Part shown: piece by piece, positions 1-64,000 of the stretch
How positions within the stretch are numbered: the stretch's first letter is position 1
Layout of the letters: each line of letters starts with the position of its first letter
Assembly (NCBI RefSeq): GCF_040954835.1
Contig: NC_090697.1
Coordinates: 26,839,001-26,903,000 of the forward strand
Origin: Lepisosteus oculatus
Taxonomy: Eukaryota; Chordata; Actinopteri; Semionotiformes; Lepisosteidae
Length of the DNA: 64,000 nucleotides
Reading direction: 5' to 3'
The notes under the pieces: generated by a model
Told to the model about the DNA's origin: nothing
The model's database searches: none
Seen by the model: the letters and a program-made list of their open reading frames with translations, nothing else
Translations under genes and position numbers: made by a program

Positions 1-886
1 AATGACTTCTGCCAACAAAAGGAGAAGAACTATCACAAACAAGCTGTGTAGCTTTCTCAGCAGATCTTCTAAAGGATATGTGTTCGATGCTAGATGATCT
101 TTTACTGGGGAGCTGTGCCAGGGCCTGGGCTGCAGTGGAACCACACCAAAAAGTAGAAAGAAAAAGAAGAAACACAGGAAGGATCCACAACCAAAATGTT
201 GTATTTTGTCTCTTTTTTGGAATTAACCTCTACTGGTTCCAATAAATGACTTGCTTTGATTTAAAAATGAAGGTGCTCCAGGGGTGCCACACAGTGCTGT
301 GTGAGTTCAGAAACTGTCTAATGGACATGTACTGTATAAGGAGGTTATAATGTTTGGAACTATACTGCTTGTACTATATATTGAAAGTGACATGGATTGA
401 ATACACCATAAAATATTCCAGAAACACCTGGGCCTTCATACCCAATTTTATAAAAAACAGGGTTTGGAAGGCTGAATTTTTATTTCAATATTTCTATCAT
501 TTTGACAGACACAGTACAGTGTATATACTGTACTATAGAGTATATCTGCCACACGCCACCACATACCGTACAAGTGTGCGATCTCCAATGTCTACAACAC
601 TTTTGTTCTACAGTTGGTATGAACATACTATTTTGTCGGTGAGTCAATGAATAAAAATAGGAGCCTGTTTCATCATACTGCATTTACGATCAAGTCTCTT
701 TAAAACTATTAAGCTATTTTAGATGATTTGCTTTTCCAAATGGATCCCAGTGGACTCCTGAAACAAATGAAACAAAGCAATCCAATTCAAGTGATTTCCC
801 ACTACAAGCAATGAGCGTTCTTTATTTTTTACAGAACAATTGTGTGAGGCCTATAATTATTTGTTATGCCTGTGTTTCTGTTTCAG
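1..886. other. 5' flank or intron upstream of the secreted deaminase-like gene
   Basis: AT-rich DNA in which I see no coding exon. It ends in a pyrimidine-rich tract with CAG at 884-886, which I read as a 3' splice site. The first, untranslated exon of the next gene should therefore lie here or to the left of the window; I could not place it. Confidence 0.5.
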
Positions 887-2407
887 TTTGACAACTGGAC
901 AAGGATAAAGTCTTGAGAATGTCAGTGCTCTGCAGCTCCTTGCTGGCGATGATGTGTCTGATGTTGACTAATGGAACTCCTTTGAAGAAAGACGTCCTGG
1001 AGGAAGTTATACATAAGTAAGTCTACAAATGAAATGATGGCTAAAATCTGTTCAGTTTATTGTCATATGCACAAGTGCAATGAAATGCTTATAAAGTGCA
1101 ATGAAATGCTTACACAGGGGTTGCTCACTTTGAACAAAAAGGGTGGCTAAAGATGTAGAATTGTGATGACAGCCCCTCAGACAAAATGACCACGTGGCAT
1201 TCCATCAATTGTTCATTCTCGTATTTAATACAATATACAATTTCATACAATAAAATGACTTGTGTTGTGAAGGTGCTGGAATTTAATCCTTCTAGATCCT
1301 TAATACATCTAGTCCAGCAGGAGACTAGCCTTGGGTAGCACTGGTTAGCACTGCTCCCCTAGGTCCAGTTCCCAGGGTGCTATGTGTTTCGTGTTTGTGT
1401 GGGTTTCCTCTGGGTCTCTGCTTTCTGCCTACAGTCCAGAGATGCTGGTAGGTTAATTGGCTTCTGAGAAAATTGGTCCTGGTGTCAGTGTGTGTGTTTG
1501 TGTCTCAGTGTGTAATGAAACTGAAAATTAGGCCTATTAAGGAATCAATTATTTAATTGAGAGCTCAGTGGAACAAAAACTTGCAACAGGTGGGGTCACC
1601 AGGACCACTACAAACCCCTGGTGAAGGAAGTTCTCTCATTTAACATACAGTATTTCTATTAATAAGCAAAACATTGCCAAATTGCCAATCAAAATTTGTC
1701 TAAAGCTTAAATCAAGTCACTAAAGAAATCTCAAGAGGTATTTTATTACCACCACGTGCTGCGCCGTTCCTGACCTGTAGCCTCCTTGAATTTTCAGCTT
1801 CATGAGTGAGCTTGAGGCAGAGAGGGAGCAGAAGCTGGTGCTCCGGGAGGAGTTCTCCTTCCTGCTGGCGCTCTCCGGTACAGAGTGTCTCGGCGACATG
1901 CCTCCAATGTACATCGCCACGTTCTACTGCAGCTTTGGACGGAAAAAGTTATTTCATCCAATAATAGGCAAGAACCCGTCGCATTTCTACGAGCCTTCAA
2001 ACCTGGTGGCGCTGTTTCCTGTAAAGAGGGGCCGATGCGCTGAGGCCAGCCTGCTGAGGAATGATATCCCAAACTGGTTCGCCAGCCAGCACGAGGTGAA
2101 GTTTAACCGGCTTCATGGCGAGGGATGCCTGATCTTTTTCACCCGGCGCTCCCCATGCTTGAAAAGCAGCACACTGGACCTTTTAAATGACCCACCATTT
2201 AGTGATGAGTGGACAAAGGAAAAGGGTATCCACAAGTATTTCGTGTTTACTGCTGAGTTTCCGAACAGTGGAAGCTGTTTGGACAAGAAGGGTGAGCACC
2301 ATCATGGAAAAGGGAGCTTTGTCCAGGAACACCTCTCTGCCTTTTTAATTCGGAACTGTAAGAGGATGAGCAATACAACTTCCTACACGTGCCAAGATGA
2401 GGACTGA
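887..2407 (+). CDS. Secreted AID/APOBEC-like deaminase-fold protein, probable SNAD-type, degenerate zinc site (2 coding exons; CDS 919-1016 + 1798-2407)
   Basis: Seen: joining 919-1016 to 1798-2407 gives 708 nt, 235 residues and stop TGA. The split codon (AA+C, Asn33) keeps the frame across GTAAGT and TTTTCAG sites. Residues 1-19 form a hydrophobic signal peptide ending LTNG. The body has CAE at 113-115, then a hydrophobic strand running into an SPC motif (Ser151-Pro152-Cys153), as in the zinc site of AID/APOBEC enzymes (HxE, then a WSPCxxC-like motif). There are about eight cysteines in the mature part, a HHH cluster and one N-glycosylation sequon, NTT at 225-227. Known: fish have secreted AID/APOBEC-like deaminases (SNADs), linked to immunity. 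Odd: the final cysteine of PCxxC is Ser156, and the first ligand is Cys, not His. Inference: a secreted deaminase relative, possibly catalytically dead. The gene structure is firm; the family call is moderate. Confidence 0.72.
919..1016 (+). CDS. Deaminase-like gene, coding exon 1 (signal peptide)
   Basis: The exon starts after the acceptor at 884-886, has a 32-nt leader, and its first ATG opens a signal peptide (MSVLCSSLLAMMCLMLTNG). It ends with AA before GTAAGT (1017-1022), phase 2. The exon is too short to stand out as an open frame. It was found by walking upstream from exon 2 to a consensus donor. Confidence 0.8.
1051..1120 (-). repeat. L2-like LINE 3' tail fragment with internal duplication
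   Basis: Read on the - strand it has the usual fish L2 ending: a 'catttcattgcac' motif, then 'gcatatgacaataaac'. The piece AGTGCAATGAAATGCTTA occurs twice in a row (near 1073 and 1095). Confidence 0.5.
1333..1516 (+). repeat. tRNA-derived SINE (family A), degraded copy
   Basis: Shows a weak box A (CTGGTTAGCACTG), a box B-like GGTCCAGTTCCCAGG, then the family body with TGGGTTTCCTC, CAGTCCAGAGATGCTGG and a TG-rich end. It is the same family as the copies at 22.5, 41.6, 55.2 and 63.2 kb. Confidence 0.75.
1798..2407 (+). CDS. Deaminase-like gene, coding exon 2 (whole catalytic-fold region)
   Basis: The exon opens after TTTTCAG and encodes residues 33-235 through the stop at 2405-2407. It carries the CAE (113-115) and SPC (151-153) motifs. 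Glu115 and Cys153 are 38 residues apart, against about 29 in AID, so there is a longer insert. The segment after SPC (KYFVFTAEF) looks like a following core strand. No in-frame stop or frameshift is present, so the gene appears intact. Confidence 0.8.
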
Positions 2408-2849
2408 GCCAAACGAGTGATGAGCTCTATGAGAGAAAGTGACTTGTTTTCACGAAAAGAAGTTTTTGGATTTCACTATTGTCTCTTCTATAACTACCTA
2501 TAATATACTGTTGGCTTCCAATTTGATACAATTTGTGCCAGAGGGTCGATTTTAGCAAAAGAAAAAGATGCGGGTGTGCATTCAGTATTTGTTGCATAAA
2601 TACTGTAAGTGAAAACATAAAAATCTGCAAGACTGTGAGTATGAGATATTGTAAAAACAAATCTGTCCAAAAATTGCATGCTTTTCTAAATACATGATGT
2701 TTAACATTATTTACATCCCACCAATCAGTATTTCATTGATCCCTCTTTGCCTTGATAGCATGGACAAGGTGCTTCTTGTAGCCTTGTAATTGGTTAAGCA
2801 CAGGTCAGAAGTTCCTACTGAGAATTCTGCCAGCTAATTCTGTAATGAA
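2408..2849 (+). other. Probable 3' UTR and flank of the deaminase-like gene
   Basis: AT-rich, with no reading frame I trust. I see no clean AATAAA in the first 500 bases. CATAAA near 2596 and AATAAA near 2963 (inside the next repeat) are the nearest candidates, so the transcript end is not fixed. Confidence 0.4.
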
Positions 2850-3420
2850 GCTACTCTGCATGAATGAGAGTAGTGGTCAGGGTCAAGTTTGGAGAAAAGA
2901 GCCCAAAAGCAAAGGCAGAACCAGGAAATGGCAGGAAGCAGACAGCTGTAGAAAGAACTAAAATAAAAAAACACAGGAAGAAATTGTGATCAGAAAAGTA
3001 GCAGGGTTCATAACCAGGAACTCGCAGAATGAAGCACACAAGGGAATTCAATAAGCTTAGTGAAAACAAGAAATAAAAACACAGGGTCCAAAGCCAGCCT
3101 TCAAACACAAGTGAAATCCCAAAAACAGACAGAGATCATATCCAAGCAAGTGCAGGAGAGAATCCAAAGCATGGTCTATTAATGTCAAAACCTGAGACTG
3201 AACTTTCTAAGACTGAGCAGGGAAGTGAAGTTAAACCTGGGCTTAAATGTCCCGCAGGAATGAGGTAAGTAATTCTTAATAGCAGACAGGTGGGACTGAT
3301 CTTCTACCAGACCGCATTGTCGTGGTAATTGATTGATGGGCTGTTGCAGTCACATAAGTTGCCATGGTTACTGGGGAGCATCTTCCAGCAGTCTGGCACG
3401 AGTGAGTATGACAAATGCAG
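2850..3420. repeat. Interspersed repeat, probable non-autonomous DNA element
   Basis: A run of phrases about 'aaccaggaa', 'caaagccagcc' and 'gcagacaggtgggactgat' ends in 'gtgagtatgaca'. This is the style of widespread non-autonomous fish repeats. I recognise the style but cannot name the family, and I could not confirm terminal repeats. Confidence 0.4.
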
Positions 3421-4007
3421 ATTACATCTGCTTGTGTTTGTAAACTGTTGTCATTAGTTCATAACAAGAATGTTCCACAGGATTGAGGGCTGGAGATTGG
3501 GATGTAAAAACATCTGATTAGAACCTCCAACTCTTATCCCTCAACCACAAAATGACTTCAGAGGAGAAAAACCTAACAGAGTTTAGAGTTCTTTCATGGG
3601 AATCTAAACAATACCATCGAGTCCCTTCCTATATGTGAAGCCAGTTAGGATTCTCCGGGATGAAAATCACTATATAAATGTGACAGATTGTTAACATTAG
3701 CGCAGAGATGACCTGTTGATCAAGGCCCAGATGTTATTGAACTGTCTGGAGCCAGCTGACCGAGGCCGTGTCCTGAGAGGAAAGCACCAGCTACAGGCTC
3801 TACTTTGTCCTCATCAGGCAGTTGTGGTGGGAAGGTGAGTCAAAGAGCTCTTCAGAGGACTCCAGGGAAGGCATCAGCGGTAACAAAGCTTTCTTCTGAA
3901 TTCTCATTAGAACACAGGGAACTTTACAAATGAAAGGAGCTGCTAGCTACTACACTGTATATATGGGTCACATTGGCTGTTCTGTAAAAGAAGCTAGAAT
4001 ATTGACT

Positions 4008-4062
4008 AGATGACTGGGTAGCTTGTTCCATGCTCCCACATTTTGATTAAGAAGTTATACCC
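4008..4062 (-). repeat. CR1-like LINE 3' end fragment, inverted
   Basis: The phrase ACTGGGTAGCTTGTTCCATG and the following 'ctcccaca' match the reverse complement of the CR1 VWNKLPS coding block seen repeatedly in this window. It lies head to head with the next copy. Confidence 0.55.
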
Positions 4063-4067
4063 TGCTT

Positions 4068-4291
4068 TCCTTTGAGAAATGACTGGATACGATTCTCTAA
4101 TAAGGACAAGAGGCACTCAAAGGGTTTTGGGAGTATGGAATAGGCTCCTGGCCTTGTTGTTGAAGCCGATACCCTGACATCATTCAAGAAACTAGATGAG
4201 ATCCTTGGATAATTAGCTACTACTGTACCTACCAAACAAGTCAGAAGAGCCAAATATCTTGCTCTTGTTTGTAATCTCTCTTATGTTCTTG
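4068..4291 (+). repeat. CR1-like LINE 3' end
   Basis: It carries a decayed ORF2 C-terminus (the 'aagggttttgggagtatgg' block and 'gttgttgaagccgatacc'), then the family's 3' end with 'cttatgttctt'. It is 5' truncated, as expected for LINE copies. Confidence 0.75.
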
Positions 4292-6031
4292 TGTACAGTT
4301 AAATACAAAACACTTCAGATTTGTCAGCAGAATACCTAGAGTTTCTTCTGTCCTTCTTTTCTGTTTCTCCTATGGCGTAACATAATGTAAACATTATGTT
4401 TTCCATCAAAAGCTCATTAAGCACATGCATAACATTATTCATATTTTAAATGGTGAGTCTAGACATTTGTTGACTGTGTAGTTTTGTTCCCTGGTAAAAC
4501 AAGGTTGTGACATGTGATGCTCAAGTCATGTTATTTCATAAAACCACCACCAAAAGCCGAGCTGAATTCATTTTGCCAAAATAAGTTGATTAAGAACCTG
4601 TATAAATAGCCTGCCAAAAAGACACTGTAATTTTAATTAATATGAGAACAGCAAAATATATTATAATACCCCATCTGAGTAATGAAGATCACATGGTTTA
4701 ATCAGCAGATGTGAGTGTCAGACCTCATCAACCCATCCAGGACCATCACACCTGTCTGATCTGCCTGTCTCATTGTTTTCAGCATGAAAAATTCTACTAA
4801 CAGCATGGTAGGAGTTTCCGATCTGCATGACATGATCTGTACATGTATGTTTTGGGTTATTCTGCAGTAATGTTCACAGCTGAGAGGCAAATTTGCCACC
4901 TTCTGTGGGTCATAGAATGTCAGAGGTAGCCAAGCGAGATGGTGATGGCAAGTTCTATTTTCCACAAAATGTAGCATTACCATTGACAGAATAGGTGACA
5001 CACTGAATAACTGAACCCTTAAAAGACCAAATTCTAGATTTCATTTGAACTCCTTAGTTCTTTTCAGTTTCTAAATATACGGCGAGTCACCTTTTAACTA
5101 TTGTATTTTTTAAGCAACTTACAATCTACATCCATTGAGCAGAACGTACAAAGATTTTAAAGACTTTGGAACATTTAATGATTTATCTACATAACGTTCT
5201 CAACTGTGATGAAGTCTTATGTACAGTGACAACCCGAAGATCCATTGACACACCAGGACATTCACTGGAGTAAGGGCATGCATGGATTAGAACCCACAAC
5301 CATCTGATCTAGTCCAGATACCCAACCAACTTCCTGTCTCCAGAGAACCATTAATAAAATTGTTGAGTCAACAGTTTTCCATCCTGCATGTCAATGTGGA
5401 AATGAAGATCTTCCAACAGGACAGTAAAAAAAACACACAGTGCATGGATTACTTTGAATGACGCCTTTAAAACAACAATGCTGACATCTTGCTGTGGCCA
5501 TCTTTTCTTCCCGAGTAGGAGGGGTGATGGACCATCCCATAGCAGTCTAACCAGAGGTTAATCAGATGTAAGTGTCAGTGTTGTTAGGGTAGTGCCAGTA
5601 CTCACCAAAGTCATACCTTATGTATGTATTTGTATTGTTATTCATTGTATCACACTTCATATTGTCATTTTACAAGAATTCTCAAATCTCTATTATAACT
5701 CATTTTCTTTGATCTTGTTTGATACTCCATTAAATTCATTACACCTGACTGGTTTAATTCAAACAATCCTAATCTCCCTTTCATATGCATAAAAAAGAAA
5801 AATACTTAATTAAATACTTAATGCTTTCAAACGGCATGCAAACCAGGTTCAAGCAGAGAACTGCAAAGGAAAAGTTACTTCCATTAACTTTTAAAATTCT
5901 GAGAGAAGTACACACAGACAATCATTTCAGCAGAATGGCAGACTTTCTTTTTTGGCAAATAAAAAGATGCCAGGCCTTTTGGCATAGTAGAATACACCAA
6001 TATCTGAAAGGGAGTATAAAGTAGGTTGTGG

Positions 6032-6181
6032 GAAGCACTTTTCTACACAAAAGGTAGAGTTGGGATCAATCTGCCCAACCATGATGGTGAAGCAGGTATC
6101 CAGGCTTCTTTCAAGAAACAGCTGGAGGAGATCCTGGCATCATCTAACTACTTACTACCAAACAGCCTAGATGAGCAAAGG
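6032..6181 (+). repeat. CR1-like LINE 3' end fragment
   Basis: Contains 'ctgcccaaccatgatggtg', 'ttctttcaagaaacagctgg' and 'aggagatcctgg', the block that encodes SFKKQLEEI in less decayed copies. Confidence 0.7.
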
Positions 6182-8317
6182 CTTATGTTTTCACTTTCTT
6201 ATTCAGCAAAAAGAAGAATGTGCAGTCATTGTTCTCCAGAGAAACGTCAGCCTTCCATTTGCCTCCCTTAATAATCACAGATGAGTTTTGACTCTTTGTG
6301 GTATAAGGAACTGTGAAAGAGTACTATCCTGTCTTTCGTGATTCTTCACTTGTTTTGAAAGTTTACTTTCCACTTTTCTTTTAAATAAAAGCATTTCACA
6401 CGGGAAAAGGCGGTGGAGCAATTTACCTAAGAAAATTAGCTGCTGCCAATACAGTCATGTTTAAAACATTTCACAGGTTGTTACTGCACATCTTAACAGT
6501 GAAAACTTTGCTCATCATAAATGGCTATTTCCAGCAAAACAAAGGACATACAATACACTTGTAAACAATGTTTTACAACACAGTAGCAAGTACATTGAAC
6601 CTAGTCACATACTTTGTTTATCACTGTGTTCACCAAGGTATACAGTGCAATCAAGGACAGGTCAAGTAATTTACAGAAAGCATGCAGATAAGATTAAGTG
6701 AAACACTTGAGCATACCTTTAGGTCTGGTTTATAGTGGTACAATATAAGGAAACTTCCCAAACTCCAGGATGAAACGTGCAGGATTTCATGTCCTAATCA
6801 GGTAACAGGACTCTTGTTGCTCTGTCGGAAAGACTGACCTAGTTAGGGATGTACTGAGGAACTATGGGCTTTGCAGCATGCTGGTGAATTCTTACCTGAT
6901 CTAATCAATTCACAAGCACACATCACAGCCTTTAACATACACTCTGGATAGCTGAGCCGATGGCTCCTGATGGTGCAGTTTATGGCTTTTCCTATAGTTA
7001 TATCAGAGTCGTAAAGAGCATAGTATTTAATCACTGCTGTAGAAAAAGACAGGGCCTTTGCAGATATGATGCATTTGGTGGAAGTTTGATATTTTCTTGA
7101 TATTACTGTGACACACAGTATCGATGTCTAACTTGACTGAGTCCCCTGATTGCTTATGAATCCCAATAGTTTCCACATTTCCCAATGTTTTTCAGCTCCC
7201 GTCTTCACCCTTCACCTGCACCTTCAGCTCCTAATCTGAACATGTCAACACGGAGTCTAGACCTGCGATGCCACTGCACATATACTGAATATTGATATAT
7301 GCAGTCCTCAAACAGCACTGCTCTGCCAGCCTCACATTTGAATCCTTATGAATGCTCTTTAGTCTATTGAATATAGCCGGATTTAAAAGGAAACCAGCAA
7401 ATATTCCACCAGCGAGCCCACGCTGGGCGTAGCAACAGCACTAATACCACTAATGTGTCACCTGAGTCTGTGTGACTTCAAGCTTTATCTGTGTTTATTA
7501 GGCCTGTCTTGGAATAGCTCAGTTAAACCTCATGTACTGCAGCAGTTAATTAATGGCCTGTGAGGCCATGTCTTCACTTCCAGAGAATAAGAAAAGAAAA
7601 CAAAGGGATGTCAAGGGCATGATGTCGGTCTGTACTGAAAGAAGATCTAGGTCACTCTTGGATTGCCAAAACCACTTCAAGAAAAGTTTCTATGGGTCTG
7701 ATGTCCAAGGGACCAGCGCTATTAACACCAGGGTCATCTTAGCAAGATTATATTTTTACTTTCTTTCGTCAAACACTCCTTTATTCTCTTTACCAAGTCA
7801 ACAAAACTATTTTCCCATACCATATTATTATTGGGGACAGAAAAAAAGAGCTGTTTGCAAAAGCACTCAATTTTATTACCCTTTTACAAAATATTGTTTG
7901 ATTTGCTCTTTGTACTGAACCACTGGCTTAAAGCGAACCATGTTTAATGTCAATGAGCTGAGTCAGCAATGCCTTGATTATTGTAACAAAGCCTTTAATG
8001 TAGCACACCACAGCTGGTCAGCCAGGCAACGTCTCATTTTTAGAAAATTGCTTATAGGATGTTAGGAGCTGTAAGAACCCAGGACTCAACCTTGGAGGGA
8101 CAGAGGTAGAAACTGGTAAAGGCTAATGTTCTGCTCCATATCCTAATGAGCATTTAAGAACTCAAGTAAGGTAACAGATGACCAATCAGACCCATCAGGG
8201 TTTTAGAAAGCTGATAATCCAAGAATGTCTACTTGACCAGTGCAAGATGGTCAGTACCCACAGATTGCCTTGGTTAAGTTTGTCCCTTCCACTCCAGAGA
8301 GAGTTTCTGGTCTCTAA

Positions 8318-8440
8318 ATTTTGAATGACATGCTCAGGTTGGCTTTGTTTTTGTTTTTTAGATTTTGAACACTTCAGTCAAATCTCCCAGACTCTTTCTT
8401 ATCCCAGGATGAATAACTCTCACTGCTCTGAGGTTGGAGT
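8318..8440 (-). repeat. CR1-like LINE fragment from inside the ORF2 end
   Basis: The phrase 'attttgaacacttcagtcaa' followed by 'atctccc' matches the reverse complement of the coding stretch just upstream of the usual CR1 tail (D-L-I-x-V-F-K-I-like). Decayed. Confidence 0.45.
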
Positions 8441-9775
8441 ACCATGATGAGGCCTAGCTCTTGACAGAAAGAGAAGAACTGGGTTTGTTTCCGCATGGAA
8501 CAGAAAGAAAAAGAGTGGCTCTTTGTGGAGAAATGAGTGGAAAGTTTAGATGTAAAGTGAATAAAGCTTGAATAAGAAGATTAAATAAAACTTGAATGTC
8601 CCATTGTAAAGATATATAGATCTCATGAAATTCAAATTAGCCTTAGAAGAAATAGGAATAAAAATAAAAGAGTGCACTTTAATTTATTATTGATTTAATC
8701 AAAACACAATGGGATTTAATATTAGGGTGGATCATTGACTCACCTTATCAACTATTTTCACACAATTATTTGCCACTAACATGCTTATAGGAACCCAAGA
8801 CAATTCATCTGAGGCGCCTGTAGCACAGAGCCCTTCTTTATATCACGAACATGGAGTCAGATAAGTGTAAAGGCAACTTTTGTTAAGCTAGTTAATATTT
8901 TATCTTGGCAGCAGAATATTTGACACCAGCCTTGGCCACGTTTCCAGCTCTCATGTGGGTATGGCATCCCAGTTTGCTACGCCTTTGTCAAGTCACTGAT
9001 ATTGATTTCACTTCCATCTGTACTGCTAAGAAGGAAAACAATCCCTTTCCTTAATAGCATTAATGGTACAGGCCAATCCCATCATCCAAATGCTTCTTCA
9101 AATTCAGCAGCAAAGCTGTTTTTACACTTGAAAAAGCAGTGTGACAGGGAAATCTGAAAAGCAGACCTTTCCCTTTTGCTTTGTCAGTTTGCCTAGTCTG
9201 AGGTTCAATAAAAATTGCTGATGGTTAGCAAGTTTCTTCAGCTAAGAAACAGCTGTTTTCCCAGTAGAACAATGAATGAAATTTGTTTTGTTTTTATTGG
9301 TGTTGTAATCGTTTGTAAGTCCATGTTACAATAGGAAATGTGCAGTAAAAGACTAGTATAGAACATGCATACACACAGACAAGATTAGGAACTGATTGAT
9401 AAATGAACACAGAGACTAAGCTCAACCGTAAGGATTCAATTAAATCCAGTGTACAGCTGAAACCTAAAGAACAAGGCTCAGTGTGCTAGTCAAGCCCAGA
9501 TGTCTGCTGTATGCAATGAGCAGTCTGACAGTGCAGTGTGACAAGAGGAAAGCACAGAGCTGCCTCCTCTGCACTAAGGAGCAGATGTCCCAAGATGAAG
9601 ATAAGCATCAGGCAGGTGTGCAGCTAAAATTAAACTGCAGCAGTTGATTTTTTGCAAACTGAGTCATTCTAAGATCATGTGCTCAAATGACATATTATGG
9701 AGTTAGGGTCATTAAATTAATGAATCATTGAAAACTATATTTAAAGATACACAGTAAGAAATAAAACAAACAAGA

Positions 9776-9964
9776 ATAGGCCATTTTGTCCTAATTAGCT
9801 AGTGTGGTAGTTAATAGTCATTTGATCGCAGATCTCGTCCAGCCATTTCTTGAACGAAGCGGCTTCAACAACATGAGAAGTGCTTCCTTTCTTGATTAGA
9901 TGATCTCATCCAGGCATTTATTGAAATAAGATATGGTTGTCAGCTTTAACAACATGGCTAGTTT
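9776..9964 (-). repeat. CR1-like LINE 3' end with duplicated module
   Basis: Two successive reversed modules begin with 'gatctcgtccag' (9830) and 'gatctcatccag' (9901). Each runs to a 'caacaacatg' block. The same tandem layout recurs at 23.1 and 37.1 kb. Confidence 0.65.
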
Positions 9965-10175
9965 GCTTGATACCCAAATGGATGCATAATATGAGACTTG
10001 ACACCATAAGTCTTCCTATCGTTGTGAAGCAGAAATCACCAAGCATTGGAGCAGGATTTTTAACCCATCAACGGGGAATTGGAGCTGGGATAAGACCAGC
10101 TCTTGAGACAGTTATACCCTGCTGATGATATGTTGCTATAATAGTAATCCTGCTCAAGACAAGAGAAATAGCTAG

Positions 10176-10410
10176 CTCATGCACTTGTTGTCCTCTTTAT
10201 TCCCTGCTGAAAGGATAAGAAAAGAGACACAATTTTTCAACTGTGGTGAAACATTCAGTTGTCAGGTACGTTAAGTTAATCTGAAGTTAACACCTGAAGA
10301 AGGCTCCACAGACAAAATGTTGTGTCTTTTTTCTTTTCCTTTCAGCATGGAATAAGTCTTTAGTTGTTCTTTTGAAGCCTACAAATGCCGACACAGCTAC
10401 TACCTACTTG
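10176..10410. repeat. Penelope-like hairpin repeat, copy A
   Basis: Two arms, 10196-10257 and 10293-10355, are inverted copies of each other over about 62 bp. Each reads 'ctgaa...gtgtct...cagcaggg/atggaataa' outward. The right arm continues into 'gcctacaaatgccgacacag'. The arrangement recurs at 37.77 kb. The segment CTGAAGAAGGCTCCACAGAC resembles a decayed hammerhead ribozyme core, as found in Penelope-like element ends. The inverted repeat is seen; the element name is inference. Confidence 0.6.
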
Positions 10411-13400
10411 AACTTGGTGTCTGTGTTTAGTTGAGGAGTTTTTAAATCAAGATTCTCCCTAAAAGGTGGCTAATCCTCACAGCTATGCTTTGAAGTTGCA
10501 TGACCGGTTTACTGAACAGCCTCCAAAATGGTTCAGTTTCACTAATTTAGTCATTCAGTAATTGACCTGAGGGATATCAAACTTTGATAACGTTTGTGAT
10601 GTTTCTTCACTGACTGCACAAACAACCTGCGACTGCTATAATATGTGACTAATCTGCATGATCTCAGCAATAAAGAAAAGCTTGTGCTATTATCTAGAAT
10701 CACACCTGTGTGTACTTAGCTCAGCTGGAAAATGAATAGTTATAATCACACGATATTCATGGTTCTGGTGACCGACATAAACACAATTTCCCTAATTTTG
10801 CAATTTGAAGACAGAAATTCTTATGCAGTCCTAAAGTGCAAAGGCACAACATAAAACATGTTTTTTCCTTTTAAAATGAACAGGGGGGAAACAAATTTGT
10901 TTAAGTGACAAACGTAAAGTTGTTCAGGGAAATATCCATTGAGACAAAAACATCTATCTAGAGAAGATTGTTGCACTGTTTAAACTAGAATTGCAAAATT
11001 ACAGCAAAAGAGAATTTACTGATATTCAAATTAGAAAGATATGCTTGTGAAGGAAGTGACCATTTATTTTTGATTGTACACTTTAATTATGCTAACATGC
11101 AAAATGTAGGAGAGTGGAAAGCAATTTGTATGAATGGAAAATTACACTTAAATATCAAAGTGGCACTGAAGCACAATATAACCTTGTTCTGGTTGCTCAA
11201 AACCATCCCCCATGAATAGATGCAACTGCTGTAAAGTTCTGGTCACAGTCAGCTGGCCTGCTGTGTCAAATCACAGCAAACAATCTCCTTCAGAAGACGT
11301 CCTGCACTGAATTTGTGCCAGCCAACACATTACAAGGCCTTCAAGGACATAGTGATCATGGCTTCAGACTTACAGGAAGAAAATAAATCTTATGGATTCA
11401 GTTAGTGTTTGTTTGAGAGTCACATCTTAGTAGCTTTCTATTAAGGTCACTTTAAAGCAATAGTGTACATGTTGTTCTGCCTTTGAAATAACATAACATA
11501 ATTGTGAAACTTTTCCTCTGAAGTACTCATCCCAGCCTTCCAGTCCTTCAGTACAAAACACCAGTGGACACATGTGTACTTTTCACAAGGTACCTTGTGG
11601 TCAGACAGCTTGGTTCTGCTTGCATCTACTGTATGTTCTGGGGTTGAAAACATGCACCCCAGTAAGCATTTTTACAGCAGTTTAAATGAGGAATCAAGGC
11701 AAGGTGTGAATTTTCTTTGTCCACTTAAAATAATATATCCATCTTTTGAGAAGCAAAGGAAACCTATGGCCATTTGTTTCTTCAGAAAATGCTATTCTTT
11801 AAACTCTAGTCCTAAACAGAATATAAACAGAGGCTCTGATTCAGGTGACCTATAAGAATAACTGGATTGGGGCTGGAGACCACTGAATGAATGGCACAAT
11901 GTCTCAGTCCTACATTAGGATATTTTACTCACTAACAGTAGTAAAAGTAAAGAACAAAAGTCCAAAGCATAACATTCTAGTGATTCCTTCAAAAACTGTA
12001 ACAAGTCACTTGCAGGGGTGGCAGAGATCGGAACACATTTGTTCAAAATGTAAACAGTCAATGTACATTCTGAACAATAGCTAATTTGCTTCACTCAGCA
12101 AGCCATTTGACACACTGCTGCCCTAGGATTATCCCAGACCGTTTAATTTATTTTCCTGTATTCCTACATTTATTCCAAGGTTTTTCTTTGTAAATTTCCA
12201 TGAGCAGATACAATTCTGCAAAGTGCAAGGGAGGGCAGGTGAGGTCTTTCACAGGAAATGCTGTAAATTTCCATCTAGAGTTTGCACAGTAGCAGACAAA
12301 CGGTGGTATCACACCTACACATCATATCATTTTTTTTTCTATTTTTATCTTCCAGTGTGGTGACGCCTTACATAATTCTGATACATTCAATAACAATGCA
12401 TGTGCAGAAACCTTCTCTGAGCACTGCATAAACTGTTTCACAGTGGTAGGGCATGTCACCACAGAGGTCACACTGAAACCCATGAGCCTACTGATATCAG
12501 CGCTATCACAGGCATGCTGCACGTTCATTGCACTTTGAGAATAATATTTTGTTTTTTTAACTTCCTGTCTTCAAGGGCAGACATCTTATGTACAAAACAA
12601 AATGTTTTTCTTGGTCTTCCAGTCAGCAGATTCTTTTTGTTTTATGTTTGGAATCATATTTCGTACCTGCGATTTGCAGGAGATAAATGTTAATCAACTC
12701 AGCTCACTGTTACACAGTATGTGGTGCTTGGGGACCTCAGGAATGTGGAGGAAGATTGCACATGGTAAGTGGGGACACTTTGATGTAGTAGGTGCCAACT
12801 TTCAGAGGAGTTGATAAGGTTCCAGATTATCTGGTCCCTGAAGATTCCTACAGCACTACACTATACAAATCTAAGGAAAGTATTTATGCATAAAGTACAT
12901 ACAAGTTCTTTTTTCCAGAACTGGAGGGTCGAGAACTACAAAAAGTCTGTGAAAATTGTGCATTGTGGTGCAGTGGTGTTTTTTTCATCAGTACCTACAT
13001 CAGAACATCTTGCATCAACTCACAGGCATCCTGCATGTTACAGGGGTAACTGTGGGATACCAGGTTAACCACTCAAATTCAACCAGTCTTTTTCTCAACT
13101 GCTCAGGAGCCCATCTAAAGATTTTGAGGATCTCAAAGATCTTTGCAGACTGTTTGCTGAAAACACTCCCATAAGAAAGCTGCTAATGAGACAAGGGCTA
13201 TTTGACCCGGGCTGAAAAAAAGTTGATTTCTGCTGTCCTCCATAGTATTGCTTTTCTCCAATCTCTCTGAGCTTCCCTCCACAAACCTCCAGCGGCTCAC
13301 CATACTTCCCTTCTATAACTTAGAGGAAAAAAAGAACGTTTCTCTACCCTGCAGCCTGCACAGTTTTTCTATCTCCCAGCTACGTCTTCCCAAACCCACC

Positions 13401-16400
13401 CACAGGTGTGAGAATAAACCAGCACTCTCACATATCAAGGTCACTCTTTTATCTTCAGCAGTCATACAGGAAACGGTAAATTAGCTAGAGAATCGTAGCC
13501 CTGTGTCCGTTTAGAGAACAGAATAACAAATTGTACAGGGCTTTGTAACAAACAATAAAAATATCTACAGTACATGCAATAAATATTTACATCACAAACT
13601 GGTTGTGTGTCCTGATATGTGAGCTGTAACACAGTTCTAATCTACATATTTTAGCAGAATGATAACGGAACAGCCTCAGGCTGCTTGACTGACGCATGTC
13701 ACCACTTCTTAATGTTCGCTCTGGGTGATCAGGAGAACACGCAACTTAACAACACCAACTACACAATTAGTCACGTAGGAAGACAGGAAAATAATCCAGT
13801 GATGTCAGGCACCTATTACAGCCCATGATACACCCAATTCTATTTATACATAGGGCTCCACATTTAGTTTTTTTCAAATTAGATTTTTGTAGTACCAAGA
13901 AAAGGTGTTAAAAACTAATTATGTTATGCTCCACAGACACAGGGAAAGAAACAATATTAAGTCAGCATGCAATTTAGGCCACCCCATTGTTATTTTTATA
14001 GAAGTAACATAGCATTGTTTTGTCGACATAAAAAATCCAAAGTTTCACAGTTGTGGTGAAAGTTAAGATTACAGCATGAAATGTGACACTGACAAGGTTA
14101 TGGGCTTGCAGAACAATAAAAAATGGTTTCTTAGTATAATTTGCAGAATGCTGGCTTGATTCTGAGTGTGTATAATTTTCTGCTGACCTGTAATTTTTGG
14201 GGAAAAAATGCCATGATCCAAACTTGGAAAAAGCCTGAGTCATTCCAACTAATCAGAGTGGTGTGACGATCAGGGCGTTTGCAGAAGTCTTTGTTCATTC
14301 ACTGAGACAGCAAAAGAAAATGACCTGCAACACACTGTGAAATAAAATGTATCAAAACCAAATCTCTGGCACTGATCATATGATACTACTGTATGCTTTA
14401 TAGTATGTGGGACTAGAGGAATTAGTGGAATTAATTCCACTACAATGTAGGATTTCATAAGTTCAGTTTTTACAGATGTTACTATATATAGTTTGTGCTG
14501 AGTAAAATTCAAATGTTCTTAAAAATAGGATCAGATATTAAAGCTCAAGGTGATATTCAGACTCTTTGAAATATTAACATTTGCAACATTACAGTGGCCA
14601 ACCTTACAGAAAAATACAGCAGGCCTCACAAATTAAAGGGAATCATTGAACGGTTCAAATATTAAAGTTCTAACCTATCTTGAAATATTAGAAATGACCA
14701 GTGATTTCAAATAATTAATTTTATCCTTCACTGGCAGAAATGACGTATTTATGGATATGAATGGATTCCAGTGTTGCCAATAACTTTATTTCAGATCAGT
14801 ATTTTAGAGCATGCACTAAATAGCACTATACACCATTATATGCAACTGGTGATTTTTCATACAGCTTCAGCGACATACAGAACCTCAGACTCAAATTCTA
14901 TAGTTCTAAAACCGTTTCACACAGGATGGCTTTCTTAACTTTAGGCCAGATATGAAATGACTTAAGGCATAAGGCAATCAATAAACTCTTGCCCATTCAG
15001 TAACAGGAATGGGATACTCAATAATGTTTCTGAAAAAAAAACCACAAATCGTTGAATCAGCCTCGTCTACACACCAGATAGCTTGGGCATCCATTTCCAG
15101 CTCAAGTGTGAATTGACATACATTTCTCAGGGGTACTATGAATGGGAATGAATTATGCACTTTCAAATCTTAAACAAGACCTCACTACCCTGTGCTTCTG
15201 CAATCTTTTCTCAGAAAATCAACAGTGTTAATTTGTGATCTGCAAAGAATATCTTGAAAGTTCAGATTAACCTGTAACGGAGACAAAAGGGGAGCCTTGA
15301 TAGAATTATTAGTTTGGAAAGCAGAAGCAAAGTGAACTCAGAGGACAACATCAGGGCCAAACATCAAGCAAGGATAAAAAACAACAAAAGAAAAGAGAAA
15401 GGCCATGTATTTGGGGGTGAAAACAGAAGCGATTGTGCATGTTGTTGAAGCAAGTACCCTGTATGAGGTCCTTGGTTCTGGAAGCTACTGTACTTGCAAA
15501 CAAATGAGCAAGATGGGGCAAATAGTCTCCTTTAATTTGTAACCGTTCTTCTGCTCTTACGTTCAAAAGAGCACTTTAAAACTGGCTCTCAGCAATACAG
15601 GAATATCAGTAACCATGTGTGCTTAATTGTCTCTGAGAACACAACTAGGATGACTGAGAAGTTGGTTCAGTCCCCCTAGGAAGATCAGGAAATAATTTAA
15701 AACTTGACGCTTTCTGAAAATTTCATTGTGGCGGGACAGCTTCTTGGCTGAACAAGGTGTAAAAGTGAAAACAATCCAATAGTTTTGTAAATGTCTACAG
15801 CAAGTATCTATCAGCAGTATTATTTAAACTTATAAATACCACAGCAAACACTGGTCTTACATGCCATATTTGTGGCCAGATTGGACTCATCAGCCACCTC
15901 GGGACACAGTTGAATCAATCTTAATAATCTCTTGATAGCCGTGGTCTGCATCGACATCGATGGACGAACATCATCATAAATTTTAAAAAAGAGAACACAG
16001 TATGGGTTGAATAGGGCAGCCTTTACAGCTTTACCGTAAGAAGGACAGAACATCCACAACACAAGATCTATTTTCTGCTCTGTCAATATGAATATTGAAC
16101 CAGGCTCTGCTGCGCTTGTTCTGAGCTTTGAGGTAGCTGTGGGTGTTAAGTGCCTATTTTTCCATTGTACTCAGCAAAATATTGGGGAGGAATGGTTTCA
16201 GTATCAAGTTTTGACTTGTCAGCATTCCATTGGCTAAAATGCACTGTCACTGAGGTTTCCTTGCACACAAAATGAAACTAATTTAGGTTAGCCTAAATGC
16301 TTCATACAAAACAGTTTTAGTTCTTCTTACAGATAATTCTACCTCCTTTGTTGTATATTTTATGATCTCTCCTGTAAACTCGTCAGGTTGCTGCTAGCTT

Positions 16401-17245
16401 GTTGATCCTAAAGCTTCATCAAGCCATATTTTGAAGGACCATATGGACGTACTGTACTGTACTGCCTGTAGCGTGTATGTCTGAGGCAAATCTCACGGTC
16501 CTTGACCTACCTTTTTGGAATTTGGGAACATTTTCACTTTCCCATTACTTATCTGTAAATAAGACTCATCTTTTACGCCACACTCCTCTTTCGAACTCAG
16601 TTTAGGGTTGCTTGCTACTCAGAATGTTTACATTACAGCTCATTTGTTTAAGTTCACGTTGCCAAGCTCTCAAGAGAACAGCTGATCAGCAGTCTCACCA
16701 AGAACTAGCCCAGTGTCCCTGCGAGCGAAGTATCAATCAGCCTTTTCACTTTATCTATACTTTAATGAACCGTTAGAAGAAAGGATCTACCAAAGCTGAA
16801 ATAATAAATGAAGAAATAAGGAGCAAAGCAATATACAGCATAATCACCTGAGCCCCATTTAAAAATTTAAAAATATGGTGAAAATAATTAGACACACCCT
16901 TTCCCAAAAAAGTAGACCATTCAGAGCCTCACATGCAACAACACAACAGACCTCTTTAAACACAGATTTCTAGCAGTTTGTAGTACAGAAGCTAGACTGA
17001 GATTCTAAAAGCAGTTGTCACATTTGTAAGGAGAAAGAGCTTTCAGCAGGTTTTGCAATTTCACTCTAGTTTCCACCATAACTCATTGATAATAACTCCT
17101 CCTCCACTGACTGCCTCTCTCTACCTGGAGATACACTGCCTGACTATCTCTAGGGTTGTGTTGAGCTGACCTTTTTTCAATAATTTATAACTTATGGAGC
17201 CTGGTCCAATAATCATAAGAATAAGAAGAAATTGTTATACTTAAT
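10411..17245. other. Intergenic AT-rich DNA
   Basis: No coding exon or RNA gene recognised. The many short open frames lack splice context, codon bias and recognisable domains. The only repeat I can name is a CR1 tail at 15438-15559. Confidence 0.5.
15438..15559 (+). repeat. CR1-like LINE extreme 3' end
   Basis: Has 'catgttgttgaagcaagtac' and then the family ending 'gagcaagatggggcaaatag' with 'taaccgttctt'. Truncated. Confidence 0.6.
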
Positions 17246-17342
17246 GGGGCAGCACAGTGGTGTAGTGATCGCTGTACTAGAACCCTAGGGTCAATTCCTG
17301 GGGTGTTATCTGCATGGGGCTACCATGCTATCCCCAGATTCG
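17246..17342 (+). repeat. tRNA-derived SINE (family A), 5' head only
   Basis: Box A-like 'agtggtgtagtgatc' and box B-like 'gggtcaattcctggg' are both visible at the tRNA-like spacing. The copy stops shortly after the head. Confidence 0.75.
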
Positions 17343-18010
17343 AAGAGGTCATACCACACTGTCTGGTATGAAATTGCATGCAGCATGTTCCAGAGTTAAA
17401 ATTAGTTTGCAGAAGTGTTTAAGTGATGAAAAGCACATTTCTTCAATGGCCTGAAGGGGACCAAACATAGACTTTGGATGAACATCATAGACAAAGGACT
17501 GTGATGTTCCAGTATGTTGACAGTTATTAAGGTACTGTTAATAAAAAAAAATTATGTTTTACTCAGCTACTGTACAGTAGCTCAATTTCCATGTGGTGTA
17601 AGTACAGAAGGTAAGGTGCACCACATGCAGATTAAAGCTGTGTGTCTATGTGACCAGCAGACATTCGTATTCCCAATAAAAATCCTCTGTTTGTTTCTTC
17701 ATAATGTAGCCACAGTACAAACACAGAATTGATGTTATTGCCATTTAAAGTTTGATTGAAAGGCCCTTTTGTGAACGTGGAAGTGAATACACGATTACAT
17801 GATTGAAAATGCATTTTACCCAGAATTTCAATAAAAAACTTTAGAAAATAACATTTGTGTTTTCTGTTAATGAAATGAAACCTGTTTTCCTGGATTAATA
17901 CAGCAAAAGGAAACCTCAGCAACAACCCTTGTAAGTGTATAGTTAAGATCACTTCATTGGCCATTTACAATTGCTGGTATTAGGAATTTGTATTTTTTCA
18001 CATACCCCAA

Positions 18011-18163
18011 CTTGCCATTTATACGGCGCCCCTGGAGCAGCTGGGGTTAAGGGCCTTGCTCAGGGGCCCAGTGGAGTAGGATTCCTCTGCCAGCCGCGGG
18101 ATACAAACTGGCAACCTTCCAGCCACAGGCGCAGATCCTTAGCCACAGAGCCACCACGCCGCA
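18011..18163 (-). repeat. tRNA-derived SINE (family B), near-complete
   Basis: On the - strand it starts GCGGCGTGGTGGCTCTGTGG (box A-like), has a box B-like GGTTGCCAGTTTGTATCCC, then GGGCCCCTGAGCAAGGCCC and a CCAGGGGCGCCG end. This is a common fish SINE type, distinct from family A. Confidence 0.75.
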
Positions 18164-19489
18164 CATACAGAAAAAGGTGACTTTATAATATATTTACAGT
18201 ATATCTTTTTGTAACTCTGTAAACTTTTACACAACAGCCTCGCTGGGGTCTTACTAACGTATTGTGAGGAATTATTTGTGGCTTCTGGATTCAAGCGTCT
18301 CATGTCATTTCAGTCGCTCGTGGTACACAGACCGCAGCTGGAGTTGTAATCTCCCTGAAGTACACAGGATGTTTAATGAGTGCAATAAAAATGGCTGTGC
18401 TTTAATTTAGAGCCAATTTACTAACTGCTGCTTTAGTCCTCCTCACACTCCATTAATCACCCTGAACAACAGGTTGTATCATACTGTTAACACCTTGTGT
18501 TGGAAGATTTAGATCTCAACTGCACAAGTAGGTAAGGGTGTGCTGCATTCAGAGCTATTACTGTATCATGCTGAATAAGGCATGCTTTGCAGTTTAATTA
18601 TTGTAGCATTTTCCACATAACTATTATATTGCAAAGATTTGATATAGTAAATAATTGTCACTTTTTTGTCCTGATTGGGAAACAGATTTGTAATCCTTCC
18701 CCCTTTCCAGCTATCTGATATTCTCCATCATGCTACTGAATCAGCTACATGGACCAGGTGGGACAGACACTGGCGAGTGCTCCAATTAAAATGTCCTGTA
18801 CTCAAGTTTGCCAGGAAGGTAATCAACTATAGTTGACTGTTGATGTCTTGGAATCTTGAAAGCTTCCCTTCTTTCTAGTGTGAAGATATCCTTCCTTATT
18901 CTCAGAATATTATCTTGTCCAGCGTGAAGCAGAGAAGTTACTGTGTGGTCTTGTCTTTTCCAGGTTTGCTTGTTTGGAGTCCCCAAACATGATCAGTACT
19001 GCTCAGATCTGAAACTAAATACATGAACACGCATGAACTGTTTGCATCTTTTACACCTGAGATAAAGGTTTTCTGTTTTTATTGCTCCAAGAACTTTGGA
19101 ATGATTTCCTAGCACAAATGTGATTGTAAACATCTGCAACACTTTCACTTCTGGTCTTACAAAGTAACTTTTATACATTTTTCATTCTGTTCTTCTTTGT
19201 TTATAAATTGTTGTATCTCTGTTGCTTTAACCCTTGCCCTATTTTGTTGTTAGGTACCTTGAGATGATTTCATGACAGCATTGTCGGTTCATGTCAGGTC
19301 ACACGTAAGGTTTCTCTGTCTCTCCTGACTCCTGACCTCAATGGGATCCAGACCTGTAATCTCCAGGTGACAAATGTCTGCCATGAAACCAGACAGATAT
19401 GATATTTATTGAAATTGAATACTGATTGGATTACTTTACACTGTATAGACAGAAACTAAAACACACTCAGAAGATATTTGTGACAGGCA

Positions 19490-19516
19490 GCCTCAGCCTC
19501 AGCCTCAGCCTCAGCG
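19490..19516. repeat. Hexamer microsatellite (CAGCCT)n
   Basis: Four to five tandem copies of CAGCCT. In one frame it would read Ser-Leu repeats, but there is no gene context. Confidence 0.9.
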
Positions 19517-19707
19517 GCTCATGGGCCCTGAGAACATTAATAAAATATAATGGAAAGCCCAACATCTACTCACAACAATCTAACACTAACAACCACTGCA
19601 ATCCTTTTATATACCAAAGTAATTCTATTATAAACCCATGTGAAAATGTGGCTGTCTGCCCTTCACCAATTAACTAATTAATCAGTCAATGTACCACATC
19701 TGAACCT

Positions 19708-19730
19708 ATATATATATACACACACACACA
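19708..19730. repeat. TA/CA compound microsatellite
   Basis: A short TA run passes directly into a CA run. Confidence 0.85.
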
Positions 19731-22530
19731 ATAGAGGCATAAAATACCTTTAAGTACTGTAGGTCAGCTGAAACTACTAAATTGTAACCTCAAAACTTTC
19801 AATAATGCAAAAGCAGCATGATGACATTGTAAACATGCTTTAAACGAGGCGAATTTTGCTACTATAATAATAGTTAATATTTTCATTAAAGCTACACTTT
19901 AAAAGGCAACGTTTTTGTGATGCTTTTAAGTAGTGCAAATAAAGAGTAACCAGCCAACCAACTAAAATACACTAATAAATAAGACCATGTTTCTCATTTG
20001 CTTACAGCAACTAGTGAGTGGGAAGGGTCACATTCACAAGACTCATGAACATTACAACTGTACAATACTTTCACAATGTTCGTGATTGTCTCTTAATTCA
20101 AAATTTGTACATTTTTAGCTACCATGAATTAATTTTTTTTTTAGAAGATCCCAAAGAAGCATGTTGGTCTAAATTCTTAAACTAAACATTGCTAAACATT
20201 AGAGAGCAGTCAATGCAGTGAACATCTGCATAATGCTAATTGCCTGCAAGTTAATTAATAAAAGCTCAGGTGTTTTATTTCTAGAAATACTGTTAATAAT
20301 TTTAATAGAGGACTTTCAAAGCATAAAAGGAAAATGTGATCATAATATCTGCTACTAAACCGTACCATGAAACTAAAGAGATTTTATTTTAAGACATTTG
20401 GACAAAGAGATGTATTGTTGGTCTCTCAAAAGTTAGTCTACTCACGTGTCCACCATAAGCTTGAAATGTTTTCATTAGATCAGGGCAGAATCAGAATATA
20501 AATTTAAAACTGAATAATGGAGTCTCAGTAAAATGTCTCCTTCACTCATGCAGCATTTTAGAGAGACTTTTAGGCTCTACTGCAAAGAGGATTCAAACAG
20601 AAGTATCTTGTGCTATTTTATCTACAAAGAATACTGTTACCCTGTTTAAATAGAATAGCATAATAAGAATTGTGAATGTGGAAGGTTTTGAGAGAAAACA
20701 AGCAATTTTTCATTGTATCATTGCCACAGTGGAGCTGTTATATGGTATCTTATAAGATGTTTTTTGCACATAATAAAGAAGGGATTCAAACATTATTTTT
20801 ACAGTAGCTGCATACCAGAGGATATATTTATCTTGTTTTGAAGTCTATAGAGTATTGTAAAAATACAAGTTAAAAACATGAACTTTCTAAAAATCAGCTA
20901 GATTCCTTATAACATACACCATATACAATCCCAACACTATGAAAAGAATGAAAAGAATGTTTCCTCTTGTGCTTTTAAGTACCAGTGCTGCAGGATCATC
21001 CCTCATGGTCTATCCTGTGCCAAAATTCTCAAGGTCTCTATGCACTTGTGTAACATGCCCTCTGGGAGTATTAATGATTAATAGTGCCTGGTCTTTATTC
21101 ACCCAAGGAATTTAAAAAGTTCAGGAGACTGGTACTGCATCATGTCTTTGTCTGCACGAGTGAAACATGCGTACAGTATGATACCACAGAACTGTCATAC
21201 TGCAAATATTTTCTTTACTTTGGTATAGTTTCAGTGCTGCTGAAACTTCATTCTGTATAAAATAAGGAAATTGTGGTGTTGTCACATACAGTACCTTGCT
21301 TCTCAAGAGAATTTAGCTCCTCCTTGTCAGGAGCTAAACACGCGCTTGGGCAGTGTGGCTCGAGACGCTGTGGAGTTGTCTCATGTGACTTGATTAAAAA
21401 AGATTGACATTCGCAGGTCACTGTAGTTGCTGGAGGAACTGAATGATAGAAAGTGCCAGTCTAAAAGGACTATGCAATGTTGCTATGTCCCTGAGCTCTG
21501 AAGACGCTCCACATCTTTCCCTGTGCCCAGTCAAGGGAACACTTTTTCAGCTCTGTGGGCTAGATGCTTGTTTGGCCTGTGTTGATGGAGTGAATGGGAA
21601 TGTGTTTAAAATAGTATGTTGTGTCTGACATCCGACTTTACTACCATATGGCTGGTTTTCAGGCTTTTTAAGCACCTAGGATTACAACCAAATTAGAACA
21701 TTTTCAATTTTGCTTGCTTAAAGCGAAGTGCGTACACAGCTCTGTGTTCTGTCCTCGTATGACAACACGTGATTTTATACTTAAAGCTGAGAAAAGGGGT
21801 TCTGCATTTCTATAAGTCATTAAAAACAAAAGGAATAGAAATTAGTTCTCCATGTAATTGCCACACATTTTCCACACATTCATTGGGGTTTTTTTTAACT
21901 GAGAAATAGATTAGTTTTAAACTCTGGAATTGCATGTTTTAGTTTTTCAACAGGCTTGAAGTACTTACATCCAAGTAAGGGAGTATTAACAAAACTCATT
22001 TGAAAAATCCTTTAACAACGTTCAGTCTTCCTGTTAGAGTCGCCTTTGTCCTGTTTTTTATTTTTGCTGCAGTGATTTATACTAAGTGACGTAAAACTGT
22101 GCATTCAGGTTTTGCCCTTTAGGACCTAGATTAATCTAGGCTTTGTGTTAATCTGGTCTCTTCCCTCAGAACTTCTTCCAACCTTCTGTATCACATGATG
22201 ACACTTGGCAATATTCCTTCCCACTGCAGACACTTCTCAGGATTCAGCTGATCGGATTGTTGTGGGATCTATCTCAGACACCTTTAACAGGATAAAAGAG
22301 CAGGAAAATTATGACCAGAACAGGCCATGTACCCTTCAGAACTTGCTTCATTATTTGCCCTTAGTGATTCTGCCACATGGTCAAGCTCAGTTTTAAAAGG
22401 TTCCTGTATCATGGTGCCTTGTTAGATCTGTTTCATGGTTTACTTATTTCTCACTGTAAAAAGGGTATTGTCAAGTATTGGTGAGAAATTTACTTTTCAC
22501 TAGTTTCCAGTGATGGCCTTGTGCATGTGT

Positions 22531-22871
22531 CCATCCATCCATTTTCAAAACGGGGTCATGTGGCAGCCAAAGCCTATCCTTGCAAGCAACAAGGTGCAAG
22601 GCAAGATACACCCTGGATGGTACACCAGTCCATCACCAGGGCAGACACAGACACAGACATGCACACAGTCAGACCAGGACCAGTTTTCCAAAAGTCAATT
22701 AACCTACCACTATGTCACTGAACTGTGGGAAGAAACTGCAGCACATGGAGGAAACCCACACAAATGCAGGGAGAACATGCAAACTCCACACTGATAGGAC
22801 TCCAGGAATGAAACCCAGAGTCTCAGTGCCACGAGGCAGCAATGCTAACCACTGAGCCACTGTGCTGCCCT
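22531..22871 (-). repeat. tRNA-derived SINE (family A), near full length
   Basis: On the - strand the head reads GGGCAGCACAGTGGCTCAGT (box A) and box B lies in 'ggtttcattcctgga'. Then come the family body (TTTGCATGTTCTCCCTG, GGTTAATTGAC) and the 3' part with 'ccatccagggtgtatc'. This is the best copy of the family in the window. Confidence 0.85.
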
Positions 22872-24068
22872 TGTGCTCTTGTTATTTTAAACAAAAGTTC
22901 CAAGGGTCAGCTTTAATGACTTTAATAGATTTTCTTTAAAATTTAGAAAAGCCAGATCAAAATTCCTTTGAGATGTCATCTTTCTGTTTCATTAAGCATA
23001 GGCCCTTACAATGTGTTACTTTGTCTAGTTGTAGACTTTCTCTCAGGTTTTTATCTCCATTTTATAACAGCATACCATCCTCCCAATGTGTAGGTTTAAG
23101 AACATAAGAAAGGTTTCAAACAACAGGGAGACCTTTCAGCCTATCTAGCCCATGTTTTAGTGAGTAGGAAATTGATCGGTGGATCTCATCCAGTTGTTTC
23201 TCAAACAAAGCCACAGTATTGGCCTCAACAACTTGGCTGGGCAACTTGTTCCAGACACCCACAATCCCTTGTGTAAAGACGTTCCTCCTGTCTACATTGG
23301 AGGATCTCAATCAGCCAGTTGTTGAAAAAAACCAGGGAACTGGCCTCAATGACATGGCCTGGCAGACTTTTCTATACTCCCACAAGTCTTAAACTGTAAA
23401 ACTTTAGAATAACTTCTCTTGACATGAACTCCAGGGTACAATTTCAGAGACTCGTGGTCTCTGAGAGTGCACAGCGCCAACCTGCTGTGCTGGCTCCCCA
23501 GTCTAGACAGCAGATAACTTTGCCATGCGAATAGCCCATTTCCTCTCCTGCGGCCGAGATCTGCACTGTCTAGATGTCAGAGGATGATGACATCACAGCT
23601 GGAATTCACTCAGACCACTGAGCCCTGTCATATCTGCACCAACCAACCGGCTCTTGCATCAGAAAAGAGGAATCTGGAAGAAGTGACAAAACCAGCCATG
23701 GCCAGCAGCCATGTGGAAGAAGGATAACCTGACTTGAGTTGGAACGAAAGCCCATGCAGTTGTTGCAGCCAAAACCAGGAACTGCAAAACAAACAGAGCA
23801 CGTCGTGGGGTTGTACTGAGTGGCCACTTGTTTTGCAATGTGTGCAGCTATGCAGGCACGCTGCGCCAGGGCTTGTCACACTGGACACAGATGGGCCAGG
23901 GAACCCAGAATACGCAGAACGAAAAGCTAGATAAAACAAAGTAAAGCACTGGGAGCTTGTCTTAGCCCTGTTGCTTCTCGATCCTGGTTTTAGGGGAAAC
24001 ATACAAATCAAACAGCTTTATAGCAATTGCATAGCAATATCATACTATACAGGAACTATAGTGTAAAA
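22872..24068. other. Intergenic DNA between SINE and nested LINE
   Basis: Holds the CR1 tandem tail (23096-23392), then about 600 bp of higher-GC DNA (23480-23930) open on both strands. I find no domain, splice pattern or start context to call that part a gene. Confidence 0.4.
23096..23392 (-). repeat. CR1-like LINE 3' end with duplicated module
   Basis: On the - strand the first module still reads FTQGIVGVWNKLPSQVVEA and then FEKQLDEI, the ORF2 C-terminus of CR1-type LINEs. A second module follows at 23305-23392 after the joint 'ttggaggatctcaatcag'. The element's end at 23096 includes 'aagaacataagaaagg'. Confidence 0.85.
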
Positions 24069-24150
24069 GTGTCCAGTCGTGGTCCTGGAGGACTGGTGTG
24101 TTTGTGGGATTTTGTCGCAATTCAGCTCAACTGGACAGAAGTGACTGATC
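24069..24150. repeat. Left end of a palindromic MITE-like element
   Basis: Begins GTGTCCAGTCGTGGTCCTGG, the inverse of the right end after the LINE (with one mismatch over 20 bases). The LINE fragment 24151-25100 separates the two ends. Confidence 0.65.
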
Positions 24151-25100
24151 AGTGATGATGAGGAGTCCACTTACAGGGATGAAGTTGTACAGCTGCTTAG
24201 GTGGTGTCATAGCAATAACCTGGACTTGAACATAAAGAAAACGAAAGAGCTAATAGTGGACTTTCGGACACAGGCCACACACTCACAGCCCACTCAGTAT
24301 TGATGGAATGGAAGTGGAAACAGTCACCAGCTTTAGGTTTTTGGGAATTCACATCTCTAAAGATCTAACCTGGACTGTGAACACTGACTCTATCATGAAG
24401 AAGGCTCAGCAGCGCCTTTATTTCTTGAGGTGCCTCAAGCGATGGGGGATGCCAATACATGTGTTGGTGAACTTCTACCGCTGCACTATCGAGAGCGTCC
24501 TCACCAACGGGATCACCGTGTGGTATGGCAACACCTCTTTGCGAGAAAGAAAGGCACTGCAGAGAATGGTCAATATGGCCCAGAAGATCATCGGCTGCGG
24601 TCTCACCGAGATTAAACAGCTCTATGAGGACCGCTGCCGTGGTAGAATTCTGGCCATCACAGAGGACAGTCACCACCCAGGGCATGAGCTCTTCACCCCA
24701 CTGCCCTCAGGCAAGAGATATAAGAGCGGTAAGTGTCCGTATAAGAGATATACAGACACTCACCACTAGATTCTTCAATAGCTTCTATCCACAAGCAGTG
24801 AGACTGGCGAACACATTTAGCCATCCCCCTCAGACCACACCTACACCATCACCATCTACCTCATTGTAATTTATTAATTGTACGTCTCCAGTCATTGTTT
24901 ACACGTCTGTATTGTTTACATTCAAACTGTCTGCATGTTTACTTGCACATTGTCTATTGTTTGTTTGTACATTGTCTTGATGCACTGTTTGCACTTTGTT
25001 TTGTTTTTTACACTTGTTTTATAATCGAGAGACTTTCTGTAAGTAAGAATTCCATTGTACCAGTACCGGTTACATATGGCAATAAAGTTCAAGTTCAAGA
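24151..25100 (+). mobile_element. L2-like LINE, 5'-truncated ORF2 end plus 3' tail
   Basis: Seen: the frame from 24151 reads the end of a reverse transcriptase (SDDEESTYRDEV, then WCHSNNLDLNIKKTKEL). It breaks at 24301, resumes in another frame at 24308 (FRFLGIHISKDLTW, then FYRCTIESVLTNGITVWYGN), and shifts again near 24730 into FFNSFYPQAVRLAN. At least two frameshifts make it dead. The 3' tail has the L2-style 'tgtctattgtttgtttgtac' block and ends at AATAAAGTTCAAGTTCAAG. Known: this is the typical C-terminus and tail of fish L2-clade LINEs. Only about the last 250 codons remain. Confidence 0.88.
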
Positions 25101-25264
25101 CTGACATCTTCTCCCAGCTTTTTAGATGCTGCTGCTCAAAAGACGCCGTGAAAACCTGTAGACACCAGGACTGGACACCTGGCAGACACACTGACCCTCC
25201 AGGACCAGGACTGGACACCCTGCAGACACACTGACCCTCCAGGACCAGGACTGGACACCTCCTC
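25101..25264. repeat. Right end of the palindromic element with a 40-bp tandem repeat
   Basis: Three partial to full copies of a 40-bp unit (25162-25200, 25201-25240, 25241-25264). Each starts with CCAGGACTGGACACC and ends with ACACTGACCCTCC. The core CCAGGACCAGGACTGGACAC is the inverse of the left end at 24069. Confidence 0.8.
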
Positions 25265-25960
25265 TTTATACAGTAGCTTGGCTGGAAAAACACCAATATA
25301 CAGTAGTATCTGCTAAATGACAAAACCTAGGACACCTAATAAAGAAAGAGTTGTGAACTCACTCAGATGTGGCTTGATCTGGGGCCTAGCAAGGATTCTA
25401 AGAGTAGGAATTCAGGAAATGCTGGTAAAGGTGAGGTAGAAATTTAAGTTCAATTTGGTAAATGTTGGCTCATCTTCTTAGGAATGAACGATGAATATGA
25501 AAGTCTTTCCTGGAGGTCAAAGTTCAGTTAGTATTCTTTACATTAGGAGGCTACATCAGTCACTGAGAAAAACTAAGGAATCTGATTTCTATCATTGCTC
25601 AATATGTACATGCAGTTCTATTTGTTGAATATTAATTATAATGATTCCTGATACTTATGTAGTGCTTTTCTGGAGACTAATTTAACAGGGACTTCCCTCC
25701 AAACCACCAATGTGCAGCCCCAGCTGGTTGATGCAAGGGGTTACACCCCTACTCATTTTGAGAAACACCCTGGGATTTGTCTGTGTCCAATTCAATTCAA
25801 GACTTTCTGTGACACCTGGAGCTCCCTTTTCTTTTCCTACTTTCCTCCATGCAGAATTCACCCCTGCCCCCCCCACACACACACACTCGAGCGTCATCAT
25901 ATTGGCTCATTCGTTTTTTCACCACTTTCAGAAGTTTGAGAAAAAAAAAACACACCAACA
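25265..25960. other. Intergenic spacer downstream of kcnk5
   Basis: Contains a fish interspersed repeat piece at about 25630-25745 ('acttatgtagtgcttttctgg', then 'accaatgtgcagcccc') and a CA run near 25875. No gene seen. Confidence 0.5.
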
Positions 25961-25985
25961 AAACACATTTTATAAAAAGTTTATT
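25941..25985 (-). terminator. Probable kcnk5 poly(A) signal and GU-rich downstream element
   Basis: On the - strand AATAAA (25985-25980) is followed within about 10-45 nt by TGTGTTTTGTTGGTGTGTTT and a T run. That is the canonical order: hexamer, cleavage zone, GU/U-rich element. It would end the kcnk5 transcript at roughly 25,960-25,970. Confidence 0.65.
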
Positions 25986-28900
25986 TAAAATATTGAAATA
26001 AATTATACTTTAAAAAGCCATTCAATATGTACAGAACACTTTTCCCCAATGATAAATAATTCAGATTAACCACAACAGCAAAACAAATACGCCGGAGTAC
26101 GTTTTACGCTAATGGAGTTGTGGAAAAAAAAAACTTTGCTAGACCAACATCACATGCTCTCCAAGAATCAAAACCCTTTCGTTTTCATGTCATTCAGAGC
26201 CCTCAACAGTACCTATACATTTTTTTTAAAGCTGATTTAAGACTGGATACTTAAAAATCATGAGCAGGCTTTTATCCAAAGTAAAAGTGACATGGTAAGA
26301 TGTGCCCTAAGATGGGCACCTGAGAAATCACAAACGCACACGAGACTTCGACTCCGAGAAAGGGCTTTGTTAACACTGCTATGCAGAAGCGGAGATATAA
26401 TCATTAAGGATGGCTCCTGTTCAAGAAGCAGAGACTCTTGGCATAATCCTATAAGATATGGTACCATGATATCATAGCCAGAGCAGAATTACAGTATTAC
26501 AAGTGTTCAATTAGTTACTAAAATCCAAACGAGCTAAGGACCAAACGGCCTCCTCTCGTTTATAAAACTTTCTTCTGTACATTTTAAACCTCAGCAGCTT
26601 AAAACCCGTGGCTCGGATTGGAATTTCACGACTCTGAAGGCCACCGGTGGTTTGGATTTTCCACCGCACTGGGGACGCAGTGGCATCGATCAGCTGTGCA
26701 AATCGATACAGAAACCACCGCCTGTAGAAACTGAACAAAAAAAAACATTGCTCATTAGCCTGTCATTATGTGGAGCTTAAGGGTTCTTTTCCTCTCCAGT
26801 GGTATACAAATACAGTGATTTCCAATAAGTGTAATCACTCATACACCAGAAGCACACAACGACATTCTGGATTTTACATTTCCTTCTCGTTTTAGATTAT
26901 GAGACTTCCGTTTGGCTTTGAGTGCCATTTTTATTATCCTGCTCACAAGCTTTGAGGGGACTAGTTGTCAGCAGATCTCAGATCCTTAAGCAGGCCTTAT
27001 TGAAAAATGGAATAAAATGGCCCAAAGGGACAGCAGTCAAACTGCTGTCGCACCACGGCGGCCGAACTCTCGGCACTTGAGTTGCGTGGTTGTGTGTGGG
27101 CCAATGTGCATTTTTATTTATTTCGTTTACATGTATCCTCGTGCTCCACTTAAGAAAGCACACTTGTTTTCGAAACTGACTGCCTCCCCATGGGCCCGGG
27201 ATCTGAAAGGGTTTATTCGGCTGCTGTACACTCCCATGGCTCGGTTTCAAGCAAGCAAATATCACTTCACCCTGCTAATTCGGGGCATTTCTGGCAGTGC
27301 TTGACACAGAAAAGGAGTCCAGTCAAATCACCTCTTTTCAACGTATTCATGCCTGATAATGATGTACCTTTACTATCCCCTGGTAATCATTCCCTGATTT
27401 CTTTCCAATTTCAAAGTTCGGTTGCAGATAGGCAGCTGAATGCTACGTGGAGTGTAAGGAAGTTCCTACAGGAATTTTCACTGAATTTGTTCAGCGACAT
27501 CTTTGCACTATTGGCTAAACCACTGAACAACCAAGCCTTATTTATGAAATAAGGCTTGTGATTTTGTTAAGATTGCATTTGCAAAGTGAACATGAAAGCA
27601 TGACACGGGGAAAGCTTGTTAGGACCAGGAATATATCAATTAATTCACAAAAGATACAAGCAAACAGAAACAAACAAAAACCAAAAAATGTCCATTTCAC
27701 ACTAATCACTAAATATACTGTAAGAAATGTTCCACTTTGAGGTTGTGGTTTTACTTGCCTTACAACTGCAGCAACACTTCCTGTTCTGATGAGGCAGTGT
27801 ACAAAGCTGACAGCTGTAAGTAAGCAACCATTTAACTACAATCTTAAACATTTCCACAGCATTTGCTATCGCTCAGTCACTGAAGGAATGGTCATGAGCT
27901 TGCATGCTTTTCCAGCACATGTTCATCCTGTTCATTTCCGGGACTCACAAGGGAAACCTGTGATTTTAATAAAAGCTAGAAGTAGTGGAGTGGAAGGGGC
28001 TTCTGTGCTAAAAATAGAAGAAGGATTCTTGCAGATGGGGAGTCTGCTCTTTCTGTTGGAGATGGTTGCAATAATTTAATTACAGGCCGCGCACCGAGCT
28101 TGACCTCTCACACAAATGTAAGAAATTCCATGCTGCCAAGCTCTCCGTGCAAAGCGAAAAACAAGTATAACATGCAAAAACGTGTTTCAGCCTGAATGCA
28201 ACTCCCAGTCCACATCAGAAGCAAAACTGATGCAATGCATAAGCAACCGTTTTACAGCACTTGATGGCACAGATTGAAACAAAACAGGTTCGTTTCTTCA
28301 GGAGGTGAACTGTTCAAAAAAAGAAACTACTGGGAACAACGCAAAAGGGGTATAAAAGAATTGATCCACTGCTCACAAAAGCAGTAACGTTTTTCACTTT
28401 CAGTTTCACTTTTTTGTGTCACTCTGACATAAAAAACAGGTAGTTCAGCACTTCCACTCGCAAGGAAAGAGCACCTAATCTCTTACTCAAACACAAGGGT
28501 TTCAAAATGTTTAACCAGAAAATGTACTGTTTAGTTCTGCCTTCACAAAGCCCCCCCCCTAAAAAAGACAGAGGTCTCCTTGCTAGAGGCAGTGATGACT
28601 GAATCACCTCACTTGGCACTACAAAGAAAGTGCGAGTCTGAATCCTAAACGTAAGGCACTTATGCTTGCACCGAGCAATGGCATCACTGTTAATGGATCA
28701 CCTGGCAGGGCTGGCCTATTTTTCAACAAGCCTTTGTGCAAATCTAAAAAAACAAAGTCACATCAGTAGTCATGTTTTTGCTCCAGCTGAGGCTACTGAT
28801 TAAGCTTATAGTCTTAATTGAACCACCTTTTAATTTTTAAAAATGTTCTCTGTTCTTGATAGTACTGTTTGCAGTGTTTCTTTGAAATAACACATATGAA

Positions 28901-30293
28901 GGATATGTCTGAAACTATTTCCAATGGTTAAAGGATTGCTTTCTTATATCAGTGGGAACAACGGGAAACCGATAATCAGTTATTAAATATTGATATAAAG
29001 TCTCCAACACCCACATTACAAGCACTTATAGTCCGCTGTGACCCACTGTTCAAACGCCATCTTGAAATAAGCAAAAATAATAAGAAGGTAATTCTGAAAC
29101 AAAGTTACTGCTAACTTCCAAACTTCTCTAGATATTCAAAGGCTAAAGGGACTTTAAAGCAACTAAGTCAACTAAAGGGTGAATAGGTTTGATCACCTCA
29201 GCTGGAGTAAAAACCAGAAGAGACGAGGACTAGTGTGCCAGTCCACCTATTTGAATCGCAATCCCAGCATGACCAAGCACAAGACTGTCTCTCCATCTCA
29301 TCCCATTTTGGAAGGGATGACATACTTAAGACTTTAAAGACAGCAGGTGTCTACTAGTTCTACCACTGAATCTTAGCCCAGACACCAGTGTCGCAACCAG
29401 AGTGTTACAAAAACAGGAACACATGCAGCAGTTCCAGGAAGAGCGGTACACCGTGGATAAGAAACAGGAGTGTATGGGAGAAACCGACAATTTGGTTAGC
29501 GCAGCAAGTGGTGCAAGAATCCAAGCCTTGCGAACAGTCCGAGATCAAAGCACCCCGAGGCCATTACAGTCCTTGATCTAGAGCTCAGAACCAGAGCAGA
29601 AGAAATTCCTGCACACCACACAATTATGACAGACTTATTCCTTCAAGAAATAATTCAAGATGCACCAATATGGTGAATGGATATTCTGCACCCGGGAACA
29701 CTCCTAATGGCTGTCCTCTTGGCACTTGAGCGGAGGACACAGCCTGGTTGGTCCCTCATCTAAAACAAAAGCGCAGAAGTCAAGTTCTCCCATTTCTGCG
29801 TAGAACTCCACAGTGGAAGACATGGGAGAAAACAGGAAATTGTTTGGATCCTAGAAGGCCCACATAAAGACAATTAAAACTTTTGATTAATAAAAAACGC
29901 TAGAAGCAGGATGAAGCTGCATTTACCCCCCACTTCAGGTCCTTCTTAAAACCCATGAGTCCCTTACGAGCTGGCCACCAGGGCAACCAGACTCGGATAT
30001 GGATCTTCTATGGATTACAAGTTCACAGGAAGTTTTGCTCTACTAGGCCCAAAAACACTGGTATCTTGAAGACTGACAGACTGATTTTCCATTTCCTGCC
30101 TTCACATGTTAAACTCATGTGACTGGACTGCGCACAGAACCGCGCATGGGCTTAGTACCAGTAAGTTTTTTAATGCGTATACAGTATTGGTCTCTTCTTG
30201 CTCATTTCAACATGGCAGATTGTGAGAAAGTCTCTTGTTAGGTCCAAAAAGCAGAATAAATCAATCATCAATAATTGAAACCCACTCCGGGGC
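25965..30293 (-). other. kcnk5: kcnk5 3' UTR (about 4.3 kb)
   Basis: Runs from the stop codon at 30294 to the predicted cleavage site. It is unusually poor in repeats compared with the rest of the window: only a short CR1 tail at 26513-26585, on the opposite strand, is recognisable. That is what one expects of transcribed 3' UTR rather than free intergenic DNA. Other AATAAA signals on the - strand (for example at 27113-27118) could give shorter forms. Confidence 0.55.
26513..26585 (+). repeat. CR1-like LINE extreme 3' end inside the kcnk5 3' UTR
   Basis: The phrase 'ccaaacgagctaaggaccaa' followed by 'acggcctcctctcgttt' matches the family ending ('gggccgaatggcctcctctc'). It is antisense to kcnk5. 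Confidence 0.7.
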
Positions 30294-31138
30294 TCACGTA
30301 GGGATGTCCGTGTTGTCCACTTTGGAGTACTCCTCCACCAGCTGCTCGTAGGACAGGGAGCGGTCCGAGCTGTCTATGGTGAAAACGGAGCCCTCTGACT
30401 CCGAGGCCCTCTCTTCCCGCGAGTCCGACTCCGACTCGACATTCTCGTCCGTCGAGATTTTGGTCTTGGAGTCGTCGTTCAGCAGGTTCTCCTCGTCAAT
30501 GAAGGTGATGTTGGCGTTCTGGAAGATGAGGGCCTGGTACTCCTTGCAGGCCCAGCCGTACCTGCCCTCTCTGCCCTCCTTGTCCAGCTGGTTCTCGTAC
30601 GCCTGCTCCCGCATTTCCAGGTCCATCTTCCCGCTCAGGTCGGGCAGGAGCTCCCGGTTCTCCTCCTCCTCCGTCAGGAGGCACCTCCTCTTGGAGAACA
30701 GGACGCTGTCGCCGAAGCTGTGCCGGCGGCGCTGGCGGGGCGAGCTGTCGAACTTCAGGATCTCGTTGACGTTGCCGTTGCAGCTCTTGCTGCGGACATT
30801 GCTGCCGCCGTCCCCCCGGCCGGCACTTCCGTTCTTAACGCCGATCTGCTTGATGAGGTCATTGTAGCCCTCCTCCTTCTTGGACAGGAACTTGAAAATG
30901 TTGGCGTCGTTGGCGTTGCACGCAAGGTGCAGGGCCTTCTTGTTCTCCTCCTTGCAGTGGCGCATCTCCTCCTCAGACTCCTTTCGGCGTCTTCTCCTCT
31001 TCTTCAGGGCCTTGTGGGCCTCGACAAACATCCTCACCTTCCAGTTAAAGAACAGTGACAGCCAGGCCAGGCCCAGGTAGATCCAGAGCTCCACGAAGTA
31101 GCGGTACAGAGCTGGGTACACAATAGTTGGGTTGACAC
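30294..31138 (-). CDS. kcnk5: kcnk5 coding exon 5 (M4 helix and C-terminal tail)
   Basis: Starts after TTCCTAG and completes Gly212. It encodes residues 213-492: M4 with Arg224 and Lys245, the run KKRRRRRK, the conserved blocks NIFKFLSKKEE, YNDLIKQIG and ALIFQNANITFIDEE, and the acidic-serine end. The exon is clearly richer in GC than its surroundings, and this causes long antisense open frames. Confidence 0.97.
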
Positions 31139-34100
31139 CTAGGAAGAAAATCAGCAACCACTTATTTAGAGCTCTTTTGAAAACCACACTTCTGTGTTCA
31201 ATTTATTTTTACTTCCCTTTTAGAATAAGCTAGCATCCCCCCCCCAACTGAGACATTTTCTGTCCTCATCCCCTGCCTTGCTTGGTAAACATTCCTGGAA
31301 AACCTGGCCACTCTGCTTTGCACAGATTCCTGGGCTATCATCTCCAGTGCTTCTGACTGTAACAGTAAATGGGAAGGCTTGCAATACTGGGTTATGATGC
31401 AGTTTTAATAAGCATCAGATTGTACTTTTATAGATTTTAATGCTTCAACAGCTCTGACCTGGCCAAATCTGTGTATAATGCAATGGTATCGACATAGTAC
31501 TTTTAAAAGTATTTCCATTGTTTAAATATCTGATAAGTGACCTAATGTATCTGATAAGACTATGACTAATGCTGTGCGATTTATTTTCCCTTTCCCCCCC
31601 TCCAAATTTCAACTGCATTTGAGGTTTCTAATGTGGAATTACAGATAATGGAAGACCTTAATAAAGGGAACTAGCCGAATGCAAGTTTTCCTAAAAGGGG
31701 GGTGGAGAAATGGCCAACAGCGTTGTTTTTGAGAACCTGCTATCAGCACAAACTGCAGATTAGCAGTGGTTGAGTGCTGACAGAATAATCTGTATGCTTT
31801 TTCCACATCATGTACTAAGTGCCATTTTGACTAGGCGGCTTGCCGGGGTGTTTGTTAGCCATACCCGAGTTCTTAATTCAATGGCCAAGCAAATACTAAC
31901 ATCTGACAGTTCAAGGACAAAAACAGTGGGTATGTGGAGACAATGGAATACCGAAACACCTGTCAGGTACTTCTTTACACGCTCAGCTGAGAGAGAGAGA
32001 CGCTCCTGATCACTGTGCTCTCTACAGGAGGCACTTCTTTACTTGGGAGGTTGCAAAAGGATGGAACAAGACATCCTGTCATTCCACTTCCTTCCAAAAA
32101 TGGCTGGATGGGATGATTGGATCAACTGGCTACTACCAAATGGCTTAGAAGGGTTGAATGGCATCCTATTGTATGAAACCTCTCATGGCTTATGTTCCAA
32201 AGCACAAGGAGAATAAGAAACCAGGGTATCGACTTCAGTAATGTGGCTGAGTAGCCTGTTCTACACTCCCACAACCCTTTATGTAAAGGGGTATCTCCTG
32301 TTGTCAGTTCTAACTGCACTTACAGTGCTTTAAAATTTTACCCTCTGATTAAAAAGCATCTGTCCTGAAAAGAAGATTAGGAAAACATCCATAATTGTAT
32401 ACATAAGTAAAGCAGCTACAGTCAAAATAGCCCCAGGAGTTCCTTCCCATGGAATTTGAAGGGGGAAGTTATTTTAACTAGTTCATTATCCTAAAGTTGC
32501 AGAGCTCTGTGGCTCATTAAGAGTCGTTTGCACACACATCTTCTGCATAACATACCTGCCACCAAGTCCCCAAAGCCGATGGTCGTTATGGTTACGAAGG
32601 AGAAATAAAGCCCCTCGATGTAGGTCCAGCCCTCAAACGCGGTGAAGACAAAGGGGGGAATCACAAGGTGTATCACCACCCCCCAGAGGAGGAACAAGGC
32701 AGTGCAGGTAAACTGGGCCTTTCTCTGAAAGCAGAAGATCGAAAGAGTTCTGAGGAAACCATTGATCATAAAGACATGCAGAGCAAAAACACCTGAGGCT
32801 CAAGTAAAAAGCATAGCATCAAAAACAGCTTCGGTATCAAATCACTGAGGTTAAATAACTTGCAAAACAGTTTGCACGATTAATGGAAATAATATACAGT
32901 TAGTGAATACAGATGTGACTAGGCAAGGTTATCGCATTCCATGGTCACTCATGGACAGGCAGTGCTCCCCACTCACACAGCAGGAAAGGCAAGATCGTGT
33001 CCTACAGCCAGGACAGGCGCATGACCTTACCAAAGAGACTCTTTTCTTGGTCAGGTATTGACCCAAGTGTTTGGCTCTCCCTCCAAAGAACTTGCCCAGC
33101 GCACTGATCCAGGTGAGACACAGAGGGACGCCGAAGAGCCCGTAGAAGATACAGAAGACCCTGCCTTGAGGCGTCTTGGGAGCGATGTTTCCATAACCTA
33201 CAGGGACCATCAGAAGCAATATTTCAGTGAAGTTTGGTTTTACTTTGCTAGTCTCTTCAACTTTGAATTCAGTCATATGCTTATTTCTAAATAGAGTAGG
33301 CAAGAACAAAGCATCAGTGCACACAGCAGCAGAGTTTTTTTTGGGTTACATCAATATCCAGCTAAGAGCAGCTATGGTATCCAAGACTGTACCTTGTGCT
33401 AGCCCAGCACTCGGCAACAGAATGTAAAATGTCATTTTTTAAAACTATGTAATGTGTTTTCTTTTTATAATAGGCTGCATGAGTCTAACTGTTGTCAAGC
33501 ACTGGTTCAAAATTGCTTTCCCCACAATTAAAAATCTTTCAAAATGTGTGAATGCATATTTGAAGTATTTTTAATTTGTATCCATTTTGTTTCAGTGGAA
33601 ACATAATCCAGGCAGCATACAAAACAACCTCTTTCTGATAATCTAAAATGTGATAGTTGCCTGACAAGATCTGATAAAGTTTCAAAAGTAATGTTATCCT
33701 TGTAGCAACCTATTTTTAGTTCCCATGTTATCTGCACTGATTAAAGGGATGCTGATACATAGGAATTCTAAAGCATTAATCTACATGTACATTCTTCTCT
33801 GTTTAATGGTAAATAACTAGCTTTTAAACATTATGCTAAAATAAAAAAAAACTGAGATTAGCCTAGAATGTAGCTGGGTTTCCAGTGACTGGTAATCTTT
33901 TACAACCAAACCACATTTCCTCCCATTCCTTCAGAAAGAGAGCTCCGACATACAGGCTGGGAACAGGAGGGGACCCACCTATTGTAGTGATGACTGTAGC
34001 AGCAAAGATGACAGCATTAGGCCAGTTCCAATTGTTGAAGGGCTCAGTGCCTGTGATGGTGACACCCTGTCCAGCAGCTTCAGACACCTTCTGTAAACCA

Positions 34101-37100
34101 CAACACAGAACACATGGATTAGAACCCAGTGGCGTCATGAGCAACAGCATACTAGATCATAGATTGCCTTTTTCATAGCATCATCTCAAAGCTCTCCTGT
34201 AAATTAAGAGCGGAAGAATTGGAATGAGAGGGGGCCCTTCAGTGCACCTGGCCTGTTCGGTAGCTAGACGTGAAATGATCCAAGGGTCTCACCTGCCCAG
34301 TTCTTCAAAAAAAACAGGCTTTCAACTTCAACAATATGACTGATTGCCTTGTTCCATACACCCACAACTCCTTGTGTAAAGAAGTGCCTTATCCTTGGTT
34401 TTAAATGCACCTCCATGTAGTTTCCCCTTGTCCTCTGACTCATGCTTGACTGTTCATGCTGTGGAAATCTGCCGGATGTGACAGTCGAAGCTTTTGAGGA
34501 TTTTGGAAGCTTGAATCAGGTACCCTTCTAGTTTTCCCTTACTGTCCTATATCAAGGCTGTTGAAAACCATACACCCATGAGGTACGTCTTCCCACTCCG
34601 AAATACAATATGCCAAATGCTGAAGAGATATTCCACACTTCCATCGTTTAGACTACCGACACTAAATCCTTAGTGATGAGAGCTGCCTCCCTTTCCCAAG
34701 TTATGCCTGACCTTTCCCAGCCACATCCTTCCTGACAAGTGGTGATTTTATCAGCGCGTTCCGCGCAATTACACTAATCGAGATGCTGCCGGGGAACTCC
34801 GACGAGCATCCTCCATCAGCAGAACAATACTGGGGTTACAGTTCTAGGCAGACACGCCAACAACGCCACACCAGCATCCTACCAATTCGAGGATGCCAGG
34901 CTCGTCCTGCCGCAAGACAGCTGTCTTATTAGCGCAAAATGAAGGAGCAGTCTACAAGGCTGCACCTACTGTAAACCCCTTACAGAAAACAAGTACCATC
35001 TACAAACTACTTTTGAAGGGAATGTACCAGTGAAAAGCAAAAGGTCGCCGAAAATGAACCCAAGGTCTATAAACTGCCCTACATTTACTGTGATTACTGC
35101 TGCCAAGTCAAAGCTCACTTCCTACCTTCAGTGGCACTGCAATTCTTTATCTCGGCAAAGGACTGTGGAGAGAGGCGCTGATGTGTGGGAAACGGGCAGG
35201 GTGGCACCTCCTGGAAAAACTGGATCCAGCCCCAGAACCCACACCCTCCAATGCCTTACATGTTTTCCTTGACACTTGTCCAAAGTAAAGGTCTCGGGGA
35301 AACGTAACAGTGATACATTACTTTTTTTTCCATAACTCTGAACCATTAGGAACAGATGTTAACAGACACTATAGGGCTGGCCAAGGTGCTCCCTGATCCC
35401 TACCCACATTCGGATATGATAAAGTGAAGTCATGCACTTAACTCTACATTACTGTATATACAGAGAAAACTACTGGCCTTGCAAATTGATGAAAGTGATT
35501 GTTATTATATAATCTGGTTGTTCTATTCCTCATTTAATAAACATTAAACTATATAAAACCGAATGACATCAGCAAAGAAACCTGTTCTTTTATGTGTGCA
35601 GAACCTTTTATTTAGATAACCAAATCTGATGTACTGTAAACTTCCATTTTACTGACTTTGGTTATGCTGTATAAATGGGTATGTTTTGACAGCACATTAA
35701 TCTCTGCTCAGTAATAGTCCATTTTGAATCTAAAGCAGTCTTCTTCTCAAGAGCAACTTGTACAGCAGAAAGGATTTCATAATACAGCAATAGCTAGAAC
35801 CAAGCCCCAGTTGTGCTCTCCTGTGCCAATCTGGAAGCCAGGAATGTCCGTCTTGCCCTTCCCAGTTAAAAAATAAAACTTGTCCAATGTCTGTAATTAC
35901 AGGACACTGGAAAGAACGATTAGACTGAATTTACAAATCTCTCCATTGTCAACACTTGTGATCGTCTAATCAACACATCAGGATGTGAAAGACTGCTGTG
36001 TGTGTCAAACACACAAAAGTATCTTGCAAAAAAAGCTTCTTGATCACAATCTTGATCATACAGTTAATCAGTAAACCAATTTTGGATTTTAAAAAAATGT
36101 TACTTCAAGTAAACATTAAAATATGGATTGTATATAGCTAGAGACTCATTGTACAAAGTAGATACGTTTCATAAATGTGTGTGCAAGGAATGCTCAAAGG
36201 AAATTTCAAAGCCATAGGTCTTGGGTCCTAAATTTTCCCTAACAACGAAGACCTATGTTCATCATGGCTGTTCAGTGTGAATAAGCAAGAGCTCATTGAT
36301 GAATGAACTTTGCCTTTGCTCTGGTCTTCCTTCATCCAAACCAAGCACAAGATCAGAAAAACGGACAGCTCTGACCAAGAGAACCAGGGTTAAGCACACA
36401 TACAATGGTCTCCCTTCATCACATTAAAGGCACCCTTGAAATCTGCAACACATCCAGCATTTTACACAGTCATGGTCCAGGTTTCATTTCAGCTTTTACA
36501 AAATTAATTTTTTGTTTACTGCACTTCCCAAATCCGCTCAGCATACAGTGCTTCCCTTTTCAGCACTTCCATTGAAAGCCATTCTTTACTGAAAGTTCAA
36601 ATGCACAATATTTTTGTGTAGTCCCTTATACGTACAGTACCCCCACCTGATTCCTCCTTCTGTTCATTTAGCCTTTTCAAATCTTTATTATCGCACCAAC
36701 TTCTGCAGCAGGCCTCCGAGAACTCTAATAAGCACCATGGTTAACCACACGATCCCTTATGCAAGGCTTTTAGTAGCCTCTCAGAAGCTGTCTAGATGTT
36801 AAACCATGAGAGAGGTTAGAACAAAAGCCGAATATCATAGCAGCTTCTTATTAAAGAAACCCTTATTAAAGAGAAAACCCTTAAGGCAGAAGAGCAAATG
36901 ATTTTGCAGCAGTGAAGACCTGAACATATTGCTCATCATAAGAATATCTTAGCTTGATCACCCATGAAGACTAATACTCCACACTGCGCTATAAATGCAT
37001 GAGAACATAAAAGGTGCCAGATGAGAAAAAGCCACGAGTCCTGTTTGGGAGTTAGCAATTGAACCAAATATATCATCTAACCATTTCTTAAAAGTATACT

Positions 37101-40100
37101 GACTGACCAACAACATGGCTGGAAAGCTTGTTCCCTACTCCCACCACCCATTGCGTAAAGAAGCATCTTGTCCTGATTGGAGGACCTCAACCAGTTTTTA
37201 ACCGAAGAAAGATCATGGCTTCTTTCAACATGGCTGGGCAGCTTGTTCCACACTCCTACGACCCTTTGTGTAAAGTGGTGGCTCCTGTTGTCTTTTTTTT
37301 TTAAATGAACTTCCACATACTTTCCACTTGTCCTCTGGTTCTCCACCAAAATTCCATTTTTTTCCTTAAAAATTGGCAACAGCACAGCAGTAGGATTATA
37401 TAGATGCTTAATTGCAGGGCTGGCTACCCACGTTTGCAGAGGACATGAGATGCTGATTTCGGATGGCAGTAATGACAGGACAGACACTGGAGTGCCTCGC
37501 ACCGACTCGGACACTGCAGCCACCTCTGGAGAAAATGACAGGGGCTGATGGGTTGCTCCAAGGTCACAGACAACGGAAGGGAGGCAGCCAGCAGCACCCA
37601 GCTCAGACAGGGAAAGGCTGAAACTCAGCCTTGTCCTCCAGGACCAAGGAAAGCAGTTTAGGGCAGTGAGAGAGCCTGTGTATACAACACACAGAGCTGC
37701 TGTGCGTGACCTGAAGAAACTATAGCATCTGTGGTAGTTCAGGTGGGTATCTGCATCAGCACGTGCAGGCTGCAAAGGAACAAGTAAAAGGTTTATTCCA
37801 TGCTACAAAGAGAAGAAAAACACAAACACCCCCCGAAGAAGGCTCCTTTCTTCTCTTTTCGGCACGGAATAAACTTTTAACTCGTTCCTTTATAGCATCT
37901 ACGTTCTGGGTGGCATTTACAGAAAATGATGCAGTTTTTCCTTCGCCAAAAGGAACCGACATCAAGGTCTGGAGGGAACGAATCACAAAAAAAACTTATG
38001 ATATTCGTTCAAGTTATCAAATAAAGATCAAGGACCTGTTAAGCAATAATACAGGTTGAAATCAAGTGATGGCTTACAATGATGCCAGAGAAGTATGTCA
38101 TCCCAATATTTATGACAGGAAATCTTTAAAACAGCTTTAGGAAAATCTTGCATATACCTAATATTTAGAATCCTCAAAGCAATGACTGAGTCAACCCAGT
38201 GGACTTTGGAATAAACAGTGAGACACGAACCAGAGGACACAAGTACAAACTCTGTGCTTTTAAAATTGAGAACAGGAGACACCTCTCTACACAAAGGGTT
38301 GTGGGAGAATGGAACGAACTGTCCAGCCATGTTTTGGGGGGCTGACAGCCTAGCTTCTATCAAGAAACATCTGGAAGAGATCCCTGGATCAATTAATTAC
38401 CAACAAAGGGCCAAATGGCCTGCCGTCACATGCAACAGTTATATTCTCTATTGTCAAAAACATTTATATCATTTAAAATTATTTCAACAAAAGGAATACA
38501 TTAGAAAAGGTAAAAACTGGTAAATCAACTTCACTAGAATTGGCACTTGTACTTAATTGTAAAAAAAAGTCCTCCGACAAAATTTTGCAATTTAATGCGT
38601 CTGTAGCTGACCAAGATCAAGAATTGACTACTATTACAGTCTACCATTACAAAACAACAAGCAGTGAATTTGGGAAAGCAAAAAAAAAAAAGTCTTTAGT
38701 CACTATGACCTAAATGTCCTTGCAGAACTGTTGACAATGTAACTACCAAATAAAGAATGTTTCTTATTTGACAACGCAGCAGGTTCATATCAGATTCGCG
38801 GTAGCTTATCAGAGATTTTAACATTCAGACGACGTACCAGCAAGAGGAGTTTGTATCCGTGTTAAGAATAACCTAACTGTAAATACTTGCGGTGCTACAC
38901 CTCCTCCTGCATTATAAACGAGCACCTTGACCCCAGCCGTGCACTAACCTCAACATTCTGCAACCACCAACAATGCAACAATAACCACTGCGTCACAGAT
39001 CCAGTTTTCTAAAATTAAATTAGCAGCTGGGCACCGACTTGGTACATTTCCAGAACTGCCCGATATCGTGGAATGCGTACAAAATAAACAAGTACACCGT
39101 TCCACCTCCTCTGCTGAACTCCTTCCAAACCACTCTAACCCTCAGATGCATCGGGTGAAAGCGAGAGAACATTATTTCCCCTTGAGCCACCAGTCACTAC
39201 CAGTAAGTTCACATGCGTTCACATCTCTGATAATCTCTGATAAAGATCCAACCTGGAACAAACAAAAACAGGATTCACAAATCCTGTGGTTCCCAAATCT
39301 GTTCCTGGGGGACCCCTGTCGCCTGAGGTTCAATTCCAACCAAGTTCTTAAGCGAAGGGTAATGGACTTCCCATTTGGGACTTTAAAAAAAATTCGTCCT
39401 CCAAAACTTCAAAAGCGATCTGTGATGGTTATCAACCCCATACCGGTTTCTGAGTTTCTAACCTTCAGGCTTGTGGCCTAAAAGTAACCAACTGGGCCAC
39501 CGCAGATGGGAAAGAAAAGTGCTCCTCATGGGCATGTTTGATCCCATATCTCTGCCGTCTGTGTCTGTTCATCACCAACTGACCAGCAGGGGAATGCCAC
39601 TGGTCAGACAGAAATAAGGGCGAGCAATATGAGGGAAAGCTGCATACGATGTGGCATGCTGAAATTTGGAACTTGTGTGAAACTCCAGACTGAGAGAAGA
39701 AACATGTCACATCTAAACAAGCCAGCAGAAGAATGAAAAGCATCAATTAGCACTGGAGATTTAAAGCTCAGCTGAACTCCCCTAAGATTAGGGCTGGGAA
39801 TCACCAAGTCAAGACAGCCTCCTGGGCTTATTACTTATATTTATCATGTCAATGAATGATTATGTATGCGTCAATGTTTGTTGTATTTATTTCTAGTTTG
39901 CACTATTTGTATGTTTTCTATACAGTTTCTGTGTGTGTAAAATATAGCTGCAAGGATCCAAAACAAATTTGAGGAATCAAAGATTTAGCGGATTGTAAAA
40001 TTTCAATTTCAATAATTCCCCGATTGGATTATTTACTGTTTGCTTTGTCCATCATCCTCATTTAGAAGTCTCCGAATGGAAAATGACGTTTTTGGCCGCA

Positions 40101-43100
40101 GGAAGATGCTACTGGAAAGACTGGATTTAGCCACTGGTGAGGGAAGGTTGGATTTATAGAAAACCGCAGCAGAACCCTCTCCAGAAAAAGTGCAAGAAAT
40201 GATTGCTTTAACAGGCGCTATATAAAAAAAGGTCATTTTTTAATAAGGAAGTTGGCAGCAAAAGTAGTGGACTTTAAAATCAAAAGAAGCAAAGTTCCCA
40301 GGGCTATAAAGATTTGTATTTTGTGTTCTTTCAGACTTACAGTAACTGACAAAACCTTTAGACCTGGCTCCAACAGAGCAATGTCCTGGCCTTCCGTGAA
40401 GGGTTCAGAATATCGCCTGTACAGAGTAGTGCATATTCAACATCCACCTTCACTACAGGACTGGAGGACACACCTCACACCTCTGCAAAATGTAACTCCA
40501 CACTGGAGCAAGAAAACTAAAACCTTCAAACCACATCCAGGTTAGGTCAACAAGAAGAAACCAGTCAAGCCCAATTTTCTTACAGGTACCTTTCAACATC
40601 AATTAATGAGAGGGAGTAATGCAACAAACTACATCATTACTTTCTGTACCTATTAGAAAATGGTCCCTATCAAGGCCTTTAGGAAGGAGAGAAATGTTTA
40701 CATAAAGGAAAAACATTTCATGCTATAAGAAATGTTTTCTCAGGCAGCGATGTGGAGAAGCGGTTGGAGCTCTGGACTTTGAATCAGGTATCGGTTCAAA
40801 TCCTGGCCAAGGAGGTACTGAGCATATACTTCAAACTGCTCCTGTAAATACACTGCTGTGTAATATGTACTCTTGTTGACAGACTGCCAACAAGAATTTC
40901 ATCTTACATGATCTAGATGGTAAAATGACTTTTAAATAAACCCCCAAAGAAACAACACTTCTCTTTCAAATTTGAAATTCAAACTGGAAAATTAAGTAAT
41001 CAAATTAAAAGAGTCCGTTTATTTATCCCTGTTTCATGGAAAAAAACATTGGCCGGTGCCTTTGAAGGTTCCAGTTACTTTAATTAGTATGTGGAGTTAG
41101 AAAGGATACACTTCCAAATTTCTGCATCCAGTTCTGAAAATTAACCAGCTGGCTAAGGGTCTCCTATCGAGCACCAGGGGGTTTGAGTGGATATTATTTT
41201 CGCCTGCTCGACGCTGCGGAGGCCGAGGCTCAGTTTGAGGGAGTGGTACGGCTCTCGGTCACAGCAGGCCCATGACAAATCTGGGATTTTAAAGAGAAAT
41301 CCCCAAGGTGCCGACCCTCCCCAGACCACTCACTGCCAACAACAGGATGCTGCCTCGTGCGTCTGTGGGAACCCTTGGAGGTCAAGCACAATTAATTCCA
41401 CCCCAAGGTCTGGATCTTCCAGCTGTTTCCACACTGTCGTAAAAAGAGCGGGGAAGAGCGATGAGGCTCGGCAGCCTGTCTCGGAGACGCGCTGTCAGGT
41501 CGCCGGGCAGAGCCCTGGAAAGAGACGCCACAGCAGCCAGCTGCAAGATTTTCCAGTGCCGTCCAGTCAAGCTTTTCTCAGCTCCGGAGTTTTTCCACAC
41601 TCCTGAATATCTGTGCCTCCGCAGTCAGCATTGCTGCCTTGCAGCTTTGGGGGCCCTGGGTTCAATTCTCGGGGTGCTATCTAGGTGGAGCTTGCACGTT
41701 CTCCCTAGTTTGCATGGGTTTCTTCCCACAGTCCAAAGACATGCTGGTAGCTCAACTGGCCCTGGGGTGTGTTTGTGCCCGTGTGTGCCCTGCGATGGAC
41801 TGGCTTCTTTCCAGGGGCTATCCTGCCTTGTGCCTGTGGCTTTCTGGTACAGACTCCAGATCCCTTGCGCCCCCAAATTAGATAAAGTGGTTAGAAAACA
41901 GAAGGGTGGATGAGTATTTTCTGTGCGTCGGTCTTCTTTTTGAGGGGTTTATGTATATTAAGTATGCATGACTGTGCAGGGCTTTGGAGATTTCTAAGCT
42001 AAATACAAGTGCATTGTCATCATTACTAATCTGGTTGACACTTTAATCCAAAGCAATTTACCCTGCTGTGTAAATGGATACAAATGTATTTTACTGGAGC
42101 AATTCGGGTGAAGTTCCTTGCTCAAGGGCATGACGGCAGTGTGCCTCACCTGGAATGTGAACCTGCTACCTTTCAGTTACAAGTCTAGGACCCTAGCCCC
42201 TTTTCCACACTGCTCGTCAACTAGGTTTACGGCTTTGGATTGGAGCTTAAATGTTAGAAACTGCTACAGGGTGGAATTGGGTCTCAGATAAACTGTAAAA
42301 TACTGTTTGATCCAGTGTCTCCCTAAAAGCATTTCAACTTAACACTGGGGTCTTCGCACGTGGGAGAGAAAACGTGGCTACCAGCTGTACTGCCAACTGT
42401 TGCTAAATCTCTGAATTTCAGAGAGTGTCTGGTTTCTGACACAGAGAAGCATTTAGAAAGCAGCCCCTTACAATAGGAGCACAAGTAGTTTTTCGGAAGC
42501 ATCCAGTCCACACTTGTTCATAAATATAGGAGATAATTCCTTTACTTATTTGCGCTAAAGTGGATGTTTCATCTTTGAACGGTACGCATTTGAAATGAAT
42601 AACCCAGTGCAAATGAAAAACTACACCATAAATAAGGTACATGAATGAATAAGGTAAGACAGCAAAAATAATATTTTGCTTTGTAATATTATATCATTTG
42701 AGAAAGGAATCTCTAGCCTGCTACTGTAACTGGAGTGGTCTGATAACAAAACTCTTTAAAACCACAATGACTTGCAAGCTATGTTGCACTCGAATTTCAC
42801 TGTCCAAGTAAAAAGTCACTTCTAAAGCATATTTAGTGCTGTATTTTTCCACTCTCCACTTCGACAAAAGCAAAAAGACTGTTCTTGTTCCACAGCTGCA
42901 CGGGTAAAGGGTGCAGCACCCCCGAGCAGGTTTTACAGCATTGTCTCTATGTTTTTTTGGGAAGCATTTTTCAAAAATCTTTTTGTGAAGGACTGGAGAG
43001 TGGATTATGCTACTGGCACATGTTCACAGCTTGGAAGAAAACTCCAACCCACAGTTGTCCTGGGACAGAAACCCTTACATTTCTGAACTGCTTTTCATAG

Positions 43101-46100
43101 GGCCCTAGCGTCAATGTGAAACAGCTGGCCCTCAGTCACTGCTGTTCAGAGACTAAGGCCACTTTTATTCCGTCCTGCTCTGGGGGTCCGTCGTGAAACA
43201 ACCCGTTTTTGAATATGGCTAGTATAAAAAAAAAATAACTGAGGGAACAAATGCAAGTTTATGGTGTTGAGCAAATTACTCAATAATGCTTGAACTATTC
43301 ACAAGCAGTTTGCCGCATTTACTAAACAATCTTTTATTACACACCTTAAGTTACCATTTAAATATGGAACCAAATTGTAAGTTTTCAATATATGAGGTCA
43401 ATAGAGCAGTCATTAAAAAACTATTTCCAATGTCATGTACACAAACCGCCACAGGCATATTGCACACCCTTTGAATACAAGTGGTCTGTTGTTTTAAGGC
43501 TACTATAAATACTATACAAATCAATAACAGAAGGGTCAGAGTTTTAACAAGGAAGCTCATTTGAAGATGCAGCCCACACAACTGGGAGGGATTGTTGAAA
43601 TGCTGAACCTCACTAATAAAATCGGTGAAGTTACTTTGCAAGCTCCAGAACATTCGCAGTTATAAAAACGTTTAGAGGTGAAGGTGAAAACATTTTTCAA
43701 TTATAAGCAAAACAATTCATCAGAGCGTACTAATTTCTTTCCTATTGCTTACTGCTTCACCGAATGACCCCAGGTGACAGCCCCCACACTTGCACACAAT
43801 AATGTCTATCGTTCCGCTGGTGTAAAATCATAAAATCATGCTCTTTTTTTCACAGCAAGCATTCCCGTGGCTTCACTCAACATTTAATGGTTGTCTTTTG
43901 CAGTGGCGATAAAAGGTTTCAAATAATTTAGACCCCACACTGCGTGTCAAAGAGTTCCATCCCCCATCCCTTTGTGGAAAAAGACAGCTTTTGTGTATCG
44001 CTTTTCCTTCAAGATAAGAACCCCACGCACACTCTTCTTTAGAAACCACTCCCTGCCCAGCGCCTGGTAGTTTTGCTCTATTTGCATTTCCACTTTTTAA
44101 CTGCCAGATACATTCAGCACGCCAGGTGTCAAAAAAATGCACAACACCTGCAAGTGTCTGACAGCAAAACAATTGCTAATTATCGTTTCAAACAAACATG
44201 GCTGACAAAGGTAGAATAAAAACGCCCATGTCAGTCAGGATCCCTTGACACCTGGCAAACTGAGTCGCCTACTCTGTAACTGCTCTTTCTTTCCCAGGAA
44301 AAACAGTGAAGTCCAGATCTTTCAAATGAATTGGACTCAAGGGACATCTAGCACAGAATCTCAATTTACAGAAAAATATGCATTCTCTAGTCTGAGTTCT
44401 CAAGATAACTTGACAAGAGAATCCAATGAAAATCCTAAATCAATTATACACAAACATCCCAATAATTACATAGTAAATAGAAGGCTTGACTAAAAAAGGA
44501 AAGCACATACACCACACTATAGCAGCTCTGAAATAATCCCTCTTCTGATTAAAAAAATATTCTGAACTTGGCCACAGAAAATGTATAACATGTCAAATGG
44601 CAGATCTGTTAAAATCAACTTACACTAAGCATGTGACAAGCTCCGGATAAATGGAATATTTACAGAGCTACTGTACCACAAGTATTTCAATAGTCTCATA
44701 CCTGCCTAACTATCTTGAAGCACACAGTGTTTTGCTCGAAAATATTATACTCTAAACACCCAAAAATGGTCTCTAGCCTGTGCAACAGGTTAAAGATAAG
44801 TGAACAGCAGCTTTCACATCTTGAGAGCAAGAGACAGCAGAAAGACCCACCCAAAATAGGACTGTGTATAAACTACAGAAAACCTCTCGCCCAATATCAA
44901 GTTTGCATATTGTAGTAACGGCTACAACCTGAAAAACAAACCTGTGCAAAACAAGTCGTTCGTGTAATCAGCTGGCTCTTAATGACATCCCAAATTGAGC
45001 TCAAGGTCTAAGTCATGGTCATAAACATGTTTATGACGGTATGTGAAGTCTGAGAAATTAAAGAAGCAATTTTCATATCATTATCATAATATCATTAACA
45101 AGCATGTATCACTTTTTATTGTGATGCCAGTACCAGCTTTTATTGATGCACTGACCAAGCTAAATTTTGAACTGTAGTCTAGGCTTCTGGCTAGTGGTCA
45201 TTCATTTAGACAAGTGTACCAAAGGCCTCGGAGATGACACCCACAAGTTAGGAACTGTGCTCCCTTTCCCACCCCCCCAGCAAACTTTAAGCTTTTGAGA
45301 AGGAATACTATTGAGAGACAACGCTCCAACGCACAACGCCCTTCGGCAAACACTCTGCATTTCTCAGCTGAAGGAAGAAGGACTCAAAACAGTACTTCAT
45401 TTCCACTTTTGCAAGACTAGCGCTGTCATTGTCCTATACACCAGAATTGCAAGTAAAAGACAAGCTAGGTTAATCAATAACAAGACACATCCCTGAAAGA
45501 TCAAAAGACAAGATAAAGACCACATCCACTGTCGCCAAGTTAAACCACAAGTCATATACTGCGATGCCTAGGGTGCAAACACGAAATTTAATTTCTTCTT
45601 TTCGTGGCACTAAAACTGGCGTGACTCAGAAGGGAAATCAGAAGGGCTGGCAGGAATTTCGATCATTTCCATTTTCGGCTTTGCAACCTCCCAGTCATGT
45701 ACTTTATGCAAGCATGAATCATTGCTAACTCGAGCTTAACTGCTCGGTAAGAATTAACATCTCACATACGTAAACGTCACTGCTACCAAAGTAATATCAT
45801 TGCCACAAAAGAGCCGTTACCAAATCCCCCCAAAAAACTCAGGAGGGTATTATCGCACCCTATCCGATTTGACCAAAATTCCCTTTAAAATTGATCAATG
45901 TTAGGTTCTATATAAATAAACTTTTAATTAAATGGGGAAAAATATTTGACTTTTTTTGCAGGTCGTCTTTTACTACCCCCCCCTCCACCAGGTCTTTTGT
46001 ATCTTGTTCAGAAATTTCCCAAAAAATGTGCAGTAGCTCATTTGTAATTTAACAAATTGTGCTCAAGCACACTATGCGGTTACCCACCTTCCCCAATCAA

Positions 46101-49100
46101 ATTGAATATTGGGTCCGTCTTCTACCTTTACTGCTGCCCTGCCAAAACAGGTGGGTTGTTTTGGAACTTCCTTTTGGCCCGGTCACCTACTGCAGGTTCA
46201 GATATCAAAATAACTCTGATGAAATTTCCTTATACCGTCTCAGCTTACAAGGAGCACAAGTACCCGGAGGGCAGCTGGCCAGGAGTTTGCTGTTGATTAA
46301 GCACTATCAGCCTCAGATTGCTGGAAGATAGGTAGGGCTAAATAAAGAAATCAAAGAGCATGAAGTGAAAGTGCTTCTGAAGATCAAAATCTGATGTTTA
46401 GCTGAGTCAGGCCACAGATTTTCTGCATGTTTTCAAAAGCTAAGCTGTAGCTGCCTCTTGTGAAACTGTCCTAGTGCTTGGTGCCTGATCCTTTAGCTGG
46501 GTTAAGGCTGGCAACCATGATGTGTTAACATTCACTGTGGTAACCTGGTCTGGTAACCTGAACACACCCAATAAAAACACACTGAGCAGGATAGTAAACA
46601 TAGCCAGCAGCGTTACCGGTGCACAAGAGCTACAGCTGGCAGACACCATACCAAACAATATCATCCCTACCACCCCATGCACAGCGAATGTGAGCTCTTT
46701 TCATCAGGGGCAGATATCGACTACCCAGATTTAAGTACAATACAACTAGGTTATTCTTTATTCCCATGGCTATTTACCTGTTCTAATCAGACTGGACTGT
46801 GAGGATTTAACTAACTTGTTTTGTTTTTTTAATCCTGGCCATGCATGTTAGTTTTTGGTTAATGTGCTCATGTTGTGTTCAAAGTATGGTGTTACATCTT
46901 TGACCTGCCTGCAAAGCAAATTTCTCCAATCCTAGTCTGGTATGTCTGCTGGTTTTGGAACTTTTCTTACCTTCAACTAGTGAACAGGCCATTATATCTT
47001 GCCACATCAGTCAATCCTTGAGATCAAAGAGCAATTTCAGTGAAAAGATATCCTGATTTTCTATTTTCAAGTCTGCAGGCAGTCAGTGTGTGGGCCTGGT
47101 GTTAACCTTTACCAGAGCTGTTTCTCACTCCTTGGTTAAATTAATAACCTGAAGCCTGAAGGAACCCACCTTCTTGTTCGCATCATCACCTTTCCCAGAC
47201 GGAGGGAAAAAAAAAAAGACCACCAGCTGAATGTGGTTTTGCACAGATCCCGGATCTATTTGTTGCACTTTGCACTACATTGTCATAAAACCCTGGTATC
47301 TCACCCTTTTCAATGCAGACTGCAGTAAACTTCAACTGAAATAAACCTCACGCAATACCCAAATGCTGCAAAGAAAACAGCTAAAAACCTAGACAACAAA
47401 TCAAGACTGGGAAAAACACCTGGCAGTGCAGATTGCTACGTGCTGGAAGCAGAAACAAATGAGAAATATAAGAGGGGAAACTGCAGGAAAACGACAGGTG
47501 TTTATGCTGACATCATCTACAAGTTGACAAGCAATAAACCAAGCAGAATGTTCGAAAGAACTGCAAGCTCATAATATAAACACAGTGATGCTAGGTTACA
47601 ATTTCACAATGCACTTGTAAAACGTAACATTCGAACTTTAAGAATATTGTTTGCAATTGTGGTCAACACACAGCAGAAAAGACACAATTGTTCTGTCCAG
47701 AGCAACCAAATGCAGGCTTAAAGGAATATCGTGCCTTGATAGGCTGGAGGAGCTGAACCTTTGTATTCTGGTAGACAGCAGACTGCAGAGGGACCTAAGT
47801 ATTGACATTTCCCAAATCCTCACAGGCTCTAGCAAGAGTCAGTGGACTTCTTCCATATCCAGTGAAAGACACACCAAAGGACCCAAGTGGAAATTGCAGG
47901 GAAATGCATTTCAAACCGAGAACGGGAGGCAGGTCTTCACACAAAGGGTTGTGGGAGTGTAGAACAAGCTACCCAGCCATGTTGCTGCTGAAGCGGATAC
48001 CATGACTTCTTTCAAGAAACAGCTGGATGAGATCCAGGGATTGATTAGCTATTAGCAACCAATGACCTCACCACTTGCGCACGACATTTCTTGCGTCCAG
48101 TAAAAGTGCCGAGGGTCACTCAGTAGAGGCCTTCTGAACGCGTCTCAACAAGCGGATCGCAATTCTGGCTCCGGCAACTACCAGGCGAAGCCAACATGCA
48201 TAAAAACAAAAGAAAATTCCAAACTCCTGATCAGGTAGAGTTTTTATAATGAACCGGCATGGTCAATAAATCTGAGCATTGATGGAAAAACAAATCCTAC
48301 AACTGTGAGAGCTCGGCTCCCAGCCCTCCATTCAGTCCGGGGCTTTATAGAATCTGGAGGCTAGTACAATGCATTCTTTGTATGGGAGCTAATACCAAGT
48401 GTTATGACCCCCCACCAAACTTCTCTCTGAAACTTTAATGATCTCACTTCTGTGCCCTTTTCACTTGCAAAGAGACCACAGCGTCAGGCTGCCTCAACAG
48501 CTGCTGCATTCAGCAACATCCACAGCCCAGACAGGAGAAGCTTCAGGTTCCCATTCAACTCCCAACCTCCCCATCCCTCCCCAGTCACAGGAGTGGGGGG
48601 TGTGCACTAAGCTATGCATCCTCCCCCTCCAGGCCACTGGCAAGCAAGAAGAGGGGGAGGAGGGCGACTAGTAAATTAGCCTGGTGTTGCTGGGACCACT
48701 GGCAGTTGCTCGACTGGGGATTTGTTCAGGCACGTTTCTGGTTTAGGAAACTCGAGAAGGGCTGAGACGTTCGATGTAACCTTCCTTGCTTTGTGTTCCT
48801 GATTTGCATTACAGAGTGGTGTCCCTTTTAGCCCAGGGTTAAAACCCCAGGACACATTTGAGCACACTAATCACCTCAAGAGACGGGTGTGACCGGTATA
48901 AACAGCCAGAATCTGGTCTTCAACCCTCTCTCGACAAAGACCCTGACAAGCCACGGCTATCTTACCAAGCTTCAAGCCCAATGAAATCAGTTGTGACCGC
49001 TCACTTCCCAGTGAGGGCAAAAAGACATTTGCACTACACTGGGTTTTTCTGAACAACAAAATGAGAAATCATTTCGACCGACCTGAAGTAGTAACTAAGG

Positions 49101-51538
49101 ACACTGACACGCTAAACCTGCAAATGGGCCTAATTCTGCTCGAATTTTTTTTTAAAATGCAGGGGTAAATATATTGCACAGACCCTTGCTAAATTCGTAC
49201 AGTCTGAACACAAATTTGCACGTTTGCTGAGAAATCTCACTTGCACGCCAGGTAATCGGACCGGCTAGACACTCCGTTACAGACATCACACCCAGCGCCA
49301 TTATTTCTGCTGGGCCACTGCCATCTCCCCAGGGCCCCAGTACATTTCCACCCTCCCCTCCTGCAGACCCGCTCTGGTGACGCGTCTCACAGCCCCCTAG
49401 TGCACTGCCCAGCTCGCCACTGCTCCCTCTCCTGTCCACACTGGACCAGGAAAGACAAAGCAAAGACCGCTACACCGGAATGAATGATAAGGCCCACCTG
49501 TGAAGACGACAAGGCTGAAAGCAACCGATCCCAGCTCTCCACAGGAGCCCTGTCAGCATATTATTCGGATCATGCCCCGGGCTCAGACTGTGCCAATCGC
49601 AGGCCAATTTTATGCTCCCAAACAAAGGACAGGGCATCGCCTTAAACAGACACCATGGGAACCTGCAGGCCAAGAGACGTCTAGGTGTTGACTATTAAAA
49701 CAGGTTATTCGAGTCACTTGAGGAACCTGAAACAACTGAAACGGAATATAAACAGATCAGTCCTGCGTGGTTTGAGACATCCATTTAGCCTGGATGCATT
49801 CCTCAACTGCCGTTAGTGAGCCTCTATTTAGAAGTATCATTTAAACCCCATAATTACTTATGTTTTCATATGCAACGTTGAAGCAACGCCTATAGCTGTA
49901 AGGCAGGCTTCTACAGGTATCAAAATACCTGCCCCACCTAAAGAATTTTTTGGCGAATAAACTACATGCAGTCCACGAGGAACTAAGTTTCTCATGTAGA
50001 GTTTCCATAAAGTTTTTTGCAGGTTGTGAAGCCTAATTCCTTGACTGTACTTCCCATTTTACCTGAAACTCAACCACCGCCTCTGTCCAATGACTCATCA
50101 CACTCCGAGATGGTGTTTTTCATGAAAACAGTTTCATCAAATGACTAGTTGACGGATGGATTAACAGAAACTGTTACCACAACTTGCTAATGCAACAAAT
50201 AGGCATCTACTGCTGTTTAGGGTGTTTCTTCAAATCAGAAGGTTTTAAGAAAACAATGTTTTGGGAGATCTGGTTCGAATCCGCTACACCTGAACTTCAT
50301 AACACAGGACAGGAGGGCATGGGACACTCTTACAGATCTGTACATTTGAAGATGCTTTAGAGGAAAAAAAAAAACAATAAGAGTTGTGGACTACTAAACT
50401 GCCCAGAAATCCTGAGTGCAACTATTAAAAAACTGTAAATCCAGGGTAGCCAGACAATTCACCTCCTTGTCTGAAGCATTTCTGTAACGTCAGCTATTCA
50501 ATTGGTGGATTCATTCAGAGCTGGGGAGTCTGAAGTTGAATATGCCAAAGACCCACAGGAGAATATTGTATACTGTAAGGCCAGGGATCGCGCCTTTTCT
50601 TTAAACTACACTTCTAGTACTTTAGACAGTACTCTGAAACGGTGCAGTTTAAATGCAGACTTAGCACTTGATTCTGCTCTCAAGGCAAGCAACGCTTCAA
50701 AAGCTGTATATAACAACATCCTGGGCTGAAACCCAGAAGATAAAAATGAGTATCACTGTTTACATTCAGAAGCAAGATCACACACACACACACCACTTGA
50801 TAAGAGAATAAAACCCGCGGGAAGTACAGAAAGAAAGTTGCGCTCGGGGTTCATGAAAGGCGTACGCACCGAGTCCCACTGGTTGGCTTGCACGATCATA
50901 TTATGTGCCTAAATAATGTATTCCATATGAAGGGCTTCTCCCAAACTCCATCAGAAAGGTGATGCACTTGAAGAGAGGGTAGGAGTGGCGGTTTCAATTT
51001 AAACCAGAAATAACCAAACAATAATCCCCAAAGGCAACTTTTAATTCTCTTCTAAACGATATTTGCGATCTTTTTTTTTTGCTACCTTTCTAACCTTTTT
51101 GAATTCGTAGCACAGCAGAACAAGAGTACAGGGATGCCGATGTGCATATTGGCAGCATAATATGATTAAGAGATGTAACTAAAGTTATGCTGGGTGTGTG
51201 GTACTGAGTTTCCCTTAAGAGGGGGGAAAAAGTTCTTGCTCCTAATGATGCAGCAACCGAATTGTGCAACATCTTCACATAATGCTGTTATAAGATCCGG
51301 ATTTATTTCGACATATACAAGAAAAGAAGTTAGTGCCCATTTTTTTTCATACCTCCAAAATATAGTCCAGATCATCTTTCTTGAGGCAGGGGTAGCGTTT
51401 GAGAATGTCCTTCTTTTCGTCTTTGTATTTGTTCACGGCGGTCTTCCAGTTGGGCTCCTCGAGGACTTGAAATATTGCTGCCCCGATGGACAGGTAGAAA
51501 ATTATAGCCGAAGTCAGTAACGGTCCCTTGTCCACCAT
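30294..51538 (-). CDS. kcnk5: Potassium channel subfamily K member 5 (TASK-2), complete, 5 coding exons
   Basis: Seen: exons 51353-51538, 33979-34090, 33031-33197, 32556-32724 and 30294-31138 join to 1479 nt, 492 residues (human about 499), with GT-AG sites and matching phases. It opens MVDKGPLLTSAIIFYL. The two pore filters are TTIGYGN (97-103) and TTIGFGD (202-208), with four membrane helices. Cys51 in the cap can form the dimer disulfide. Known: TASK-2 is a plasma-membrane K2P leak channel opened by alkaline pH, using Arg224 (outside) and Lys245 (inside), and a basic segment near Lys257/258 for G-beta-gamma. All four sit at the same numbers here. The long cytoplasmic tail ends SYEQLVEEYSKVDN. 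Odd: the human N77 glycosylation site is absent (Thr77). The start is ATG 51538; an upstream GTG in frame is not a plausible start. A duplicate (5a/5b) label cannot be decided. Confidence 0.97.
32019..32198 (+). repeat. CR1-like LINE 3' end
   Basis: Has 'caggaggcacttctttac' and 'ggctggatgggatgattgg', ending in 'ggcttatgttcc'. Decayed. Confidence 0.65.
32217..32335 (-). repeat. CR1-like LINE 3' end, inverted partner
   Basis: Contains 'ccagggtatcgacttcag' and 'tctacactcccacaaccc', the reverse complement of the CR1 WNKLPS block. It lies tail to tail with the preceding copy. Confidence 0.7.
32556..32724 (-). CDS. kcnk5: kcnk5 coding exon 4 (M3 and second pore)
   Basis: Starts RKAQFTC after CTTTCAG, residues 156-211, with WGVVIHLVIPPFVF (M3) and filter TTIGFGD. 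Ends phase 1 before GTATGT. Confidence 0.96.
32725..33030 (-). other. kcnk5: kcnk5 intron 3
   Basis: 306 bp, donor GTAAGG, acceptor CTTTCAG. No inner features seen. Confidence 0.9.
33031..33197 (-). CDS. kcnk5: kcnk5 coding exon 3 (first pore end and M2)
   Basis: Completes Gly100 of the first filter, then YGNIAPKTPQGRVFC and the M2 block FGVPLCLTWISALGKFFGG, to residue 155 (VSL). The intron splits the first selectivity filter inside its first glycine codon, a trait of many K2P genes. Confidence 0.96.
33198..33978 (-). other. kcnk5: kcnk5 intron 2
   Basis: 781 bp, donor GTGGGT, acceptor CCTGTAG. AT-rich with no recognised repeat. Confidence 0.9.
33979..34090 (-). CDS. kcnk5: kcnk5 coding exon 2 (first pore helix)
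   Basis: Starts KVSEAAGQGVTITG after TTTACAG. It includes FNNWNWPNAVIFAATVITTI, residues 63-99, and ends phase 1. The human NQT glycosylation site region reads GTEPF here. Confidence 0.96.
34222..34570 (-). repeat. CR1-like LINE 3' end, long copy
   Basis: Reverse CR1 tail with 'acacccacaactccttgtg' and 'gtagtttccccttgtcctc', reaching the upstream ORF2 block 'ggaagcttgaatcaggtacc'. Confidence 0.75.
37000..37375 (-). repeat. CR1-like LINE 3' end with duplicated module
   Basis: On the - strand it reads FTQRVVGVWNKLPSHVE, then a second module after a joint ('ttggaggacctcaaccag') nearly identical to that at 23.3 kb. Confidence 0.85.
37743..37900. repeat. Penelope-like hairpin repeat, copy B
   Basis: Inverted arms 37772-37818 and 37847-37896 share 'ggaacaagtaaaaggtttat' and 'ccatgctacaaagagaagaa' in reverse complement. 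Sequence outside the left arm (the inverse of 'cctgcacgtgctgatgcag') matches the outer flank of copy A. The centre keeps GAAGAAGGCTCC only. Confidence 0.6.
38216..38423 (+). repeat. CR1-like LINE 3' end
   Basis: Begins at 'cagtgagacacgaaccagag', keeps 'cacaaagggttgtgggaga' and 'caagaaacatctggaagag', and ends at the 'gccaaatggcctgcc' block. Confidence 0.75.
40743..40930 (+). repeat. tRNA-derived SINE (family C)
   Basis: Box A-like 'gatgtggagaagcggttgg', box B-like 'cggttcaaatcctgg', and body with 'actgctcctgtaaatacact' ending 'ggtaaaatgac'. Confidence 0.7.
41190..41600. other. GC-richer block within kcnk5 intron 1
   Basis: About 400 bp clearly richer in GC and CpG than the flanks, open in several frames on both strands. 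No domain, splice pattern or repeat match recognised. It could be an intronic regulatory element or an older insertion. Confidence 0.3.
41621..41914 (+). repeat. tRNA-derived SINE (family A)
   Basis: Box B 'gggttcaattctcgg', then 'cacagtccaaagacatgctg', 'ccctgcgatggactggc' and an end in 'agaagggtggatgag'. The head is slightly truncated. Confidence 0.85.
42037..42217 (-). repeat. tRNA-derived SINE (family C), inverted
   Basis: The reverse strand gives box A-like 'gcagtgtggaaaaggggc' and the region 'ggtagcaggttcacattcc' as a decayed box B. The body has 'actggagcaattcgggtg'. Confidence 0.7.
47650..48062 (+). repeat. CR1-like LINE 3' end, longest ORF2 remnant
   Basis: Reads RLEELNL and later GPKWKLQGNAFQTENGR, VFTQRVVGV, then after a stop NKLPSHV and TSFKKQLDEIQGLISY. 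This is the last roughly 130 codons of a CR1-type ORF2. It lies in kcnk5 intron 1, antisense to the gene. Confidence 0.85.
50778..50792. repeat. CA microsatellite
   Basis: Short CA run in kcnk5 intron 1. Confidence 0.8.
51353..51538 (-). CDS. kcnk5: kcnk5 coding exon 1 (start, M1, cap)
   Basis: Start ATG at 51538-51536 in the context ATCATGG, residues 1-62 from MVDKGPLL through the cap with PCLKKDDLDYILE, ending phase 0 before GTATGA. Confidence 0.97.
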
Positions 51539-51960
51539 GATGACTAGATTCTTCACCCTGTGGTGCGGGTCACTCTGTTTAGGTATTGCTCACAGAGAGA
51601 CTCCAGATTTTGAATTTGGAATCACTAAAGCAGGCGCATGCCCAGTCTCAATTGTGCCAGAAAGTTTCAAACTAAATATCCTTCAGTTCAAAATTTTCAA
51701 GAAAGCTCTTGAAAGAGTTTTCGTCACTATCGACAGTAACATAAAGAAGGGTGAAACATTTTTAACAGAGCTGAACGTTAACCATTCTGTTAAGTCTCAA
51801 CTAATCAACTAAGTTTTAATTAAAGTTTGTGCGGAGTCTCAAACTTATTCCCGAGCTCTGCTAGTAGCGTCGCTCCACGTGCGTTCTCCCTTCAATTTGA
51901 GTTCAACTTTAGCACCGGGCTGAAATAGTTCAAAAAGTTAAGGAAGAGGGGTGGAGATTT
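51539..51960 (-). promoter_or_regulatory. kcnk5: Probable kcnk5 5' UTR and promoter region
   Basis: Lies directly upstream of the start codon. It has slightly higher CpG around 51,840-51,920 and an E-box CACGTG at 51876-51881. No TATA box seen at a useful position. The start site is not fixed by sequence alone. Confidence 0.4.
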
Positions 51961-54914
51961 TAGAAAAAAAAATCCACAGAGTTAGAACCGCCCATTGAGT
52001 ACAGACACAAAGAGAAAAAAAAGTTTACTGGCAGGTAAGCGTGAGACAGCGCAAAGAGTAAATGTTCCTTCGCGCAAATGCAATGCATGTAAAGATTAAA
52101 ACAAAAAACAAGATAACGCAAAAGGCATTATTTAATTTAAATACGTTTCGTTTAATCATCCAAAACACTATATGAAAAAAGACCATAGTTCGTTTGATTA
52201 AATCAATCCAATCTGATTACTATCTAGTACAACTACAGTATAGCTGGGAAAACTTAAAAGACGTGAACAAGTAAAAACTGCTGCCTTTTGATACTTTAAC
52301 GTACACTACCTGTGGAAATTAAGAGATAGACGTCTTTTTATCCCCTTTTTGTGTTCAGTGAATGATCAAATAAATATTTTGTGTTTTGTCGGGTTGAGAC
52401 TCGCACAGGAAACGTGTTATTAGGTTACATCACTTTTTTGTAAGGGAAATTAAAGTACGATCTTGATCTTTGCATTTTGTTAGCTTTACAAGCGTGTAGT
52501 AAAACTGCAGGTGTTAAAAATATTTGTTTTACGCTATAAAAATGTTTCAATTCAAAGTGTTTTATGTATACATTTAATGTACAGTATATTAAAATGTTAT
52601 CTTACAAACTTGGAAGTAGTAAACTGTATTACGTCATAGAAGAGGTTAATGACAATGAACTGCTATGCTTAACTATACAACCAGTTTAGTACAATTAGTG
52701 GAATTTTAATTTTATTAGGATGTTACTTCTAATTGGTTTCTAGCACAGGACCTCAATGATAAACCTAACTAGAGCAAAAATGATTACATTTTTGTCAATG
52801 CTAACAATCAAAGCAACACAACAATGATTTGATTTTCCGTGCACTAATGTTTCATCAAGAGTAGGTTTATTGCGTCCATGTACGCATAGAGAATTAATGT
52901 ACATTTCTGAAACCTGAGCTCTGTTTTCATTTCTGTATGTTTCTTTCTTGGTGCGTTATTATTAAATACCATTGGCTATTCAATTATTTACTGAAAAATA
53001 ATGTAAGTGTCTTAATACTTGTTATTTTCTATCGTGTCTTTTATGATGCATCATCTCGAGGCTTTTCACTCGATTGCAGTAGTGAGAGGAGACCAAATGG
53101 CATGGATGCAGATTATTTTAAAAACCAGGAAGACAGAGTATGATGGGGCACAGCCGGTCTTGCCTTGGGAAAGAGGTCCTCAATGAAAACAAGAAACTGC
53201 CCTACATGGGAAGCCTGGTACTAGCTGACAACCAAATGTACACTACTAGCCTTGCCCATCATACCACTGGTATGTTCTGCCAAATGATTATTCAGCCACT
53301 CCTCAACCTAAGACCACTAGCACATAAGAAAGGTTAGAAACAAGAGGGAATTCCGCCGATCTAGTTCATTTGTGAGTGGTAAATTGAGGATCTTATCCAG
53401 CTTTTTTTTTTTTACAAGCCAGGGTATCGGCCCATCTAGGTAGCGAGTACGTAATTGATCGAAACACACTCCCACGGCCCTCAGAGGAAAAAAGAGCCTC
53501 GTTCTCGGTTTTCAAATGGGCTTCCATACAATTTCCACTTGCTTCGTGTTTCACTGTTCACTCTGGCGAGGTCCGGTGGGGTCACTATGTCAGTGAGGTT
53601 GGAGGAGTTTGAATACCTGCTACGAGCAAAAATGACTTTGTCGGTCATCCAAATACAACTTGTTTAAAACAATTGAAATGCGGATTATCGGACGTACCAC
53701 ATGTTATAGAAGATTCTTCTTGTGTAGGGGTCTGAGGAAACAGGCCACGTGTGGAGAGCTGGGATAATAGGACTCTTGTCTCAATGGCTATGACTTTGAG
53801 ACAAGGAGAGAAATTAAACCGAAGCAGTGTTTGAATGTCACAACTTGTGACAGTCTCATGAAACCCTGAGGTGCTGCACCACAGCCTAGTGCAGTCCATT
53901 TTAGAAATCTGAGCTGCCCCAGTTCCTGTCTGACTGTGAGTTTAAGGCTACGTCCTGTCTCAACCCCATTCGTGCAGTTTCCTGGGTCTATCTTTTGTGT
54001 GATGAGCTGCTCCGACTGGCTGCTCGGTGCCAGCCAAGCTCCCTGCGCCAGGCACTTCAGTGATGAAACCATGTCTCTGTGCTGTGGATGAATCAAGCTA
54101 AAAAAGACCCGTGACCTATCACAAATTATTACACATTCACCACAGAAGTGACTTAGGGAACATTCAATCAGGACAAGAGTTCTGGAAATCAGTGGAACTG
54201 GCGATACAGGACCTCTACATCCCAGAGTCAGACACGTTACAAGAGCTATCTCCTGCCACATCTGCAAATTGGGGAGACTCCAGAGTTAAACTAAGTCGCG
54301 TTTCGCTGGGGAAGAGGCAGAGGCTGGGCCTGTCCACCTCATTTAAAAAAAAAAAATAATACTACTCTTATCATGGGGCGACTATCATAAAAAATCAATT
54401 TTGAAATTCTCCAGAAAATTGCCTTTCTTTTTTTTCCCCCACAAGTTAAACATTTATATTTCTCACAGGGTTTCCAAAAAAAGTCTGGGAAGGCTGCCTT
54501 CCTCAATCTAAAACCTAGCATTAAGGTTAGAGAAGAATGCAAAATGACGTGTAATATTAGGCCTCTTTAACATCTGCAGTGGAATCGAAATTGGAATTAT
54601 GATATTTACACCTCTCATGAGTGTATCTGCTTCATTATTGTTTACACAGCTGTGGCATAAACACACTACCGTTCCCCACCCCGACTCCAGAAATCGCTTG
54701 TTCACAAACAAGGCAAAACCGCACAGTGGAGGCTCAATGTTATTGTGCTTACAAATACAACATCAAGTAGCGTTGCTGCAACATGTGTGTTTTTTCACAG
54801 AACTGTTTTTATCTGTCTGCAGAATGTGATTACAAGGATGAATTACAAGGATGTAGTTCAATGCTTAGGGCTGAAAGTCTCTTTTAACTGGCATGATTAA
54901 ATCTTCGAGTGCAG
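51961..54914. other. Upstream flank of kcnk5
   Basis: AT-rich, with one CR1 tail at 53318-53575. No other exon or RNA gene supported. Confidence 0.5.
53318..53575 (-). repeat. CR1-like LINE 3' end
   Basis: Reverse copy with 'acataagaaaggttagaaac', 'ccagggtatcgg', 'cacactcccacggccctcag' and 'tttccacttgcttcgtgttt'. Confidence 0.75.
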
Positions 54915-55110
54915 AGGTCTCCTAGCCTGGTTCTGGAGCCCAAGTTCAGTTAATATTACAGGTCGCCCTGTGTCAAAGGATCTCCAATCCTGGTCCTGGA
55001 GAGCTCCAGGTATTCATAGGGCACTCTGAATCACCTATTTAAAGATTAGAAACACCTGTTTAAGCAGTTGATCAATTAAACGGGTCATATCTCAATGAAA
55101 GGAGCATTGG
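54915..55110. repeat. Palindromic MITE-like element, partial copies
   Basis: Two phrases 'gcctggttctggagcc' and 'caatcctggtcctggagag' resemble the ends seen at 24.07 and 55.63 kb. A matching right end is not clear. Confidence 0.45.
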
Positions 55111-55166
55111 TCCTTTAGAGCTGAAGAATGTTCTGATTTGTTTGTTTCACGTGATCTCTCAATTGA

Positions 55167-55490
55167 TCAGCATGGTAGTGCAGTGGTTAGCATTGCTGCT
55201 TCACAGTGCTGGGGCCTTGGGTTCAATACCTGGGCTGCTATCTGTGTGGAGATTGCATGTTCTCTCCGTGTTCACCTGGGTTTCCTTCCAGATGCCCCTG
55301 TTCGCTCCCACAATCCAAAGACCTTCTGGTAGGTTAAATGTCTTCTGTAAAATTGGTCCCGGTGTGAGTGTGTGTGTTTGTGTGTCCATGTGCGCTCTGT
55401 GATGGAATGGCATCCGGGGTGTATCCCACCTTGCATCCAGTATTTCCCGGGATAGGTTTCGGGCCACTGGAAAGTGATGTGATGTGATGA
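55167..55490 (+). repeat. tRNA-derived SINE (family A), near full length
   Basis: Box A 'tagtgcagtggttagcat', box B 'gggttcaatacctggg', body with 'tggaatggcatccggggtg', and a GATGT-rich tail. Confidence 0.85.
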
Positions 55491-55624
55491 TCTCTAATGA
55501 TATCTTAATTTAGCCACCTGTTAAATTGATTATCGTAAAATGGCTCAGAGCCTGAAAAATCAGTTATTTAAAGACTAGTTGCTGTATAAACAGCACTGGA
55601 CTGGGGCTGTCCAGGACCCTGAAG

Positions 55625-55830
55625 CAGGAATGCCCAATCCTGGTCCTGGATGGATAAAGAATCTGCAGGTGTTCCAGGTCTTTCTTAAGCACCAGCACTT
55701 GAAGAGCCGTGCCAAGCTGTCAAACTGGTCCCCTTAAGCCCTTAATGAATTGAATTAGGTCTGGTTAATGGCCTAGCTGGACTGGCCGAAACCTTCCAGG
55801 ACCAGGTCTGGGGAACCTTTCTCTTAAGGC
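55625..55830. repeat. Palindromic MITE-like element
   Basis: Left end 'gcccaatcctggtcctgga' and right end 'ccaggaccaggtctgggg' are inverted copies with a few mismatches, about 200 bp apart. Confidence 0.6.
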
Positions 55831-56357
55831 AAATTGAGAGTGCAGGTCTAATTGGGTGTATGAACAGATGAGTGGCTGTATGTGAATGTTGATTCACTCC
55901 TGAAGGTTATGTTTTGACGAGCACTTCATATCCTCACTGCGTGTGTTTACACTCCGGGGCCAGGCGGGAGGTACGTCAATATATTGTGGAAGGATGACAC
56001 AGATTCACACTTTTGCTTTACACACTCCTAAATAAATAGACAATAACTCCTTGTTAATTATTGCTTTGGTAGTGTGTGGTGTACGTCACACATTTTTTTA
56101 CATTAGTGTTTACTGGGAAAACCAGGTGTGTCAAAATATCTTTCATAAAGAGCCTTTGCACGATCAACCACTGTAGAGTTAAGGTCTAAGCTGTTTGTAC
56201 TGTGAGGGTGTCCTCTAAGAAACATGTCATTAAAAAATAAAGACATATTTCTGTTGAAGTACTGTATGTGGTTTCAGACACTGTACGGTCTTTCTCTGTA
56301 GCGCTGTTAAATCTGCACTGGGGTCTGCTTGACCTGTATCTTCAGAGCTGCACTTAC

Positions 56358-56550
56358 TGTATAACACTGAGATGCGCTCGTTCGCTGCCCCATAACCTGT
56401 GGGAATGTCCCATCGCCATATGGTGAATATGGCCATGCCTAGCACAATAAACTGGAGTACGAATTTAAAAACCAAGATGTACCTCCTGCATTCCATTTGG
56501 TGCTTTAATTCCTGTTGTATGTCTTGTATCATTCCAATTGTATCAAACAT
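56358..56550 (-). CDS. Candidate first coding exon, single-pass membrane protein (unrecognised)
   Basis: From ATG 56550 the frame reads MFDTIGMIQDIQQELKHQMEC, then a hydrophobic helix (about residues 25-45, FKFVLQFIVLGMAIFTIW) and a short outer segment, WDIPTGYGAANERIS. It reaches a perfect GTAAGT donor (56357-56352) after 64 codons. An in-frame stop lies upstream, so this ATG could be the true start. The charged N-terminus before one helix fits a type II membrane protein. I do not recognise the family and could not find the next exon to the left, so it may also be chance. Confidence 0.35.
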
Positions 56551-58199
56551 TGTTAGGTTATTAGGTGTTTTATTTGTGTAGCCATATTATTTAGTGTTCT
56601 GGTATTACGATCCTACATTGCTGTGGCTGTGTTTATAATCACTGAGACTCACCTTTTCTAACTAAAAAACAGAAAGTATTTCATAATTACATTTTTACAT
56701 TTCAGTCTTGTCAATACCATCGATGTGGACATGTTTATAATGTAGAAGTAAGATTGCTCCTCCTGATCATTACTATCACACTTTCCAGAACTCTCTCCTG
56801 TTCCTCATTTTATTGTAATGTTTTTGTTGTTTTCTTTCAGTTGCTTTTTGTTGAGCTCTTAAAGTTATTTCAGAGCAACTCCTAGTTGTTAAAAGATTTA
56901 CTTCTGTGTGTTCTATACAATTCTTTTGAGTTATGCGCCAAAACCGACGCTTACTGAGCTTTTAAATAAGCTCTCACCAAATTCAGTCCGTGAGCAAAAT
57001 TTAAGTGCAAATCTTAGTAAAGTACTCTTCAATCATTTCTAAGTCTCTTGTATTCCCTAATTGTTGTTTATTAAAAGGGTTAGCTGTTACAAACAAGAGC
57101 GTTTGTCATGTCAAGACGCTTCACACATTAAATCCACTGTTTAAACTTGCTGGACAACCATTTTAAATATTTATATTTAAAGAAAGAAAAAAATCAGTAC
57201 TTATTTAGAACTTAAAAGAAAATCTTAGGCTTCAAAGTAAAATGATGTCAATGCTGCTCTTGAACATAGACTTGCTTTCCTGCTTTATTTTGTTTGAAAG
57301 CATTAACAATGGCTTTAGATGAGGAAAAACATTCAGTACCTGCCGTCAAGAGCTAAGTAAACAATAATTTTATACAAAAACAGACATTGGCAGTATCGTT
57401 TCCTGAGATAGAGTGAGGCATCGTGTTTCAGCTTGAATCTCAAAGTAAACTCTGAATGGTAGCTTCATACCCTGACTATTACTAATCTTGGATGCCCTAT
57501 GGTTAATGGGAGTACAATTATTAGGCATTCCTGAAACCAGCCTGATTGCAGTCTGATTTCCAGTCTGGTGCATGTCATTGCACAAGCTTTATTACTTAAT
57601 TGAAGTCTGGACAAATTAATTGATCAGAGTATCTGCAATATTTTTTTCTACTAAGAATGTATGGATTTTATTTTAAACATGTTTAGGAGCTGAAGACAGT
57701 CAAACAGTTCATAGAAAAAAGATTAATCTGTTGTAGTTCAGCTTTGTGCATGTATCCTATGTAGAGGAGTAATAATTGTCCCTTCATAATGAGTATGTGT
57801 TTTCATAAAACAGAGATATTACCAAACATCAGCTAAATCAGTAACAGTTGTGGTTCCGCTCGATGAATGACAGGATATGAATACTCCCTTTTTCAAAACC
57901 TCTATTTCGTAAAAAGCTGACTTGTATACAGCCTGTACAGTTAATTTCACTAAGGTGTTTTCTTTCATTCACCTTTCCACATATTATAAACATTACTAAT
58001 AGCTCTGATTCAGAAGATAGCTCAGAATTTAAAACTTTAGACTTTAAGAGTTTTAATCCCCCAGAAATTTTTAGAAAAATGTGGATGAGAAGAAATTGTG
58101 AAACTAGTTTAAACTATATTACAAATTAAATAAGGAACTACACTCCGTCCAATATTAAATCCCTTATTCTTATATCATCAACATTAAAAGATGATGATG
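56551..58199. other. AT-rich intergenic DNA
   Basis: Nothing I can support as gene or repeat. Confidence 0.5.
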
Positions 58200-58525
58200 A
58201 TTATTGGCCCTTCATCTGCTCATCTATGGACAGCATGTTGCAGTATTGTACTTTATGGACACTGCATTAATATACTGTTTATGCTGTGGTACTTTCAACC
58301 TGTATATACCTATGTGCATTTTGTACATATTTTATTGTTTTGCAGTGACTATGAGCATATTTTGCACACACCTAACTCTATATATGTTATCTTGTATTGC
58401 TGTACTTATTGTATTTAAATTTTTAGTGTATTCTGATGTCTGTTTTTGCTTGCCTTGGGCTGGGCTGCTGTAACACCTCAGTTTCCCTTCGGGATCAGTA
58501 AAGACTTTTCTGTCTATTATTTTTA
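58200..58525 (+). repeat. L2-like LINE 3' UTR and tail
   Basis: T-rich 3' UTR with 'ttttgtacatattttattg' and 'gtattgctgtacttattg', ending at TTTCCCTTCGGGATCAGTAA and 'tctgtctatta'. This is the usual ending of fish L2-type LINEs. Confidence 0.65.
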
Positions 58526-58619
58526 TAGTCTAGATATAACAACCATATTGAACATATGTGTATGTTTCCAGACAAGAGGATCTGAAGAGATGAAGTTCTT
58601 TTAGTCCTGTGGTCTTCAA

Positions 58620-58870
58620 TCTTGTCCTCAAGACTGCGCACAGTCTTCGAGAGTGTGCGGGCCCCGGTCTCTGGCCGCGGTGTGCTTTTCCTTTCTCGGC
58701 GCTGTCTCTTGTGGCCGCCCGCCTCGCTCGGTTTCCTCTTTCCGGAGCTGCGTCTGCATGGCAGCCAGCTCCTCCGTTTCTGCCCGCCGCTCGCTGTTCG
58801 CTGCCGGTTCCCCTCACTTCCTGCACGCTGCAGCCTCACTTTTGCACATTCTCTATTTTTAGCGTTTTGG
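58620..58870. other. CpG-rich patch
   Basis: About 250 bp with many CpG sites inside AT-rich DNA, open in several frames on both strands. The - strand gives a basic, charged sequence (SLEDKIEDH and similar). It could be a CpG-island promoter of an unseen gene or a GC-rich mobile-element piece. No splice sites or domain support a gene. Confidence 0.4.
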
Positions 58871-59944
58871 AGACGGGGCTTTAGAACATGTTGTGTGACA
58901 GCGTGAGTCACAGACACTTTGAATAGCACGTACTCCCACGTTGCAGTCTTCTGCAGGCCTGGTTTGTTTTCAGTAAATAAGCAGAAGAATGCTGTAATAG
59001 ATTCAGGTAACAAGCAGAATAAGTGCAATCAAAGAGTGAGTAGAATTTTGCTTGTTACTGATTGTTTTCTGGGTTTATACAATAACATTTACAAAGTTGT
59101 TCTGGTCTGTGTTCTGCCTCATTTCCTCTATGTCCATAGTTACTGTAGATGATGCAATCTTGTTTTTCTGGGATTTACACCCATTACAAAGTAAATGATC
59201 AATGAGTGTTGATTGTCCATTTGAGTTAGTTTCTTGCAAGTCAAGTACATGTTGCCTGTGCATTCAGGAACAAAACAGTAAAGACAAAAAGCTCCTGAAT
59301 GATTTAATTTAATATTTGTGATAAGAGAAGAATTGGCTATCTATAAAGTTCTCACCCAGCTTGAGGCCTTGTTAAAACACTTGATGCCCTGGAGAGACAA
59401 AATAAATAATTGTATTTATAAAATAGAGGTAAAATAGAGATGCAGGCACCAATGAGTGAGTTACTGTCAGTGGGATGAGGGTGTCATATAACAGCTTACA
59501 GTTGGTATAGATACTTCCTCAAGAATATTAAAAACAGAATACAGTTTAATCTTATTTATATTTGTTGCACTGCTAGGTTTTTTTTTTTCTGAAGGTGATG
59601 ACATATTTTATTTCTGCTTTTCAAGAGGAAACAGCACCATGAGACTAGATGGTCAGTGGGGAGGCATACAGACATTTAAAAGGTTGTACAGAGAAGATGA
59701 TATTTATCACACACCTGTGCTTTACCAAAAATTCCACTGGGGACTTTCTTGAACAGAGCAGTTCATATAAATTAAAACATTCCCCGGAAATACGTTCTGT
59801 AGGCTTTTTAGGCTTCCTAATGAATGACTTGCAGTCTTTTGCAATGTTAGATACTTTGTGGGACTGTCCCACACTGACAGAACTGAACCTGATGCAAATC
59901 TTCAAAATTCTCACAAATCATTGACAAAGCCAACTACTGACTTC
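58871..59944. other. AT-rich intergenic DNA
   Basis: No feature recognised. Confidence 0.5.
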
Positions 59945-60128
59945 CTACAGTATCAACAGTGAAACACAAACCAGAGGTCACAAGTGGAAACCATGTGGAA
60001 TTGTTATTAAATCCGAGACCAAGAGGCACATCATTATGCTAAGATTTGAGATTCTGGGACCAATAAGCTTCTAACTACCAAACAGGCTAGGTGGGCCGAA
60101 CAGCCTTTCACTTGAAACCTTCCTTAGG
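59945..60128 (+). repeat. CR1-like LINE 3' end, internally deleted
   Basis: Starts with 'gtgaaacacaaaccagaggt', loses most of the WNKLPS block, and ends with 'aggtgggccgaacagccttt'. Confidence 0.7.
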
Positions 60129-60631
60129 TTAGCTAGTGCACAACCAAATTGTTCCTTTTAAGACTTCATGGTTCAGTTCAATTCTGTTCATATGATACTA
60201 CACAAAACTTTACAATGGCAAGGATTAACGACACCCATGGCATGGAACTCCATGATGTTTCATGGTGCAGAGCTACAGTAAGTCTTTCCATCACTACTGC
60301 TTTGGAATATAGAAGAACTAGATCTTTTTTTATTGTCAATTTCCTCTCTCATGCAAATCATTTTTTCCTGTAATTCTTCATGTAAAATATTCAGTTCAAT
60401 CCATGTATAAACAGATGTCTTCTGTTTAAAATTTCTGTTAACTCATTAATACTGTTGCATTATACAGTAGGTCATCTATATTGATGAGATCTGTGGTTTA
60501 ATTAAGAATCCCTGAGTACACTATTTGGAATCTAATCATTGTGTATTGTCCTCTTGTGCATGAAAGCGTGAAGTACAGTATTGGAGATGATCCTAATCAG
60601 TGTGGTACCCTGTGGTGACATGAAAACAGAG

Positions 60632-60812
60632 ATACCATTTGGTTAATCTAGCCTAATAATTGATCAATACAACTGTTTTTCTCACCTGGACGTCATGATA
60701 AGGTAAAAAATGATTGATCAGAGAATACCATCCAGTCATTTCTTGAAAGATGTCAGAGTATCGGCTTATAAAAAAGGTTTGGGCAGCTTGTTCCACCCCC
60801 CTTTGTGTTGCC
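60632..60812 (-). repeat. CR1-like LINE 3' end
   Basis: Reverse copy with 'ataccatccagtcatttcttg' and 'ggcagcttgttccaccccc'. Confidence 0.7.
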
Positions 60813-61639
60813 GGTGACAGCTGTTTTCAGGATCACCTTCTCTATTGCATCAAGTTCAGATGTAAAACTAATCAAGCGCTTTGATCTATTTTTAAATCAG
60901 CGGCTAAAGTTAAATGTCTTTTACAAAACAAAGCGCTTGCATTAAGTCCTTATGCAAATTAGCATTGATGCTTCAAAAATGGAAGAAAACCAGATTGCCT
61001 CCAGATTTCTAAATTATGACCTTATATTTTTGGGGGGTTTTCCTAATAGAAATTAAAAACTCAAATTGTTACAAAATATTTGACAAAGGTCATTGTTTAA
61101 GATTCTGTAAACCAGTAATAGGAAAGTTTGAACTTTTCAGCTTGTGTATTATAGTCAGGCCTCCTGTACTGATATGTATAGTAGTACTCTGCTGACCTGT
61201 GCTAATGGCCCACGTGATTGTTAGTTCCAGTGGTACTTCTGTATCGGTGGTGTTTCCTCAAACAGGCTGGGCTTCAGGGAAAGTTAGAAATGCAATCTCT
61301 CATGTGTTTATCTTAGGCAATAGGTAGCTGCTGCTTGTGTTTGAGCAAGCTACAGTAAGTTATTTCTCACAGACCACTTCTCCCCTGCCTTGCCTGCGCT
61401 GTGCTGAACTGAGCTCCCTACAAAGTATGACCTCTCTTTGAGAGGTATGAAAGTCAACATCAGCCTTTGCTTTGGTGCTGTATTTGTTTTGTTAAGTAGC
61501 ACTTTCAGAAATACAGTGGATGAAGAATGCAGTGGGATATTGGTAATTGTGATTGGGTGCACAGTTTCACTATTTAGTTATATACAAGATGCTGACAGTA
61601 GTTTTTGCCAATTTTTGCCAAAATTACCATTTTGCGATT
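60813..61639. other. AT-rich intergenic DNA
   Basis: No feature recognised. Confidence 0.5.
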
Positions 61640-61852
61640 TTGGTAATTGCATTTCAAACTGAGAAAAGGAGTCCCTTTTTAGCTCAAAGGAGATAGGTAC
61701 TGTAGGAAAACAGAACAGGCTACCTAGCTATGCTGATGAAGCTGATACCCATGCTTCTTTCTGGAAATGACTGGCTGAGGTCTTGGGATCAATTAATTAC
61801 TAATTACCAAATGGGCTAGGTGAGCCGAATGGCAGACTTCTGTTTGTAACCA
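61640..61852 (+). repeat. CR1-like LINE 3' end
   Basis: Has 'gcatttcaaactgagaaaag', 'gctacctagctatgctgatg' and the ending 'ctaggtgagccgaatggcag'. Confidence 0.7.
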
Positions 61853-61862
61853 TACATGCTCT

Positions 61863-61997
61863 TAATGCTCTCATTTTGGTACCCACCGATGCAGACTTGC
61901 AGCAGTCTGGATACATCACCATGCTCAGTATTACAGCGGCAGTGTCCCCACCTGGGATTTGACCCCATTGAATACTAACCACTGCATATCGCTGCCT
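61863..61997 (-). repeat. tRNA-derived SINE (family C) fragment
   Basis: Reverse box B region in 'cacctgggatttgacccc' and box A region in 'actaaccactgcatatc'. Confidence 0.6.
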
Positions 61998-62085
61998 TTG
62001 CTTCAACAGATTAAGTGAAAAGTGAAATGATAAACAGATAAAATGTTAAAAAGATAAAAGTAAAGTGAAATGCAAACTCTCCTTC

Positions 62086-62206
62086 ACTATGATGGCCCAG
62101 AGACCCATTTATACAGGAGGGTATTTTACTGGAGGGATCTGAGTGAAGTACTGTACCTCAGTCAGGTGTGCCCAAGCCACATTTGATCCCACAACTCTCC
62201 TTCTCA
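62086..62206 (-). repeat. tRNA-derived SINE (family C) fragment
   Basis: Body 'tattttactggagggatctg', then 'catttgatcccacaactctc' as the reverse box B region. Confidence 0.55.
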
Positions 62207-62931
62207 AAAGACATGAGGGTTTGTAAAGGGAGATATTCATTGGAGCCCTTACTGTCACATTTCCTGGCACTGACAAGTGCAGTTTTAGTCTGGCAAAGTG
62301 AAATGGGCATTCAAAGCAAATGACTGCACATTTTCTGATTCTTGAAGAAAACAGCCAGTTGAAATTCAGAGTGTATAAAATCTCGGACATGCAGGGAAAT
62401 TACAATACATTGCTGGGATAATATAAATGAACGTGCCCCCTGCATGACCCCAGTTTCCACAAGAATGCTCTCCAGAAGGTGTCCTTTAGTTAGACTTAGT
62501 TACAGTTTTCCGTGCTCCTCACTGGACTGCGCTCAGTGCCTGGAATAACGAGGCAGGATGGAGGCAATCTTATTTCACATCTTATCTTTGTTTCCGGCCC
62601 TAACCTGGGGAACCTACTGCTTATTTGACTCCTGGAACTGGTGCAGATTGAATCGTTGAATCGATTGGCCTAACCGGTTTTTATTACTTTGCAAACCACC
62701 CAACTCAATTCAAACTTAGAAAATGTAGGACTCATAAACTAGTTAAAAAAGGAGTGTCAAGTCACAGGAATGTTTTAGTTCCTACATAGTCGTTTACTCT
62801 TTATATTACCAAGGTAGCTGCTGATGGACCATTTCCAGTTATTCACAGGGACACATTTTGTCGATAGACATGTATGATTTCACCGTCAAGTGTCAAAGCA
62901 CAACAGCAGCTACAAATGTGAACAACACAGG

Positions 62932-63005
62932 TGGGCAGCTTGTTCCATACTCCCACAAACCTTTACGTAATAGGGTGTCTCCTGTTCTTGGTTTTAAAGC
63001 TCACA
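62932..63005 (-). repeat. CR1-like LINE fragment
   Basis: Short reverse piece 'gggcagcttgttccatactc' with 'ggtgtctcctgttcttgg'. Confidence 0.7.
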
Positions 63006-63164
63006 ACATTCTGTATTTGGGACCTAGGACTGTTGCACAGGTGACCTTAATAACATTCTTTTCTTTTCTGGCTGCAGTTAACACATGATAAAACATGTCT
63101 TCTAAATGAAGCAGGAGGAGGAAGAGAAACACAGGGAACAATTTTATTTTCGTCAAATTAATAG

Positions 63165-63508
63165 GCAGGGGGGCACAACGAGCAAGGGGTTAGCATTGCT
63201 GCCTGGAGCACCGGAGCCCTGGCTTCAGTTCTTGACCTGGGGTGCTGTCTGTGTGGAGCTTGTATGTTCTCTCCGTGTCCGTGTGGGTTTCCTCCAAGTT
63301 CATCAGTTTTCTCCCACAGTCCAAAGGCATACTGGCAGGTTATCAGGCTTCTGGGAAAATTGGCCCTGGTGCAAGTATATGTACGTCAGTGAGTCTGTGT
63401 GTGTCCTGCGAAGGACTAGTGTCCCAACCAGGTTGTACCCTGCCTTGAGCTCGTTGCTTGCTGGGAGAGACTCTGGCTCCCCCTCCAACCTAAATTGCGG
63501 CGAGTCAG
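63165..63508 (+). repeat. tRNA-derived SINE (family A), near full length
   Basis: Decayed head ('gcaaggggttagcattgctg'), body with 'gttctctccgtgtccgtg' and 'cacagtccaaaggcatactg', and an end in 'gggagagactctggctcc'. The open frame across it is a by-product. Confidence 0.8.
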
Positions 63509-63935
63509 GTGTTTGCAGTGATAAACATATAATTATTTCCAAAAGGTTATTTCTGCCAGGTCTGTGTCTGATCCGCCAGTGTGTAGATAGAGCGTTTCTC
63601 TATTACACCTCGCTTTTCATCTCCTTCAGAGTTAAACATCACAGGCTCCAGTTTTATTCCACGACTGCAGAATTTCTTGAGTTTTCCTGACTGAACCAGT
63701 TCTGACACAGTGAATAAATCGATTTGCAAATCAAGGCGGAGCCGAAATGACGCTGCAAGTCAGAAGGATATCTGCCTAGCAATCCAGGGACCTGGGGGGG
63801 TTTGTACTGGTTTAGTCTTGTATCGACAGTGGGACTGCAGTCTGGAGACAGGGCATCTTGCAAAACTCCAAGATCACTCTTGTCTTCATTAAACTTACTC
63901 ATTAATTGTATATACATCATTAATACTACAGTATA
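63509..63935. other. Intergenic DNA
   Basis: No feature recognised. Confidence 0.5.
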
Positions 63936-64000
63936 TACATCAGAGGTGACCAGCCCTGATCCTGGAGAGCCACAGCTTTCAAAGTGTTTTGATCACTTTA
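63936..64000. repeat. Start of a palindromic MITE-like element, cut by the window edge
   Basis: The phrase 'ccagccctgatcctggagag' matches the end type of the other palindromic elements. Confidence 0.45.

What the first reader, a model, noticed from the sequence alone, without database searches (positions are those of the whole stretch)
919..2407. Secreted AID/APOBEC-like deaminase with a broken zinc site
The spliced protein has a signal peptide, a CAE motif (113-115) and a hydrophobic strand ending in SPC (151-153), the layout of the AID/APOBEC zinc site. The last ligand of PCxxC is Ser156, and the first ligand is Cys rather than His. That leaves two of the usual three protein ligands, so the protein may be a secreted pseudo-enzyme with a binding role, or it may use another cysteine. 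Secreted deaminases (SNADs) are known in fish and tied to immunity; a degenerate member would be new to me.
Basis: partly seen in the sequence, partly recalled or inferred. Interest (0 to 1): 0.8.

Follow-up and report, generated by a model that had tools for sequence, protein, structure and literature searches.

The report
Secreted deaminase-like protein missing zinc ligand
This is an intact two-exon gene for a small, probably secreted protein of the fish SNAD (secreted AID/APOBEC-like deaminase) family that lacks one of the three residues that usually hold the catalytic zinc, so it is probably a secreted relative of an enzyme that no longer works as one.

Summary
Exons 919-1016 and 1798-2407 encode a 235-residue protein with a signal-peptide-like start. 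It is a distant SNAD-family member: its only Pfam match is SNAD1 (E 0.0026, under the curated cut-off), and in its own 1.2-Gb genome its only match with E below 1, besides itself, is L004 (E 9e-6), which is over the SNAD1 cut-off. The other SNAD genes found there have a complete C-x3-C pair (4 of 4); this one does not. Two corrections: the residue in register is Ser157, not Ser156, and the chain is 6-8 residues shorter just there, so the cysteine may have been deleted; and Cys as first ligand is not damage in itself, since L004 has it beside a complete pair. The middle cysteines of the C-terminal cluster are missing too. Best reading: a secreted, probably zinc-free pseudo-deaminase kept for a non-catalytic role. 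Not shown: expression, secretion, fold, zinc content, activity. Both structure predictions failed (mean pLDDT 36.4 and 34.7). PMC11004436 already names two SNAD1 sequences without the zinc motif, so this is a variant, not a new kind.

The parts
919..1016 (+). Coding exon 1: signal-peptide-like start and the first residues of the mature protein, ending in phase 2
   Evidence: splice sites, frame; hydropathy; only such exon on the plus strand of bases 1-1790 by a simple pattern
1017..1797 (+). Intron, GTAAGT...TTTTCAG, phase 2; it holds a SINE-like repeat
   Evidence: repeat core matches at 1343-1354 and 1447-1466
1798..2407 (+). Coding exon 2: whole deaminase-like domain and stop codon
2036..2044 (+). 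C113-A114-E115: first-ligand and catalytic-Glu position (HxE of SNAD1); C113 falls on PF18744 column 85
   Evidence: fragment mapping; alignment with paralogs
2150..2158 (+). S151-P152-C153: second zinc-ligand position, identical in all four paralogs; C153 falls on PF18744 column 125
2165..2170 (+). S156-S157: where the third zinc ligand is missing; Ser157 is in the C-x3-C register, and 6-8 residues are lacking between C153 and the conserved F167
2276..2305 (+). C193 to H200-H202: Cys/His-rich stretch behind the presumed fourth strand. BLAST pairs C193 with a Cys of L004 (MAFFT does not); no paralog has the three His. Possible substitute ligands, untested
   Evidence: reading of the sequence
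2357..2392 (+). C220 and C231: they align with the outer cysteines of the C-terminal cluster; 11 residues apart here against 20 in all four paralogs, with no Cys between

Best explanation
The gene codes for a secreted pseudo-deaminase of the SNAD1 branch. Shown by sequence: an intact two-exon frame; family membership through paralog L004; absence of the third zinc cysteine and of the middle cysteines of the C-terminal cluster, each with a shortening of the chain that keeps the frame. Inferred: with only C113 and C153 left, the usual zinc site cannot form and the protein does not deaminate. It is kept as a folded secreted protein for a non-catalytic job, most simply binding nucleic acid or a microbial or host ligand in body fluid with its inherited substrate face, since other SNADs are thought to act in humoral immunity. 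C113 and C153 would sit side by side where the zinc was, and in the oxidising secretory route they could close as a disulfide that replaces the zinc as a staple.
For: Pfam SNAD1 is the only family matched, with C113 at column 85 and C153 at column 125 and no net gap between; a fragment that stops before SPC no longer matches. In the whole genome the only match with E below 1 besides itself is L004, E 9e-6, and L004 is a SNAD1 member (36 bits, cut-off 25). Domain blastp with L004 gives 53.5 bits against at most 23.9 in 2000 shuffles. A profile of the four paralogs ranks the window exon first of 2312 sequences, E 2.9e-5, next best another frame of the window at 0.055, best of 1000 shuffles 0.93. 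The paralogs have the third Cys in 4 of 4 and the window does not. The domain exon starts, at an acceptor-like site, with the last base of a split codon in the window, L002 and L004 (read). Kept reading frame: about 2.8 new stops would be expected per 0.1 unconstrained substitutions per site, yet at about 28% identity to L004 there is none.
Against: The catalytic Glu (E115) and the SPC end of the strand are kept, which a long-dead enzyme need not do. No structure: both predictions have mean pLDDT under 40, and Foldseek on the first found nothing. No expression, secretion, zinc or activity data. No orthologue from another species was available, so selection after the loss is not shown. The direct PF18744 score is under the curated cut-off (18.1 against 25), the family search of the genome did not list this gene even at E 10, and the paralog profile aligns only about 30 residues around the SPC strand.
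Confidence: 0.6

Rival explanations
1. A zinc-dependent deaminase with a moved ligand: C113 and C153 bind zinc together with a residue from elsewhere, for instance C193 or one of H200-H202 in the stretch behind the fourth strand, which in APOBEC proteins (loop 7, recalled) lies beside the active site. The enzyme is then active.
For: E115, C113 and C153 are all kept. The C193...HHH stretch follows the presumed fourth strand, and the three His are absent from the four paralogs. Cys as first ligand stands beside a complete Cys pair in L004.
Against: In the BLAST alignment C193 pairs with a Cys of L004, which has a complete site, so it may have another role (MAFFT in the same call does not pair them). 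No structure supports the geometry. No example of such a moved ligand was looked for.
Confidence: 0.15
2. A gene under relaxed constraint on its way to becoming a pseudogene, not yet marked by a stop or frameshift.
For: Two family-defining features are damaged (zinc Cys, C-terminal cluster). It is a lone copy on another contig (C2) than the other four (C18, C7). No expression evidence.
Against: Intact frame, splice sites and signal-like start; both length losses are multiples of three; third-position G+C is 0.64 against 0.39 at second positions; 15 columns are invariant between the window and the four paralogs.
Confidence: 0.17
3. Assembly or gene-model error: the real gene has the third cysteine.
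Against: It would need in-frame losses at two places, 6-8 codons behind C153 and about 9 at the C-terminal cluster (distances). The one copy found in the genome is the window's own. No frameshift or stop in the frame.
Confidence: 0.04
4. Not a deaminase relative; the CAE and SPC motifs are chance.
For: The direct SNAD1 score is below the curated cut-off. Pairwise identity to the paralogs is only 18-25% in alignment A2. No PDB relative by sequence. No deaminase fold could be predicted.
Against: Genome-wide E 9e-6 to a SNAD1 member, shuffle controls, and the shared exon layout.
Confidence: 0.03

Closest known systems
[quoted passage not shown]
   Same: Signal-type start on its own exon, deaminase-like exon with xE...SPCL, a Cys at the start of the third strand (C143) and the two outer C-terminal Cys, all shared with four SNAD1 members of the same genome
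   Different: First ligand Cys where three of the four paralogs have His, third zinc Cys missing, middle C-terminal Cys missing, score under the curated cut-off
L004, a divergent SNAD1 member of the same genome (contig C18)
   Same: Closest relative found (53.5 bits); also has Cys as first ligand (CSE); both have about two residues more than L001-L003 before the conserved F
   Different: Complete C-x3-C pair and a CxxC-rich C-terminal tail of over 100 residues, absent here
SNAD1 sequences XP_042609327.1 and XP_014353512.1 (PMC11004436, section 19)
   Same: Named as the exceptions without the conserved zinc motif; XP_042609327.1 is also named as lacking the C-terminal Cys cluster
   Different: Their sequences were not seen here, so whether they lost the same residue, or are partial models, is unknown; XP_042609327.1 was predicted there to have a membrane-anchored N-terminus
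Inactivated AID of Gadidae (PMC9795746, passages)
   Same: A fish AID/APOBEC-type gene kept while its activity is lost or very low
   Different: Classical AID, a different branch, and shown by enzymology

Membership tests
SNAD1 / SNAD family | Sequence match to the family profile | tested here: inconclusive
   Only family matched, E 0.0026, 18.1 bits; curated cut-off 25 not reached. Linked through L004, which is over the cut-off
SNAD1 / SNAD family | N-terminal signal peptide | tested here: met
   Hydrophobic start on its own exon; by hydropathy only, no signal-peptide program was on hand, secretion not shown
SNAD1 / SNAD family | HxE motif (first zinc ligand and catalytic Glu) | tested here: inconclusive
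   CAE at 113-115: Glu kept, Cys where three of four paralogs have His, as in L004
SNAD1 / SNAD family | Second and third zinc ligands, CVxxC in SNAD1 (PMC11004436) | tested here: not met
   C153 present, no Cys within the next 11 residues; 4 of 4 paralogs have it at +4
[quoted passage not shown]
   C220 and C231 align with the outer two; the spacing is 11 instead of 20 and no Cys lies between
SNAD1 / SNAD family | Deaminase fold | tested here: inconclusive
   AlphaFold mean pLDDT 36.4 alone and 34.7 with four paralogs
AID/APOBEC enzymes | Cytosine deamination with bound zinc | not testable with these tools
   Bench assay needed
Pseudoenzyme | Expressed and under selection after loss of catalytic residues | not testable with these tools
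   No expression data, and no tool here searches other vertebrate genomes; the viral and prokaryote collections gave no relative

The most novel reading that the evidence does not exclude
A zinc site turned into a disulfide: with Cys already in the first-ligand place in its sub-branch (as in L004), loss of the third cysteine leaves two neighbouring Cys (113, 153), which in the secretory route could bond and hold the old active site shut. The result would be a secreted, zinc-free member of the AID/APOBEC-like superfamily, with an even number of Cys (8) left in the mature chain, kept as a binding protein in fish humoral immunity.
Probability: 0.2. Interest if true: 0.65.

Novelty: new variant of a known kind. 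Interest (0 to 1): 0.42.

Why it matters
SNADs are described as the only AID-like enzymes of multicellular eukaryotes with a predicted secretion signal, and their activity was unmeasured as of PMC8201067 (2021) and PMC11004436 (2024). A natural member without the zinc site beside four complete ones in one genome gives a ready-made contrast: if the incomplete one is still expressed and under selection, some SNAD function does not need deamination.

Tried and rejected
I did not search with the second model. Relatives elsewhere: none in viral contigs; 10 pattern matches and no relative in genome contigs, both collections without vertebrates; no NCBIfam or PHROG match; one chance PDB match at E 1.7. 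SNAD copies elsewhere in the window: none, tblastn gave only the gene itself and matches with E of 1.0 or more. Weak genome hits L007, L008 (E 2.28 and 8.34, each with stops) and L009, L010 (E 3.19 and 8.86) were taken as chance and not studied. A scan for the signal exon upstream of L001-L004 found none with its strict filter; only the acceptor side was compared. L001's acceptor is not clear, so L001 is left out of the phase claim; L003's acceptor was not read. Whether the third Cys was deleted or substituted cannot be settled: MAFFT and BLAST place the gap differently. Rfam (gathering threshold) and tRNA scans of the window: nothing. Krishnan et al. 2018, which defined SNADs, is not held; what is said of it comes from citing papers.

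Papers: PMC11004436 abstract, outline, sections 3, 17, 18, 19 and passages; PMC13402138, PMC9207270, PMC8201067, PMC9795746 passages only; others in search listings only (one search listed 20 of 31 and one search listed 10 of 162).

Full report
What is there. Bases 919-1016 and 1798-2407 form a two-exon frame of 235 residues with a GTAAGT donor and a TTTTCAG acceptor, joined in phase 2. The first 17 residues are strongly hydrophobic, and exon 1 was the only match to a simple signal-exon pattern on the plus strand of bases 1-1790. An acceptor-like tract ends at 886, 32 bases before the ATG, so a 5' non-coding exon is possible (read). Third codon positions are 64% G+C against 39% at second positions, as expected of vertebrate coding sequence. 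A stop-free run of this length in 64 kb is not by itself beyond chance (longest runs in ten simulations 149-260), so the case rests on homology.

Family. The only Pfam match is PF18744, SNAD1: E 0.0026 and 18.1 bits, against a curated cut-off of 25 (E 0.0033 for the joined protein). The reversed mature protein and three shuffles matched nothing (0 of 4). Fragments place C113 on profile column 85 and C153 on column 125 with no net gap between; a fragment that stops before SPC no longer matches. Where the fragment runs further, the match ends at column 127 or 128, just before column 129, where the second Cys of the SNAD1 motif CVxxC (PMC11004436) would fall.

The same genome. The window lies in an unnamed assembly of 1.2 Gb at G000:C2:26839001-26903000. 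It holds four SNAD1 hits over the cut-off: L001 and L004 on C18, L002 and L003 on C7 (again by direct scan). The search states that such counts are lower bounds. The window protein finds, besides itself, one match with E below 1: L004, E 9e-6. Domain blastp against L004 gives 53.5 bits; 2000 shuffles reach at most 23.9. A profile built from the four paralogs alone ranks the window exon first among 2312 sequences (frames of the window and 1000 shuffles) at E 2.9e-5; the next is another frame of the window at 0.055, and the best shuffle 0.93. That profile match covers only about 30 residues around the SPC strand. Against membership, the SNAD1 family search of the genome did not list the window gene even at E 10. 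It is therefore a distant member, tied in through L004. At acceptor-like sites the domain exon begins with the third base of a split codon in the window, L002 and L004 (read).

The zinc site. All four paralogs have xE...SPCLxxC: HSE in L001, HAE in L002 and L003, CSE in L004, and the next Cys at +4 from the PC cysteine in 4 of 4. The window has CAE...SPCLKSS and no Cys within 11 residues behind C153. So the residue in register is Ser157, not Ser156. The distance from C153 to the conserved Phe is 14 here against 20, 20, 20 and 22 in L001-L004, so 6-8 residues are missing. MAFFT places the gap directly after S156 while BLAST splits it; whether the Cys was deleted or changed cannot be decided from five distant sequences. 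Cys as first ligand is shared with L004, whose Cys pair is complete, so it looks like a feature of this sub-branch and not damage; free-cytidine deaminases with three Cys ligands are known (recalled).

A second loss. [quoted passage not shown] The cysteines that align with C220 and C231 are 20 residues apart in all four paralogs, with one to three more Cys between, and 11 apart here with none between (alignment, distances). Both losses keep the frame. The mature chain has 8 Cys (63, 77, 113, 143, 153, 193, 220, 231; positions, signal peptide cut presumed behind residue 13), an even number.

How it most likely works. With only two of the three protein ligands left, the ordinary catalytic zinc is unlikely; PMC11004436 (passage) states that mutation of the glutamate or of any zinc ligand abolishes activity in these enzymes. 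The frame has survived large divergence: one search gives about 2.8 expected new stops per 0.1 unconstrained substitutions per site, and there is none. I infer a secreted pseudo-deaminase kept for binding. The kept E115 and SPC speak somewhat for a site that still matters, which leaves room for a moved ligand (C193 or H200-H202) or for a C113-C153 disulfide. None of the steps after the sequence facts is shown. Structure prediction, which could have helped to separate them, failed.

What is known. SNADs were defined in 2018 (Krishnan et al.; not held, known here through PMC11004436, PMC8201067 and PMC9207270). SNAD1 protein is reported in nurse shark plasma (PMC9207270, passages) and carp blood and seminal plasma (PMC11004436, section 18), and catalytic activity was unknown as of PMC11004436 (section 3). 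Two SNAD1 sequences without the conserved zinc motif are named in PMC11004436, section 19, one of them also without the C-terminal Cys cluster; the parts I read do not discuss them further. The listings (20 of 31 shown; 10 of 162 shown) contained no paper whose title or abstract start was about SNAD pseudo-enzymes. This gene is thus a new variant of a known kind, of moderate interest: useful as a natural zinc-site loss beside four complete copies, but with function unproven.

Noticed in passing
L004:1423-2463: Closest paralog L004 (contig C18) has first-ligand Cys (CSE) with a complete SPCLKYC, and its frame runs on into a Cys-rich tail of over 100 residues full of CxxC pairs; apart from SNAD1 and SNAD2, no Pfam family matched it at E below 1. 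A secreted deaminase joined to a Cys-rich tail may deserve its own look.
   Followed up: partly
L002 and L003 (G000:C7, about 134 kb apart, opposite strands): Two nearly alike SNAD1 exons with HAE and C-x3-C and similar neighbouring frames: probably a recent inverted pair.
   Followed up: no
30297-51589, minus strand: Exons of a two-pore potassium channel; the last exon matches TASK2 (KCNK5) at E 1.6e-40, two others match ion-channel domain PF07885.
   Followed up: partly
about 1320-1520: SINE-like repeat in the SNAD intron; matches to its core elsewhere at 22689-22708, 22839-22850, 55185-55196, 55328-55347 and 63188-63199.
   Followed up: partly
24257-24769, plus strand: Open frame that looks like a retrotransposon remnant; its Pfam match PF09004 (E 2.4e-17) is, as recalled, often hit by such elements.
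   Followed up: no
1073-1112: Perfect 21-base tandem repeat, 1.9 copies, in the intron.
   Followed up: no
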